Source: Phaffia rhodozyma
Taxonomy: Eukaryota; Basidiomycota; Tremellomycetes; Cystofilobasidiales; Mrakiaceae
NCBI GenBank assembly: GCA_014706385.1
Contig: JACGZH010000004.1
Coordinates: 682,001 to 746,000 of the forward strand
Length of the DNA stretch: 64,000 nt
Reading direction: 5' to 3'
The notes under the pieces: model-generated
Seen by the model: the letters and a program-made list of their open reading frames with translations, nothing else
Database searches by the model: none
What the model was told of the DNA's origin: nothing
Shown: positions 1 through 64,000 of the stretch, piece by piece
How the letters are laid out: each line of letters opens with the position of its first letter
Numbering within the stretch: position 1 is the first letter of the stretch
Translations under genes and position numbers: made by a program

Positions 1-598
1 GGTTTGAACGCATTTTTGAGTGGCCGTATCCGGTTGTGAGTGTGATTCAGAGGGAAAGACAAAGAAGAAAAAAAGAAGGATTGGTGAGGTCTAGAATCGG
101 ACGCGAAAAAGAAGAACGACGCACCCTCGAATCATATTAGCCAGAGTGTGGTCCTGCTTAGTGATCCTCACCGTCGCTGCATTCGGGATCTTTGTGTCTT
201 CCGTCACGTCCAGACTGATTCAGAGCAAGCGAGAGAAAGATGACGACAAGGAGAGCAAAGAAAGAAGAGCGAGACAGAGGATCAGTATCAGGTCTGGAAG
301 AAAGGATTGGAAACAATTAGAAACAACCAGCGTAAGAATGATACATACAGACGTTCACCATCTTCTGTACTCAACCACCAGTGCTCCGTCCTGTTCGGTG
401 TGTTTGTTTCGTTGGCTGAAACGGCAGGCATGGCTGGTCTATGAGAGATCTCGTTGGTGCGTGTTGGAAGATGGATGGACGGAGAGGGAACCAAAGGTAG
501 AAGAGTTGAGCACGAGGTTTGGCCTTAATCAATACTTAATCAAATCAAATAAATTCAAGTATCCATCTTGTTGCCTCGACCAATCTCGTTTGGTTTAA
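1..598 (+). other. Possible 3' end of an unidentified gene running in from the left edge
   Basis: No gene can be named here. Two open stretches look faintly coding. The first is a short one at the left edge, reading FERIFEWPYPVV and followed by a GTGAGT donor-like site. The second is a reading frame from about 160 with a hydrophobic segment (ILTVAAFGIFVSSV) and then a highly charged K/R/E/D tail. Together they could be the last exons of a membrane protein with a C-terminal transmembrane helix and basic tail. The frame after about 330 looks like non-coding sequence. The fragment is too short to identify, and it may be only the 5' flank of the next gene. Confidence 0.2.
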
Positions 599-662
599 AC
601 GTCTAACCTTCTCCTACAAACATTCTTGAACCTTACACTTTGTCTCTTCCTCATCATTCAGC

Positions 663-2931
663 ATGGCTCACCTTCGATCCTGTAAGTTCTGGGTATTAGA
701 TGAGGTACTGTGTGGATGTATGAGTGTTTATGTTCTTGTTTTCGTTCTTGTGTGGATACTACCGGGGTAATTATCTGGCCCATTCCATCTCTCGCTTCTA
801 GTAGCCGCTGCTCCTCTAGGCCGTTCAGCCATCCCTTTCAAACCAATCAGCCTATCCCAAGTGAGTCTCTCTGATTTTACTACTACATAGATGTCCGATA
901 ACAGTTTGGGAGAGAGAACAAACGCTGATGCTCTCGTTCACATCATTTTGCATCGATCGCGTTGTCTCCGGGGCCCCCTCCTTTATTGCTCATCGCTTCT
1001 CACCTCTGCCCTCCTGCCAAAATATAGAGAGGTATCTTCGATGTGATCGTTAAGAAAAATTCTGGAAAGGTTTGTTGATTCTAGTTCGATTGTCCTACTT
1101 GCCAAATTTCGCCTTGGGTCTTCCAGAAGCGACCCACATGTTTCCTTCTTTTATCTATTCATCGGGAGATGGCCGATCCGACAAGGTCCGTAGGAAACCG
1201 ATGTTCTGACGTCTCTTTTTACCCATCTTTCGTCCTCAGCCCATCATCCGATATGGAACCGGAGGTCGCTCGTCAGTATCTGGCCATACGGCTACAGTAT
1301 TCGGAGCTTCTGGATTTTTGGGACGATACGTTGTCTCCAAGCTGGGTATGCCATTTCCTACCTCGCCCGAAGGGAACTACAGCTCATCACGACAATCATC
1401 TCTTCCTTTTGCATCCTCTTCTTTGGTCCGTTTCACTTTATAGCGAAGGCTGGTACTCAGGTCATCGTTCCTTATCGTGATGCTGATGAAGTACGCTTTC
1501 TCCGAGTTACTGGCGATCTCGGTCAGATCGTCCCGATGGTACAACTTTCCGTCCTGTCTCTTGCGTTTGCGTCAATGTACTAAAAGTATACGTTTCTAAC
1601 CGGATATCACTACACCTATGCGGTTTTGTGCAAACAGGAGTGGGATATTCGAAAGCCTCACCAAATTGAAGAATGTCTCAGACATTCTGACGTGGTGTAC
1701 AACTTGGTCGGCAGAGACTGGGAGACCAGGTTTGTTCGGGTCATCCGTAGTTTTATGCTGGATTGAACTTGAGAGCCGGATGTTGGGGCTCATTCGTTTT
1801 TCGCATTGTTTTCGAGCAGGAACAATAAATTTGACGATATCTTTGCCACTGGGCCAGGAGAGATCGCTCGAATTGCTAAAGAGAACAACGTCGATCGATT
1901 CATTCATGTCTCGCATCTGAACGCTGATCTTAATTCTCCTTCCAGCTTTTATCGGGTGCGTGTTTTCAAGTAACCTCCAGGAGTACAACTTGATCTCTTA
2001 TCTCTGTTAAGTGTGCCCTTGAATCATCTTCTAGGCTAAAGCCAAAGGAGAACTCTTAGTCAGAGAGGCTTTCCCGGATGCGACTATCGTCCGACCGTCT
2101 GGCGTTTTCGGGTTCGAGGATCGTCTACTCAACCAGGCTGCACGTGAGTGTTCGGTCATATAACATCCACATGCGGCTTGGAAGAACCACTGGTTTATAT
2201 TTGTCAACTCTTTCTTTTTCTCTCAGGATGGCCTTTCCTTTGGTGCCAAAATGGTGGAAAGACTCAGATTCGGCCGGTCCATGTATGTGATTCTTCTCTT
2301 GTCTGTTTGGATTACCGAAGATGGTTGGTGTAGCTGATCCTTTTTCATACCTCAGTTCACCAACCTGTCTCATGCACTAGTGAACCTGATGGATGCCGAC
2401 CACTCGTCCCCTGGTTTGACACTCAGTCTGCCTGGGCCCAAGACGTACACTAATGGCCAACTACTTGAAACCATTCGAACGTTCACCCTCAAGAACCCAT
2501 CGCTCCTTGAGGTCTCCCTTCCCAAGGCTCCGCTTCAGTTTGTGGCCGGAATCACGAACAGGGTACTATGGTGGCCGTTCATGGACAGAGATAAGATCGA
2601 GCGAGCGTACATCAACGACTTGACGGATGCTGATATCCGAATAGCCAAGCAGGGTTTGAGCGCGGCCGACAGTTGGAGGGTTTGCGGGTTCGAGCTTGAT
2701 CAGCTAGATACAATTGAGGAGCATGCAATTAAGTATCTGAGGATATACCGACCCTAGTAAGTCTTCACTTCTGTATCATCACTCAATAAGGTTGCTCCTC
2801 CTTTTATTGACGCGGTTTGATGGGGTCACCCGTTTCCTCTTCGCTCCTACAGTGACAGGGTTGTTGAACCTTCGACCGTTGGATCCGTCTACAAGAACCA
2901 AAAGAACAAGGCCTACAAAGTCATCGAGTAA
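663..2931 (+). CDS. NDUFA9: NADH:ubiquinone oxidoreductase 39/40 kDa subunit (NDUFA9 type), mitochondrial complex I
   Basis: Nine exons fit splice sites and phase: 663-681, 802-860, 1240-1345, 1444-1538, 1638-1729, 1820-1955, 2035-2143, 2227-2282, 2356-2756, with a last short exon 2853-2931 (ten pieces in all). They give about 383 residues, the normal length for the family. The protein has an atypical short-chain dehydrogenase fold. An N-terminal basic leader ([15 protein letters not shown]) suits mitochondrial import. Then come [12 protein letters not shown], the nucleotide-binding motif [14 protein letters not shown], the VPYR strand end, [31 protein letters not shown] and [11 protein letters not shown]. 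These are diagnostic of NDUFA9, which binds NADPH on the matrix side of complex I near the quinone site. Intron 2 is unusually long at 379 nt. Its presence implies that the organism keeps rotenone-sensitive complex I. The next gene follows about 380 nt downstream on the same strand. Confidence 0.93.
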
Positions 2932-3314
2932 AAGAAGCTTTGATCTTGCATCGTCTACTTTTTTCTTTCCCCCTCGTGTGCCACTATATTTTCTGCCTTG
3001 TTGTTTTTTCTTTTCTTTTCTTTTCTTTCCAATTCTTCCCAACCATCTTGTTGTTCTTCTTTTCACCGTTGTCATCTTCTACTGTTCCTTGTTGTCTTTT
3101 TTCCCCTTCTGTTCAGACAATCCTTCTTTCTCTTCCCTTGTGTTGGTTGTAAAAGTTGTTGAGATGCGATGTTTCCCTTGTATGCTCCGGTGACTAACCA
3201 CCGACGTTCTACATGAAGCTTCTCGAAAGAAAAAGAGGGATCTTGATTTTGATCAATCTTTGGAAAGATCTACCATCTACTCTCCAAAGAATCTGCATCG
3301 CCCAACGAATAGGA

Positions 3315-4393
3315 ATGTCCGGCCGATACGTTGATCTCCCCCGACATGACTTTTTCCAATCAGACGAAACGTTCTCGCTCTCGATCTACGTGAAGAACTT
3401 GAAGCCGGAGGATGTGTCTGTTGCGTTCAGAGAGCGATCCGTTCGTTTTTGAGCTTCCTCTTCCCCTTGACGCGTCATGCTTGTTCGACAAAGAAGGAAA
3501 AGACTGATATCTCAAACGTCTCTTTTTTTCTTTTGAATGGATATGTTGGGGGCGAAAGGACTGATTTAGATCAAGTTGATTCTTGGAAAGGACACGTACG
3601 ATTTAAACCCGCTCTCACATGGGATCGACCCTGAACGGTCGAGCTTCAGAGTTGTGTCCGTCAAGGTCGAATTGACGTTGGCAAAGCTCGATAAGGGAGT
3701 CAGATGGTTGGATTTAGTAGGTGACGAAGCTGTCACTCGTACGTCCATCTTCCTTTTGTTGGGACCCTGCTCGTCGGTGCTTGAAGTGAGGAAACAATTG
3801 TCTGTATAGCTGACTGGTTACTTGATTTGGGATCCTGGGAATATACCAAAACGGGACATGAATAGACATGTCGGCAAGTAAACCGAACGAGCGATCGTCG
3901 AGTGTCAACCCTGCAAACAAGCCGAAGAAGGATTGGTCAAGAGTCGTCGACGAAGAGATGGAGAGTTTGAAGAAAGCAGACGGCGCCACTGTTCGTGCTT
4001 TCTCTTCTTCTTTGATTGGATCTACTTTCTGGAGGTCTCCCCAATTTGACTGATACAAAATCTGACCTGGCACACATTTACTGAAAACAGGAAGAGTCAG
4101 ACGTGAACGAACTCTTTAGGAGCATATATGCTAATGCGGATGAAGATTCAAGAAAGGCAATGATCAAATCCATGCAGGAGAGTGGGGGTACGGTGTTTCC
4201 TTTTTCCCTTTTCCTCTCTTTCTTGTGTTCCAAAGCTGAGCGCGCGATTGTGTTTCAAATCCTTACAATAACCGACCCGCATACGTATACGCACACAGGA
4301 ACAACGCTCTCGACAAACTGGAAAGATATAGGATCAAAGAAGACCATGGTCACGCCTCCAGAAGGGATGATCGCTAAAAAGTGGGAGCAGTAA
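3315..4393 (+). CDS. SGT1: SGT1-like co-chaperone (CS + SGS domains, no TPR)
   Basis: Exons 3315-3440, 3570-3738, 3866-3990, 4091-4187 and 4299-4393 are all phase-consistent and give about 203 residues. The CS (p23-like) domain begins at RHDFFQSDETFSLSIYVKN and runs to VKVELTLAKLDKGVRW. It is the Hsp90-binding part of SGT1. A basic linker (SASKPNERSSS...KPKKDW) leads into the SGS domain: VDEEMESLKK, DVNELFRSIYANADEDSRK, ending GTTLSTNWKDIG and a Pro-Glu-Gly-Met tail. SGT1 works with Hsp90 and Skp1 in SCF ubiquitin ligase and kinetochore assembly. The start at 3315 (MSGRYVDL) is chosen because it directly precedes the CS fold. An in-frame codon further up (3213 region) adds 34 unlikely residues. 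The first intron uses the GTTCGT donor common in this window; its acceptor could be 3569 or 3576. The N-terminal TPR domain of yeast and human SGT1 is absent. Confidence 0.85.
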
Positions 4394-4652
4394 ATGGGGT
4401 GATCCCAGAGCCTGAGCTGTGGATTGTGAGGATATGTATGAGATTTCATTGGTATCGTTCGTGCGCTCCTTCTCAAGTTGAGATTAAAGTTCAGAGTGAA
4501 AGGAGAGGTAGGAAAGCTAGATAGCAGGGCACAAGGGGCAGAAAGAAAGATATGAAGTACATGCGATGATACAGTTGATGTACAATGAAGCAACCCAACT
4601 CGACCCGACCTGAGCTGACCTAACCCCTGGGTTGACATTACTAAGGGTGTTC

Positions 4653-5595
4653 TCATTCCGACTCTTCATCTTCTTCATCCTCACCTTCGCCTTCTTCACT
4701 AGAGGCCATCGCTCGAGCGGCCTCTGTCTGCTTCTTGGACTTTTTCCCACCCCGGCCTGTCTTCTGGTCTGGCCCGCCGCTGCTTTCTACTGGGTCCGGC
4801 ACGGTCTGATTCAAGAATCGTATTCGACGCAAGGGTATGTCAGAACCAGGAAGTGAATGAAGAAAGTAACGACCGGGAAGGAGAGAGATGTGTTGAGAAG
4901 GAGATGCAGAGACGAACGGAAGCAGTATCGACCAGGAAATCAAACATGGGCGAGTTCATGATTGTCCGTTTTCTAGCAGGCCCAAACCCCCAGGATCGAT
5001 GAAAACAGAAGGAGAATGAGGACCCAAGTGTAAGGAAAAGGAAAAGGTGTTCAGTCAGAGAAGAATGCCGACAAAACAGGAAAGATGAAAGAAGAGCAAG
5101 GAGAGGAGGTTGAAAAGGACAGACAGATGGTAGGGCATGAGTTTCTTTCCTTTCGTCTTGGAAGCTTCTTCCGACGCGGCAGAGACAAGGGAAGCCATGA
5201 AAAGTTCGAGCGCCTTTGCTGTTGTTCGAAAGGAGAGAGCCCGGGCATTAAAAAAATAAGTAAGAACGATAGACATACGTGCATACGACGAGAGCATAGA
5301 AGGCCTTACACACTAGAACAGGCGTGGCCATAGCAACCTTGCCGACGTCCTCATCTGTCTGCATGATCTTTTTTATCCTGGCCTGAAGGAGAAAGAGACG
5401 AGCCGAGGTCAGCAAGACAAGCTCGAGGCGTAGGTGAGTACAAAGGAGAAGAGGAGAGAACCAACCACCGGAAACTAGAGGAAAGAAGAGAAAGAAAGAT
5501 AAAGAAGAACGACGCGTCAGCAAGGAATGATCCGAAGGAAGGAACATGCACTGGTCAAGAACGGGCCAGACCTTTGTCTGCTTTGTTTTCTTCAT
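4653..5595 (-). CDS. BUR6: Negative cofactor 2 alpha (DRAP1/Bur6), histone-fold transcription regulator
   Basis: Six exons on the minus strand: 5595-5572, 5474-5469, 5382-5310, 5218-5125, 4972-4918 and 4805-4653, about 134 residues. The histone-fold core ARIKKIMQTDEDVGKVA, ATPVLVSKALELFMASLV and KLMPYHLKRTIMNSP, then MFDFLVD, matches NC2-alpha (human DRAP1, yeast Bur6) closely. With NC2-beta it binds TBP on promoter DNA and controls pre-initiation complex assembly in the nucleus. The C-terminus is Gly/Lys-rich and ends in an acidic run of Glu/Asp, as in relatives. The second exon is only 6 nt and adds Phe-Pro, restoring the conserved FP before ARIKKIM. The third-exon donor GTAAGG and a split Ser codon restore VSKALELF exactly. 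The gene is divergent from the lysine-rich gene at 6306, with about 710 nt between them. Confidence 0.92.
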
Positions 5596-6305
5596 GAGTT
5601 GAATGGTCGGAATCGTGCCGGGCAGACTCAAAGGAGAGTCTCTTTGTGTGTTGTTTGAAGAGAAGAGCTCGGAGAGAAGGAGGGACGACGGAAACACACG
5701 CAGAGGCTTGATGGGTGGGTGTTGGATGTGAGCGGAGGAAAGACGGCTCAAAAGAAAAAAACTACAAAATTCGCCAAAGTTTTCTAGTATTTTCTCTATA
5801 TTTCCTACCTGCCTTGGTTCATCTCTTTGTTCTGTTCTTCTCTGCCTACGAGTTCTCTCTTTGCTCTTGCATGTCTTGCACTCATTTCTGTCTGTCTCAC
5901 TGCTGGTGTGTGCTGAAGGTTTCGTGTGATATCAAGAGATCCAGCAGTTGGTTGAATTGAGCTATGTCTACTCATACATCAATGGTAGTCTGGTCGGGCG
6001 CGATCTCAATTTTACCAAAATATCCTGCAAGGCCGTTGTCGGTTTGTTCTCGGGTATCGACAGAGACGTGCACATACTCACAAAACGTTCTTTGCTCGTC
6101 ATTCTTATCCTTGTACTCCAAGAAATGAGGAGAGGAAAGGAAGAAAAAGAGCGAGCAGAAGCCATGTGGACGCGTCGAGAAAATCAAAAAGAAGCCGACG
6201 CGTTTCCGTTGGGAGCCAAAAAGTTCATTCCCACACATACACCCTGCACCTCGTCCATCCATCCTCGAACGATCACACCCACCTTCCCATACACTCACGT
6301 TTGCA
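5596..6305. promoter_or_regulatory. Divergent intergenic region with two ACGCGT boxes
   Basis: This gap separates the start of NC2-alpha (minus) from the lysine-rich gene (plus). It contains pyrimidine-rich stretches around 5780-5900 and two ACGCGT (MluI-box-like) hexamers at 6170-6175 and 6198-6203, about 105 to 135 bases before the plus-strand ATG. ACGCGT is the core bound by the MBF cell-cycle factor in yeasts. That it acts here is inference. Open frames inside the gap are of low coding quality. Confidence 0.4.
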
Positions 6306-6989
6306 ATGGGCCGATCAGCAAAGCTTATGAAGAGGCCGTGAGTCTATTGACTTTTGTTCTTGTTTTTTTTTGTACATCCACTCTGTTCTACCTTACTCTT
6401 CCACTGAACGAATCTTCCTTGGTTCGGCTGTGTTCGGCTCGATTTGATTTGGCTCGGCTGATAGGACGAAGAAAGAGAAGGATGTGAAGAAGACGGTGTC
6501 GAGTGCAAGCAAGGCGATTGCTGCTCCTCCAGTCCCGATCTCAAGAGCTCCTCCTCAGCAGGCTCAGGCGGCTAACCCCGCTGCGAAGCGAAGGAAGACA
6601 TTGAGGGCGAAAGCCGAGAAGGTGGGTTTATCTCAGTTTCTTTTTTTCTTTTCTCTTCTTTACAGTCATGCTCTCTTTCAACTTTTGCCCGTGTCTGCCG
6701 TCCAGTGACTAAAAACCAGGCAATACAGAAAACTTGAATTGAATAAATAGCAAGAAAAAAACATGTAGAAATAAAGAAGAGGAGCGAAAGACGAGAAGCG
6801 AGATTGAATGAGATATGACGAGATATGATGAGAAGAAGATTGATTGATGGATTAGAATAAGCTTTCATTTCAAGACGAAGACATCTCGACTCGTCCTCTC
6901 AAAAGAGTGAGAAGAAGAAAAAGAAAAAGAAAAAGAAAAAGAAAAAGAAAAAGAAAGAGAAAATTAAGAAAGCCAGATCGAGAACTTGA
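6306..6989 (+). CDS. Small lysine-rich basic protein, function unknown
   Basis: Exons 6306-6337, 6465-6621 and probably 6906-6989 join in phase to about 90 residues. The start MGRSAKLMKRP followed by TKKEKDVKK has good coding character. The middle is Ala/Pro/Gln-rich (about residues 20-50) and leads to AAKRRKTLRAKAEK. The last exon encodes about a dozen consecutive lysines from an AAAAAG repeat and then ends EKIKKARSRT. The very basic composition suggests a nucleolar or ribosome-assembly protein, but I do not recognise a family. The weak point is the third exon, which needs a 284-nt intron. Without it the protein would stop soon after AKAEK. Confidence 0.55.
6906..6960 (+). repeat. AAAAAG hexanucleotide tract inside a lysine codon run
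   Basis: About seven near-perfect copies of AAAAAG or AAAGAA form a purine tract from about 6910 to 6958. In the proposed third exon they read as an uninterrupted lysine run, so length changes by six bases would keep the frame. On the other strand it is a polypyrimidine tract. Confidence 0.7.
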
Positions 6990-7543
6990 ACATGAACTCT
7001 TGGCAACCTGATGTGCTGGCCCGGCCGAACCAAAGATCCGAGATCGCAAAGGTTACAACAGCATCGCTCATGCGCACACCACAACAAGAGCCGATGGATA
7101 CACCAACGGCAAGCGAACGGAAGCAACGGGTAGAAAGAAAAAGGAGGAGAACGGAATCCTTACAGCGCTTTTTTTTAGACGGAGAATTTTCATAATTATT
7201 TTCTTATTTTCTTATTTTCTTATTTTCTTTTCTTTTCTTTTCCGAAATAGAAGGAAAAAAAAAACCCATGGATTTTTCCCTGGAACTTCATCACCTCTTC
7301 TCCGTCCATCCCTCACTTCCGCCTGTCTCTTGACCTTGGGTCGATGTGAAGAATATGAACCGGTCAAAGTCGTCCGCACAGATGGACAGCCCATCGGGAT
7401 CACTCTTTCCGCCGTTGTCGGCTAGTGTAGAGAAAGGTTCGTCTATTGTTTTGGCTCCGGCCGGGTGACCGGAGCCGGTTATCCAGACCGACCGACTTCA
7501 AGATTCGGTGGATCATCCTCTCCGTTTCTTATCCTCTGCCGAT
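6990..7543. other. Intergenic region, gene-poor
   Basis: Between the lysine-rich gene and the transcription factor start there is no supported gene. It holds an AT-rich TTTTCTTA-type repeat at about 7196-7242, then a CT-rich stretch and the start region of the next gene. Short open frames here lack family similarity or splice continuity. Confidence 0.5.
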
Positions 7544-10500
7544 ATGTTAGATTCATCTTCGACCACATCGACTGGCAGTGCCACCACCGGTGCTGCCTCC
7601 ACTGTGGGTTCGATGAAACAGATGTCGATTAAACAAAAGCCAGGCTCGAACGCAAACGCGAGTGGAAACGGTAGCGGCAATGGAACGTCGACTACCGGAA
7701 AGTCTGGACCGTTAACGATTAGGAAGCAGAACGTGGTATGTTCTGGCCATCTCACTTTACATATCCTCTCTATCTTCTTCTTTCCTCTTCTTGGATGGTT
7801 TTCTTCAATTGTCTGAATCATTCCTCGTCCTCTTCCCTGTCTGGTCCATGTGGTCTTTCCGCTTGGCTCGGTTTCGGTCTGGATCTTCGGGCTCATCCGT
7901 TGGATACATGGGTTACTAGGCGTGTGATGCGTGCAGACGCTCAAAGGTTTGGCCTGATTTCATCTCACTTTTTTTTCCTCTCCTTTTGTTGCTCAACTCC
8001 TTCGCTTCCCGGATCAAGTGATCGAGCCGGCCAGAACGGAGGATCATCGAGAGCGATTCGAAAAAAAAGAAGAATGTTTGGTTGACGTGTTCCCTTGTTC
8101 TCTGTTGCCCTTCATGGACTTTGCATCTTTATTTCAATTTCATTTTCACCACAACCCCTCAAAACTTGAAAGATCCGTTGTGTCCGGACCGCGGGAGTCG
8201 ACAAAGTGAGTGATCATCTGAAATGTTTCAATCGAGAAATGTTGGCTCATCAACATGCTTCTTATCTCTTTTCTTCTTTACTCCTACTACTTTGAATTCG
8301 TATGGTCGTGTGGGTATGTGCCTGTGGATGGGGTCTCGCACGGGTATAGTGTGACATGTGTATGTCAAAGAATGTGGTGTGCACGTAAGTTCTACATATC
8401 CTTGGCCCGTCTTTCTACTCTGATCCAACAATTTTATCTTGCCGCGCGCTTATTTCCTCCTTCTTCTTCCTCTTCTTCCTCTTCTTCCTCTTCTTGATCC
8501 TCCTCCAGAGCTCACTATGTCACATCATTGGCGGCGAAGGAACGGAAAAAGTCAAGCGGGCAATCAGCACCAAAACAAAGAGCGTCCACAGAAAATCTTG
8601 GACAGGATCTTTCAGTACATCAGAAACAAAAGAAACGAAAAGCAACCGAGGCCGTCCACAGCGAAGGCGAGGACAATGAAGAGGACGATGGGTTCGTCCT
8701 TTGCCTATCTATTCATGGACGCGAGCCTTCTTCGCAGAGCCCATAGCTCATGTCACATATCCCTTTCTTATCCTTTCTCGCTCACAGATCCTCAGATTCA
8801 CAAACAGAGCATGCGTTCAAAAACCAGTCTGTCTTGCATTCTAAATCAGTTCCTCCGCAGAACCCGTTTCCATCGGAATCATACGCCTCTTCCTCCGGTG
8901 TTGTCCATCCTCCCTCCGTCTTGTACCCTTCCAATCGATATCCACAGCCACGCCCTCAGCCACACTCTCAACCAGTTTTCCAACCAACAGCTTTCACCTC
9001 GTCTTCATCATCTTCTTTGCCTCCAACTACAGCAACATTGGAGGCATCAAATATACCAAGTCTCTCTGCAAACTTTGATTCCTCTCGTCACCTCTCTGAT
9101 AACCTTCAATTCATCCCAACCACCACCACCTCCTCCTTTTCCTCTTCCAAAAGAACTCACTCTATGCATCCGCCTGCATCTGGTTCAAGTCAGCTCTCCC
9201 ATCCGAATTGCGCAATCTCTGTTCCTCCCTCACCGCTGTCAATATCGACAGCTGCCACCGTGTCCCCTATTACTACTATGCCAGCATCAGTCCGATTACC
9301 ACAATCGATGGTCAACTTGTTGCTTTACATGTTCTCACCCACCCAGGTTACCGATTCGGAACTTGACTACTCGGATAGCATGGCGGCCAGTCTGTCGACA
9401 AAGACGGCACAGCTCCTCAAAGATAAGCCGACGAAAGCTCATCTTTCCCTGAACGATCCGGCGCTAAGAATAGAGTGAGTGCCTTTGCTCTCTTTGACCA
9501 CTCTTTCTGTCTTGCATCTTTCCTTCGTTGTTGGATTTGACATGCTTCCTTTCGTCGTTCTGCTTCCCTTCTACCCGAAACTTCCTCCTTGAACTACCCA
9601 GACTGGCAAAAGATCTGGTGGAGTCTTACATCATGATAGTCCAAATCAGGGTACCACTCATCGACCCCGAGTTCATCCGGTCTCAGCTCGATCCGGACGA
9701 GTCAAACAAACATTCATCAAACGTGTTGATGGCTGTCGTCTTGGCTTATGGAGCAAAGTTTTCCGAACATCAGATCATTATCGATGGCAAGTTATTACTT
9801 TTTTTAAAAAATAAATCTTCATGGACGTGATTTATGGACTGGATCACGGACATAGGTTTGAATATGAGATAGGAAAATCGATCATAGTGTTGACTTCGCT
9901 TGATGGGTGTCAACCGGGTTTATAAAGATCGAGAAGAGACGACGTTGATGAATGCCCAGAGAGATGGGAGAGAGACCGGTCGGATGAAAAGTCGACTCGT
10001 CAGTCTACTCACAGCCAGAGCACAGGAAGTCTTGGAAACCCATCGGATTTACAGGGTCGCTTCGTTGGAGAACGTTCAGGCGGCGCTGTTGATGGAAGGT
10101 TTAGTAAACAGTGAGCCCTTTTCTCTCCACATAGCCCTCATCATCCGTTCATCCGTCCTTGTTATGTTTCTGATCGGGTCTCGATCGAATCCATCATTGC
10201 TCATCTGACGACGTTTTTGTCTATCTTATTTGGCACTAAAGTAAAACCGGTGGCATTAAACAAGGAGAACAAAGCACAGACGAGACTGTTTTGGACGTCG
10301 GTTGCCGTCCAACATTTGACCAAACTTCGATGCAATCATAAAAAGACAGTCGTTGCCCTTCAAAGCGAATTCATGCGAGGAGGTTAGTTTCCAGTTTTCT
10401 CTTGCGTTTCATTCTCGTTCTGCTTCATTGACCGATCCTTTTTGTTCCTGGCCTTGTTCTTTTTCTCTCTTGGTCAGCCGTCACGATTGCTTGGTGGTCA

Positions 10501-12447
10501 GTTTGTTTTGGTGATGCTTGGCATGCAACCTATTGGCGAACCAAGCCATATCTGTATGTTTCTTCTTTCTTTTTTCTTTTGAATTTGATCTGGAATATCA
10601 TCGTTTCCATCATTCTAAATACAACCCGTTTGTTTGGTTGTTTCGGTGATGTCCATACATTTGTGATCTTGGGTGCGTGGGAGAGTAGACAGGACCTGGA
10701 TTACAATAATCATCCGGTGTCGCTCTCAGATACCGAACCGGCATCGACGCATCCGATAGAACCACATGTAGGTTTTCTTCTTCTTTTGAATACCCATCCT
10801 CGGTCCGTACTCTCCGTCGTTGTACTCAACTAACTCAATGTCAATCTCAATATGTGTTCTCGAATGCAAAAGCACCATGTTTTATATCACGCTACACATG
10901 CTCTCTCACAGATCTGTCGTCAGATGTATCTTGACCTGTTTACACCCGACAAAGAACAAAAGGGAATCCCATTAGATGCTATTCAAAAACTAATCAGTTC
11001 TCTTCAAAACTGGAGGTCAAGCTTCCTGAGTAAAGTAGGCGTTCCGGGCGGTTGGCCGGACAGTTGGGATTTTGTAGCCGCCGTCTTGGCTTGTAAGTTC
11101 CAATCATGCCCTTTCGGTATCCTTCCTTGAACGACAAGACTTTTAGGGAAGTCAAGTCTGAAGCGGCGTCTTTTTCTTCCTTCTTTCTTATGATAGGCTT
11201 TCTCGATTCCAGCTATCATGTGTATGTGTTGTTTCTGATAAGGTCGTGATGAGAAAAACTCCACGCAGTGCTTACACTTGCCGGCAATTATTCCCTTGCA
11301 CACATTTGTAGTCTTTGGATCCGTCTGTATGTTGCCACCTGTTCGCTCTCTTCATTCGTATACAAAGCACGCACTCATACATCGACGATCCTCTCTCTTC
11401 CCAACATTTTTCTTCAGTATCCGAGCGGTCGAAGATTTCGGAATCAGAGAGGAACTTCACGCCAAGCAGATCGGGGTCCTATCAGACCCAACCATTCAGG
11501 TCATTCGGGCAATGCTTTCGTCAGAGACTATGCATGCTGCTAATCGAATCTCTGCTTTGGTGAGTATATTCTGCGTGTTTGTACTACCGTTACTTACTTG
11601 CTTATCGCCTTTCATTTGAACTCTTTCTTTTCTTTTCAAGTCGGCCGTTTTATCTCAAAACGGATACCTCCGTCTGGACCCAAATGTGCTCCATCATCCG
11701 ATCGTCGAAGCAGGTATCTATCTAGCGCAACACGGTTATCCTTCTTTTCAATCTTGCGTGACTGGACTAAGACAGTACGGAATGTCCTACGATGAGTGCT
11801 ACGACGAGGCGGACATGATCGTAGGAATGTACGAGCGCGCAATTAGACAAAAGCCAATAACAGATGATGACAACAGCAGGAAGGAGCGGGCGCCGGAGGA
11901 TCTAGAGTTATTGACAGATCATGTATCAAGCTTGGTACGCCTATGTCTCCTTCACTTCTCTATGCTTTGTCTATCATCCATTATCTCCCATGCATCTGTT
12001 CTCGGCTGATCCTCTCATTCGGGGCCTTGCTGGAAGTAGAAGCCTAGACAGGATGTTGTGGTCGACGACAGCATGCTCTCCGACCGGACTATCCAGTACT
12101 TTACTGGCCATTCAAGTTTGGTTCGATCTGACAAGTTCATCGAAACCCCGGACGGGTCGATTGAACCCGAGGCTAGACAAACCAGAGTCTATTTAAACAC
12201 AGATCCGAAGCTGTATGCCCAATCTTATACCCAATCCCAGTCCCAGTTCCAATCAAGTCCCATCCAAGAACTGTACAATCCGGTTTCTCAGACTCGGGCT
12301 CAGATCCAACCTCGAGCTTTGTCTCCCTCTCGGTCGCAAACCCAGACTCATTCTCAACCCGTAAGCCAGCAGGCCCCATCACTCTCATCTCGCTCGTTCC
12401 AGAGCTCGTATCCCCGTCCACCATCATCGTTGAACGGGCTCTATTAG
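7544..12447 (+). CDS. Zn2Cys6 fungal-type transcription factor
   Basis: Exons deduced in phase at the 5' end are 7544-7735, 7920-7946, 8173-8205, 8350-8384, 8509-8691 and 8788-9474, with the next starting at 9602. More exons continue to the stop at 12447. The DNA-binding cluster is assembled from three tiny exons: ACDACRRSK, IRCVRTAGVDK and CDMCMSKNVVC. They give the spacing C-x2-C-x6-C-x8-C-x2-C-x6-C of Gal4-type binuclear zinc clusters. A basic linker (KERKKSS, KQKKRKAT) and a long Ser/Pro/Gln-rich region follow. The middle homology (fungal_trans) domain runs from LAKDLVESYIMIVQIRVPLID through RAQEVLETHRIYRVASLENVQ and VAVQHLTKLRC to AGIYLAQHG near 11.7 kb. The C-terminus is Gln/Ser-rich. 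It is a nuclear sequence-specific regulator, but the target genes cannot be told. Start 7544 is the first ATG in the cluster-bearing frame; an upstream exon is possible. Confidence 0.85.
8459..8496 (+). repeat. TTCTTCCTC pyrimidine repeat at an intron 3' end
   Basis: Nine-base CT units repeat about four times just upstream of the acceptor at 8508 in the transcription factor gene. They form an extended polypyrimidine tract of the intron. Confidence 0.6.
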
Positions 12448-12794
12448 AGAACGGCGTGTTCGTGTATACATCTTAAAAAAAAGACCAATATCTTTGCTTT
12501 CTCTTGTCCTTTCCTTTCTACGATATCTTTATGTTTATATAGTCTATGCTTTTTAAGGCCTTTTCTTCGTCCTTCTAATGATCCTTCTTCGATACTCGTA
12601 TCCGTACACGCACGATTGTATGTTCCCTTCTCTCCAGTTGCTTTCGTACCCTGTGCTGAACGAGATGCCGGTCAGCATGGCGCAGTCGGTTTCTTGGCAG
12701 AGCTCGGCCCGGTGACGTTAACTGGCCATCAACTCCATCATCTCTTTCTTTAATCGTCACATACAGCCATCGCCACCGACTCTCAACAACGACC

Positions 12795-14141
12795 ATGCTA
12801 AAGAAACTCATCCGGAAGGCCTCGTTGTCTTCAAGCTCATCCGATCAAGCCGATAATCATCGTCGACGATCCCAATCGTCGGTCATCAGCTCGGGTGGCA
12901 TCCCAGAATCAACCACTCAGCGATACGCTCCTCCCACTGGTCTTCCTCCCCCTTCGTATAACAACTCGGTAGATGTATCATCTGGATCGTCAAGGTCCGT
13001 TCAGAACCCGTTCGAATCAGACATTACTAAGCCAGTCGAGCAGAGACCCATTGCGCTTGCCGAAGGAGAGGAAGATCCGTTCGATGTAGGTTGTCGAGCG
13101 TCTACCTATATATATATTTCATATGGCGGCTATGAACCTTTGGTTTTTTTTTAACTGATTTCTCTGCACTCTGGCTTGGATATAATTCACAGTTTTTGAA
13201 AAGGTTTGATACCGTCTTTTTGATCGATGACTCAGGATCCATGGCTGGAGGAGTGAGCTTTCTATTTTCGTCCAGTAATTCACGTTCATCTGTCTGTCCG
13301 TCTGACCATATCATCTCTGTTTGTGTTCTCTTCAATGTTCTCAACAAAAAGAGATGGAGAGAATGTAGAGATGCTCTGGCAAGCGTGGTCTCGTTAGTCA
13401 TCCATTGGTCTCTCTTCTTATGTTTCGCGCTCTCTGACATCAACTTTTATTTCTCATATCCACTCTCTCCTTCTCCCACTATACAGCACTGCCGCTAGAT
13501 ACGATGACGACGGGTTGGACGTTCACTTTCTCAACTCGGCTCGGATCGGTCACAATCTAAAGAGCCCAGCCCAAGTGCTCGCCTTGTTTGAAAGCGTCAG
13601 CCCTAGAGGAGGAACTCCTACGGGGACCCGGTTAGAGAAGCTGCTGAACGATCACATCAGTCTGTTGGAACGTTCGGCTAGGGATGGAAAGTCGGAGGAA
13701 ATCAAACCTCTGAACCTGGTCGTCTTAACGGATGGGGAGCCGACTGATGATCCAAGGAGCGTCATCATCGCTGCCGCCAAGGTTGGTCTCTTGTTCGAAC
13801 TCTACTTTCTTTCCCTGTGTCGCCTATACCAAACCTCGCTGTCGAACATAGCTGATGCCTCATCGTCGGACGTGATCTACGGCACCGGACCATGTGTCCT
13901 TTGGCAGAGGTTAGATAGGGGGAACTTTCCATTAGCTGCTCTTGGCATCTTTTTCCTTCAGATCGGTAACGATGCCAAAGCTACCGAAGCATTAAACGAA
14001 CTAGATGATGATCTAGGATCCGATATCAGAGACATCGTCGACACCTGCCCTTACAAAGCAGGGCAGAGACTCGACCAGGGTTACATCGAGAAGGTCTTGA
14101 TGGGTGGGGTGAATCGTCGGTTGGATAGGAAGAAAGTCTGA
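12795..14141 (+). CDS. von Willebrand factor A domain protein, fungal
   Basis: Exons 12795-13085, 13193-13252, 13352-13392, 13487-13781 and 13908-14141 are all phase-consistent and give about 306 residues. The first exon is a disordered Ser/Pro-rich N-terminus. The vWA fold starts at FDTVFLIDDSGSMAGG, whose DDSGSM is the metal-coordinating MIDAS motif. It continues through WRECRDALASVV, DGLDVHFLNS, SPRGGTPTGTRLEKLL and LNLVVLTDGEPTDD, and ends with FLQIGNDAKATEALNELDDDL. This type is common in fungi as a stand-alone cytosolic vWA protein of unknown partner. No signal peptide is visible. The small third exon (41 nt) and the choice of acceptor near 13907 are the least certain joins. Confidence 0.85.
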
Positions 14142-14672
14142 AGAATTTCATTCCCCTCTCCTTCTTCTCCCTCTCTCTTGTTTTTCGATTTCTCTTCGCT
14201 CTCTTGGTATTTCCTTTGTTTCCCTTCCATGCTCTTCTGCCTCTATTCATAATGTTAGTGCGGTTTCTACGCCTTCCTATACTCTTCTAATCAAGCCATT
14301 ACAAGCTAATTCTGGTTGCTATTCTCTTGAATTGATATATCGATCGACAGAACGTAGGATTCTATTCTTCAGACTTTGAATTCATTTTTCTCCACAACAT
14401 GACTACATGAATAATCTGACATCGCTTCTGTAAAAGCGAAGAGGAATGCGACAGCCGATAGAATACACGCCGAATGAGCAAATGTTAGAGCAAGCATCTA
14501 CTAGTTACCTATTTTGAAGTATGAATTTGAAGTATATGGGGATTGATTTTTGTATATATATATATATGGAAATAAGACATCTATGGATGAGTGAATATGA
14601 AACACGATGAGTATGAGAAGCATGAACGTGAGATGGTAGCGATCGCGTTGGGGAGAGAGTAAGAAGGCCAAA
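14142..14672. other. Convergent 3' region, no gene seen
   Basis: The gap lies between the 3' ends of the vWA gene (plus) and the transporter (minus). It is T-rich after 14145 and has an AT dinucleotide run at about 14555-14567. No open frame with coding character was found. Confidence 0.5.
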
Positions 14673-17600
14673 TTACGCATCGCCCGCTACGGTTTGTAGC
14701 GTCTTTGCTATCCTTGATTGTGCTCGAATCTAGAGAGAAAACGAGATCGAACAGTTGAGTTCAACTTCGTGGCGCTATGATCCAGAGAACGAGAATGAAA
14801 GAAAGAGGACAGACTCTAGGACCGTAGTGGAACAGCACAAAAGGAATGATACCCATCAAGGCGGCTAGACATCCAAATATCGTAGCTGACCATCGAGGAT
14901 TCAAGTTTCGATACATCTTTGAAAGGAAAGGCGTCAATTAGTCCAAGGAGCGTGAAAAAGAGATAAACAAGAAGTGGCGGCTTACAGGCGTGATGAATAG
15001 AGGAAAGGCGCCTTCAGACAACAAGAGACAGAACCCAAGTAAGACGGGTCAATAAATACGAAACTGATTCGATATTCGCATCCCCAAAGAGGATGGAATA
15101 CTTACCTCCGAAAATGTTTCTGGAGAGACTTTGTGCTGCAAGCGCGGATGAAGCGTACTGGTTTCCCAAACAGGCCAAGAAATGTAATCGTGAGTGATTG
15201 AATCAGAGACAGGATACAGATTCGTAGAAGAAAATCTCGATCACGTACGATCAGGTAGGCGTCTGCTAGGTAGCTATTTGAGGTCAAGAGTTATTGGGGT
15301 CAGGAGAAGTTAACAAAAGTGAATACGTTCAGGTTCAGAAGAAAAGACGAAGGTTCAGAACAGGAGATCCTCACTTGAATACAGAGAGACTGGTGAGAAC
15401 AGCATACGAATGAAAGACATCAATTTCGTGCACACCTTCTTTACAGCGGAGAAAACAGAACGCACTAGATCACGAAAAGGCCCAAGATAGCGACCGTAAG
15501 TCCAACGATCTAAATGGAAAATAAGGAAGGAAGCGTGAGATTGAATGAGTATGAATCTTTTATCAAACAAACAACCGAACAAAAAGAACGGACAGGTCCA
15601 ATCCAGTGGACATCGGGATACGAAGTCTATGTGAACACACCGAAGACACAACAAAGTACCATCAGTCGGTCTAATCTGCATTTGAAGGGAGAAAAGATAA
15701 GAGAAATCAAAGCAGACACGAGAAGAGACGTACCCATCCAAAGATGAAGCAACCGATAGCAAACACCATGCCGGACAGACATGCACCGTAAAGTCTTGCC
15801 TCCGGTCCTCTCGCGGCAAAGTTTTTCCTATAAGGACGACATGTTGGACTTTCCATAAGTGAACACGATCAAGATAAGCGAAAAGAAAGGGGATGAAGAC
15901 AAACTTGTAGAGATGATCTTGATAAAAGTTGAGACCGAATCCCAAGAAGGAAGCCACACTGAATTCCGAATCAAATCTGAGTCAGTCCCCGTGTTTCCAA
16001 TTAATCTATCAAGAGATGTACATAATTCTGGAAGAAGAAGGGAACTTACACCAAACTCAGATAGACCAAGCCCATCTGAATGGTACCAAACCCATAAAGC
16101 TGCTCGAACACATATGGAATAGCCTCCACTATTCCATATAGAATACCCCAAACAAAGCTGATCCAGAGGGAAAAAGTGAACACAACGGGTTCCGTGAAGA
16201 GAAAGACAAGGGGCCTCTTGAGGGATAACTTGATGAGCTCGATGAGGGGGGGTCGAGTAAGCTCAGAAGGAGACCGATAGATTGGGTTGTTGGTCTCCTT
16301 ACGTTTCTTCCGAGCTAATCGGGTCAGCAAGACAGTGGCTATTGATTCATATATTCGATGAAGTATTTTGGCCATCAGTTTTCGAGACGGATGAGAAACA
16401 GCGAAGGGAGGGAGTCTCACACCGGGTTTCTTTCATACAGATGAGCATGGCCGGGATCAAACCTCCTCCTATTAATCTACCATTGAGGATTATCATACGA
16501 TTCAGCGTTTTAAATTCTGGTGCTTTATATCAACATAGAAAGCGAAGAGAGTTCCTTACATCAAAGTGATCCATTGAATCCACCTCCATCCGAGTTTATC
16601 ATCCGCTGCCACGAAGGACATGGCGAACGCGCCCAGTCCTGTTCCGCCGATGGCAAATAAGGAAAAGATGCTCATAGGAAGACCTCGCCTTTCGGAAGGA
16701 GAGAACAGAGATCGTGATGTCAGAATACAAGAGAAGAAGCTGTACAAGGGGCCGTAATGATGATTGATGGTAAACATACTCTTTGGTTTTCCAGATATCG
16801 GTCTGAGGATTATGTAGTGAACAGATCGGAATCAAACCATTAATCCCTGGTGTAGTCAAATCAAATGTGCTCAGAAGAGTAGAATAGACGCACTAGTGAT
16901 CCGCCGACCATGGTACTGCCTGTACTTGCAGCGCATCTTTTGCAACGTGTGTGTCAACATGCTGCAGACGACGATGGCGAAAAGAACGAAAAAAACGGTA
17001 GAAGAGAGACACCAACCCTTGAATGAATCGTGCAACCAGAACTGTGGCCAGACTGTTTTTGATTCCTCAAAAGATGTCAATATCGACTAGAAAGCAAAGA
17101 TGGTTGAAAGAAGGAAAAAGGGGAAGGTAAGGCTGACTAACTTTTGAGCGAGGGCGACAGGGATAGCGAACACTTTGGCGACGCCGCGGCCAAGACGGAA
17201 GAGACGAGCCAAGCCACACAAGAGACAAATCAAGGGGAGACGAGTGTTAGATTGAAGGAACCATGTCGGTGAGGACAGAGGTATACACTTACGAACAAAG
17301 AGGATGGCTGAGCCGATGTAGAGAGGGTTTCTTCCCCATTCCTCTGAGAATGGAGCCAATATCAAAGGGGCGAATGCGAAACCCCAAGCATAGCTGTTCA
17401 AGCATAGTCCCAACTACAGTCAGCTGTCAAAGGACTGGGCTCAAACAGTCAGTGAGTAAACTCACAGAGCAATACCGAATGCGGCTTGCAATGTGGATAA
17501 TCCTAGTTCGGCTTTCATTCCGGTGATTCCAATAGCAAAAGAGGACAAGTTCCACGACGCCATCATGGTGTACGTCACTGCAGTCATAGTGATTGCCCAT

Positions 17601-18034
17601 TTTCTATTTGATCCGTTTCAACATAACGATCCGGCAGATTGGATTTCATAACAGAGACCAGGCCGGTCCAAACGATCGGATGTCAACACGATGTGCATTG
17701 ATAGACCAGAGATGGAGATTATGAGCAGACCTTCCAGGCGAAAAGTTGAAGGGATCCCTAGGATCGTCGACTTCAAACTCAACCTGTTTATCCGGCGTCC
17801 ACCGACGAAAACAACTGAGTGAGTATACGGTCATACCTGCTATCTGCTCCGATCATCTCGGCATGCTGTTAAGTTCCTCCTCCCTACACTCACCAAGATG
17901 TAATCTTCTTTCTCGTTCACATCTCCTTGTCCTGTTCTCGTGTGTTGTCCGCTCACTCGAGTGGGACTTGAACTGTTGGACTCTAAATCGGAATGGACTA
18001 ATTGCTCTTGTAAGTTCGGCAGTAGTTGACTCAT
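14673..18034 (-). CDS. Major facilitator superfamily transporter, DHA1 (polyamine/drug) type
   Basis: A many-exon gene read right to left. The start at 18034 gives MSQLLPNLQEQLVHSDLES, a hydrophilic cytosolic N-terminus. Later exons carry the typical pre-TM1 segment DDPRDPFNFS, then RKWAITMTAVTYTMMASWNL, YAWGFAFAPLILAPFSEEWG (the conserved region around the loop 2-3 motif), RGLPMSIFSLFAIGGTGLG, a cytosolic loop, TEPVVFTFSLWISFVWGIL and AIPYVFEQLYGFGTIQMGLV. The last exons cover LADAYLIYASSALAAQSLSRN and end in a short basic tail (SRIAKTLQTVAGDA). The order and motifs fit the 12-TM TPO1/FLR1-like group of H+ antiporters in the plasma membrane. The substrate cannot be read from sequence. Individual exon ends were not all fixed. 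It shares a 496-nt promoter with the divergent gene at 18531. Confidence 0.82.
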
Positions 18035-18530
18035 CTCGACGATTGCTGAAAACGCTCGTCCTTCTTTTCTTTGGCTTGTTTCTTTAAATCGTCTACGTCT
18101 CCTGTTGAAAACGAAAGAAGAACAAAGATACAAGAGGAAAGGAATGAATGTTGGATAGATGACTCGGCAAACCGAATTCTCTTAATCTTTCTGGCCTCCG
18201 AGTAGGTAAAGAAAATCAAGTAGATAAATATATGACTAACGTCTCACTCCCCAGAGTAGCCAGGCTTGGACGCGTCCGGATTCAATCGGCCGAGCGATCG
18301 ACGGTGCCGAGAATGCCGAGCTCGGTGCTGCTATCACCGATGTTAGCCGCGGGCGATCGACGCACGTGTCGTCACGTGATCTAGCGATCATCACTGACGC
18401 GCGACGCGTCTTCTTCATTGACGCGTCTGGAATTGTTTCAGTCTGATCTTTCTTCTTGTCTTCTCAGTTCGATCAAATTCACATCTGGCTCAACAGATTC
18501 CATCCACCAACTTGCTCAATCTAGTCAAAC
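18035..18530. promoter_or_regulatory. Bidirectional promoter with three ACGCGT and two CACGTG boxes
   Basis: This gap lies between the transporter (minus) and a membrane protein gene (plus). ACGCGT occurs at 18270-18275, 18404-18409 and 18421-18426. CACGTG occurs at 18363-18368 and 18373-18378, ten bases apart. ACGCGT is the MBF (MCB) core and CACGTG the bHLH E-box (Cbf1/Pho4 type) in fungi. The cluster is GC-rich compared with the flanks. Function is inferred from motif identity only. Confidence 0.5.
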
Positions 18531-19713
18531 ATGCCTGCCAACTTGTCTGGGATCTCCCGAACGTCGCCTTTGCAAGTCCTTTTTGAATGTATCGATATGG
18601 CTCAAGAAGTAGAATCATCTAGTTCGCTGACAAGCTCCTTTCATTCGAATCACTCGGTCTTTACAGACCACCTCTCTACTGTTCGTCTCTTGCCTCTTTC
18701 TCAATTTTGCTTCATCTTGTTGTCTTCACAGGCTGACTGACGGTCTCTCTCTCTGGATGACATATAAATAGACTACTTCTTCTCCAAAGTCGAACCGACA
18801 TTGTCCTTGCTTGGCGCAGCGTACGCTCTCTTCTTCCCAGGAGCGTACCATGATAATTTGGTCCATTATCGAGATCATATCCTTTTAGGTGACAAAGGAG
18901 GTGGCCTCCGAGCGACCATCGTCACTAGAAGTCTGGGAAATTGTTTGTCCAAACTGCTTGTTCTTGTACTTTGGTCTCTATCGCAGATAACCATAGCTCT
19001 CATCTGATCGACCTTGCCTCTTCCTCTTCTCCCTCTGACTGACGTCCTTCCTAGGTTATCTCTTATTGGCGATGATCTCGTTCTTCCTTATTCCGACCCT
19101 CACAGAAAACTTGGCTCCATACCCAGTCATTCACGAAAACATCCTGGTCACCTTCCTCCTCTGCCTTGCAGCATGTGATGTCGGTCTCGCTATCCTTTCT
19201 CTTCCTCATATCGTCCTAGACTTATGACCTACTAACCGATCAACCTCTTCCCTCGCGCGCGCACACACACACACACACACTACGTGGCTCTCTCAGTTGA
19301 CCCACATCTATGTAGTAGCTTCGCACCTTCCTGAGACAGTCTACGCTTACCCATTTACCAAATGGTCGTTCTTGGTCTGGGGAAATATCGGGATCACGGC
19401 TATTCTCTTTCTTGTTCGGTTCGTTCATCTCTCTCTACTCGGTTCTCCTTCTTTCTGAACTGATCTCGGGTTCTAACCCTTGTTTCGCTCACAACGATGA
19501 CAATCTACATGATCATCGCCAACCAATAGATGTCTCTGGTTTTTAGGCTACGGACGACCTTACTACGGGTTGGGTGATTCCGAACGAAAACGAATGAAGG
19601 ATAAATCAGAACAACCTCGATTCGGAGGATCTCTTCGACCAAAAGATCGAGCTGAATACGAGAGACTCAAGGTTGGAAATCACTCTAGTGGCAGTTGGAG
19701 TAGGCAGGATTGA
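18531..19713 (+). CDS. Multi-pass membrane protein, function unknown (possibly DUF7704-like)
   Basis: The ATG at 18531 (MPANLSGISRTSPLQVLFE) opens a hydrophilic first exon. Later exons read YFFSKVEPTLSLLGAAYALFF, then YHDNLVHYRDHILLG, YLLLAMISFFLIPTLTENL, NILVTFLLCLAACD, LTHIYVVASHLPETVYAYPF and KWSFLVWGNIGITAILFLVR. The end is a charged tail with GRPYYGLGDSERKRMKDK, stop 19711-19713. Four hydrophobic segments and the pattern resemble small fungal four-TM proteins of the DUF7704 kind; this is a tentative memory-based match. I could not close the junction between exon 1 and the exon starting near 18772 in phase, so the N-terminus is uncertain. The third intron carries a CA repeat. Confidence 0.55.
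19261..19280 (+). repeat. (CA)10 microsatellite in an intron
   Basis: Twenty bases of perfect alternating purine/pyrimidine follow GCGCGC, inside an intron of the membrane protein gene. Confidence 0.8.
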
Positions 19714-19924
19714 TCTAGTCTCTTAAAGATGAAATCCGGTCACACTTCGCTTGTGTTAATGCTCTCCTACATACAAAATAGCCGACAAACGAAGGAAAGA
19801 AGGCTTGATGTGGAAAGGAAACAACACATAAGGATAGACATGTATATCGAACAGATTTCGAAGAATATATTGCTCGACCTCAACCATCGTCCACTCTTTC
19901 CTCTCTCTTTGCATCTGTGCCCAC

Positions 19925-22233
19925 TTAATAATATCCAGCGAGTTGATAGAGAACTGCCAAAAACACCAAGAAGAGCACAGCAAAAAGTATGGCGACCGGG
20001 GTACCGTAGGCTGCGATGATACACGAGACCCCCCCCCACAAAAAGTGAAAACACAAAAAGCCAAATGATAAGAAACGCAAGTCGAGGGAAGAGAAGACAA
20101 AATACGGCGCCATCTCAAGATTTGCGCTGGAGAATATGAAGAAAGCACGAGATAAAGGAAGGGACGAACTGGCATCGAAAGTCTCTGGAACGGTGATCAC
20201 CCGAACGGTGTTATCCGCGCTTCCTGAACAAATCAGATTTCCAGAAGGATTGAAGCGTAAAACCGTCGGGGGCAGAGCATGGGCTCGAAGGATTCGAAGA
20301 AGAGGCTGGTCATCATCCCAAACTTCTATGTCAGTAGAGACTCAAGAAGAAAAGTGTCGCGAGAAATGACAGAAGTCCACTCACAGCAGAATTAGAAGTA
20401 TCGACGATTCCTACGCTCAAGTCCGAACATCCGTACGCCAACATTGTCCCTGATGTGCTGTTTTGCCCAAATCCACATAGGATCAAGCTAAGTCAGTGCG
20501 CACGTCCTAAAGATGAACGAACAGACAGAGACAGACAAACCTGACGTCACAGACAGTGATAGGTTTTCCAGCCAACACTCTCGCCTTCCCGACTTTCCAA
20601 GTTTCTTTTGAATCTTCCTCTACTGGCACCTTCTCTTCCTTCTTCTCTCCCTCGGCCGTCCTAGAAGTGGCTTCAGTGGAAGCATCGAAGGTACAGATGA
20701 AAGCTCGACGGGGATCGCCTTTCTTCTTCTGGATGGGTGCGTTGAGAAGGGCAAAGAACTTTGAGGAGGTTGGGCCTCGACCAAACCTGAACTCGAGTAA
20801 AAGGTTTCAAATGAGAGAGTGGTCAGACAAAAAAAGTCAAGCTGGCCCAGAAAGTAAACCTTAAGCGGAGGGACACACTTTCCACCTCGAAACGTGGACT
20901 TGGCTTCAATCTTGATGGCATCCCGGCTGATCGCTTCTATCTCTTTCGGTTTGGATATCGATCCACTAGGCTGTCCTTGCCCTGTCGACAAAGAATACAC
21001 ATGAACTGTAGTCGATGTTGTAACCGCGAGCTTAAGAAAACAAAAGATCCACAGTTGCCCAATGATGTTCAATTTTAAATATACCGATTCGATATATATA
21101 TATAAACACTACGTTACGGTCGAAAAGGAAAGATGTGAATAGAAGACACGTACCCGGGAACCATCATCACTAAAGTCCAAGTCATAAACGTCTCCAAAGC
21201 CGACTCTGTCGAACGATAGGCGTTCATAAGCAGGTTCAAGAGATGGAAACGAGAGAATCGAAACCTGCATTGGAGAAAACATTCACGCCGTATGTTTAGC
21301 TACATACCTCTGTTAAAATAAATCCAAAACAGAAGGAATAGAACTTAAGTACAGACTTGGTTGTGTGATGTTCCAACAGCCAACAAAGACCCATTGCGCG
21401 AGAAAGCAGTCAGTTTCTACACCAAGAAAAGGTTCAACAGGAGTAAAATCTCTAGTCAGGCTTCGAGACAAAATACTGGTATACGAGGACTTGAAACAAC
21501 GAAACATTTCCGCTCACCTGGTAAGGGTAATCTTCTCTCTCCGAATAGTCGGCCGAGAATGTTCGGGTCGAGCTCTTCAGCTGAATCCTAATCACAAGAG
21601 GAAACATCTTTCGCATCAGTCTATCATTGAATGTTCAAGCTGATGGACTGAGCAAAAATGTCTGTACTTTTCATCATTCAGGTCAAAAACCCTGCAATGG
21701 TTGTTCATTCCATTTCGGAGTTGAGCGGGTGCAGAGTTGATTCCCGCCGCCAACTCTTTAGTCTACTCATCCGACGAGAAGATTTAAACAGTCAATTCCT
21801 GAGCTCTAATTACAGGCTATCGGGTCTGAACATCGAAAATCGATAGACGACAAGGAAATCAGAAGAGCGAAGCGAACCTTTGGGTTGAGAGCTAACGTCA
21901 TAGGAGCGTCTTCCTCAGCTTGTAATTCGTATTCGTCCAGAACATCTAGCTTTTTTGCCTTTACATCAACATGGCATAGTTTCTGTTACTCGTGTTTTTT
22001 TTTAGGAAGGCAAGATGGTTCCCCCAATTTATGGAATCATCAGCTCGAAGGTAACAGAACAGGCGCCATCAATACAATCTTTATCTAAACACCATACTGA
22101 CCAGTTTGTTTTTAACACCGGATCGAGTTGCTCCACCGCCCCCACCTAGGACTACCTGGGAGTCGGATTGGAAGGCGATAGAGTACACAGGGAAGCTGGG
22201 AGTCTCTTGAGAGAAATGCTCTGTTCGAGTCAT
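19925..22233 (-). CDS. SEC12: SEC12/PREB guanine nucleotide exchange factor for Sar1 (COPII)
   Basis: A multi-exon WD40 protein read right to left. The start at 22233 gives MTRTEHFSQETPSFPVYSIA. Next is GGGGGATRSGVKNKL, the glycine-rich N-terminal beta-propeller signature with the potassium-binding loop of Sec12. Then come LDEYELQAEEDAPMTLALN, KLTAFSRNGSLLAVGTSHNQ, the FGDVYDLDFSDDGSR blade, LAVTTSTTVHVYSLS, FRFGRGPTSSKFFALLN and the late blades LRILRAHALPPTVLRFNPS and GNLICSGSADNTVRV. The C-terminus has a transmembrane helix (TPVAILFAVLFLVFLAVLYQ) and ends GYY, the ER anchor with only a few lumenal residues. Sec12 loads Sar1 with GTP on the ER to start COPII coat assembly. Yeast Sec12 has a long lumenal tail, which is absent here. 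It is divergent from the FHA gene across about 215 nt. Confidence 0.85.
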
Positions 22234-22447
22234 CGTTTGTAAAGAAAGAGAACGAAGGACGAGTGATGAGATGATGGTTGTTGCTATTGAAGATGATGAC
22301 GAGAATCTCGCGACAAGTTTATCGTCAATAATAATGAAATACATTCTCTAGTAAACCAAAATCAAGAACAAGTACCGCCTTTGATCCCACGTATCATCTA
22401 CCATCCATCATCCACAAAGGAAGTAAAAGATATCTGTTTCGATTGAT

Positions 22448-23905
22448 ATGCCTCGACCTCGATCCCGCTCTCGCTCCCCTCCTAGATCTCGGCATAACAG
22501 TAATGGTGATACGGGCTATCGACGACCTTCGCCTCCTTCTTCCCGGTCAGGATACTCCTCCCGACCTCGCGACTCTGGATCTGATAGAGATCGACCGGTT
22601 GGTCGATCAAACAGATATACGAGCGAAGACAGAGAGAAAGAAAGAGCGAATGACAGGAGACGGTATGATGAGAAACGAGATAGGAGCAGGAGTCCCTCGA
22701 GGACGGGAAGTGGACCCGTAAGTGGATTTCCCATTTGATGCACAGGACACGAGATTAGAAGCCTGTCGAAAGCCGACTGATAGATCTGGTATATGATCGG
22801 TTCAAATCGATTCCCTCCTTGTGATAAACATCCAAATCATATCATGAATATTGGGTGTTGAACCACATACAGGGTGGTCCAGTGATGGCTCCTCCTTCGC
22901 CCAAACGCGAAGCCCCAAAGCCCAATTTTGAAAACTCGGGGTAAGGTCGTTTCCTATTTTGTCCATTGACCTATTCCCAGACCATGTTGACACGATGGTT
23001 CTACGATATCTTCTGATTGTTCTGGTCGATGGTCATCCTCGTTGACATGTTTCGCACTACTAGCTTGTTGGCGGCAGAGACAAACACGACGGCAACAGGT
23101 GCGATGCTGAAATACAACGAGCCGCCGGAAGCTCGGAAACCTACATTGAACTGGAGACTATACGTGTTCAAGGGGAAGGAGCAAGTTGGTCAGTGTCTTC
23201 CTCGTTACCTTATCTTTGTTCTTTTTTGTGGGTGATGAAGGGAATTTAAGTAAAGTTGTTGTTTGCATCGTCTCGCTCCGGATCCAGATATCTTCCATAT
23301 CCACAGACAATCTGCATACTTAGTTGGAAGGGATAGCGCTGTGGGTGTTTATCCTGTTGTGTCGTCTAGATTTGACAGCTCCTCACTCTCAGGTTGTTTT
23401 GACTTGTACCGTTCTTTGCAGGTCGTGGACATTCCTTCGGCCCACCCGTCTTGCTCGAAACAACATGCCGTGATTCAGTTCCGATTGATCAGAACGAGAA
23501 ATGAATTTGGAGACGAATCCTCTAGCGTCAAGTAGGTGTCACCTGGAGTTTGTTATCCTTTGTAGTTTTCTTCTCCAGTGTTCAGACCTAACTAACAAGG
23601 TTGTCTTGATTGGGGTCCTCTATCCTTCTTCACTAGGCCTTTTGTGATTGATCTGGACTCTACAAACGCGACATTTGTCAACGACCAAGAGATTCCTCCT
23701 TCGAGGTACTACGAGCTTAAGGCTTCAGACGGTTAGTCTATATTGCACTATCTCGCCTCTCTGGTTTGGAGATAACGAGAGATTCGTGCTGATCGCTTGG
23801 ATGTCGATCCTTGCTTATCCACTACCCATAATCCATGCGTCCATAGTTCTCAAGTTTGGCCAGTCGACAAGAGAGTTTGTGCTTCTTCACGAGGAAGCTG
23901 CTTGA
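22448..23905 (+). CDS. PML1: FHA-domain splicing factor, SNIP1/Pml1 family
   Basis: The first exon 22448-22717 encodes an RS-rich N-terminus (MPRPRSRSRSPPRSRHNSN and many R/S/D repeats). After a Pro-rich exon (PVMAPPSPKREAPKPNFE) comes the FHA domain. It starts at RKPTLNWRLYVFKGKEQ, then IFHIHRQSAYLVGRDSAV, then VVDIPSAHPSCSKQHAVIQFR. It ends DLDSTNATFVNDQEIPPSRYY, and the last exon is LKFGQSTREFVLLHEEAA. GRD...HPSCSKQH...ST are the phosphopeptide-contact residues of FHA folds. Layout and motifs match SNIP1/Pml1, a subunit of the RES complex that binds the activated spliceosome and helps pre-mRNA retention and splicing. That is apt for such an intron-rich genome. Later exon ends were not all fixed. 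Confidence 0.88.
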
Positions 23906-24430
23906 GCGTGGGGTGACTGAAAAATCGATTCTAATGATCTGTGTATGATTGAATGATGTGAGAATTCTTTGCGATATATACATGTGTGTATGCGCATACA
24001 TGGATCTAAGGATGAGCAAAAGAGGACAGAGACAATTCTCTATTTCACCCCTTTCCTCTCTTTCTCCAACATTGTCACTGCTCCCGATCCTCCTTCTTTC
24101 ACACTTCTTTACTCTCAACATGATGACTCTGTCAAAGGTGATGGATGACAGAGACACCCCAAAGGTAGCGTAGAAGAAGGCTGTATGCGGACATTCCAAG
24201 ATACTTGATTATCTAAGTGACTCTTGCCCCCTTAGACAACACTTGTGTAAGTCCTCCTCCTCCTCCCTCTTCTTTTTTTCTCTTCTCTCCTCACAGAAGA
24301 ATCATCATCATCCAAGAGTTGAATGCTCCTCAGGACAGTTCGATCTCTTTCTCTTCCATATACGTTCTCTTACAGACAGTCTGCCGCTCTTCGATCCAAC
24401 CGGTTATTCTCAATCACACTTTCAAGCAAG

Positions 24431-27400
24431 ATGTCTGGCGATTTGATTGCAAAGTTGACCGCCCTCGAGATCACTCCCAAGGTCATCAAGCACGAGCCGG
24501 TCGTAGGAGCTAAAGCCTGGAAGGCTGCTTTGGAGGGAAAGGACGGAGTTCCTGCTGCCTGTCAGTTTTTCTTAGTTCTCTTGTTTCTGTCCATCGTGAG
24601 AAATAGAGGACACCTCGATATCGAAGATTGCTCCGTGGCTGGGGTTGAGGATGCGGCATGGTGGTGATTTGGAGGGAACCGTCAGTTTGGTCCGAGTTGG
24701 CGTGTACGATCTAGGAATGATATTGACTCGACTCTCTCCTCTCTCTCCCGTCTTTGGATACACACAGTCGAGTGCACCAAGACTTTGGTCTTCAAGCCCA
24801 AGGTTTGCTCTTTCAAAACACGCTCAACAGCTCCCATCATTCTATCTATCACCTGAGTGTCTCAATTAGATTGCCTTGAAGGCTGACTCTTCATGTTCTT
24901 GATCATTCTCAAAGACTGCCAAGACCGCTACTCCCGTTCCTGTTGTCATTATCGCTTCTGATACTACCGAAACTCCTACCGGGCCCTTGGGTAAGAAGCT
25001 CAATGTCAAGGAGATGAGGCTCGCTAACGAGGATCTCATCAAAGAGTTCTTTGCCGTCGGTAAAGATGATGGTGAGTGCCCCGCATTCGGCTCTAGTTCA
25101 CCTACTTGACTTCTCCTCGAGTTGTTTAATGTACTAACGAGTCATTTTCCTTCGTTGCATTCGACTTTCTATCAGTCTCTCCTCTCCACCTCACTTCCGC
25201 TATCCTTCCTAAGGTCCAAACTATCCTTTCTGCTTCCCTCGCCTCGTCCTCCGACCTCTTTGCTGTCCATGCCTCTACTTCTGCCGAGACTATCTTCCTC
25301 TCCGGAGTCGAGCTCGCCAAATTCCTTCGATCTGTCGGTAAGGAAATCCAGGAGGTCGATTTCGAGAGCATGAAGGTTGACGCCCCAGCCGCGCTCGTTT
25401 CGTCGGCTCCTAGGCCTGAGTAAGCTTCCTTTCCTATACTATCAGCCAAACCGCGCCAAATCAGGAGAACTCACCGCCTCTGGGCTTCGGGGTGTTTCAG
25501 AAACAGCACGAACAGGACGGCTGCTCTTGACAAGAAGAGAAGGGATGATGCCAAGATTGAGGGCGCCGACGAGATGTCCATTGGAATTGATAAGGACCTT
25601 GATTTCCCCGAGTGGTACAAACGGGTAAGTACCTCTTTCTTGATCTATCTGATCCGTATGCTTGGGTTTATGCTTATCAGACGCGCTATTTGTCATCATC
25701 TTATGCTTGCCCTTCGTGGAATCAATTCAAATATCTCTAGGTTTTGGTCAAGGGAGAGATGATCGAGTGGGTATACAGATTTTCCGCTGTTGAATGACTC
25801 AAGATACTAACGCGCCTGCGCGCTCGCAATCTTCTCTATTTGCTTAGTTATTATGATATCTCTGGATGCTACATCCTCCGACCCCAGTCGTACTCCATTT
25901 GGGAGTCTATTCAGGAGTTCTTCAACAAGGAGATCAAGAAGCTTGGAGTGCAGAACTCGTACTTCCCCATGTTCGTGTCCAACTCCCGATTGGAGAAGGA
26001 GAAGGACCACATCGAGGGTTTCGCCCCCGAGGTCGCTTGGGTTACCAAGGCGTAAGCTTCACACTCTTTTCTCTCTCCCTTTTCTAAAAGACTGCTCTAG
26101 TTCGTTAGTTTCACGCTGATCTGGATTTTCCGTTGGAATCTAATAGCGGTCAGTCTGATTTGGAGGAGCCTATCGCTATTCGACCTACGTCTGAGACGGT
26201 CATGTACCCTTGTACGCTTGCACTTTCTCTCCTTTGACTTTTGTTGAGACACTCATATGAATAAATTCTCTTTTCTGCGATGGTTGATAGACTACGCCAA
26301 GTGGATCCAGAGTCACCGAGATCTTCCTCTTCGACTGAACCAGTGGAACTCTGTCGTCCGATGGGAGTTCAAGAATCCCCGTCCGTGCTCTTATTCGTAC
26401 CTATTCAAGTTGCCATGCTGCCATTTTGTCATGTTATACTAAATCTGTGCATCTTCTTTCTTGTTATGCGTCTTGCTCTGTCTTTTCCTCTAGAGCCTTT
26501 CCTTCGAACTCGAGAGTTCCTCTGGCAGGAGGGTCACACCGCCTTCCTCCGACGAGAAGAAGCTGAGAAGGAGGTTCACCAGATCCTCGATCTCTACCGA
26601 CGAGTGTATGAGGAGCTCCTCGCCGTCCCTATGGTTAAGGGTGTTAAATCCGAGAACGAGAAGTTTGCCGGTGGTCTGTTCACCACTACCATCGAAGGTT
26701 TCATTCCTACCACCGGTCGAGGAATCCAGGCCGCCACTTCCCACTGTCTCGGTCAAAACTTCTCCAAGATGTTCGACATCACTGTTGAGGATCCTGAGAA
26801 CGAGCGAGAGAAGATTCACGTGTGGCAGAACTCTTGGGGTTTGAGTACCCGATCGATCGGAGTGATGGTGATGACTCACGGAGATAACCAGGGAATGATT
26901 ACCCCTCCCAGGGTTGCGCCCATCCAGGTGGTAGTCATCCCTGTCGGTTTGACCACCAAGACGTCGGATGAGATGAGGAAGAAGGTGTTTGATACTGTTG
27001 AGAACCTCGTTACTGATCTCCAGGCGAAGGATGTCAGGATCAGGTCGGATGTCAGGGAGGGTTACACCCCTGGCTTCAAGTGGGCTCACTGGGAGATGAT
27101 GGTTCGTTTTCGTTCGTTGCTTAAAATCAAGGAAGCGGACGGTCTGACCCATTGTTTTTTTTTTCTTGGTCTGCTTGTTGATTGTCAAACTTGATTTGTA
27201 GGGAGTTCCTCTTCGACTCGAGGTCGGACCCAAGGATGTTGAGAACGGAAAGACGTTGACTGTCCGACGAGACACTAAAGTTAAGGCTCCTATCGATCTC
27301 GCTGATATCACCACCACCATTCCCGCTCTCCTTGAGCAGATTCAGGCCGATATGTTTGCCAGAGCCCAGGCAGAGTTTGCCAAGCGACGAGTTGTCGTTG

Positions 27401-27857
27401 AGGAGTGGGATAAGCTTGTCCCGACGTTGGACGCCAAGTGTGTGGCTGTGTTGCCTTGGTGTGAGGAGCCTGCTTGTGAGGATGAGATCAAGGACAGGAG
27501 TGCAGCCATGTTCGTAAACTTTCGCTGCTTTTCCTTTCTCTTGCGCGCGCGTGTCACAATCGTTGACTATCGATTTCAAAACGCCTTTTCATTACAGTGC
27601 CCAGGCTGCTTCCAAGGAGGCTGTCGATGATAGAGTTCCTTCTTCTGGAGCTAAGACTTTGGCTATTCCGTTCGACCAGTCTGTCTACCCATCGATCGAG
27701 GGAAAGACGTGCCCCGGTTGTGGAAAGGCTTCCAAGAGGTGGACCATGTTCGGACGAAGTCAGTCTTCTTTACACTCTCTCGATCGGCGAGTTACAAAAA
27801 ACAAGACAACTGATCGCTGCGTTCGCCACACATTTATTTATCCACCTAGGTTACTAA
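24431..27857 (+). CDS. Cytosolic prolyl-tRNA synthetase with N-terminal editing-like domain
   Basis: The start at 24431 gives [20 protein letters not shown]. The N-terminal part (to about 25420) is a YbaK/ProX-like domain with [12 protein letters not shown] and [13 protein letters not shown], as appended to fungal and protist ProRS. After a Lys-rich linker the class II core follows: [36 protein letters not shown] (motif 1 region), [15 protein letters not shown] with [16 protein letters not shown] (motif 2), [20 protein letters not shown] and [19 protein letters not shown] (motif 3). Then the anticodon-binding domain ([12 protein letters not shown]) and the C-terminal zinc-binding-like domain with [18 protein letters not shown] end at the terminal Tyr, stop 27855-27857. 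The last exon is only 8 nt including the stop; the codons AGT TAC TAA are completed across the intron at 27849/27850. It attaches proline to tRNA-Pro. Codons are strongly biased (CGA, TCC, GAG), fitting high expression. Confidence 0.94.
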
Positions 27858-28241
27858 TCGTCTCGGGTGTTACTATAGACAAAAAAGAAGAATGGATTGG
27901 GACGGTGGTTTTAGAGGGACGAAGGGAGGCGACAAGAGTAACCTCTTCCTCGAGCCGGTTGAGGTTTTATTTCCTATATTTTCTTTCTTTGTTTCCACTT
28001 TTGCTATTCGATGTACTTCCCCTGCGCTCCTTGTGTCCTCTGTCTCTGTCTCTTTTCTCTGCGCTCTCTTATGAATGTACTGTCGATCGATGGAAGACAA
28101 TCAAACGGATGAGTCGTCTTACCTAACCCCAGCTCGCCTTCAATGCCTTGTCCGCAGTCAGACGACGTTCACTAGATCACACGCTATTTCTCTCTTTTGC
28201 TTCGAACGTCCATCCCATCCAACAGTTCAAACCCAAAGATC
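27858..28241. other. Intergenic region, promoter of the four-TM gene
   Basis: There are 384 nt between ProRS and the next ATG. It is T-rich with an exposed pyrimidine tract at about 27960-28070. No gene is seen. Confidence 0.5.
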
Positions 28242-30003
28242 ATGCTCGAGTATGTCCTTCTTGACTCACTCTTGATGCCTCATCAAGTGCTGTCTATCAG
28301 AACAGCGCGAGTGTACAAGCAGGTCGCTTACCATTTAAATATCACATTTTGGCTTAAATCTTTGGTGACGACCCTCTGGTCGTTGGATCTTTCTGTGTTG
28401 CACAGCCAAGACTTTATATGTTGTTGCATCCCACTCATTAATTCTGGGATTTACTTTATCCTACTCGAGAACATCGTCAGTCTTCTTTTGGTGTTCTCAT
28501 GTCTCTTGATTTCTCTATTTAAAGAAACTCATGATGTGTCTGTGATGTTGGGCTTTGGGGTCTCGGCAGGTAGTAGGCATTGTTGCGGGGGTGTTGACAT
28601 TGGTACCTTCAGCAGTAGTAAGCAGTGCTGTGCCTTCATTTACAGGGTGGATCTTTGCAATCCTCTGTTTTGCGGTCGCTGCGGTCCAGGTGTTAGGACT
28701 TTTGGGTGTCGTCAAGGTATGTTTCTCTGGGGGAATTCTTTATTTGCTTGTGTTATATTCTGTTCGAGTCGAGACTAGCTCTGGCTGTCTAGCGGTCAGA
28801 GCTAAGGTTGACTGCATAGTGATATTCATCGATTGATCTTTTCTCTTGCTCTTGTGTCTCGTTCTTCTTGCGTTCGGATATCTTTCTATTCCACAGGAGA
28901 AAAAAGGAATCTTCAGAGTTTATACGATCACCAACATTGTCGTCCAGCTCCTCGCGTTCACTGTGGCGGGTGTTCTGATCCTCGTCTCTGGGCTTCGACA
29001 TAAAACGGCTGTCGCTAACTGCCAATCAGTTAGTCCATCCAAATCTTTCCTATTTTATGTTATGTAGATCGGCTTTGCAAAGGTGAGCTGATTCCTTGTA
29101 TGGCCTCTCAGACATATTATACTACGGATTCCGCAAATTCGACAACGTCGTTGGCTTCTCAAAGCCAGAAGATCTGCGAGATTTTTATGATTGTCGACAA
29201 CAGTTTGATGGCGTTTGTCTCACTTTCGTTCTGTTTCGCTCTAGTTCAAAAATTCGATAAGAGAGTAGTCCTCGTTAACCGTCATTCTTCTGCGATCGAA
29301 ATAGAGGTCTTTGGCTTCTGATGTTTATCGTGCAAAGCTACTTGATGGCCGTTACTAGGCTTTACAGGCGCGAGGTTCGGGCCCTTCTTCGGCTCTTTCG
29401 CTCAAATAGATTGGATAGGACTCTAACCGCTTTGCATCCCCTGTCTCTTCCTTTCTGTCAAACGTAGCAAAAAGAGGATCACAGTCGATATTTCTCGTAC
29501 GTCTCTATCGGTTTGACACTTCTCTGCGCTGAATATTCATCCCAAAATGAGTATACCTTCTGATCCTCCTCTCGCGATCATAATGCACGGACAAAACACG
29601 AAATAGAATGTACTCTACTAAAGGTGGATTTCCCGAAGAACCAGAGAATATTCCTCTATCTTTCCACAACACTGATCCTTTAGGGGACGCATGGAACACC
29701 CGACAGTCAACCGATACTATTCGACAGTACGATGCTGGACCACCTGGGATGCGCAACAGTGGTATCAGTGTTGTTGACGGAGAGGGATATAGACGACCGT
29801 TGTCGGAGGCCAGGTCGCATGAACAAGGGGTGTATGGGAATCATGAGGTGTATGATGCTTATCCTGTCGAACGGGGACACGAACAGGAATACCTGGATGA
29901 TGGACGGAGGGACACAGCTTTCGTACCACCGGTGGGTGGACACGACGGATACGGAACAGAGGAGGCGATCCATAGAGATCAACTTCGGCAGCAACGAGAT
30001 TAG
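28242..30003 (+). CDS. Four-transmembrane (MARVEL/tetraspanin-like) membrane protein, function unknown
   Basis: Exons that close in phase are 28242-28249 (8 nt: Met-Leu and part of Asp), 28406-28475, 28570-28716 and 28897-29028. More exons run to the stop at 30003. The protein reads MLDQDFICCCIPLINSG (a CCC motif before TM1), YFILLENIVVGIVAGVLTLV, FTGWIFAILCFAVAAVQVLG (TM2), TITNIVVQLLAFTVAGVLIL (TM3), then IVQSYLMAVTRLYRRE (end of TM4). The cytosolic tail is Gly/Glu/His-rich with YSTKGGFPEEPENIPLSF. The topology of four helices plus a long charged tail is common in basidiomycete surface proteins, but I know no function. The exons between 29068 and 29480 were not resolved. Confidence 0.65.
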
Positions 30004-30428
30004 CAGGCTCATGGACTCACTTTCCTCTTCTTCTTTTTCTCTTTCTTTTCATCTATCGGACTTCTTTGATTCTCGTTCTTTGCGCGATATTTCCAAGTTG
30101 CTTGCATTTGCTTTCTATTCCTCTCCTTCTCTTGATTCTTTCTTGTTTCGCCCTCCTTTTACCTCATCTACTGTTCTATCTATTACCTTCCTCGGGTTTG
30201 CTCGCCTTATTTCGTTCTTGTCTATCCGCCATATGTATCCATCATGATTATTGCCGTTCCATCAAGCAAAGAGAGGGAAGTAGATCGATCACGTTGCACA
30301 GCTTTCAGTCGTAGAATCGCACAACCGTCATCACCACCATCCTTCCTTCTTTTGATGGCCGATGATCATCATCGTCGACATCATCTCTTTCACCTTCTGT
30401 CTGTGCTCTCCCACATATTTTGCTCAAC
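30004..30428. other. Intergenic region, no gene seen
   Basis: There are 425 nt, very pyrimidine-rich at 30025-30180 (CTTTTCTTC-type sequence). They are the 3' flank of the four-TM gene and the promoter of the second vWA gene. Confidence 0.5.
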
Positions 30429-33400
30429 ATGGACATGGATATGCAGGATGCGTTCACCCAGCAACAACAGATCTGGGCTCAACAAGATCAAGCGGCAAAT
30501 AGTCGAATGTTGTGCGTTTCTTTCCTCCAGTCCTTCTCTCTCTCTCAATACACACACATTTGTTTCGTGATTTCCTGGTGTTGACTCGGAACTGGTCTAT
30601 GATTCTGGGGTGATATCCATGGCTTCAAACGAATCAGAGATCTGGTGTGTATCATGGATGCCACTGGATCAATGGGTGTATGTGTTCTTCAGCCCATATA
30701 TATATCTACTATAAGAATGTAAAGGAAGCTGATAGAAATCAGGCCTTGGACTTCATCTTTGCTTTGGGTGATCTGACTGCTGTAGTCTTATATCGCTTCT
30801 GGCAAGTTGATCCTTCCTTGCTCTTGTCTTCCTCTTCGTCTACCCTGACCCTGAAAAGGAGGGTTTTATGTTGGTGGAGAAGATATCCCAAAGTGATCGC
30901 TGACGGACGGATGATCTATTGATTAAAACATTTACGATCTTTAGCCACGAAGAATATTGAGGAGGTAACTGTGTTTCTTCTGAACCATTTGTCTCCTTTC
31001 CTCTTTGACCAGATTGGTGCTTACTGATCAAATGGGTTTATACTGCTGGCAAATGATATGATAGATCTGTACTTCGATCGTGAACTCAGAGAAACTGTCC
31101 AGGCCGGATGACCTGAGAGTGTCCGTACGTATATCAATCATATCGTTCTGGCACTATGATTGTACGGCCGAGGGCATGCGTACTTACACCAAAAGCATCT
31201 TTCTTCATCCAATTCTTTTTGTTTCTAGATTATCTCTTATAGGGATCACCCGCCTCAAGATCATAGTGTTAGTTCTTCTTTACATCAGTCCTTCCAAATT
31301 GTGACCAACAATTTGACGTCTTTAATTTCTTTTCATGACCCGGTACAGTACATCGTCCGGTATGTTCTCACCTCTCCATATCAGCTTTGTATCCTCCATG
31401 CACCTTGATCTTTACGTAAACTTCGAACCCATCCTCGGTCTTTGTCAATCCGGTCGGTACATACAGAACCAACGCGTTCACGTCTTCAATCCCGCTTGTC
31501 AAAGAGCAACTCTCAGCTCTCTACGCTTCGGGAGGAGGGGATGGACCCGAAGCCGTTACGGCCGCAATGGCGGCTGCTCTTGATGATGTAGAGTGGCGGG
31601 AAGACGCGGCAAAGATGGTTCGTCAGAAGATTTCTGCTTTCAGTTTAGAGTGATTTAACATGAGCTCACTTTACTATTGGATGTTCAGGTTGTTCTAGTG
31701 GCTGATGCGCCACCTCAGTAGGTCGAATCAAATGCTCAGGACCGTGCTTATGAACACTAACTAACTCTATTCTTCACAGTGGAATCGGAGAGTACGGGGA
31801 CGGGTTTCCAAATGGTTCACCTGACGGTAAGTTACCTTGTGTCGTACCATTTCTAGATCAGATCAGTAATTCACCTCTTGCACTTTTTCTATTCTTCCTT
31901 CTCCCTTTGTCTCTAGGCAAAGACCCCCTGGTTCTTGCTCGAGAGATGGCCAGTCGAGGAATTACTATGTTTATTGTCGCGTGCGAGCCTGCGCTGTCTG
32001 GATACACATACGGAAACGATCTATTCAAAGCGCTCTGTCAGATTACAGCGGGCATGATGCTCCCACTGACGACGGCCTCACTCTTGTCCCATGCGATTGT
32101 ACGTTTCGTTGTCTTTTCTCGTTTCGCTTTCATCCTTCCTCTCTGAAACTGGTATACGATGGATTCTCCAACTCTGATACTCTGGTGTCTTGTTTCTCTC
32201 ATTGGTTTGCTCTTTCTGTGAACTTGCTATTTACAGGTTGGATCGGCGCTAGAACACTTGGATATGGACCGACTCATCCGAGAAGTTGGACAGGCTGTTG
32301 GAGACCGACTAAAAGGTGGAGTCGAGACAGTAGATGATATAGCTAGAGAATTACATGAGAAGGTATATTTCTCTCGTAATCCTTCTTTCCTCTAGCTGAG
32401 CTGCTCGTTGATCACCATTCTGCCCCATCTCGACACAACCTTTTTTCTTCTTTCTTTCTTATCACTCTTCAGTTGATGCTCCGAAATGAAACGACCAAAT
32501 CGTTGACGGTAGAAAATATTTATCGGGATTCGGAAGAAGCGACGAATAACGTCCAGGTGTTCTCCTCGGCTCCAGACTTGGCTTCAGCCCGGCCGCATCT
32601 GCAAAAAGTAAGCTCGTTCTATATTTAGACGCTTGGTCTGTTTGTCGGTTCGATACTGATCTGGCTCTTGAAATACTGTCTGGTTACGAATGACGTTGAC
32701 AATGAACAAAAGGTGAAAGGATCTAGGTAGGACGTCTATCTCGGAATCGTTTAAGGATGGCCAAACGAAAGGGTGCATGTGCTAACCTCTACGATCTACC
32801 GATCGATCTCTTCCTTGTCGTTCTTCTTATACAGATTTACAGATGCTTATCTTATCTCGAGATACTCCTCTTCATCCTCCACTTCTGGATACCGTCCCCC
32901 CATCCCTCCTCGTCCTAGCTCATCTGTACTCTCATCAGGAGGTATCGTGCCAGCTACCACACCTACCGCTTTCAACCCATTCACCTCTTCCTCTTCCTCT
33001 TCCGCCAGCACCAGTACCAGCATCCCTTCCTCTTCGTCCTTTTCCGCATCATCCTCAGCAGCAGCTTCTACGTCACCTCCATCTAGAAGAGTCCTTTCTG
33101 ACTTCAAAGCCTTCGGTGCTCAACCAACCACAAGCGTCTTCGGCGCCCCTTTCTCCAGTCCACAATCAGGATTTTCACCTAGGTCAGCTGCATCTGCATC
33201 GACTCCGAGAGGGATGAGAGGAGGCGACAGCGATGATGATGATGACGATAATGAGATGGAGCAAGATAGGGATGAGGAGGAAATCGAAGAGGTCGGTGGG
33301 GGAATGTTCGTAAGTGAGGGCGGGCAGGGATTGAGGTTCGGAAGAGGAGCAATTAGCTTTGAACAGGTTCGTATGCTGTTCCTTCTTTCCTGGTTTTCTT

Positions 33401-33553
33401 CTCTTTCTTTCTTAGTTCGCTTCGTGCGTTTTACTTGAACATTAAACTCAACGGTATTCTGTCTCTGTCTCTCTGGTGGCGGCTACTGTCGGGGATGAAT
33501 GGGAACAGGCAAGACGAATCGCCGTTGGAGCAGCTTGGAGGTCTAGAGGTTAA
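30429..33553 (+). CDS. Large vWA-domain protein with acidic, Ser-rich C-terminus
   Basis: The start at 30429 gives MDMDMQDAFTQQQQIWAQQ. The vWA domain begins KRIRDLVCIMDATGSMG, where DATGSM is a DxTGS-type MIDAS. It continues through SEKLSRPDDLRVS, YRDHPPQ-like sequence, YASGGGDGPEAVTAAMAAAL, DVEWREDAAKMVVLVADAPP, HGIGEYGDGFPNG, LAREMASRGITMFIVACEPA and LFKALCQITAGMMLPLT. This arrangement (GGGDGPEA, DAPPHG) matches the vWA part of alpha-kinase VwkA-type proteins, but no kinase domain follows. Instead there is a helical region (GQAVGDRLKGGVETVDDIA), a long Ser/Thr/Pro-rich segment from about 32.85 kb, an acidic run of Asp at about 33.23 kb and the end ARRIAVGAAWRSRG. Intron positions in the first third (30510-31500) remain uncertain. 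Confidence 0.78.
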
Positions 33554-33971
33554 AAGGGAAAAGAAACACTTCAAGCAACTTCTTTGTTTGTCTTAGGGAG
33601 TTTTTTCGTATTGGATCCTTCTTTACGCAGATAAAATCATTTTTCTTGATTCGTTTCTTTGGCTTTGATGCATGAATCATACGGTTGCTCCGAAGGATCG
33701 CCAGTTTCTCCTTTTATGTCACTTCTCCAACGATGTTCCTCACTTGGTTTTCCTTTCTCCTTTATATTTAATGATCACCAAGGCATATAACGCATTCTAA
33801 TCCCTATTCTCTCTCGTCGTTCTCCTTTGCCTTCTGCTTATTTATCAATGCATGTTTCAACCTTTCCATTTCTCTCTTCCTGTCTCTATGTCTCTTTGTA
33901 TCGAGTGTGGTGTAAACGACCTTGAATCAACTACGCATAAATGAGAGTACGAATACCCACACAGGCAGGAA
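33554..33971. other. Convergent 3' region, no gene seen
   Basis: These 418 nt lie between the stops of the vWA gene (plus) and the Ulp2-type protease (minus). They are T-rich, with no supported open frame. Confidence 0.5.
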
Positions 33972-36900
33972 TTATTCGGCACGATCATTCGTTGATCTAG
34001 TGGATTTTCTAAGAGCAGGTGTGAATATTTCTGATGAATCTTCTACTCGTCTCCGTTTACCCTTGCCTTTTCCTTTTGCTGTCAAACTCGGAGCTGAGTC
34101 AGAAGTTTCGCCTGTCCTCTGTTGAAGAACTAGAGGCGACGAATTTGAATGAGTAGTGTTGGGTGAAATAGAGACGTGTACCGCTTCTGCCGTCGTGAGT
34201 GGTAGCGCAGACGCAAGAGATAGAGGAGAATTTGGGATGAACCTCTCTGTGAGATGACCATCCTCTCGTCTTGACTCATTTGATTCATCTTCTGGTTTGC
34301 CCAGAAGGAACCTTGGTCGATCATCAACGGATGATGGGATTACTTCGGACGAGAGAGGTTTGATCGACCTAGGCGATAGAGCCTCGTGTTTAGCCGTCGA
34401 CGGCAGTGTTCTCGGGGGCGGAGAAGGCGTGGGTGAAAGATGAGAAGGAAGCGTCGAAATGAGGTCACTTGTCGTTTCTCCAAGTGACACTCTAAGCCCC
34501 GAACGAGGATTTTCAACCGAGTCAACTGGGAGTCTCTCTTCTGGCGAGATAGAAGGTGGAGATGAAGGTCTAGTGATTGAGAATGATAACAGATCATCTG
34601 TTCCGCTTTGACCTGGGCGTGAGCGGCAATCTGGAGAAGGTGTTGGAGAGATGTGTGACCGTAAAGTTGAGAACACGATCTCGCCCTCTCGTGGCAGTTC
34701 TTTATCTAGTCGAGTCTCTGATGCTGAGAGATTCTCTCCAACAGCCTCAACATTTAAAGAGGGGTATTTGAGTAGATCAGAGTTATCAGACCGAGACTCC
34801 GAAAGCGGGTCGATAGTGATTGATGAGGAAACCGAATCATCCATTCCTCCAGGATGCGCGGAAGTAGCTGCAGAAGAAGGAAAGGCTAACCTCATCCGTT
34901 CGTAGATGGTTTGGCTTTCTTGCTCTGACTCTAAAGAGAGGATATAATCCATAGGAATCGAGTCAGGTACGACTTCGGATGATGATCTAGAATGGGGGGA
35001 GTTGTGTTCTTCGATGTCGATATCTTCCTCTTCGATCGTCTCCTCTTTCGCTCGTTCTTCTATATCAGTTGCTCGGGAAGCTTTCCACTCGGCTTCGATA
35101 CGCAAGATTCTATTGCTGATATCTTCTCGTTTGTCGCCCAATTCGGTACTTCTCCAGAATACATCTCGGGCAGAATCGATTCTTGCCCTAATTTTAGCTG
35201 TCTTCTTCATAGGTTGAGCCTTCATTTGGGTTGTAAACCAGTTCCGGGGTGATACACGTCAGTCGTCATCACTCCGAGAGATGAAGGTTAGGAAGGATAA
35301 CTAGGGCATCTTACAAGAATTTGCTGGACAGCCAAGTCTGGATCAGAGAAGAACACGTCGGCGTAATGAAGCAAGTAGACTCCACAACTGGAAAAGTCAT
35401 GTTGAGTAGGGACCTTACCTCCATGAACGGGCGATTTTCTGATTAGTCCTCGATAGAAGAAGGAAGCAAGAGAAGAGATATGAATCCGACTCACATCCGC
35501 TTTTCGATGAACTAATGGCTGAACATCTGCTCCTTCTTCTAACCGGCTAGAAGCGATTGCTTCTGAACAAAGATATCGGGTCAAGACATGGCCTGGTTGA
35601 GGTCTCGATGTACCAAATGAGTCAAACAGAAATATATACGGCCTGTTGGGAACCGCCGTCATCATTCATCAATGCACAGGTGACATTTTTGAAAAGTTGT
35701 CTTCAGTTGAAATGCTGGCTAAGATGAGAAGAAGAGGGAGAGAAAAAGTCTGACGTGATTCGTTCCTGTGCTGCCTCCATTTCTCTATCATCACCTCTTC
35801 CTACCTCCGCATCGGTCCCTTCGGCAACCTCTCTGATATTCGAATCATTTCTTCCTCTTGTTGATCTTCTCGGAGCGTATGTAGAAACTTTTTTCTGCGC
35901 TGGAGATGATTTCTTCGCTTCCTTGACCGTTTGATCAGCTAGAGATTTGGACAACGGTGGTGATGGTATTATGGCTCGAGGATTAACGATGATAGCCATG
36001 TACCAATGATAGCTAGTTGTTTTGGGAAGCCGTAAGTATAGATCAGCATGAGAGCAATAAAATAAACAATAGAACTCTAAGGTAGAGAAATCTGAGACGA
36101 TCGGGTATGAAGCCAGAGAAAAACTAACTTTTCGTTGATGGGCACGACCAGATATTTTTTCTCAAATAGATCGACCTTCCCCATTGTCCATCTCTTGACG
36201 GTCTCCCATGGGTCTAATCCTTTCCGAGTCACGCTGTTTCATCGAATGACAGGTGGTTCAATCAGTACATACGTGAGAGTCAAGATGCTTCAATACAGTG
36301 TGTGAAAAGGGAAAGAAGGAGAAGGGCCTACGCCGGATCAGTCAGCTTCATGTACAGAAACGAGTTGAAGATATGCACTTTATCTGCAAGTTCTGGATTC
36401 CTGATAGTAGCCCGGTGAAAACATTCTCTTCATTGGGTTTAAACACAATGACATGAGTTATAGGACAGAGAGGCAGAAAGAAGGGATCACTTTGAGCTGA
36501 ACTGTTCGTGTTTAGACATAGAAGGAGGAAGTTTAGGACTATGTGCGCATCGACTTACTTCAGGCCAAACTCGATCAGCGTATCGTTAAGGTACCCTTCG
36601 TCTACAGTCGTTCTGTAGAAGTCAGCACGGGTGATCCGAATTTCACCTCTTCCTTGAGATTTCCATACGCACATGCTGTAAACCGTGTTCAATCTCTTGT
36701 TAAATATTACGTGACAATCTTAAACAAGGCAGACGGAAGGCAAATACAAAAGTATACAAACGTGTTTTGCCCATCCGTGAGCGATAGAGCTGCACTCTGT
36801 TTATGTCTATATTTCCTCTGCTTTCTAGTGTCTGGATTGATACGGTCTGTTATGATCAATCCGCTTCTCAACGCCCTGGAAGCCTGTCTGATGGGCCTCG

Positions 36901-37676
36901 ATGTGACATTTACTTCAGGACTCGAGCGCGCTGATTGAGCAAGATTTGACGAGGACGAAGATGAGCTGAATTCCGTCTGATATTCATATAAGCGTAATCG
37001 CCTGTCTGATCAGCCCTGGATTGAAAGACCATATCTATTGGTTGCGGTTTCACATACCATGCGACCTGAGTCAGCTGACCCTTCCTCGCGGAGGATCCCT
37101 GCTCTAACGCGTTCTCTATCTTCTTTGGTGGTGAACGTGAACGGACTGGTGAATACATGCTGGTCTGATATAAAAGAGCGCGTTTCACCTATTGGTTCGG
37201 CGCGCACTCTTGGAGGGGTAGATATCAGAACGGGTGATGGTGACCTTGTGGGCAAGATGTTGGGGTTTGGTGGTGGAGGCGAAGGGGACGACGTAGGTGG
37301 ATGTTGCGTTAAGCGCAGACGCTTCGATGAAGGAGTCGACGAGAGATGTAACTTGTTTAGGGAAGATGTATCGATACAGAACGACGACAGTATGCTTATC
37401 AGCCGTGTCATCGGCGGACCTATCTGGAGAGAGGAGAGATAGAAAGTCAATGAAACCAACCGATCGAGCTTGGTTTATTACACGCTCTGAGGGAAAGGAT
37501 CCAGCCGCGTCTTTGTCGTTCTGGCTTTGCTCTCTTGACGGGTTCTCGTTATCTACCGCTCTGGTCTTTCCCTTATCTTGGGACAAGGATGATAGAGCAG
37601 AAGATCTCGAACTCGACTTTGTCCGTAGCAAAGCACCCTTTGTACAGGAAATGGCAAAGGATTTGGGTATGAGCAT
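33972..37676 (-). CDS. ULP2: Ulp2/SENP6-7-type SUMO protease (C48 cysteine peptidase)
   Basis: A multi-exon gene read right to left. The catalytic fold is visible in pieces: NEGYLNDTLIEFGLK-like sequence, NPELADKVHIFNSFLYMKL, LDPWETVKRWTMGKVDLFEK, LVVPINEK, then HWYMAIIVNPRAIIP (catalytic His). After a charged insertion of about 80 residues (35703-35960) come PYIFLFDSFGTSRPQPG (catalytic Asp) and KVPTQHDFSSCGVYLLHYAD (oxyanion Gln and catalytic Cys). The insertion between His and Asp is the hallmark of the Ulp2/SENP6/SENP7 branch. A last exon (to 33972) adds a helix (KIRARIDSARDVFWRS) and about 400 residues of acidic, Ser/Pro-rich tail. Ulp2 trims poly-SUMO chains in the nucleus. The N-terminal exons (36900-37676) are low-complexity, with LRLTQHPPTSSPSPPPP; the start codon is uncertain. 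The gene is divergent from the FMN oxidase gene at 38235. Confidence 0.82.
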
Positions 37677-37854
37677 AGGAGCTACAAGGAACGAGACGGA
37701 TAGGTTTGTGGGAGCTAACTGATTTGCTCTTTATCCTAGAGAGTGTTTTGTTTGGGACCGGAAACTTCTCCATCGTCTCGTGTTTCTCGTACGGTGTTGG
37801 ATCTGTCCGTGCTGGCTATCAAGAGGGTAACAGCAGGGAAGCCTGGACGACGAC

Positions 37855-37890
<36 letters not shown>

Positions 37891-38234
37891 GAAGAAGCAT
37901 GACAACCGATCTAATCGCGCACGTGATTAGATAGCAAAGCCCGATTACATAAGCAGCTACTGCGATCGACTTAGTGTCGTCACCTCTTTCCTTGAGTGTT
38001 TCCGATCCGATCGAGCAGAGTCGATTCCATATCGGATGGTCTTTTATTTTCTGATCTCGCTCTTGTTCGTCCAACCATCATCATTGTCTGTAGAGTAGAA
38101 GCACAGAAGATAAGCACGTCAGAACAGGCCGTATCCCATAGAAAGAACAATTTTGCCTTCTTTACCTTCTTACCCGTCAACTCAGCTCTATTCAGCCCGA
38201 CTTTACTCTGTTCTACTCAGCCAATCTAACAGAC
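37677..38234. promoter_or_regulatory. Divergent intergenic region with ATG/CAT trinucleotide repeat
   Basis: This gap lies between the protease (minus) and the FMN oxidase gene (plus). It contains about eleven tandem ATG triplets at 37855-37889, flanked by GACGAC and GAAGAAG. One strand reads as poly-Met, the other as poly-His, and neither frame has other coding support. A TATTTTAT-rich segment and a CT tract precede the plus-strand ATG. Confidence 0.45.
37855..37889 (+). repeat. (ATG)n microsatellite
   Basis: Roughly eleven perfect ATG/GAT units lie in the divergent promoter between the SUMO protease and the FMN-binding oxidase gene. Confidence 0.8.
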
Positions 38235-39048
38235 ATGCCTTCCAATGTTACCTGGGCAAAGATCCTTCAAGAGTCGATCGATAAGTATCCTAAAGAGAAA
38301 AGTGAGCAATCCTTTGTCCCTTCATCGTTTATTTTGTGTATCGCGCTCTCCTTGCTTACTCAGACCCTGGTTTTAGCCGCTTCGATTGCTTCTGTCGCAT
38401 CGCTCAACCCACTCAAACTTAACAACCGATGCGTTATTCCTCGAAAGATCTACTATCCCAAGACGTCCTCTCAGCCCGTGTTGATCTCAACTACCGACGC
38501 CCGAGCGTCTAAGACTTCCCACTTTTTGAATGTCTCGCCCGCTACCTCGCTTGTTTGGTGGTTCCCCACGCCTAACACTCAGTTCAGGCTCAACGGTACT
38601 TGCAGGATTGTTCAGGCCGGAGAGAAGGACTCCGAGTGGGAGGACGTCAGGGTCGGACTCTGGAAAGAGATGAGCCCGTTCATGCGTGGGACATTTGGTA
38701 GAAAACCCGAAGGAGGGCCAGGTAGTCATATGGATAGCTATGAGCAGGGCAAGGATTGGCCAACTAAGCTTGGAGCGGAGCCTGAGGTAAGCATCTTCCC
38801 TTTCAATCATTCTGGCTGGACAAGTGAACGATAGTTAACCTCGATCATGGGTTGGTTAACTTTGATAGGAGGAGGATAATTCCAAGGAGCGAGATCTCAT
38901 CGCTTATGCCCGAGACAACTTTGCTCTTCTCGTCATCGAGCCAACTCTGGTTGACTTTGCGGAGCTCGGAGTGATTCCAAACCAGAGGACTGTCTACACG
39001 CTCAACGAAAAGTCGGATGAGTGGGATTCCGAAATCCAGTGCCCCTAG
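38235..39048 (+). CDS. Pyridoxamine 5'-phosphate oxidase Alr4036-family FMN-binding protein
   Basis: The start at 38235 gives MPSNVTWAKILQESIDKYPK. An intron lies between about 38302 and 38363, and its donor is not settled. The second exon carries LVLAASIASVASLNPLKLNN, RCVIPRKIYYPK, LISTTDARASKTSHFLN, SLVWWFPTPNTQFRLNG and RIVQAGEKDSEW, the split-barrel flavin-binding core. The DAR and WWFP...QFRLNG motifs are typical of the Alr4036 type. It then has VRVGLWKEMSPFMRGTFGRK and an exon from 38869 that ends with LIAYARDNFALLVIEPTLVD, the C-terminal strand pair, stop 39046-39048. It is about 240 residues. Family members bind FMN, but the physiological reaction is not established. It need not take part in vitamin B6 synthesis. 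Confidence 0.85.
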
Positions 39049-39671
39049 ATAGAAGATTGCTCCATCTTCTCGGACACGAAATGCAATATATGTATCACGT
39101 ATTTTGATGTATGCGCTGTATTCCTATGTTATATCTGTCTTATCTTATGGCTAGAGAGGATTGCATTGGCTGTTCGATGTTCCTGATCTCACAAAAAGTA
39201 CTCTACGTAGCGCTCATACGTTTGTCCGTCCACCTGATGGCCATCAAACCCTGTGCCTCCCACGCTTGACTCTTTCTTGCGCGCTGGCTCCCTTCTGTAT
39301 ATTCACGAGCTTTCTTCTTTTCTATAAATGGCACCACGCGCCTATAAGAAGAAGAAAAAGGAAGAGAAGAGAGAGAGACCTCGAGTGATGCAAACCCTCT
39401 CTTTCTTTTACCGTCTCTGATGAGCTATACCTTGTGCTCCTAGAAAGATATAGTCATAACAGTGGATACTTCATGACTATACATCATGTTGAGAAGTATC
39501 ATAGGGATAGATCACCGTCTGGTCAAAGTAGAATACGCGAATGCACAATGGTCTGTTAGGGTTGGTAACGTGATAATCAATGTTGATCGATCTGACCGAT
39601 GGATACTTCATCGGAAACCTCATCGACTCTACTCCCATCACCAAAGAAAAAAGACTGGAAGGAGAAACCAC
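39049..39671. other. Intergenic region upstream of UNG, no separate gene seen
   Basis: There are 623 nt. An open frame in phase with UNG begins at 39486 but has little coding character before 39672. A purine-rich GAAGAAG stretch lies at about 39345-39385. Confidence 0.45.
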
Positions 39672-41780
39672 ATGTCCATACGAACATCTGTTCTGCCTAA
39701 ATTATTCCGAAAGATCATCATGCCTGCCAAACGAACACTCTCCTCGACTTCCAATGCTGCTTCACAACAGCCGCCAGCGAAGAAACTCCATCAGGCGACC
39801 CTCTCTTTCGGTACAAAGCCCGCTGCTTCAGCATCTTCTGATGGTACCAAGACTACAGCAAAGGAACCGACATTGACTTTATCTACCGCTGGACCTGCGT
39901 CTTCATCTCCTACAAAGCCACACGCTCCGTCTGTGTTTACGAAATCTAAAGTATCACCTTCCTTGCCCTACGAGGGTGACGTGAATGAGAACATCGAGAA
40001 GCTGTTTCCCAAGTTGAAAGAAGATCAGAGGGCTCTGGTGAAGCTTGAGGTAGAGAGTATGGGAAGGGAATGGCTAGATGCATTGAAGACTGTTGTCGGA
40101 GGACAGGAGTTTTTGAAAGTGAGTGGGCGCTCGAGATCGATCGATCGATCATGAAGAAAGGCTCATGACAGTGAGCACGCTCGCCTTTTGTTTCAATCTT
40201 TGTTGCTTGGGGAAATCAGTTGAAGGAGTTCGTGTTGAAAGAGATTCAGACCCAAACGGTCTACCCGCCTGGTAAGCTTCTCTTCCCTTGTCATCATATT
40301 ATATCAATGAGTCTATCTGTAACTCACGTCTTTGTTGTCTGTAGCCCAGGATATCTACTCTTTCACCCGATTTTCAAAGCTGAATGATGTCAAGCTGGTC
40401 GTCATCGGTCAAGAGTAGGCTCTCCCCTGATCATTCTACAAGCAGTCTGCAAGAGCAGTTTTATTCAGTTGATATTGGTGTTCTGGTCCTTTGGGTTTGG
40501 CTGTAGCCCATATCATCAACGTGAGCTACCTTTTATTTCCTTCTATCTACACACACGTCCGCATCTTCCTCTATAACACGTCCTCTGATCAGTGAACTCT
40601 TCGAATGTCTGTTCTTGGGAAACCTAGCGAGACAAGCCCATGGTCTATCTTTCTCCGTCCGAAAGGGGATCCAAGTTCCGCCTAGTTTACGAAACATCTA
40701 TAAAGAGATTAAGGACGAATATCCAAACTTTGTCGTTCCTTCTCACGGGTAAGTTCCTGTTTCGACCTCTTTCAGCATGAGAAGGGAAGACAAAGGAGGG
40801 ATGGACGACTCAGCAGCTGAAGTGCCTATTCTGTTTCTTTAAACGATCGTAGAGATCTGTCTTCTTGGGCTGCTCAGGGTGTGCTGTTGCTTAACACTTC
40901 ACTGACCGTCCGAGCGAATACCGTTCGTTCTTTTGAATTTCTGGTTGCTCATCCTTGGCTAGCTGATTGACATCTCTTGAGGTTTCTAGGCGGGAAGTCA
41001 CGCCAAGGCGGGCTGGGAACCATTTACGAAGGCGATTATCAAAGAACTCGCGAAGAGAGATCCTGGCAAGGTGTTCATCTGTTGGGGTAAACACGCAGAG
41101 AAGATGGTGGATGCTTCTGGAGTTGATCAGGTTTGCCGTCCTTCTCTAGATTTATTTTCGTTCTCTCGTCATCCAGATTGGTGTTGATCTTTATCCTCGT
41201 GGGATTAAATTATACGTTTGCGCCGAATGATTTGGGGGAGGGTACAAAGAAAAAACATCTGATCCTTCGGTCCGCACATCCGAGTCCGTTGAGCGCGTCG
41301 AGAGGGTTCTTTGGAACTGGCCATTTCAAACTAGGTCTGTTTATCTCTATGTCTGGTTCGAGGATAGATGGATGGACGGAGAGGCATCAAGGAGAACAGA
41401 GTTTTGAGTTTGAGTTTGACGACGACGACGACGACGACGTTGGTGGTAATAACAACGCTGCGACGATCAGAAGGATCTGTTGGAAGATAACTTGAAAGGG
41501 CAGTTTTGCGAGAAGAATAGGCGGGAATGGGTGATCTGTTGACCTCTCTCCCTTTCAAGTTTCGAGAGGAAACCCTCCGTTCGTTTACACTGACTCCTTA
41601 TCTTGTCTTGTCTTCTTCTTCTTGATAGCCGATGAATGGTTACAAGAACGGTGGGGAGAAGGAGGTGGGATAGATTGGACATCAGTTTCTCAGACAAACC
41701 CAGTACCTCCAATGGTTTCAGAGAAGAGTGAACCGCCTCCATTCAGACTTCCAGAGAAGGATTTGTCACCCAAGGAATAA
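39672..41780 (+). CDS. UNG1: Uracil-DNA glycosylase (family 1 UDG)
   Basis: From ATG 39720 the exons are 39720-40118, 40220-40271, 40345-40414, 40507-40520, 40628-40748, 40853-40922, 40990-41130, 41250-41334 and 41629-41780, giving 367 residues in unbroken phase. The N-terminus carries [19 protein letters not shown] (a PCNA-binding-like QATLSF motif) and a disordered region. The catalytic domain shows the water-activating loop GQDPYH (Asp codon split by an intron), [36 protein letters not shown] and the DNA-insertion loop [17 protein letters not shown]. It removes uracil from DNA in base excision repair. An in-frame ATG at 39672 adds [16 protein letters not shown], a basic, acid-free stretch like a mitochondrial presequence, so both nuclear and mitochondrial forms may be made. 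The 14-nt fourth exon is remarkable. Confidence 0.93.
41418..41441 (+). repeat. (GAC)n trinucleotide run in a UNG intron
   Basis: About seven GAC units lie within the intron 41335-41628 of the glycosylase gene. The local open frame there is not part of the protein, because the flanking exons splice in phase around it. Confidence 0.7.
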
Positions 41781-42871
41781 GAAACAGATTGTTCTTCTGT
41801 TGTTGTTATTGTTGTTGTTTTCCTTTCTTCCTTTACATGTGTCGCTTTAGTCATACATTTCTGATTTTGTGTCGTCATTCGACGGTCATAGCAAGCGAGT
41901 ATGTATCAAGGAGAAGGAAAGGCTGTATACGATGAAGCACTGATGACGAAAGAAAGTGAGACTTCTCGAATAAGGGCTCTCCTGATATTCCGGTAGGTTT
42001 AGAAATCTCAATACGCCGCAAGGATACAAGGAGAAAGAGAACGTCTTGGGCGTCGTGGAAATTCAGCTCCGTTAAAAGGGGAAACGAAAGAAATAATCGC
42101 TCACTGTGGACGACTAATGACGTATGAAGAACGAGCGAGACTCGTTTGTTTCCGACTGGTCTTACCTTTCTTCCAGTTTGCCAGATGGTTACACTTGGCT
42201 CACGTGAGTGGCTGAGACCTCCGAACGGAGAGATGTGAAGAAGCGAAGGCACGTGGGGATGTGCCTGTCCGAGACCCGACGCAGTCGGCTTCGGGATGCA
42301 GGCCGCTCAAGATCGGCATAGGTCGGCAAGCTCAATGATCTTCTGAAACGCCAGGGATCCCGGTAAATAAAAAAGGGCTAGAGCTCTCCGGATGGGTACA
42401 GAGTCCACTGGGCCAGACATCCTTGGACCTATTATCTTACATCATTTTATGCAGGACGGACCTTCCCGCAACCTTCCATCCGTCGGACTTTTTAAAAACG
42501 TCGATCGAGAATTTATAACATTTTCTGATCATTTATTTACAGTATAATTCTCGCCTCCTCTGCTACTTGGCGAACAGCATATCAAAGGGGGAGAAAGCAG
42601 CCAGCCATTCTTCTGCCCAGAGACGAGAGAAAAATATTGCATCCATTCGCCCATACAACCCATCCTTCGAGTGGGGCCAGGGATAGAACTGGCTGAGGTG
42701 ATCCGATATCTGATGATTTTTTCTTATATAAATGCAACATCTCCATTCCGTCCTCTCGTCCCTTTTTTTCTACTTCTTTCCAGTAGCAACTCTTGCCTCG
42801 CTTCTGCTTTTCTTGTCCTTTCGTCTTGGTCAACCTTGCTTTTGTTCCTCTGCTCCTTGCTTTACCACCTC

Positions 42872-42939
<68 letters not shown>

Positions 42940-43039
42940 CAGACGGTTACTAGCGTAGACACATAGACCCCGACTCTATAGATCCCTTTACTCAGCGCGC
43001 TCTTAAAATCATCACCGTCACACCCTCAACTTTACAAAA
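41781..43039. other. 1.26-kb intergenic region, no gene supported
   Basis: This gap separates UNG from the glutaredoxin-fold gene. A 125-residue minus-strand frame at 41875-42252 has no recognisable motif or exon partners. A small hairpin-forming segment (CCCGACGCAGTCGGCTTCGGG-like) lies near 42277-42297. A TATA-like stretch is at about 42720 and a long CA repeat precedes the next ATG. No RNA gene could be supported. Confidence 0.45.
42873..42935 (+). repeat. (CA)~31 microsatellite
   Basis: About 62 bases of perfect CA dinucleotide repeat end roughly 105 bases before the ATG of the glutaredoxin-fold gene, so it probably lies in its promoter or 5' leader. Confidence 0.9.
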
Positions 43040-44382
43040 ATGGCATACCCTTCAATGCTTCCTCAGTTCACCAACTCTCCCCCCGTCTCACCTCAGCTTC
43101 CGGCTTCTCCTCGGTTCCATTCTCCTAAGGGCAACTACTTTGGATCCTTTGGAATCCCAAGTACTCCCGCTCTGTCGGATGGCTACGAGTCGTCAGATTC
43201 TGAATCTTCCGGCCCGGAAACTCCCCGTCTTGGACCTAAGGCTTGGTCGACCGCTTTTGGAGCCAACCAGACTTCTTCCAGGAAATCTTTTCCTCTTGCA
43301 GCCAACCCAGTCGATTTCATCCACAACATTGATGACGAACAGGATGACAGAGAGCGACGACGACGAAGACGAGGACTAGCCCACGGATCTGTATGTATCT
43401 TCATTCCGTCTCTTTCTCGCTTGTCTCGCATACTGATCGCTCATCCTGATTGGTTCTTCAGAATCGAACCCTCAAAACAATGGCCTTCGGACCTTCATTT
43501 TCCAAGGCAAAGCGATCCCAGTTCTCCCGATATGCCTTTTATGCCCTTACTGCCTTCCTGGTCATCTTTACCTTCAACCGAGTCTTCCGACCAAATTCGC
43601 CCACCGATGTATCCCTCGAGTCGAACCCTTCAGAGAGAGTATCCGTCCACAGCCGAGCATACCAGAACTCGTACTTTAACACAAAGCGAGTCGCTCCCAA
43701 CCCCGAGACCGTCCGAGCGATCGCCAAGACTCGACAGGCCATTTCCAAGCGATCCCTCTTCAAGTGGGCCGATGAAAGGTCTGAACTCTCCAGCGTCCTC
43801 AACTTTATCATCACTGAGGAGATGAACGCTCTCCCGGCCAACATGGACCCTACCTCGCCTGTCGACCCAGAAGTCGTTCTCGACTTCGATCCCTACACCT
43901 CCACCGCTGAGGGACAATTGATCGATATGGAGGTGTCCTTCTGGGAGACCTTCCCCATCGTACTCGTCTATCGATACGCCGATGCCTCTGCCAAGAAGAT
44001 CCAGTCCCAACTAGATCAGCTGCACATTCACCCGGCTCCTGTCACCGTCGACCTTGAAGCTCGATCGGACGCTGCGGTCATCACTCCCCTGGTTCAACGA
44101 CTGGTTGACTATCCTATCGACCAGCCCATGCTCTTTATCGGCGGTGAGCTCATCGGTGGTTTGACCGAGATCCAGGATTTGAAGGAGAGCAAGCTCAAGT
44201 CGCTCATCAGGGCATCCGGAGCAAAAATCATGGTTCCCAAGCGAAGGAGGGCCGATGATGATTCCGACGTCGAACCTGTCAAGACCGAGGCGGAACTCGA
44301 GATCGAGGCAGAAAGGCAGCTCAGGTCTCAATACGAGGAGGAGAGGAAGATGGCCGAGGCTGTCAATACTGAATCCATCTAG
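43040..44382 (+). CDS. Membrane-anchored glutaredoxin-fold protein lacking the active-site cysteines
   Basis: Exons 43040-43390 and 43462-44382 give 423 residues in phase. The N-terminal 117 residues are Ser/Pro-rich and cytosolic in character, ending in a run of arginines. After a basic patch a single transmembrane helix lies at about residues 141-156 (YAFYALTAFLVIFTF), so it is a type II Golgi/ER-like layout. The glutaredoxin-like domain covers about 260-355: FPIVLVYRYADASAKKIQSQ in place of the CPYC helix start, the cis-Pro at DQPMLFIGGELIGG with the glutathione-site GG, and LKSLIRASGAKI at the end. Yeast Grx6/7 have the same layout (TM, stalk, Grx domain) but with an active Cys. Here YADAS replaces it and I see no Cys in the domain. 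Codon use is highly biased (CGA, CTC, GTC), suggesting strong expression. The C-terminus is acidic and helical. Confidence 0.8.
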
Positions 44383-45060
44383 AGATCCTTTTCCTTTCTT
44401 CTTTCTTTCTTCTGCTTTCTTCTTCCTCTTGCTACTTTCGCTATCTCGTTTGTTCATCTGCTTCGCTCAACCTCACTCGCTTGCTTACTCGTTCTTTCTC
44501 GCATATCGTCTTTCTATCTGCTTCAACACATTGTTTCCCTAGTTGCTTTTCACATTGCTTTCCATCTTGTTGTACTCAATCATTCGCATATACCTTCGCA
44601 CTGCATCTGTTTTGCTATCGCTCGTTCATACCCGTTCCGTTCCCTTGCACTCTAGTTCCTTTGTTTCTTGCTTCTGCTTTTGCTTTCGCTTTCCTTGCTT
44701 TTTTGCTCTCGCTTCTTCATCAGATTTCTTCATCCCCCCTCCCCTTGTCCTCTCATATATGCACATAGTTCTAACTATCTGAATGACCTGGTCTGATCTG
44801 CCACGTTGTGAATACTTGGAACGCACACACACACAAAGGACGAAAAGAAAAAGAAAAAAACAGCAGACAAAGGGATACATGGGATATGAGTGTGCAAACG
44901 AACGCGTGACGAATGCCCAAGGGCCAAAGACGCAGGAGAACAGAGAAGGACGCGCGTGGCCATCTCAACTGCCCTGACAGAATGTATCTCCTAGTGAATC
45001 AACTGACCTCTTTTTCTCTCTCTTCCTCTTGTCCTCTCGTTCTTTTACTCCCTCCTCCAA
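44383..45060. other. Intergenic region with degenerate TGCTT/CGCTT-rich sequence
   Basis: The 3' flank of the glutaredoxin-fold gene and the promoter of the lipase. From 44400 to about 44740 the plus strand is nearly all pyrimidine, with TGCTT, CGCTT and TTGCTT recurring every 6 to 20 bases. The last 60 bases before the lipase ATG are a CT tract, as at many starts in this window. No gene is supported. Confidence 0.5.
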
Positions 45061-48000
45061 ATGGACAAGAAAGTATTAAAACTACCACTCAATAAGAAGG
45101 AACTAAAAGGTATCGACTCTTCGAGAAGTCCTATGGGCACGACAGACGTTCATAAAGAGACCATCATTGCGGATCCCAATCTGGCTCAAGCCGGTACGAC
45201 ACCCATTACTGTCGCTCCCACTATTACAACTACTACATCGAATCATTCGGGTTGTTTATCGGATGATGACGATTCTCATGCATCCACCTCGTCCTCCACC
45301 TCAAATGTTGTGACCGAGATGGCATCTGTTTCATCTCCGCTTTCACAACGGCAGCCAGCCCTTCTACCACTTCAGATGATATCCACAGCTCTATCCATCG
45401 GACCAACACTCCTACCTCCAAGGCTATCAAATCTGATCACCGCTCTGTCCCTCGCGACAAAGGTGTCCCTCCGGGCAACCGCGTTCTTTATCGAAGCCAT
45501 TCTCGAATCAGCTAGGTATTCTACCAGTCTAGGGTTCGGTCTGACTAGAAGAGCGTTGATCAGTGCTATCAGTAGCGCGAGAACGTTCTATGTCGTCAAA
45601 GAAGGTCTCGATTGGGCAGGCGAGAAGGTTGCCGGCAAGGTCGTTCCTGGGCTGAAGGGAAGAGATGACGCTTTTCTGAACGTGTTGGACCGGTACACAA
45701 ACCTAGGGATCTACTTGATCACACATACTCTTACATTGGCAGAGTTGTTTGCAGTAAGCTCTCTCTTCTGTTCGCTCGGCACATACATCGATCTGAATTC
45801 CTAGATCAAAGAGGGAGAGTGATCGTCCTTAGAGCTCATCTGTCATCATTCTTCTTTCTTTGTTTGGGGCCCCTTTCTCTCCGACCTTCTCTCTGCTCAA
45901 CTTCCTCCTTGAAATCCCAGATGTCGGGCTTCTACCTGACGTTCTCTACGTTGCACACCGGTATCGCCGCCGCCCAAGAATCCGTCTCGTTGTTTGACGG
46001 GATTTTTGGGTCCAACGAGACATCTCGAGCATTAGGTACGTTCCTTCTTTTACCACAAAGTTTTTTTTTCCTTTCCCCTATCCCGTTTCGCTAATCGAGT
46101 GTGATATTCTCATTGGTTATCGATGTCGCGCGCGGGATGATGGATTTCTTCCTGTAGCGAGTATCGTCACCTTGGTCAGAAGAGAATTCGGAAAGGACGA
46201 ACGATCCAAAAAGGGAACAATCTCTGGGTTGACAGCGTTGACGAAAGCGTTGACGGCGTTCGCCTGTCTTCAGAATGCCACCTGGAGAAGAACGGCCGGT
46301 AGCATCAAACAAAGAGTGTTCGTGTTTCTGTTCCTACCTCTCTACTCCTTTCCATCTTGATCTTCACTCTGAACGTTCAGCTTGGAAAGAAGAAACTGAG
46401 ATGGATATCGTTGTCTTGTTCATTAGATTGGTTGATTGTGTGGTCGTAGGAGAACTAAAACAAAACCTTGAAGACCCAGCTTCCAACACACAACACCATC
46501 GTGCCAACTCTGGATCTATTCAAGCATCCAAAGGTCCATCGGAACCGGTAAATCCAGTTTCATCGCCGGTACATTCATCCCATCAACGACGTCCATCAAG
46601 GTACAGCATCGATGAGGAACCATCGTACTTGTTGACGGATGTTCGGTCCGTCCTTGCAGATCAAGAATCTACTACTCCGACGAGATCGGATCAACATCCC
46701 GATAGACCTCCGCCAGAGACAAATCCGTATGTTGTCGAGAATGAAGATGACGAGGATATCAGCGGTGAGAACGGAAGAGGGAACAGAGAACAAGACGATG
46801 AGGACGAGATGGTCCGGAAGCTCAGTATCTTGGTAGGCGATGACCCGGATGATGTTGTCGATACATTCCGGCCAAGAGATACAGAACGCAGACAGCCCTG
46901 GATCGAGAGAAGGGCGCCAAAGCGGACGAGGAGCGACCTGAGTAGAGATTCCCATGAAGGATTCAAGCGGGATCGTTTATCTTCTGGAGAAGAGTGGGAC
47001 GACACAGAAGATGTCGAAGAAGGAGACTCCCTATATGAGATCACCGAGCAAATCACAGAACACATCACCGAAACCAGAACGGTTGAACATTATAATCCAG
47101 AGACCTACCAGGGGTTTTTCGGTCTAGGAAAAGACAATGCCAGACTCGGTTCATCTCCTTCCTCAAATCAAAGGTCGATCGGTTCAAACATATTTGAGAC
47201 TCCTTCTTCTACGGAAGAAGAACAAGATTGGGTCGAGGTTGAAGCTACGTTGGGGATCGCCCCTGCCCAGCCTGATGGCCCCAGGAACTCTTACTCTCGT
47301 ATTAGATCTCGAATTCCAATATCATCCGAACCATCTTCTACTTCTTCTTCCTCTCCCATCTCATCCACGGCCTCTTCACCGTCTACCTCGTCATCTTCTA
47401 GCACATCTACCATCAAGCTTTCATCCGTTCCAATTAGTCAACCTACAAACAGACGGTCTATCGCCTCGCAGGCCTACAATGACGCGTTCCAGCACCCCCA
47501 CAAAAACTCGGCAAGAGTTCAGGTGATTCTCAAGACTATCACTCGAAAGCTATTGGAGAAGAAACGGACAGTTCGTAGACTGCCAACTGAAGAGACGAAC
47601 AGAGGAGAGTACATGCTCGAGACTGAACTATCGGTCGAAGGGAAAGATGGTCGAGCGATCAAGAAAGAACACGACGAAACGTCTGATGAGTTGGTGGGTG
47701 AGTTGAAGATAAAGAATAGGTTGGATCCGATGACTCCTCCGCCTAGTCCAGAGGTCTATCGGGCCCCAAGCTCTTTCGATAGGCGGGACAGTAGCAAAGG
47801 CAACGGCGGCGATGGTTCTCGTTGGGCAGTTGATTGGGAGAACAGATTTAACCGAGCGACTGAAATGGATAGAGAGGAGGAAGAAGAGGTCAGACAACTG
47901 ACCGCATTCCCGTTAGACCCTAGAGCGCAGATGGAACAACATTATCCGTCGCCTTCCACATCGACAGATTCGGGCGAATCCGATTCATCGATGTTGACGT

Positions 48001-51000
48001 CAACATCCATCTCGACGTTATGGCCCTCGAAGTCCCCTCGCTCCTTTGTTGAGTCACAATCCGAAGAAAGGGTGTCCCTCACGCCGTCAAAGAAGGTCAA
48101 GAGGTGCCCAAAAAGCGCTTGCGCTGACCCCATGAGTGATGGCAGTCTGGAATCACCTGCGACTGTGTCAACTCGTTCCGCTTTCGTCGACTTGGATGCG
48201 GAGCTGCCTAGTATAAATAAACTGAGAGTTCAAGACGATCGTTCTCAGTCTTCCTCCAACGCAGAAACACCGGATGGTGGGCGCAATGGATACGTCTCTG
48301 ATAGTTCGAGCCCAAGGATCAACTCTCGCGCCCATGTTCGACATGGCACCACTGAGCAAGGTCATACCAAGACAAAACCGAGAGTCCATCTACCACCGCC
48401 TTTATCACCAAGTTCCAATTGTAAAACCCGATCGGTTTTAACCCAAGAATCCCACTATTCCTCGACAACCCAGGCAAATCCTGATCCAGAAGCATATCCT
48501 GCTGGACTGTTTCCGTACGATCATCTCGTCAGAAACATTCACAAGTTTTGTAGGTATTCGAGCGCAGCGTACGGCCAAAATTTCTTGAGGATCTTGGGAA
48601 TGGGCCAGACGGATTTTATGTTTCCGAGTACCGGAAGATACCATGCCAACTCCTGGGGTACGTTTCCTTTCAACGCGTAGTTCTCTTTCTGTGAGGCAGA
48701 ACCATGGGCTTATCTTTTCTTAAACTCTGTAGCTTTTGCCCAGCACACAAATATACCAATCGATGCGCTCCTACTGTCCTCATATGCTGATCCGACCCCT
48801 TCTGCGGCGGACGAGAAACTCTCGCCGCTCGTTCATTACATTGCTGTTGACCATGATGCTAAAGCTATTGTCCTGTACGTCCCTATTTATTCCTCGCTAC
48901 TTCCTGTGTACTTTGAACTGTGAGCGCGAATGTTCAAGAGCTCTTTTTGATGTACCTTGTGGGTTTCTGTTCAATAGAACCTGTCGTGGTACCCTGTAGG
49001 TCCTTGGATTTCCTCCTGTTGTGAATCATCCCTACTGTAGAGCTCATCCTATTTTCTTATGTACAGTGGTCTTTCGGATGTTTTAGTGGATTTGACATGC
49101 GAGTACAAGCCAATCCCTGTCGAAGGCGGTGAGCCCGATGGGATCTATATGGCGCATAGTGGGATGCTCTACGTAAGAGATATCTCTTTTCTTCTTGTTA
49201 TCTAACGCAACATTTTCGACGAAGCTTATGTATCGCTTATGTTTCTTCGGATAGTCTGCGTCAAGACTTATGAACAGCAGTAGCACCGTTCATGAAACGT
49301 TCGTGTCTTCATCATCTTTTCCCCTGTGACTTTACTTCGTGTCTCCTATCTTGATCTTTGAAAGATGAAGCAGCATGGACTAACAGTATTGGCTTCGAAA
49401 TGAGATTTAGGATCAAGCAGGCTTTAATCGACTATCCTGCTTATGGTCTTGTGTTGACCGGCCATTCTCTTGGTGGTGGGGTAGCCGCGTATGTGTCTCT
49501 GTTCTTTGCTCTTTACATCTGATAGTTGAAGGCAACTTTCTCACACATCTTCTCGACGCATAATTACACGTCGTATATTCCTTTTCAGACTACTCTCCAT
49601 TCTGTGGTCCTGTCCTTCCGAGTACTTTTCGAACAACCTTGCTTCGCACGAATCCGTGGGCCCGTATCCGCCGATCGGTACTAAATTCGTGACCAACATA
49701 TCTTCCGGTCTTCCTGCTGGACGACCTATTCATGCCTATGTCTATGGACCTCCTTGTGTTGCTTCGTCCGATCTGGCCAAACATACAAGAGATCTGATCA
49801 CCTGCGTCGTCCGTGAGTTTTGTCACCTTGATCGAATTACAGAGCACAATATCTATCCAAACAACGCATTTCTAGACTAATGAGCATATTTGACCTCGTC
49901 TGCTATGGACTCTCTCTTTTGTGTTTCTACAGAGGGAAATGATATTGTCCCTTCGTTGAGTCTCGGCACACTTCGAGATTTTCGGAACGTTGCTTTGACA
50001 TTGAGCGACGAAGGCAACATTGCTGAAGAGATCGTCGGTCGGGTCGTAGGTATTTACCAACGTCGACTTCGCGAAAAGTATGGTCCGGTTCTCCTCAAAG
50101 GATCTACTCAACAGGACAAGCCAGTGCCTACATTGAAAGCCCTACAAGCTGCTGAACAAGCCGAGAGACCGGAAGTTGTCATCACCCGAGAGGAACTAGC
50201 GAAGGGCCGAACAAGAAACTATGCAAAAGACACAACGTACCAGGACTCGACGTTAAGGCCTGAATATCCCGGTCCTGGCGAAGCCAGAGATGATAGAATG
50301 GAGGCAGAGGATGAAGATGAAGACGATAAAAAGATGCTGGACGATTGGTTCTTTTCGCTAATCAAGAGTAAGCATCTCGTTTTGACCATGAGCAGATCTG
50401 TTGGGGCTTCAAGGACTTGACACTTATCGTTGGCTGATCGTTTCGTCCGGTATAGCTATGCGAGCCGATATGGACAATGACAAGCTCTACCCTCCCGGTC
50501 GGGTTTATCAGATGGTATGTCTATTGACCATGTTCTGAATGTCTTGCTTCTGATCATACACTCACCCGTCTGTTTTTGTTGGAACGTGTATAGGAACATT
50601 GGACGGTATTTGTGACTGATAAACATATTCCAGGATCTCGGCACTCTGTCTCGCCAGACAAGAAGACGTCCAAACATAACTCATCTCATAAGGAAGCCCA
50701 CCGGATTGTTCTCAAAGCAGTAGAGGATGTAGAGAAGATGTTCGGAGAATGTATGTTCCCTTCTCATTATTCATTTCTCTTATTGAGAAAGATCTAGCTG
50801 AACATCTTCTTTCTTCCTTCTGTTCTTCTTCAGTGACATTCTCACGATCGATGCTTCAAGATCATGTCCCCTCCAGATACGAACAAGGAACTCAGCTCCT
50901 CTATGACGTGAGTCATTCTTCATTATCACAACAAAGTCGAATTACATAGTTTGACAAACGATCAACCGTCTGGCGGGAACCTTTGTCTTGCGATGTATAG

Positions 51001-51021
51001 GGTCTATTTGGAATGTGGTAG
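45061..51021 (+). CDS. Class 3 (diacylglycerol-lipase-like) serine lipase, very large
   Basis: The start at 45061 gives MDKKVLKLPLNKKELKG. The N-terminal part (to about 46.4 kb) has amphipathic helices: LLPLQMISTALSIGPTLLPP, YTNLGIYLITHTLTLAELFA and LTKALTAFACLQNATW. A long disordered, acidic Ser/Glu-rich region follows (46.45-48.4 kb, over 600 residues). The lipase domain starts near FPYDHLVRNIHKFCRYSSAAYG and AFAQHTNIPIDALLLSSYAD, then LVHYIAVDHDAKAIVL, GLSDVLVDLTCEY, MAHSGMLYSASRLM, and the nucleophile elbow DYPAYGLVLTGHSLGGGVAA. Then come HAYVYGPPC and EGNDIVPSLSLGTLRDFRNV (catalytic Asp). The C-terminal exons read VYQMEHWTVFVTDKH and SMLQDHVPSRYEQGTQLLYD, with a His candidate in DHVPSRYE, stop 51019-51021. 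The order GHSLGGG, YGPPC, NDIVP, DHVPSRYE is that of sn1-specific DAG lipases. It probably releases monoacylglycerol or fatty acid at a membrane. Confidence 0.85.
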
Positions 51022-51587
51022 TCAAACCTTTCTAGTTGCCATCTTCTATCGTAGTCTATCTTAGTCTATCGCCTCTTTCTAGCTCTACTTACTCATGTTA
51101 CGCTCTCTCCGTCGCAATCCAACTAGCCTTGTTCATATATCTATTCCAGTATCCTTTCCTTCCTGTCTCCCTTCCTCTTTCCCTTCCTCTTTCCCTTCCT
51201 CTTTCCCTTCCTCTTTGAACCAGAACATGTAGTCACCGCTGTATCTTATTCTTTCATTTTGTTAAACTACTTGCACCTAACACTGTATCCATCCAATTCT
51301 CCTTGCTGTATTCTCTCCATTTACGTTTTGTTTTTAACGAATTCACGACAAACCCATGGTAATGACTTTGTTATCTATTTAAGTTCTCGTTCAAAGTATA
51401 GTTCTATTGCTTTTACTAAGTCGGCTTTGTTCTTGCTTGGGCATCTAGACGTCAAAGAAATCAAAGAGCAGATAGATTAATATATGTTCTGATCAGATCG
51501 GCTCCCGATTGAAAGGGGAGCCGACGGAGAGGAACAAAGGGGAAGATACTTACGAGACAGAAATTGATTTCAAAAATGATACCAAAT
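51022..51587. other. Convergent 3' region with TTCCTCTTTCCC tandem repeat
   Basis: The gap between the lipase and Ku70 3' ends. A 12-base unit, CTTCCTCTTTCC, repeats about four times at 51165-51217. The rest is T-rich, and no gene is seen. The exact Ku70 stop, and therefore the right boundary, is uncertain. Confidence 0.5.
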
Positions 51588-54500
51588 CTATAACTCGATA
51601 CTGAAAACGTGGTTATTTTTCCCCGTTTGTTTATTTTCATAAAAACTTTCAGAGTCAAGGAAGCCCTTTGATGAAAGAAAAGAAAGAAAACAGACGGAAC
51701 ACAAAGAACGGATTGTGGTTCTCACTGTTGATGAAAGTCTTCCCGCTCGGTATTCTTCACGAACCGAAGCTATGTCCATCTCCCGAGCAAGCTACCGGGA
51801 AAAGGATAAATGAATCAACGGCACGGATCAAACCAGCCGATTTATCGGATCCCATCAAAGACCCGAACATGGGATCGAGAAGAAAATTGACTAACACTCT
51901 TGGTTTTCTTAGCTGAAACGAGGGCGTCGTCACTGTCATCCTCGATTCCAACTTTCCTTTTTCTAGGCTTTTCAACCGTCTCAAGTATTCGTTCGTCTTC
52001 GAATAGCCCTTCCTTGAATTGTTTCATGAGTTTCCCAGCCCGCTAGTGAATATCGATACAGAACGAATGCGGTACATCAGATCCGAGACGTCGTGAAGAG
52101 GGAGAGTTTCACTTCCTTTGATCGCTTTCGCTTTTGATGTTGATCACTGGGGTACGAAACAAGAAATAGACGACGAACCTTAATCATGTCTTTCGCTAAA
52201 GGTTCTGTCTTATCCTGAATCCGCTCAGCCTCTTCTTCGCCGAATGGCTCATCGAATGCGATTGCTTGAAGATGTGCATTATACCTGGATAGAGCTAGGA
52301 ATATATGATATATATAGGTTGAAAATCAGGTGATCAGAACAAGGATGAGTTGACAGACCGGAGCTTGGACACCTTACTAGGGTTTGGGAACTGTTCGGGT
52401 AGATATCGATCATCCTTCTGGAGTTTCCTGATGATGTTTCGCATAGTTTCAACGTGCATCTCATCCGCTGAACAAATCCAACAACAACACACTTGAGCCT
52501 ATTCCAAGAACATTGAAGAAAGTAGTATGAGACCTGCGAGGGAACAGAAAGATCTGCGCGCACCATCATACGAAGCGTTTTCCTGAGCCTCCTCAATCTT
52601 TCTTGGTGGTCCTCTAATATCGTCCTTGAACGGCAGAGGGACTAGATGGAACCCAGGTGCTTTGTCCTGTCTTTCGTCTTCGTCAAATGTTTCCTCCTAT
52701 GCTCGCGAAAGATGTGAAGAGAGAGGTAGAAGATAAATAGGACGTGTAAGCCTCGATCGTAATCGAGTCGAATTGAACAAGGTTATACCTGGGGAATTAG
52801 AGCGCAAAAGATGGGCATTGAGCCCTTTCGGAAGAGACAAAGCCCCAGACCAATCTTATCCTTCTCTAATAATGTCTTGTTAAGCGAGGCAAATGTTCTT
52901 CGGGAGCCAGTATAGGTCTGAAGATAGAATTAACATAGCAGTAACGATAATGATAAGGAACAGGATAAGTGGATATCACATGCGCGTTTACATAAGAGGT
53001 GGTGATCACGTACATGCTCGTTCGGGAAAATGAAGTAGCTGTTTTTGATGTTCATCTCAAATGTCAAGAATGATCGGCTCACAAACCCTAGGATACTTAT
53101 CCCTGGTCATGTGTATCATTCGCCGGGACAGATCCAATGAACTATTGAGGCACGTACGTTCACTTGAAAAAGTATTTAGATATGCAACTTACCGGGTGAT
53201 ATACCTAAAGACTTGAGTTGGCTTATTTCTTCCAATGAATACGTTATTTGCTAGAAGGTAGCAAGACCGTGATGAAGACGATAATTAGTTACTCTCTAGC
53301 CAGGACCAATGCGTAGAACAGAATGAGAATAGAGAAGGGCACAAATAGAAGAACAAACCTCCGGACGATCAGACTCTGACTGTTTTCCTTTCCCTCTATC
53401 GACGATATCTGACTTTTTTTCCTTTTCGGACTCTTCGATGAGCTCCTTTGTACCGAAGCCTTTGTGCTCAAGGTAGTCTTCCTGGGCTGCTGACTGGGCT
53501 GCATAATCTCGTTGAAGTGGAGGGGCTGGGTCGCCCAGTTTATTATGTCTAAACGTCTGCCGAAGGTTCTCCGGATCAAATGCATTCTTTACCTATCCGA
53601 GATAAGAAGGAGGAGGTTTGTTGACAACGGACAAGAAACTTGGAGTGGAGGCGCAGATGACTGAGTGAGGAAAACCTGAGCACTAACCTCTGTATCTAGC
53701 GAGTCGTAATATTCAATTTGAGGAATTGCTTCCAAGCAGACTTCGCCTGACGCGTCCGTCATCTTTGTAGCTGATTTCTTAGCCTGGACGATATGCGCAT
53801 ACCTTATTTTCATACCAAGCAAGAAAGCCCTCTCTGATGAGCATATTCTCGGCTGTAGTATTACCTTCTTTCTCTAGGAAAAAGGGGGACTATACCCTTG
53901 GATACCGATAACGAGTTGTCTTCTGACCTCCCTGGGTGAGCTTGAATCTCCAGAATCTTTCTTGCCTGAACCAATGATCATTGGGAGAGAAAATATTGCT
54001 CGTTTGCTAGTCTGACGAATTGTCATCTGTGCCAAGAGCTCTCTGAAGTCGACTAGGCCTTCAGAGGCCGAGATGAATTCGGTTTCGATCAGACCTGTTG
54101 ACCCTATACTCAGATTGGGTTCTATCCCCGGTGGTGATAATACGCTCTGAGATGGAGAAGACAGAAGAAAAGGTGGCGAACATTAATGTCAAACATTCTA
54201 GAAAACAGGGAAAAGACAAGAAAGAAGAAAGATATCAAATGTACCTGCCAGAATAAATCCACATCGAACAACTTTTCTTCGCTCCCAAGCAAAAACGGCA
54301 CAACGCTAGCTCCTATCGTCTGAAGATCAAGCAGATGCGTCTTGGCGGCCATTACAGCTTGACGAGCCTGATTCGGATCGTCTAGATGCTTCATCGGGTT
54401 GTCATCGTCCGTGACTAAGAACACTCTTCTAGATCCTGTGCGGATGTTCCTGTGTTCATCGGTAAGGATATGAAAGTCAGCAGAGAGAGAAAGATGCGCG

Positions 54501-55374
54501 CTAAAAAAACAGAAGGGAGTTAGAGAAAGATGTTGGTGCTCACGCTGATCGGAACGCTCCGTTACAATGACTAAAGAGTTGTCCTGGAGAAACTGATGGT
54601 TGATCTGAAGAAAGAGGAGGGAACGTCTCCTGGAAGAAGTCCGGGTTACTTTCTTGATCTGATGCCATGCGAGTTAAGTTTTCCGGGACATCAGTACATC
54701 GATCTCGTCATTTCAAGACTAGTTTAAAGATTTACGATCTGATAAATCGATCAGGTATTTGATAGGCTCTAGGTCGAGCGAACCTATTGGGATGAGCGTA
54801 TAGATCCCTTTGGGGTCGGTCATGTGTTGTTCTGTATCATCCAGATCCTCGCGAGGTTCTTTCCTCTTTGTTTGAACAGAGCCAAATGTTCCGAGGCAGG
54901 AGATAATCGTCAGACCCGGCATTCGTTTGCTACAGATTAGATCAAAGCTAGACAGTTAACAAACCGTGTTGAAAATCACGACCCCAACTAGATCCGATGG
55001 TGAGGTTAAGGCTTTTCCTTTCATTAACTCTATAGCACACCTCAACGAGCCTTCGAAGAACGAGGCTTCTGGCCGATATTGTTCTGCTTTGGTCTCTTGA
55101 TCTTGGTCCGATTGAGGTTCATGCATTGTGGACGAAGCATCTATACAGATCAGCACAGCATCTCTTGAAGAGGCCCTGTACTGTCTTGCGGTTCGTGGGT
55201 TGTTGTTGTTTTTTTTTAGGGAAGGTTTTGTTTAGTGAGACCTGACTGGCAAGACAGGAGGGGAATGAGAGGAAGGGAGTGGAGAAAGGGGAACGGGAAA
55301 CATACGTCCTCTTCCATGAGTTCTATATCATCAGGTTCACCTTCATCTATCCAGACGTCCGATCGTAAGGCCAT
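51588..55374 (-). CDS. KU70: Ku70, DNA double-strand break end-binding subunit
   Basis: About a dozen exons read right to left. The first is 55374-55306 (MALRSDVWIDEGEPDDIELM). The Ku70 N-terminal vWA-like domain follows: YRASSRDAVLICIDASSTMH, FFEGSLRCAIELMKGKALTS, DLVGVVIFNT and a serial block around GIYTLIPIGSLDLEPIKYL. Next are RRVFLVTDDDNPMKHLDDP, VVPFLLGSEEKLFDVDLFWQ, DFRELLAQMTIRQTSKRAI and the beta-barrel exons (IPQIEYYDSLDTEV near 53.7 kb and TYTGSRRTFASLNK near 52.9 kb). These identify Ku70, which forms the ring with Ku80 that threads onto DNA ends in non-homologous end joining. The C-terminal exons (KLMKQFKEGLFEDERILETV, a basic stretch RKRKVG, and DIASVREEYRAGRLSS) were followed to a stop near 51588. 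A clear SAP domain was not seen, and an alternative stop lies at 51461. Confidence 0.85.
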
Positions 55375-55646
55375 CTGTCTCTCTTCCTTCTTTACCAGTA
55401 CAGCACTGGCCAGTGATGATGGTGATCAAGTTTTCCGGAGGTGTATAGATGATGGCCAGGCCAATATACGAAAGATGATAAGCGAGATGAGAACGGAGAT
55501 ACGCCTCGACGCGTTTTAAAGACGCGTCGAGATCTAAAATCGAACGGGCTCTCATAGCAAGTGTGTCCATAGGGTCTCTGTACCCACATGATGAGTTTTC
55601 TCTTGTGATTACAACATACGTATACATATATATGATCTAGATCATC
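55375..55646. promoter_or_regulatory. Ku70 upstream region with a perfect inverted pair of ACGCGT boxes
   Basis: This 272-nt gap lies between the Ku70 start (55374) and the 3' end of the next minus-strand gene. CTCGACGCGT at 55505-55514 and its exact reverse complement at 55522-55531 flank a 7-base AT-rich loop. The pair sits about 131-157 bases upstream of the Ku70 ATG. ACGCGT is the binding core of MBF, which drives G1/S genes for DNA replication and repair in yeasts. Confidence 0.6.
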
Positions 55647-56599
55647 CTAATGATTCCTTTTCTTCCCATCTTCGTTTTCAGTCTTTCGGTCGACTTTACC
55701 TAAGGGTCCGAAAGCCAACCTACCATAACCCTTAACGAGTCCGGCAGCGCCTCCTCCGAGCATCACTCCGAAAGCTGCACAACCTCCTATGAGTGCGATT
55801 AGAGGTGAAAGCACTTCTATTATCGAGTATGATATGCGGTAAGGAAGTACGATGGATAGGTGAAAGAGGTAGCCAATTGGGAGGGTGATTGGGAGGAGAA
55901 TATATGTCAATATGATATAGAGCAGTCTCAACAGGGAGAGAAAAAAGCTGCCGAGACCAAGAAGGGCAGCAAGTAGTATCTCTAGGGAAGGTTAAAAGAG
56001 ACGTCGGTTTGAGTGATATGTGTCAAGAGAGACGAAAAAGCTAGACACTTACGTTTCGAGGCGGTCTTGGCTGTATCTTCCGCTGAACCCTCTGTCAGAG
56101 CAGCTTCTATAGGTTCGACTTTCTTCTGCTCCGTGTTAAAGTGTTGACGACTGGTTAAAAGGCGCTTCTCATGGGCTATGAATTCTACCAGATCATCCCA
56201 TTTGTCTTTGGCGGGTTCGACCGACAGCGTCACCGGTGGGTTCGATTGATGGGTGACCGGAGATGGCGCAATGGGCGGCATGGTCGGATGTCCGGCGGAG
56301 GAGACAGACGAACCAGACGTCACGGCAGCCACTCCGTTCTTGATAGCTCCCGTAGCTGTCGAGGAAGAGAATGTCCAGACGACTGAACACGGTAGGCAGA
56401 AGGTGTGAGAGGTTGTGTTGTGTTGTGATAGAAGACAGGCAAACGTCAAAAGTCTTCCGATTGTCTATCACTCACTCAGAGGTACACAAACCGACCAGGC
56501 TATCAACGATTTGAACCTGGACAGCGATGGAGGGTTTGCTCGTGCCAACTTGTGAGCCCTACGACGTGTTGCTTTTGCTATCGGCGGTGTCGAGGACAT
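55647..56599 (-). CDS. Three-exon membrane protein, function unknown
   Basis: Exons 56599-56476, 56382-56053 and 55981-55647 are phase-consistent and give 262 residues. It begins MSSTPPIAKATRRRAHKLAR, then a first hydrophobic segment SLIAWSVCVPLIVWTFSSS at about 34-52. A Pro/Ser-rich and then charged middle follows (DKWDDLVEFIAHEKRLL). A strongly hydrophobic block comes at about 153-190 (LLAALLGLGSFFLSLLRLLY, YILLPITLPIGYLFHL) and a glycine-rich segment at 205-235 (LIALIGGCAAFGVMLGGGAA). The tail is basic and ends in KKRNH. Long helical hairpins followed by a Gly-rich helix recall ER-shaping proteins, but I recognise no family and give no function. It is in tandem with Ku70, downstream of it on the map and upstream in transcription. 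Confidence 0.7.
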
Positions 56600-57829
56600 G
56601 ATATGTTTGCTCTAGAGATTGGAAAGCTACAAAGATGGAGGAGATTATCTCAACTGACTATCTGGCTATGAGAAAGATGCTGGCAGGAATGACGTTTGAT
56701 GTAACCAAGCACAGCATCTGTTCGCTTCGCGCGATGTACAAGAAGCTGTGCAAATAGCTGTGTACGGCAACGTATCTTTCGATGATTTTATTTAGATCCG
56801 AGCTATCGAAGTTTTCGATCAGATGCCGGCGATATTCCCGGCTGATAGATCTGAGACCTTCCGGGTGCACTCCGGACCCCGGGACATCGGAGATGGTTAC
56901 TGATTGTGTAATCACCCTCTAATTCCTGTGCGTCTCTCCGGTAAGTCGTTCGGGATCGGATAACCGAAACAGAAAATCAGCCGCCGTACCCCAGATTGAA
57001 ATTGCTCGTGAACAGGACGGCCATGAAAAGCAGAAAAAAGAAATAAATAAATAATATGGACTTGATTGAAAATGTAATGAGAATAATATAGTGAAAAACC
57101 TTGGCCGACTGCGTGGACTGAGCGTCTTTTTTACACAGTCACTTGCCACCTTTTTTCTTTCTCTCGCTCGTCCTTTCGCCTAGAATATCCCCGCAGGTGT
57201 TTCTCGTTCTCTCGTTAAAGTGCCTTCTTTCTTTTTCTCGGTTCCTTTATTTCAGCGCTCCCCTTTCTAGTTGGTCCATGTTGAAATGTCCGGAGGGCAG
57301 TTTTCGATTTCTCATTCCCGCCGGCGGCCCGAATTCAGAACGCCAGCCCGGGCATAGGGAGATTTTGATCACGGGCAGTTGACTGTCACGGGACCATACG
57401 TACACACTTTTCATGCCCATGCTGCAATAATCATTAACATACCGCGCACAGATTGGCACACGGATCCTACCCGCTCGTTCAAAGCCGTGGCCTCCCTTTC
57501 TTCTCGGCATCCTTTTCGTTTGAGTATCCCATCTTTGCCCGAAATCATCCCGAAACATGTGCATCTATTTTTTCCTTTCATCTATATCGCCAGGCATTGA
57601 TAGAATAAAAGAGTGAGAGAAGATGTATATTGTGTCCGAGCTTTATCTTTTGTCTATATAAGCTGGCTTGACCTTCCTGGTCTGCCAAAGAAGCCCCTCT
57701 CTTCTCTACCAACTCATGTTGACATCTTCTGTCGGACCCAACTTCCCATACAGGGAAGACGGGGAGGGAGTCTCAACGTCTCTCTCCTATCAACCCAAAT
57801 CATTTACCCTTTGTGGCCAATCAAATCAC

Positions 57830-58650
57830 TGCTTTTGCTTTGCTTCCAATCAGCGATTCTGCCTTTTTTAACTCTGCTTCGCACTCGCACTCGCACTCGC
57901 TTTCTGTTCCGCATCGCTCGTTCTTCGCACTTGTGAGTGTACTCGCTTGTCGTCTTTGCATTCCAAAAAAAAATTACTGAAACTTCATCAAATTTCTCAA
58001 TCTGATAGGCTTCAACCTTGCTTTCATTGTCATGTGTTTCAATCTGCTTTCCCAAATCTGCTTGGCTTAGCCTACGAATTATCTTAAAAGGTACGGCGCC
58101 TTTCTCTATCCTTCCCTCTCACATTCGTCTTTACTAACATGTACTTGTCGTTCTATCAATTCAGCGCTTTATTCTCTGCGCTAGGAAATTTGAGGCGCTA
58201 TCTCTTTCGCTTTTGCTTTCGATTTTGCTTTGTTCTCTTTGTTGCTTCTTGCCCTCGAACCCTGCTTGGCTCATTTATGCTTGCTTTTTTCGCTCTGCTT
58301 TACTTGCTTGTGATATTCGTTTTGCTTCCACCATCTTCCTTTAGCCTAATTTGATTTTTTGCTTTTCCGTCTGCCTGCTTTCATTGTGCTTATCTACTTC
58401 TCGTCTGTATCTTGGTTCTCTTTGCTCGCTTTTTGCTCACATGGCGCTACCATCGTTTCGCTTCCTTCGCATTTGTTTTCTGCTTTTGTTACCAGTATTA
58501 TTTTTCGTAATCGAATTTGTTTCTGTTTTAGCTTCGCACCCTCGCATTCGTTCATCTGCTCCTTTTGCTTATACCTTACAACTTGCTTTTCCAACCTTGC
58601 TCTATCTGCTTTCCTAATATGCTTTACCTGCTTTATTTGCTTCCTATCTT
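57830..58650 (+). repeat. Degenerate TGCTT/CGCTT low-complexity tract
   Basis: Pyrimidine-dominated sequence with irregular recurrences of TGCTT, TTGCTT, CGCTT and TTTTGCTT. The same flavour occurs at 44400-44740. No perfect period is visible, so it is a biased tract rather than a classical tandem repeat. Confidence 0.55.
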
Positions 58651-59409
58651 TACCTAAAAGTTCCTTTGTCCAACAGACATTATATGTACCTCCCCCTTTT
58701 TACTTCTTCACACTTCACTGTACATATTTCTCGACCTTCGTCAATAGCCTTATATGGACCGAATATATGTATCTCCGTTTAAACCAATACAAAAGAAGTG
58801 ACACAAAGAATTTGAATGAGGGGAAAAAAGAATACAAGATACAAAACAAAACAGAAGAGAACTAGATGGTTAGAGAAGAAAAGGTGAAGAACGGAAGGGG
58901 TAGGTAGGTGTTCCAGCGCAATAATAAAGACGATCATTGGATAAGGAACTCAATGTGTAGATTTTGCCGCATCTTATTGTCTAAAAGAGGAAAGAATAAA
59001 GAAAATAAAGAATGAGATGAATGATCGGAGAGTGATCCGATAGAGTGATCGAGGAAACAAAGATGCATAAATACATATATGATACAACGGGCAGGAAGGG
59101 AACAAAAAGAAAAGAAAAGAAAAGAGTGAATGGAAATTCCATGAGACGCTTAAATCCTGAAAAGTGAAGAAATCGGGGAGAAGAGAAACATATCTTCTCC
59201 ATGTATTCATTCAACTAGCCATGGATACATATGTGTACGTATTATCTCTGAGAATTGTATATATTCCGGCTTGATGAGCGTCACAAGTTGACCTTTAAGG
59301 TTGATCCTTCAGCCGGTCTACTCGCCTGCCTACCGAATTGCACTTGACTAGCACTATCCATCCCCCGAGGACTTGAGATCTCTTGGAAACTAGATGGCAG
59401 ACCTTATTG

Positions 59410-59450
59410 AAATATATTTAGAATATATTTAGAATATATATTTAGAATAG
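59410..59450 (+). repeat. TTTAGAATATA short tandem repeat
   Basis: Three imperfect AT-rich units of about 11 to 14 bases lie just upstream of the orphan gene's first ATG. Confidence 0.6.
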
Positions 59451-59472
59451 TTGACTTCAGTTACGTAAGCCA

Positions 59473-62153
59473 ATGATCAGTCAAAATAACCCTAACCTTC
59501 TCAAACATCAACACGGTCCCAGCCGACAAAGCAATACGACATCTCATCTTTCCTGCCTCCCGCCTGTTCTATCAAGAACCCTTGTCTCTCTTTTCTTGAG
59601 CGACACATACGGAAGAAGAATGAGACTAACACACACAAGCGCATTATGCGTTACTTTTTGCATTACTGGTGTGATAGATTCGTTTGACGAAGGAGACGAA
59701 CGCTGTACTCTTCATAACATCAGAATCATTCTCGCCGACCTGTTGGGGCTCGACCGAGGCGTGTTCACAGCGAAGCCTTGGAGAAAGTTCATCAAGGTAT
59801 ATGATCTGGATGCTCTCACTTTCTCTCTCCATCCCATCCTCTTGGAAGGATGTATTCAGTTTCTTTAGGGCTAGGAAAGGGCTGATCATTACTTTCTTAT
59901 TATCCCTTCGCTGTAGCGACGCGTGCTTATACATATGAAGGTGAGTCCCCTTTCACGAATCAGTCCTTAAAAGACAAAAGGAATCCAATCCAACTATTAT
60001 CTCTTATTCATATTCCGAACAACTTCAAGGCTCGTTTTGGGCTATGTTCACCACTTCAAACATCGTTCTCCCATCCCTATGTGCCGACAGAGACCTCACT
60101 GTGCACCCTGAATCCATCGGTTGGTTTCCCGTCCTTCCCGTCGTCTCTCGTCTTTACTCTTCAATCTAACAAAGTTTCGACTTATGCTGACTATATCTAT
60201 CTCGTTTTTTCGCTCCTATTCCGGGAGATAAATAGGAACCTGGATCTCCAGTCTCCAGACCATCGACCGACAGTCCTTCTATCGGGTCAGAACCAACTCC
60301 CGACCCATCAGATCGTTCCTTCCTTCTCGCCACGCCCTGTCGCGCCCGATCCTCTTCACTGACGGTACAGACCACCATCCCCTCGTGTTCACGCATCGTC
60401 AAAACCGAACCAATCCAAACGGACTCTGTTAACCCATCAGATCCCACGTCTAGCTGTCTCTCACATTCCGATATCCAGCAAGCCATTCAAAGGGCCAGAC
60501 GTTCAGAACCACGCGACCACGACCTAGACGCGTCAGTTCCTATAAAGAGAACAGAAGCTCGGGTACAGAACATCATCCTAGATGTTTGCAGGAGGATGGG
60601 GCAGATATACCCAGAGTTGACAATAAATAATACCGAAGAGGATTATGAAGGAGACGTGAAGGTGAAAATATCAGAGATCAAACGAGGGCTGGAGGGGTCC
60701 AATGAAGTCTCTGGAAGTGATCACGACTATGATAGCGATGACGGCGATGACAGCGAGGATGAAGGATACAAAGGAGATCACGGCCAAAACCGAACTTTCA
60801 GTCCCAGAAAAACGCGTTCAGACAAGAGGAAACTACAGGACATGTCGGTCTCGGAAGAACAAGACCGAAGAAGATTTATCAAGACACAATGGACATTGGA
60901 AACTGTACGCGTTGCCCTATCATTCCTTTCTACCTTCTACTTGTTCCATTTTGACCCATTAGCCCTATGGTGTGCTGACTTTCCTTGTGAAGGAGAGTTC
61001 GATCGTCTGGCTGACTGAAAATCGTTCTACTTTTGTTTTCCGTCGAGTAGCGTCCAAAGACTCGGACATGTACGACCCAAGAAGAGATTAGACAACTCAA
61101 ACGGCTCATACGTGAAGTAGGTGTCCGTAAGAACTGGGGAAGAGAGTTTAGAGGAAGAGAACTTGATGTATGTCTGAAAGAAAACATTTCTCTTCTACCA
61201 CCGCTTCATTTCTTACATTTATTTCTTTGTCTGTCTGATCGGTTGTGTCCGACCGACGCGTCAACGGGTTTCTCACTCTGTTCTCGATGGCTTTTCCCCA
61301 TTTTACAATAACCTCTAGTTCAAATGGCAACTCGGTTATCTTCAGACTATTATACATGGTGTCAAGACTCAGCAACCACCGTACACCGTCCAGATGTATC
61401 AAAAGCTCAGATCTTCTGAACTTTTAGCTCGGAAAGCTGAACATGTAGATACGCCGACAGAACTTGAAGGTAGTATTTTGAACAGATCGGCTAGTGAGTT
61501 GTCTCTGTCTTTAAGAGCGGGCCATGCTGGACCAGAAAAAGCGATGAACGTAAAGAGTTGGAGAGGGTGGAGATATATCATGGTGTATGTTTCTTGCTTC
61601 TTTCTCTTTTTCCCGTGCAAGATGAGCTCTGATCGTACTAACCATTTCGAATTCTTTGATCATAAGAGACGAGTACGTTCAGATCACTCGAGGTCTTCTC
61701 TCTTCCAACCAGGATCCGACCTCACCTCCTGTTCAACTGTTCTCTATCTCTCTTTCCTCTGTGTGCATTTTAGTGAGGGGAACGAACTCCCTGATGCTAT
61801 CTGGGAAGCACCTGTCCGTCCCTTTCTTTGATAACATGTGATCCTTCCCAACCATTTATCGCTTGCCGCTTACTGATCATCATCGGTTTGCATTGGTTTT
61901 TACCGCCGACCTTTGCCTTTGAAAATGAACTTACAGACAAAACAGATGAAGGTGAATTTTCCCTTACTTTCTCTTGTTATATACATGACAAGATTTTGAG
62001 GATGTACTCACCTCGTTTGTTCTCACTTTTCTGATATATAGGAGTAGGAGACGTAGATTGTAAAAAAGAGAGGAGGAGGTTGCTCAAGTTTCCTTCTGAA
62101 TTTCTCAGTGTTGGATTTCATGATTTTGAAGTGTTAAAGAAGAGTGGATTGTG
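59473..62153 (+). CDS. Orphan charged, probably nuclear protein
   Basis: A multi-exon gene without a family I recognise. An early exon carries VIDSFDEGDERCTLHNIRII, then LADLLGLDRGVFTAKPWRKF, weakly like a DEK C-terminal-type helical bundle. A segment SRPSTDSPSIGSEPTPDPS opens a long exon (to about 60905) with an acidic patch (DYDSDDGDDSEDEG) and basic runs (RKTRSDKRKL). Next are RPKTRTCTTQEEIRQLKRLI with EVGVRKNWGREFRGRELD (from about 61050), then FKWQLGYLQTIIHGVKTQQP. YVQITRGLLSSNQDPTSPPV and LEGNELPDAIWEAPV follow, and the last exon is VGDVDCKKERRRLLKFPSEF, stop at 62153. Exon phases agree from 60270 onward. The start and the exons between 59790 and 60060 do not close. The composition (alternating acidic and basic blocks) suits a chromatin or transcription protein; this is inference. 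Confidence 0.6.
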
Positions 62154-62269
62154 AATTTTAGACAAAAAAAAACTACATAGATCTCTTCAAAGCTACACCA
62201 AGTCTTGACCTCGCCTGATGTCAATCAACGTGTCCGAGTGCACGCTTCCACATAGCCTATCCTCTCTAT

Positions 62270-63301
62270 TTACTTTTTCGACCTTTTCTTGACAACCTGG
62301 TAACCCTTCTTCTTTGGTTGCTTCTCTGGCTGATAGAATGGGAACCTGAAACCACTGAGCAACATCCTAGCTCTGTTTTGAGCGCCCAACCCCCTTTGGT
62401 TGGTTATAAAGCTGATGTGCATGCCTGTCAACCTAGGATACACATCCAGACAAGCTTCAATCTGTGGGAAGAGAGCGAGTGCTGCCCGATCGAGTCCGAA
62501 TGTGACGACACCGGAGGTGGAAGATACGGATTCAGGCTCTTCCTTTGTCTTTAGTGGAAGCATCTTCACCCCTGGCCATTCTCTAATCCGAGGTAGGACA
62601 AACTCGGTGAGACTCTCTACAAATCGGTACATGTCGTCTCCTTTGAGAGTGATCTTTGCGCCGACAGGCATCCCCGCTCGGAGGGACCATGCGGCCGCTC
62701 CTTTTTTACCTCGAATGATTTCAACTCCCTGAGTGTCAACATCGTTCCCTGCGTTCTTGACCTGGCCGGTGATCGTCCTGAGAGAGTGAAGCGGTCCAAG
62801 CAAGGAAGCCTTCTTGCCGATAGATTCTCTGACAAACATGTTGATCGAAATTCTTTCCAGTCGTGGTATCGTGTATTCATCCACTCCGTGTCTCGTTGGG
62901 AGCAGACTCGATCGAGCTCCACCCGGTTGAGGGTGATGCCTATTTGCCGCAAACGGGTTAGTCGGATCTTTTTCGACCCACGACAGATTCGGTCGAGGCA
63001 GATCCGGATTGATAGCTATTCGATGAGAGTATGTTAGGTAGAGCAAGTCGTCCGTCAGGACGTTTTGGTAAAAGTCTTTCAATCTGTTCGACTCAATCGG
63101 TCCTTGGAAGATCTCGGGTAGAGGCGGTAGGGGGGTCTCGTCTTTCGGCGCCACGACGGTCGTCGCCGCCTTAGGTTTTGGTGTCCGAGCGGAGAGAGTG
63201 GGGGTAGTGCCAAAAGCTGCTCGGGAGAGGACGGGGAGAGAGGAGGATGATACAGAGGGAAGGAAGGAGGAGAGCGAGAGGGCCGAGCGACGGAAGGCCA
63301 T
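62270..63301 (-). CDS. MRPL7: Mitochondrial large-subunit ribosomal protein uL5m
   Basis: A single uninterrupted frame of 343 residues. The start at 63301 (MAFRRSALSLSSFLPSVSSS) gives a classic basic, Ser-rich mitochondrial presequence. An upstream in-frame Met adds a hydrophobic leader without merit. After a Pro/Lys linker come LKDFYQNVLTDDLLYLTYSH, the fungal uL5m entry. Then follow IPRLERISINMFVRE, the L5 core around SLRTITGQ, KGAAAWSLRAGMPVGAKITL, YRFVESLTEFVLPRIREW and MHISFITNQRGLGAQNRARM. The end is strongly basic (KKKGYQVVKKRSKK). uL5m sits in the central protuberance of the mitoribosome and is the yeast Mrpl7 counterpart. It is the only clearly intronless gene in this window. Confidence 0.93.
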   Translation of the reverse strand: MAFRRSALSLSSFLPSVSSSSLPVLSRAAFGTTPTLSARTPKPKAATTVVAPKDETPLPPLPEIFQGPIESNRLKDFYQNVLTDDLLYLTYSHRIAINPDLPRPNLSWVEKDPTNPFAANRHHPQPGGARSSLLPTRHGVDEYTIPRLERISINMFVRESIGKKASLLGPLHSLRTITGQVKNAGNDVDTQGVEIIRGKKGAAAWSLRAGMPVGAKITLKGDDMYRFVESLTEFVLPRIREWPGVKMLPLKTKEEPESVSSTSGVVTFGLDRAALALFPQIEACLDVYPRLTGMHISFITNQRGLGAQNRARMLLSGFRFPFYQPEKQPKKKGYQVVKKRSKK

Positions 63302-64000
63302 TGCTAGGATGAAGTAAGAGGCAAAGGAAAAGAGAGGGAACGAGAGACGGAGAGGGATGCAGCACAATCTGTATTGATGCCAAAGGTAGATGGAAATGCC
63401 AGTTAGCGAGCCGATCTGTCAAATGAGGCAATTCGGTTTCACCAGGAAAGAAATAAAACACTGAAGGAAACAGCAGACCCAAAAGGGTTTAGGAAAAAAG
63501 AAAAAGAAGAAAAGAAAAAGAGGTTTGATAGACCTCGAAGCGAGCGACAGAAACCAAGCGTTCTCGAGAGATCTATAAACCTCAAAGATGTAAACATACC
63601 TATGAGCGATCCACCAAGCGATGTGCTATGTATATGTATGTGTATGCCGCAGGTGAGTGAGAGCAGAGAACACAAAACACACCGACAGTCTGGGCTGGTT
63701 GATTTGCTTGTCGAGAGGGAAGAAGCGGACAATCAAGAGAACTCTGGGTGCTGGCCTGGTTACAAACTGATGGTTACGACATCTCACATCAGGCACAAGA
63801 TGGCTACGACGCTTAATTAGGTAAGCAAAGCCGAATCGGGTCCTCCCCTTGTTCCGTCTGCACGTACCTCGTTCCTTTCCCACAGCCTTTACTCCTTCAA
63901 CACCCATCGTCTCTTTCTTTCCTTCCTTCCTTCCTTTCTTCATCCCCATCTCACATCCAGGCCAACAAAGAGTACACCAGTTTATTTAGAAGAGAGACAG
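63302..64000. other. Right-edge region, no gene supported
   Basis: Promoter side of uL5m up to the window edge. It contains CT/GA-rich stretches at 63490-63530 and 63910-63940 (CTTTCCTTCC repeats). Open frames here are of low quality. A neighbouring gene may start beyond 64000. Confidence 0.45.

What the first reader, a model, noticed from the sequence alone, without database searches (positions are those of the whole stretch)
5469..5474. A 6-nt microexon (Phe-Pro) in NC2-alpha
Reading the minus strand, MKKTKQTK (exon 1) joined directly to ARIKKIM would miss the conserved Phe-Pro that precedes this helix in NC2-alpha. Inside the intervening DNA there is CTAG|TTTCCG|GTGG: an acceptor, six bases coding Phe-Pro, and a donor, all in phase 0. 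It splits one 180-nt intron into introns of about 97 and 78 nt. Six-base exons are among the smallest known, and it would be invisible to standard gene finders.
Basis: partly seen in the sequence, partly recalled or inferred. Interest (0 to 1): 0.75.

Follow-up and report, generated by a model that had tools for sequence, protein, structure and literature searches.

The report
Nine-base microexon in fungal NC2-alpha
A fungal gene for the transcription regulator NC2-alpha very probably splices in a tiny exon of nine bases (not six, as first read) that supplies three conserved amino acids, Phe-Pro-Val; a deposited protein already includes them, so it is a small member of a known class.

Summary
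The microexon is very probably real, but it is 9 nt, not 6. It lies at window 5474-5466 (minus strand), TTTCCG|GTG = Phe-Pro-Val. The 9-nt model gives a 135-aa protein identical end to end to a deposited Phaffia rhodozyma NC2-alpha. Of 277 GT-AG combinations of one or two introns tried, only this one gives that N-terminus. A spliced alignment with 118 homologues, the deposited protein left out, finds the same exon. Of 120 listed homologues (Phaffia included), 119 carry FPV or FPI before this helix. The 9-nt donor fits the local GTNNG pattern; the 6-nt donor does not.

A eukaryotic contig inside a bacterial MAG (L007) shares Phaffia introns 2, 3 and 4 in position and phase but lacks intron 1. 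So the microexon probably arose when an intron was added 9 nt upstream of an old one. The claim that it escapes annotation fails: the deposited protein contains FPV. No RNA reads could be examined here. Mildly interesting, of a known kind.

The parts
5572..5595 (-). NC2-alpha exon 1, 24 nt, MKKTKQTK, first in-frame ATG
   Evidence: no Met upstream in the open frame 5931-5595
5475..5571 (-). intron 1, 97 nt, GTCTGG...CTAG, CTGAC with its A 42 nt before the end, 24 of 25 pyrimidines before the AG
5466..5474 (-). microexon 2, 9 nt, TTTCCGGTG = Phe-Pro-Val, phase 0-0
   Evidence: deposited protein identical; homology splicing; unique GT-AG solution among 277 tried
5383..5465 (-). intron 2, 83 nt, GTTGGT...TCAG, CTGAC with its A 26 nt before the end; position and phase shared with L007
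5310..5382 (-). exon 3, 73 nt, ARIKKIMQTDEDVGKVAMATPVLV(S)
5125..5218 (-). exon 4, 94 nt
4918..4972 (-). exon 5, 55 nt
4653..4805 (-). exon 6 with stop codon, acidic C-terminus
   Evidence: residues as in P0001

Best explanation
This is the NC2-alpha (DRAP1/Bur6) gene of Phaffia rhodozyma or a near-identical strain, with six coding exons. Exon 2 is a 9-nt microexon, normally included, coding Phe-Pro-Val, the conserved entry to the first histone-fold helix. Inferred mechanism: each flanking intron (97 and 83 nt) has its own donor, CTGAC branch-like site and AG, and is removed by intron definition, probably one after the other because U1 and U2AF/U2 could hardly sit on 9 nt together. Inferred origin: an old phase-0 intron stood after FP[V/L]; a second intron, gained 9 nt upstream in the lineage leading to Phaffia, cut FPV off from exon 1.
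For: The 9-nt model equals deposited P0001 over 135 of 135 residues. A spliced alignment on 118 homologues without Phaffia and Mrakia, asking only for GT...AG, finds the same five introns at penalties of 6 to 16 bits; with the interval shuffled (penalty 10), 0 of 150 reach the real score and 0 of 150 yield two introns. One of 277 GT-AG combinations gives MKKTKQTKFPVARIKKIM. FPV or FPI precedes the helix in 119 of 120 listed homologues; human NC2-alpha 1jfi_A has FPP. PF00808 gives 58.0 bits for 9 nt, 51.1 for 6 nt and 51.0 for skipping. Donor +5 is G in 13 of 14 other local introns; donor score is 1.99 (9 nt) against -3.25 (6 nt). L007: KKKYQTRFPL, phase-0 intron, ARIKKIM; its next two exons are 73 and 94 nt as in Phaffia. 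Sharma et al. 2015 (PMC4393869, abstract and passages) built their Phaffia gene models with RNA-seq, transcript evidence weighted high.
Against: No RNA read was examined here. That P0001 comes from the annotation of Sharma et al., and that its FPV came from transcripts rather than from a predictor, are inferences. At an intron penalty of 20 bits the spliced alignment drops exon 1 and the microexon. The shuffle control is not far off: best shuffle 89.9 bits, mean 79.1, against 91.5 for the real interval. The intron 1 donor GTCTGG is middling (0.05; 17% of all 6,922 GT in the window, both strands, score as well). Intron gain (rather than loss in the L007 lineage) rests on one distant contig, whose exon limits I set by hand.
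Confidence: 0.92

Rival explanations
1. A 6-nt exon, Phe-Pro only, with donor GTGGTT.
For: TTTCCG is flanked by AG and GT; frame kept.
Against: Deletes the residue that is V or I in 119 of 120 listed homologues and P in human; differs from the deposited protein; donor has T at +5 and scores -3.25, reached or passed by 69% of all GT in the window; PF00808 drops by about 7 bits. Any FPV exon offers this decoy, since a Val codon begins with GT.
Confidence: 0.02
2. No microexon: exon 1 runs through the open frame to ...FFPL (ends 5476) and splices by donor GTTTCC to ARIKKIM, giving FPL and a 29-residue longer N-terminus.
For: The whole 189-nt interval is open in frame; FPL is what L007 has; PF00808 56.9 bits, only about 1 bit below the 9-nt model; an in-frame FP[VIPL]|GT arises in 1,541 of 100,000 shuffles.
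Against: Donor score -3.4 with C at +5; Leu scores -1.7 bits at this column against 3.6 for Val; the added N-terminus finds no counterpart in the homologue consensus, whereas MKKTKQTK lines up with MKKKYKTK; not the deposited protein.
Confidence: 0.02
3. The exon is skipped: exon 1 joins ARIKKIM directly, in frame, giving a 132-aa protein without FPV, as the main form.
For: 9 nt and phase 0 make skipping frame-neutral.
Against: It contradicts the deposited protein and 119 of 120 listed homologues. As a minor form it is untested (see novel case).
Confidence: 0.01

Closest known systems
Small microexons of plants, 1-15 nt (PMC8831610, start of abstract in a listing and passages)
   Same: Tiny internal exon with conserved coding content, often missed in annotation
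   Different: Plant ones are mapped by RNA-seq and conserved across species; here no reads were seen, and conservation of the microexon itself beyond Phaffia is not shown
Microexons of 2-10 aa in Phanerochaete chrysosporium P450 genes (PMC1184071, passages)
   Same: Basidiomycete, short introns, exon as small as 6 bp
   Different: Different gene family; here a general transcription regulator
Trichoderma virens Xlr2 microexon switch (PMC11121469, start of abstract and passages)
   Same: Fungal microexon in a transcription regulator
   Different: Xlr2 inclusion depends on glucose; no regulation is shown here
NC2-alpha / DRAP1 / Bur6 histone-fold subunit
   Same: Similarity, PF00808, name of the deposited Phaffia protein
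   Different: Nothing unusual noticed in the protein; the exon cut is what is unusual

Membership tests
Microexon (internal exon of at most about 30 nt) | Length at most 30 nt and internal | tested here: met
   9 nt between two introns in the supported model
Microexon (internal exon of at most about 30 nt) | Flanked by functional splice sites | tested here: inconclusive
   GTCTGG/CTAG and GTTGGT/TCAG with CTGAC in both introns; donor scores 0.05 and 1.99; function not shown
Microexon (internal exon of at most about 30 nt) | Present in mRNA | not testable with these tools
   No reads held; only the deposited protein implies it
Regulated (switch-like) microexon | Inclusion varies with condition | not testable with these tools
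   No RNA data; 9 nt in phase 0 would allow in-frame skipping
NC2-alpha (DRAP1/Bur6) | Histone fold PF00808 and best matches to NC2-alpha | tested here: met
   58.0 bits against cut-off 21.4; best PDB match NC2 alpha 1jfi_A; best match deposited as NC2 alpha
NC2-alpha (DRAP1/Bur6) | Pairs with NC2-beta and binds TBP on DNA | not tested
   Recalled role; no structure or partner was examined

The most novel reading that the evidence does not exclude
Besides the full form, Phaffia makes an in-frame NC2-alpha without FPV by skipping the 9-nt exon, and uses the balance of the two forms to tune TBP repression. The microexon arose when an intron landed 9 nt before an ancient one.
Probability: 0.06. 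Interest if true: 0.55.

Novelty: new member of a known kind. Interest (0 to 1): 0.3.

Why it matters
It would give a test case in a tractable yeast for splicing a 9-nt exon by intron definition, with a plausible birth history (an intron added next to an ancient intron). It also shows a trap in finding microexons: when the last codon is Val, its GT mimics a donor and shortens the exon by one residue, and only homologues or reads settle it.

Tried and rejected
Rejected: the 6-nt exon, the FPL retained-frame model and skipping as the main form. RNA structure: the pre-mRNA from exon 1 to exon 3 folds no better than shuffles (z 1.57, 193 of 200 shuffles at least as stable), so no structure is invoked. 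Led nowhere: an NC2-alpha search of viral contigs (88 pattern matches, none a relative); PF00808 in the own genome, 6 matches on other contigs and none at this gene, probably because its exons are short (loci L001-L006 were not read). Wanted and not got: the deposited Phaffia prolyl-tRNA synthetase, which was not among the 120 listed of 164 hits at E <= 1e-250, so the introns of that gene come from my own spliced alignment on 50 of the 119 listed homologues P0168-P0286 (the first 50 of 690-730 aa). The Mrakia frigida partial model P0046 starts with Ser-Arg-Ile-Lys-Lys at exactly the exon 3 boundary; I first took it as a sign of a missed microexon in Mrakia, but it only shows the intron 2 boundary, since a short undivided exon 1 could be missed as well.

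Not examined: the NC2-alpha hits beyond the 120 listed of 424, and the N-termini of most of the new hits P0121-P0166 of the second search (3 of 46 read, P0123, P0130 and P0135, each with FPV); the others include short plant models that may be truncated. No structure was predicted.

Full report
What is there. On the minus strand the window carries an NC2-alpha gene at 5595-4653. The interval between MKKTKQTK (ends 5572) and ARIKKIM (starts 5382) is 189 nt. Three readings keep the frame: a 6-nt exon (FP, 134 aa), a 9-nt exon (FPV, 135 aa) and no exon (132 aa); a fourth lets exon 1 run on in the open frame to FFPL (164 aa).

Which organism. The best database hit is a deposited protein, 'Class 2 transcription repressor NC2, alpha subunit (DRAP1) [Phaffia rhodozyma]', 135 aa, 100% identical over 100% of the 9-nt model (letters read). 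The window's genome has 19.77 Mb in 15 contigs; the published Phaffia (Xanthophyllomyces dendrorhous) genome has 19.50 Mb. I take the window as Phaffia rhodozyma or a near-identical strain.

Which reading is right. Of 277 combinations of one or two GT-AG introns (each at least 20 nt) between 5595 and 5362, one yields MKKTKQTKFPVARIKKIM: introns 5571-5475 and 5465-5383 with 9 nt between.

Independent of that deposit: a spliced alignment with a profile of 118 homologues (P0002-P0120, Mrakia P0046 left out, Phaffia P0001 not in it) and no donor model beyond GT and AG gives |FPV| and all five introns at intron penalties of 6, 8, 10, 12, 14 and 16 bits; at 20 bits exon 1 and the microexon are dropped. 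With the middle of the interval shuffled (first 40 profile columns, penalty 10), 0 of 150 reach the real score and 0 of 150 use two introns; the real score is 91.5 bits, the shuffles average 79.1 and the best reaches 89.9. Of the 120 listed of 424 homologues, Phaffia included, 118 carry FPV or FPI by script (115 FPV, 3 FPI), one more, P0038, has FPV on reading, and one, Mrakia, lacks it because its partial model starts at SRIKK. Human NC2-alpha has FPP (1jfi_A). PF00808 scores are 58.0 (9 nt), 51.1 (6 nt), 51.0 (skip) and 56.9 (FPL) bits, so Pfam alone does not separate the 9-nt model from the FPL rival.

Splice sites. In the prolyl-tRNA synthetase gene of the same window (24431-27760, plus strand) the same method gives 11 introns, 10 of them with G at donor +5; the exception is the last one (GTAAAC), whose place I think uncertain. 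With NC2-alpha introns 3 to 5 it is 13 of 14. A small matrix from these 14 scores the donors GTTGGT (9 nt) 1.99, GTCTGG (exon 1) 0.05, GTGGTT (6 nt) -3.25 and GTTTCC (FPL) -3.4; the 14 themselves, each left out in turn, range from -2.02 to 3.36. Of all 6,922 GT in the window (both strands) 8.9%, 17.2%, 69.0% and 70.8% score as high. Both introns beside the microexon hold a CTGAC, its A 42 and 26 nt before the intron end; CTNAC in the zone searched occurs in 10 of 16 introns examined (these two included), against 4.6 on average in 500 shuffles, of which the best also reached 10.

A valine codon begins with GT. Any exon ending in Phe-Pro-Val therefore offers a false donor after Phe-Pro. The sequence alone hardly tells the two apart; homologues and the local donor pattern do.

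Where the microexon comes from. A search of prokaryote genomes gave one relative among 275 pattern matches, L007, in a contig of a MAG titled Akkermansiaceae bacterium (CAIRGO010000098.1). The gene has introns and is clearly eukaryotic, so I take the contig as contamination (inference). With exon limits set by hand it reads KKKYQTRFPL, then a 182-nt phase-0 intron, then a 73-nt exon ARIKKIM..., a 233-nt phase-1 intron, a 94-nt exon and a 57-nt phase-2 intron. In Phaffia the exons after FPV are also 73 and 94 nt with the same phases. So introns 2, 3 and 4 are shared and old. Intron 1 is missing in L007, where FPL is still joined to KKKYQTR; the contig begins there, so nothing further upstream can be seen. 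The simplest history is that intron 1 was added 9 nt upstream of an ancient intron. With a single outside contig, loss in the L007 lineage is not excluded. Against the NC2-alpha proteins fetched here, L007 matches Umbelopsis, Mortierella-like and Lichtheimia proteins about equally (56-60% identity over 83-87 residues in the 12 rows shown), so its lineage is open. Mrakia frigida, of the same family as Phaffia (Mrakiaceae), has a partial model that starts at the boundary before S/A-RIKK, which fits intron 2 and leaves intron 1 open.

How it works. Shown: the sequence anatomy and the coding result. Inferred: each short intron is recognised across the intron, and the two are removed in turn because nine bases hardly leave room for both sets of factors; the plant microexon paper makes a like argument (PMC8831610, passages). 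A review, of which I saw passages only, states that efficiency under intron definition depends on intron length and not on exon length (PMC8624252). The FPV residues lie at the entry to the first histone-fold helix; this placing, and that H2A has like residues there, is recalled and comes from no structure examined here.

What is known. The microexon is implied by the deposited protein, so the gene model is public. The Phaffia genome paper used GeneMark-ES, Augustus with RNA-seq hints, PASA and EVM with high weight for transcripts (PMC4393869, abstract and passages); that P0001 is a product of that annotation is likely but was not checked. I found no paper that names a microexon in this species: 'micro-exon' with 'Xanthophyllomyces' 0 papers, 'microexon' with 'dendrorhous' 0 papers; 'microexon' with 'fungi' gave 61 papers, of which 20 were listed. 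These searches cover only the held open-access library. Microexons as such, in fungi too, are known.

Verdict. A 9-nt microexon by strong indirect evidence, misread by one codon; ordinary in kind, with a neat probable origin. RNA reads were out of reach and remain the deciding test.

Noticed in passing
window 24431-27760 +: Prolyl-tRNA synthetase gene with 11 introns by spliced alignment.
   Followed up: yes
window 25741-25766 +: A 26-nt exon in the prolyl-tRNA synthetase gene, between introns of 116 and 81 nt: a second short exon in this window.
   Followed up: no
L007:1-2287: A contig of a MAG titled Akkermansiaceae bacterium (CAIRGO010000098.1) holds an intron-bearing eukaryotic NC2-alpha gene: apparent contamination of the bacterial MAG.
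   Followed up: partly
L007:316-384: A 30-base stretch (aattcaccgaccgcgcatttggaactgggg) stands twice, at 316-345 and 355-384, inside the intron that follows exon 3.
   Followed up: no
window 5931-5248 -: The frame of exon 1 is open through both introns beside the microexon, so retention of both would bring no stop before 5248.
   Followed up: partly
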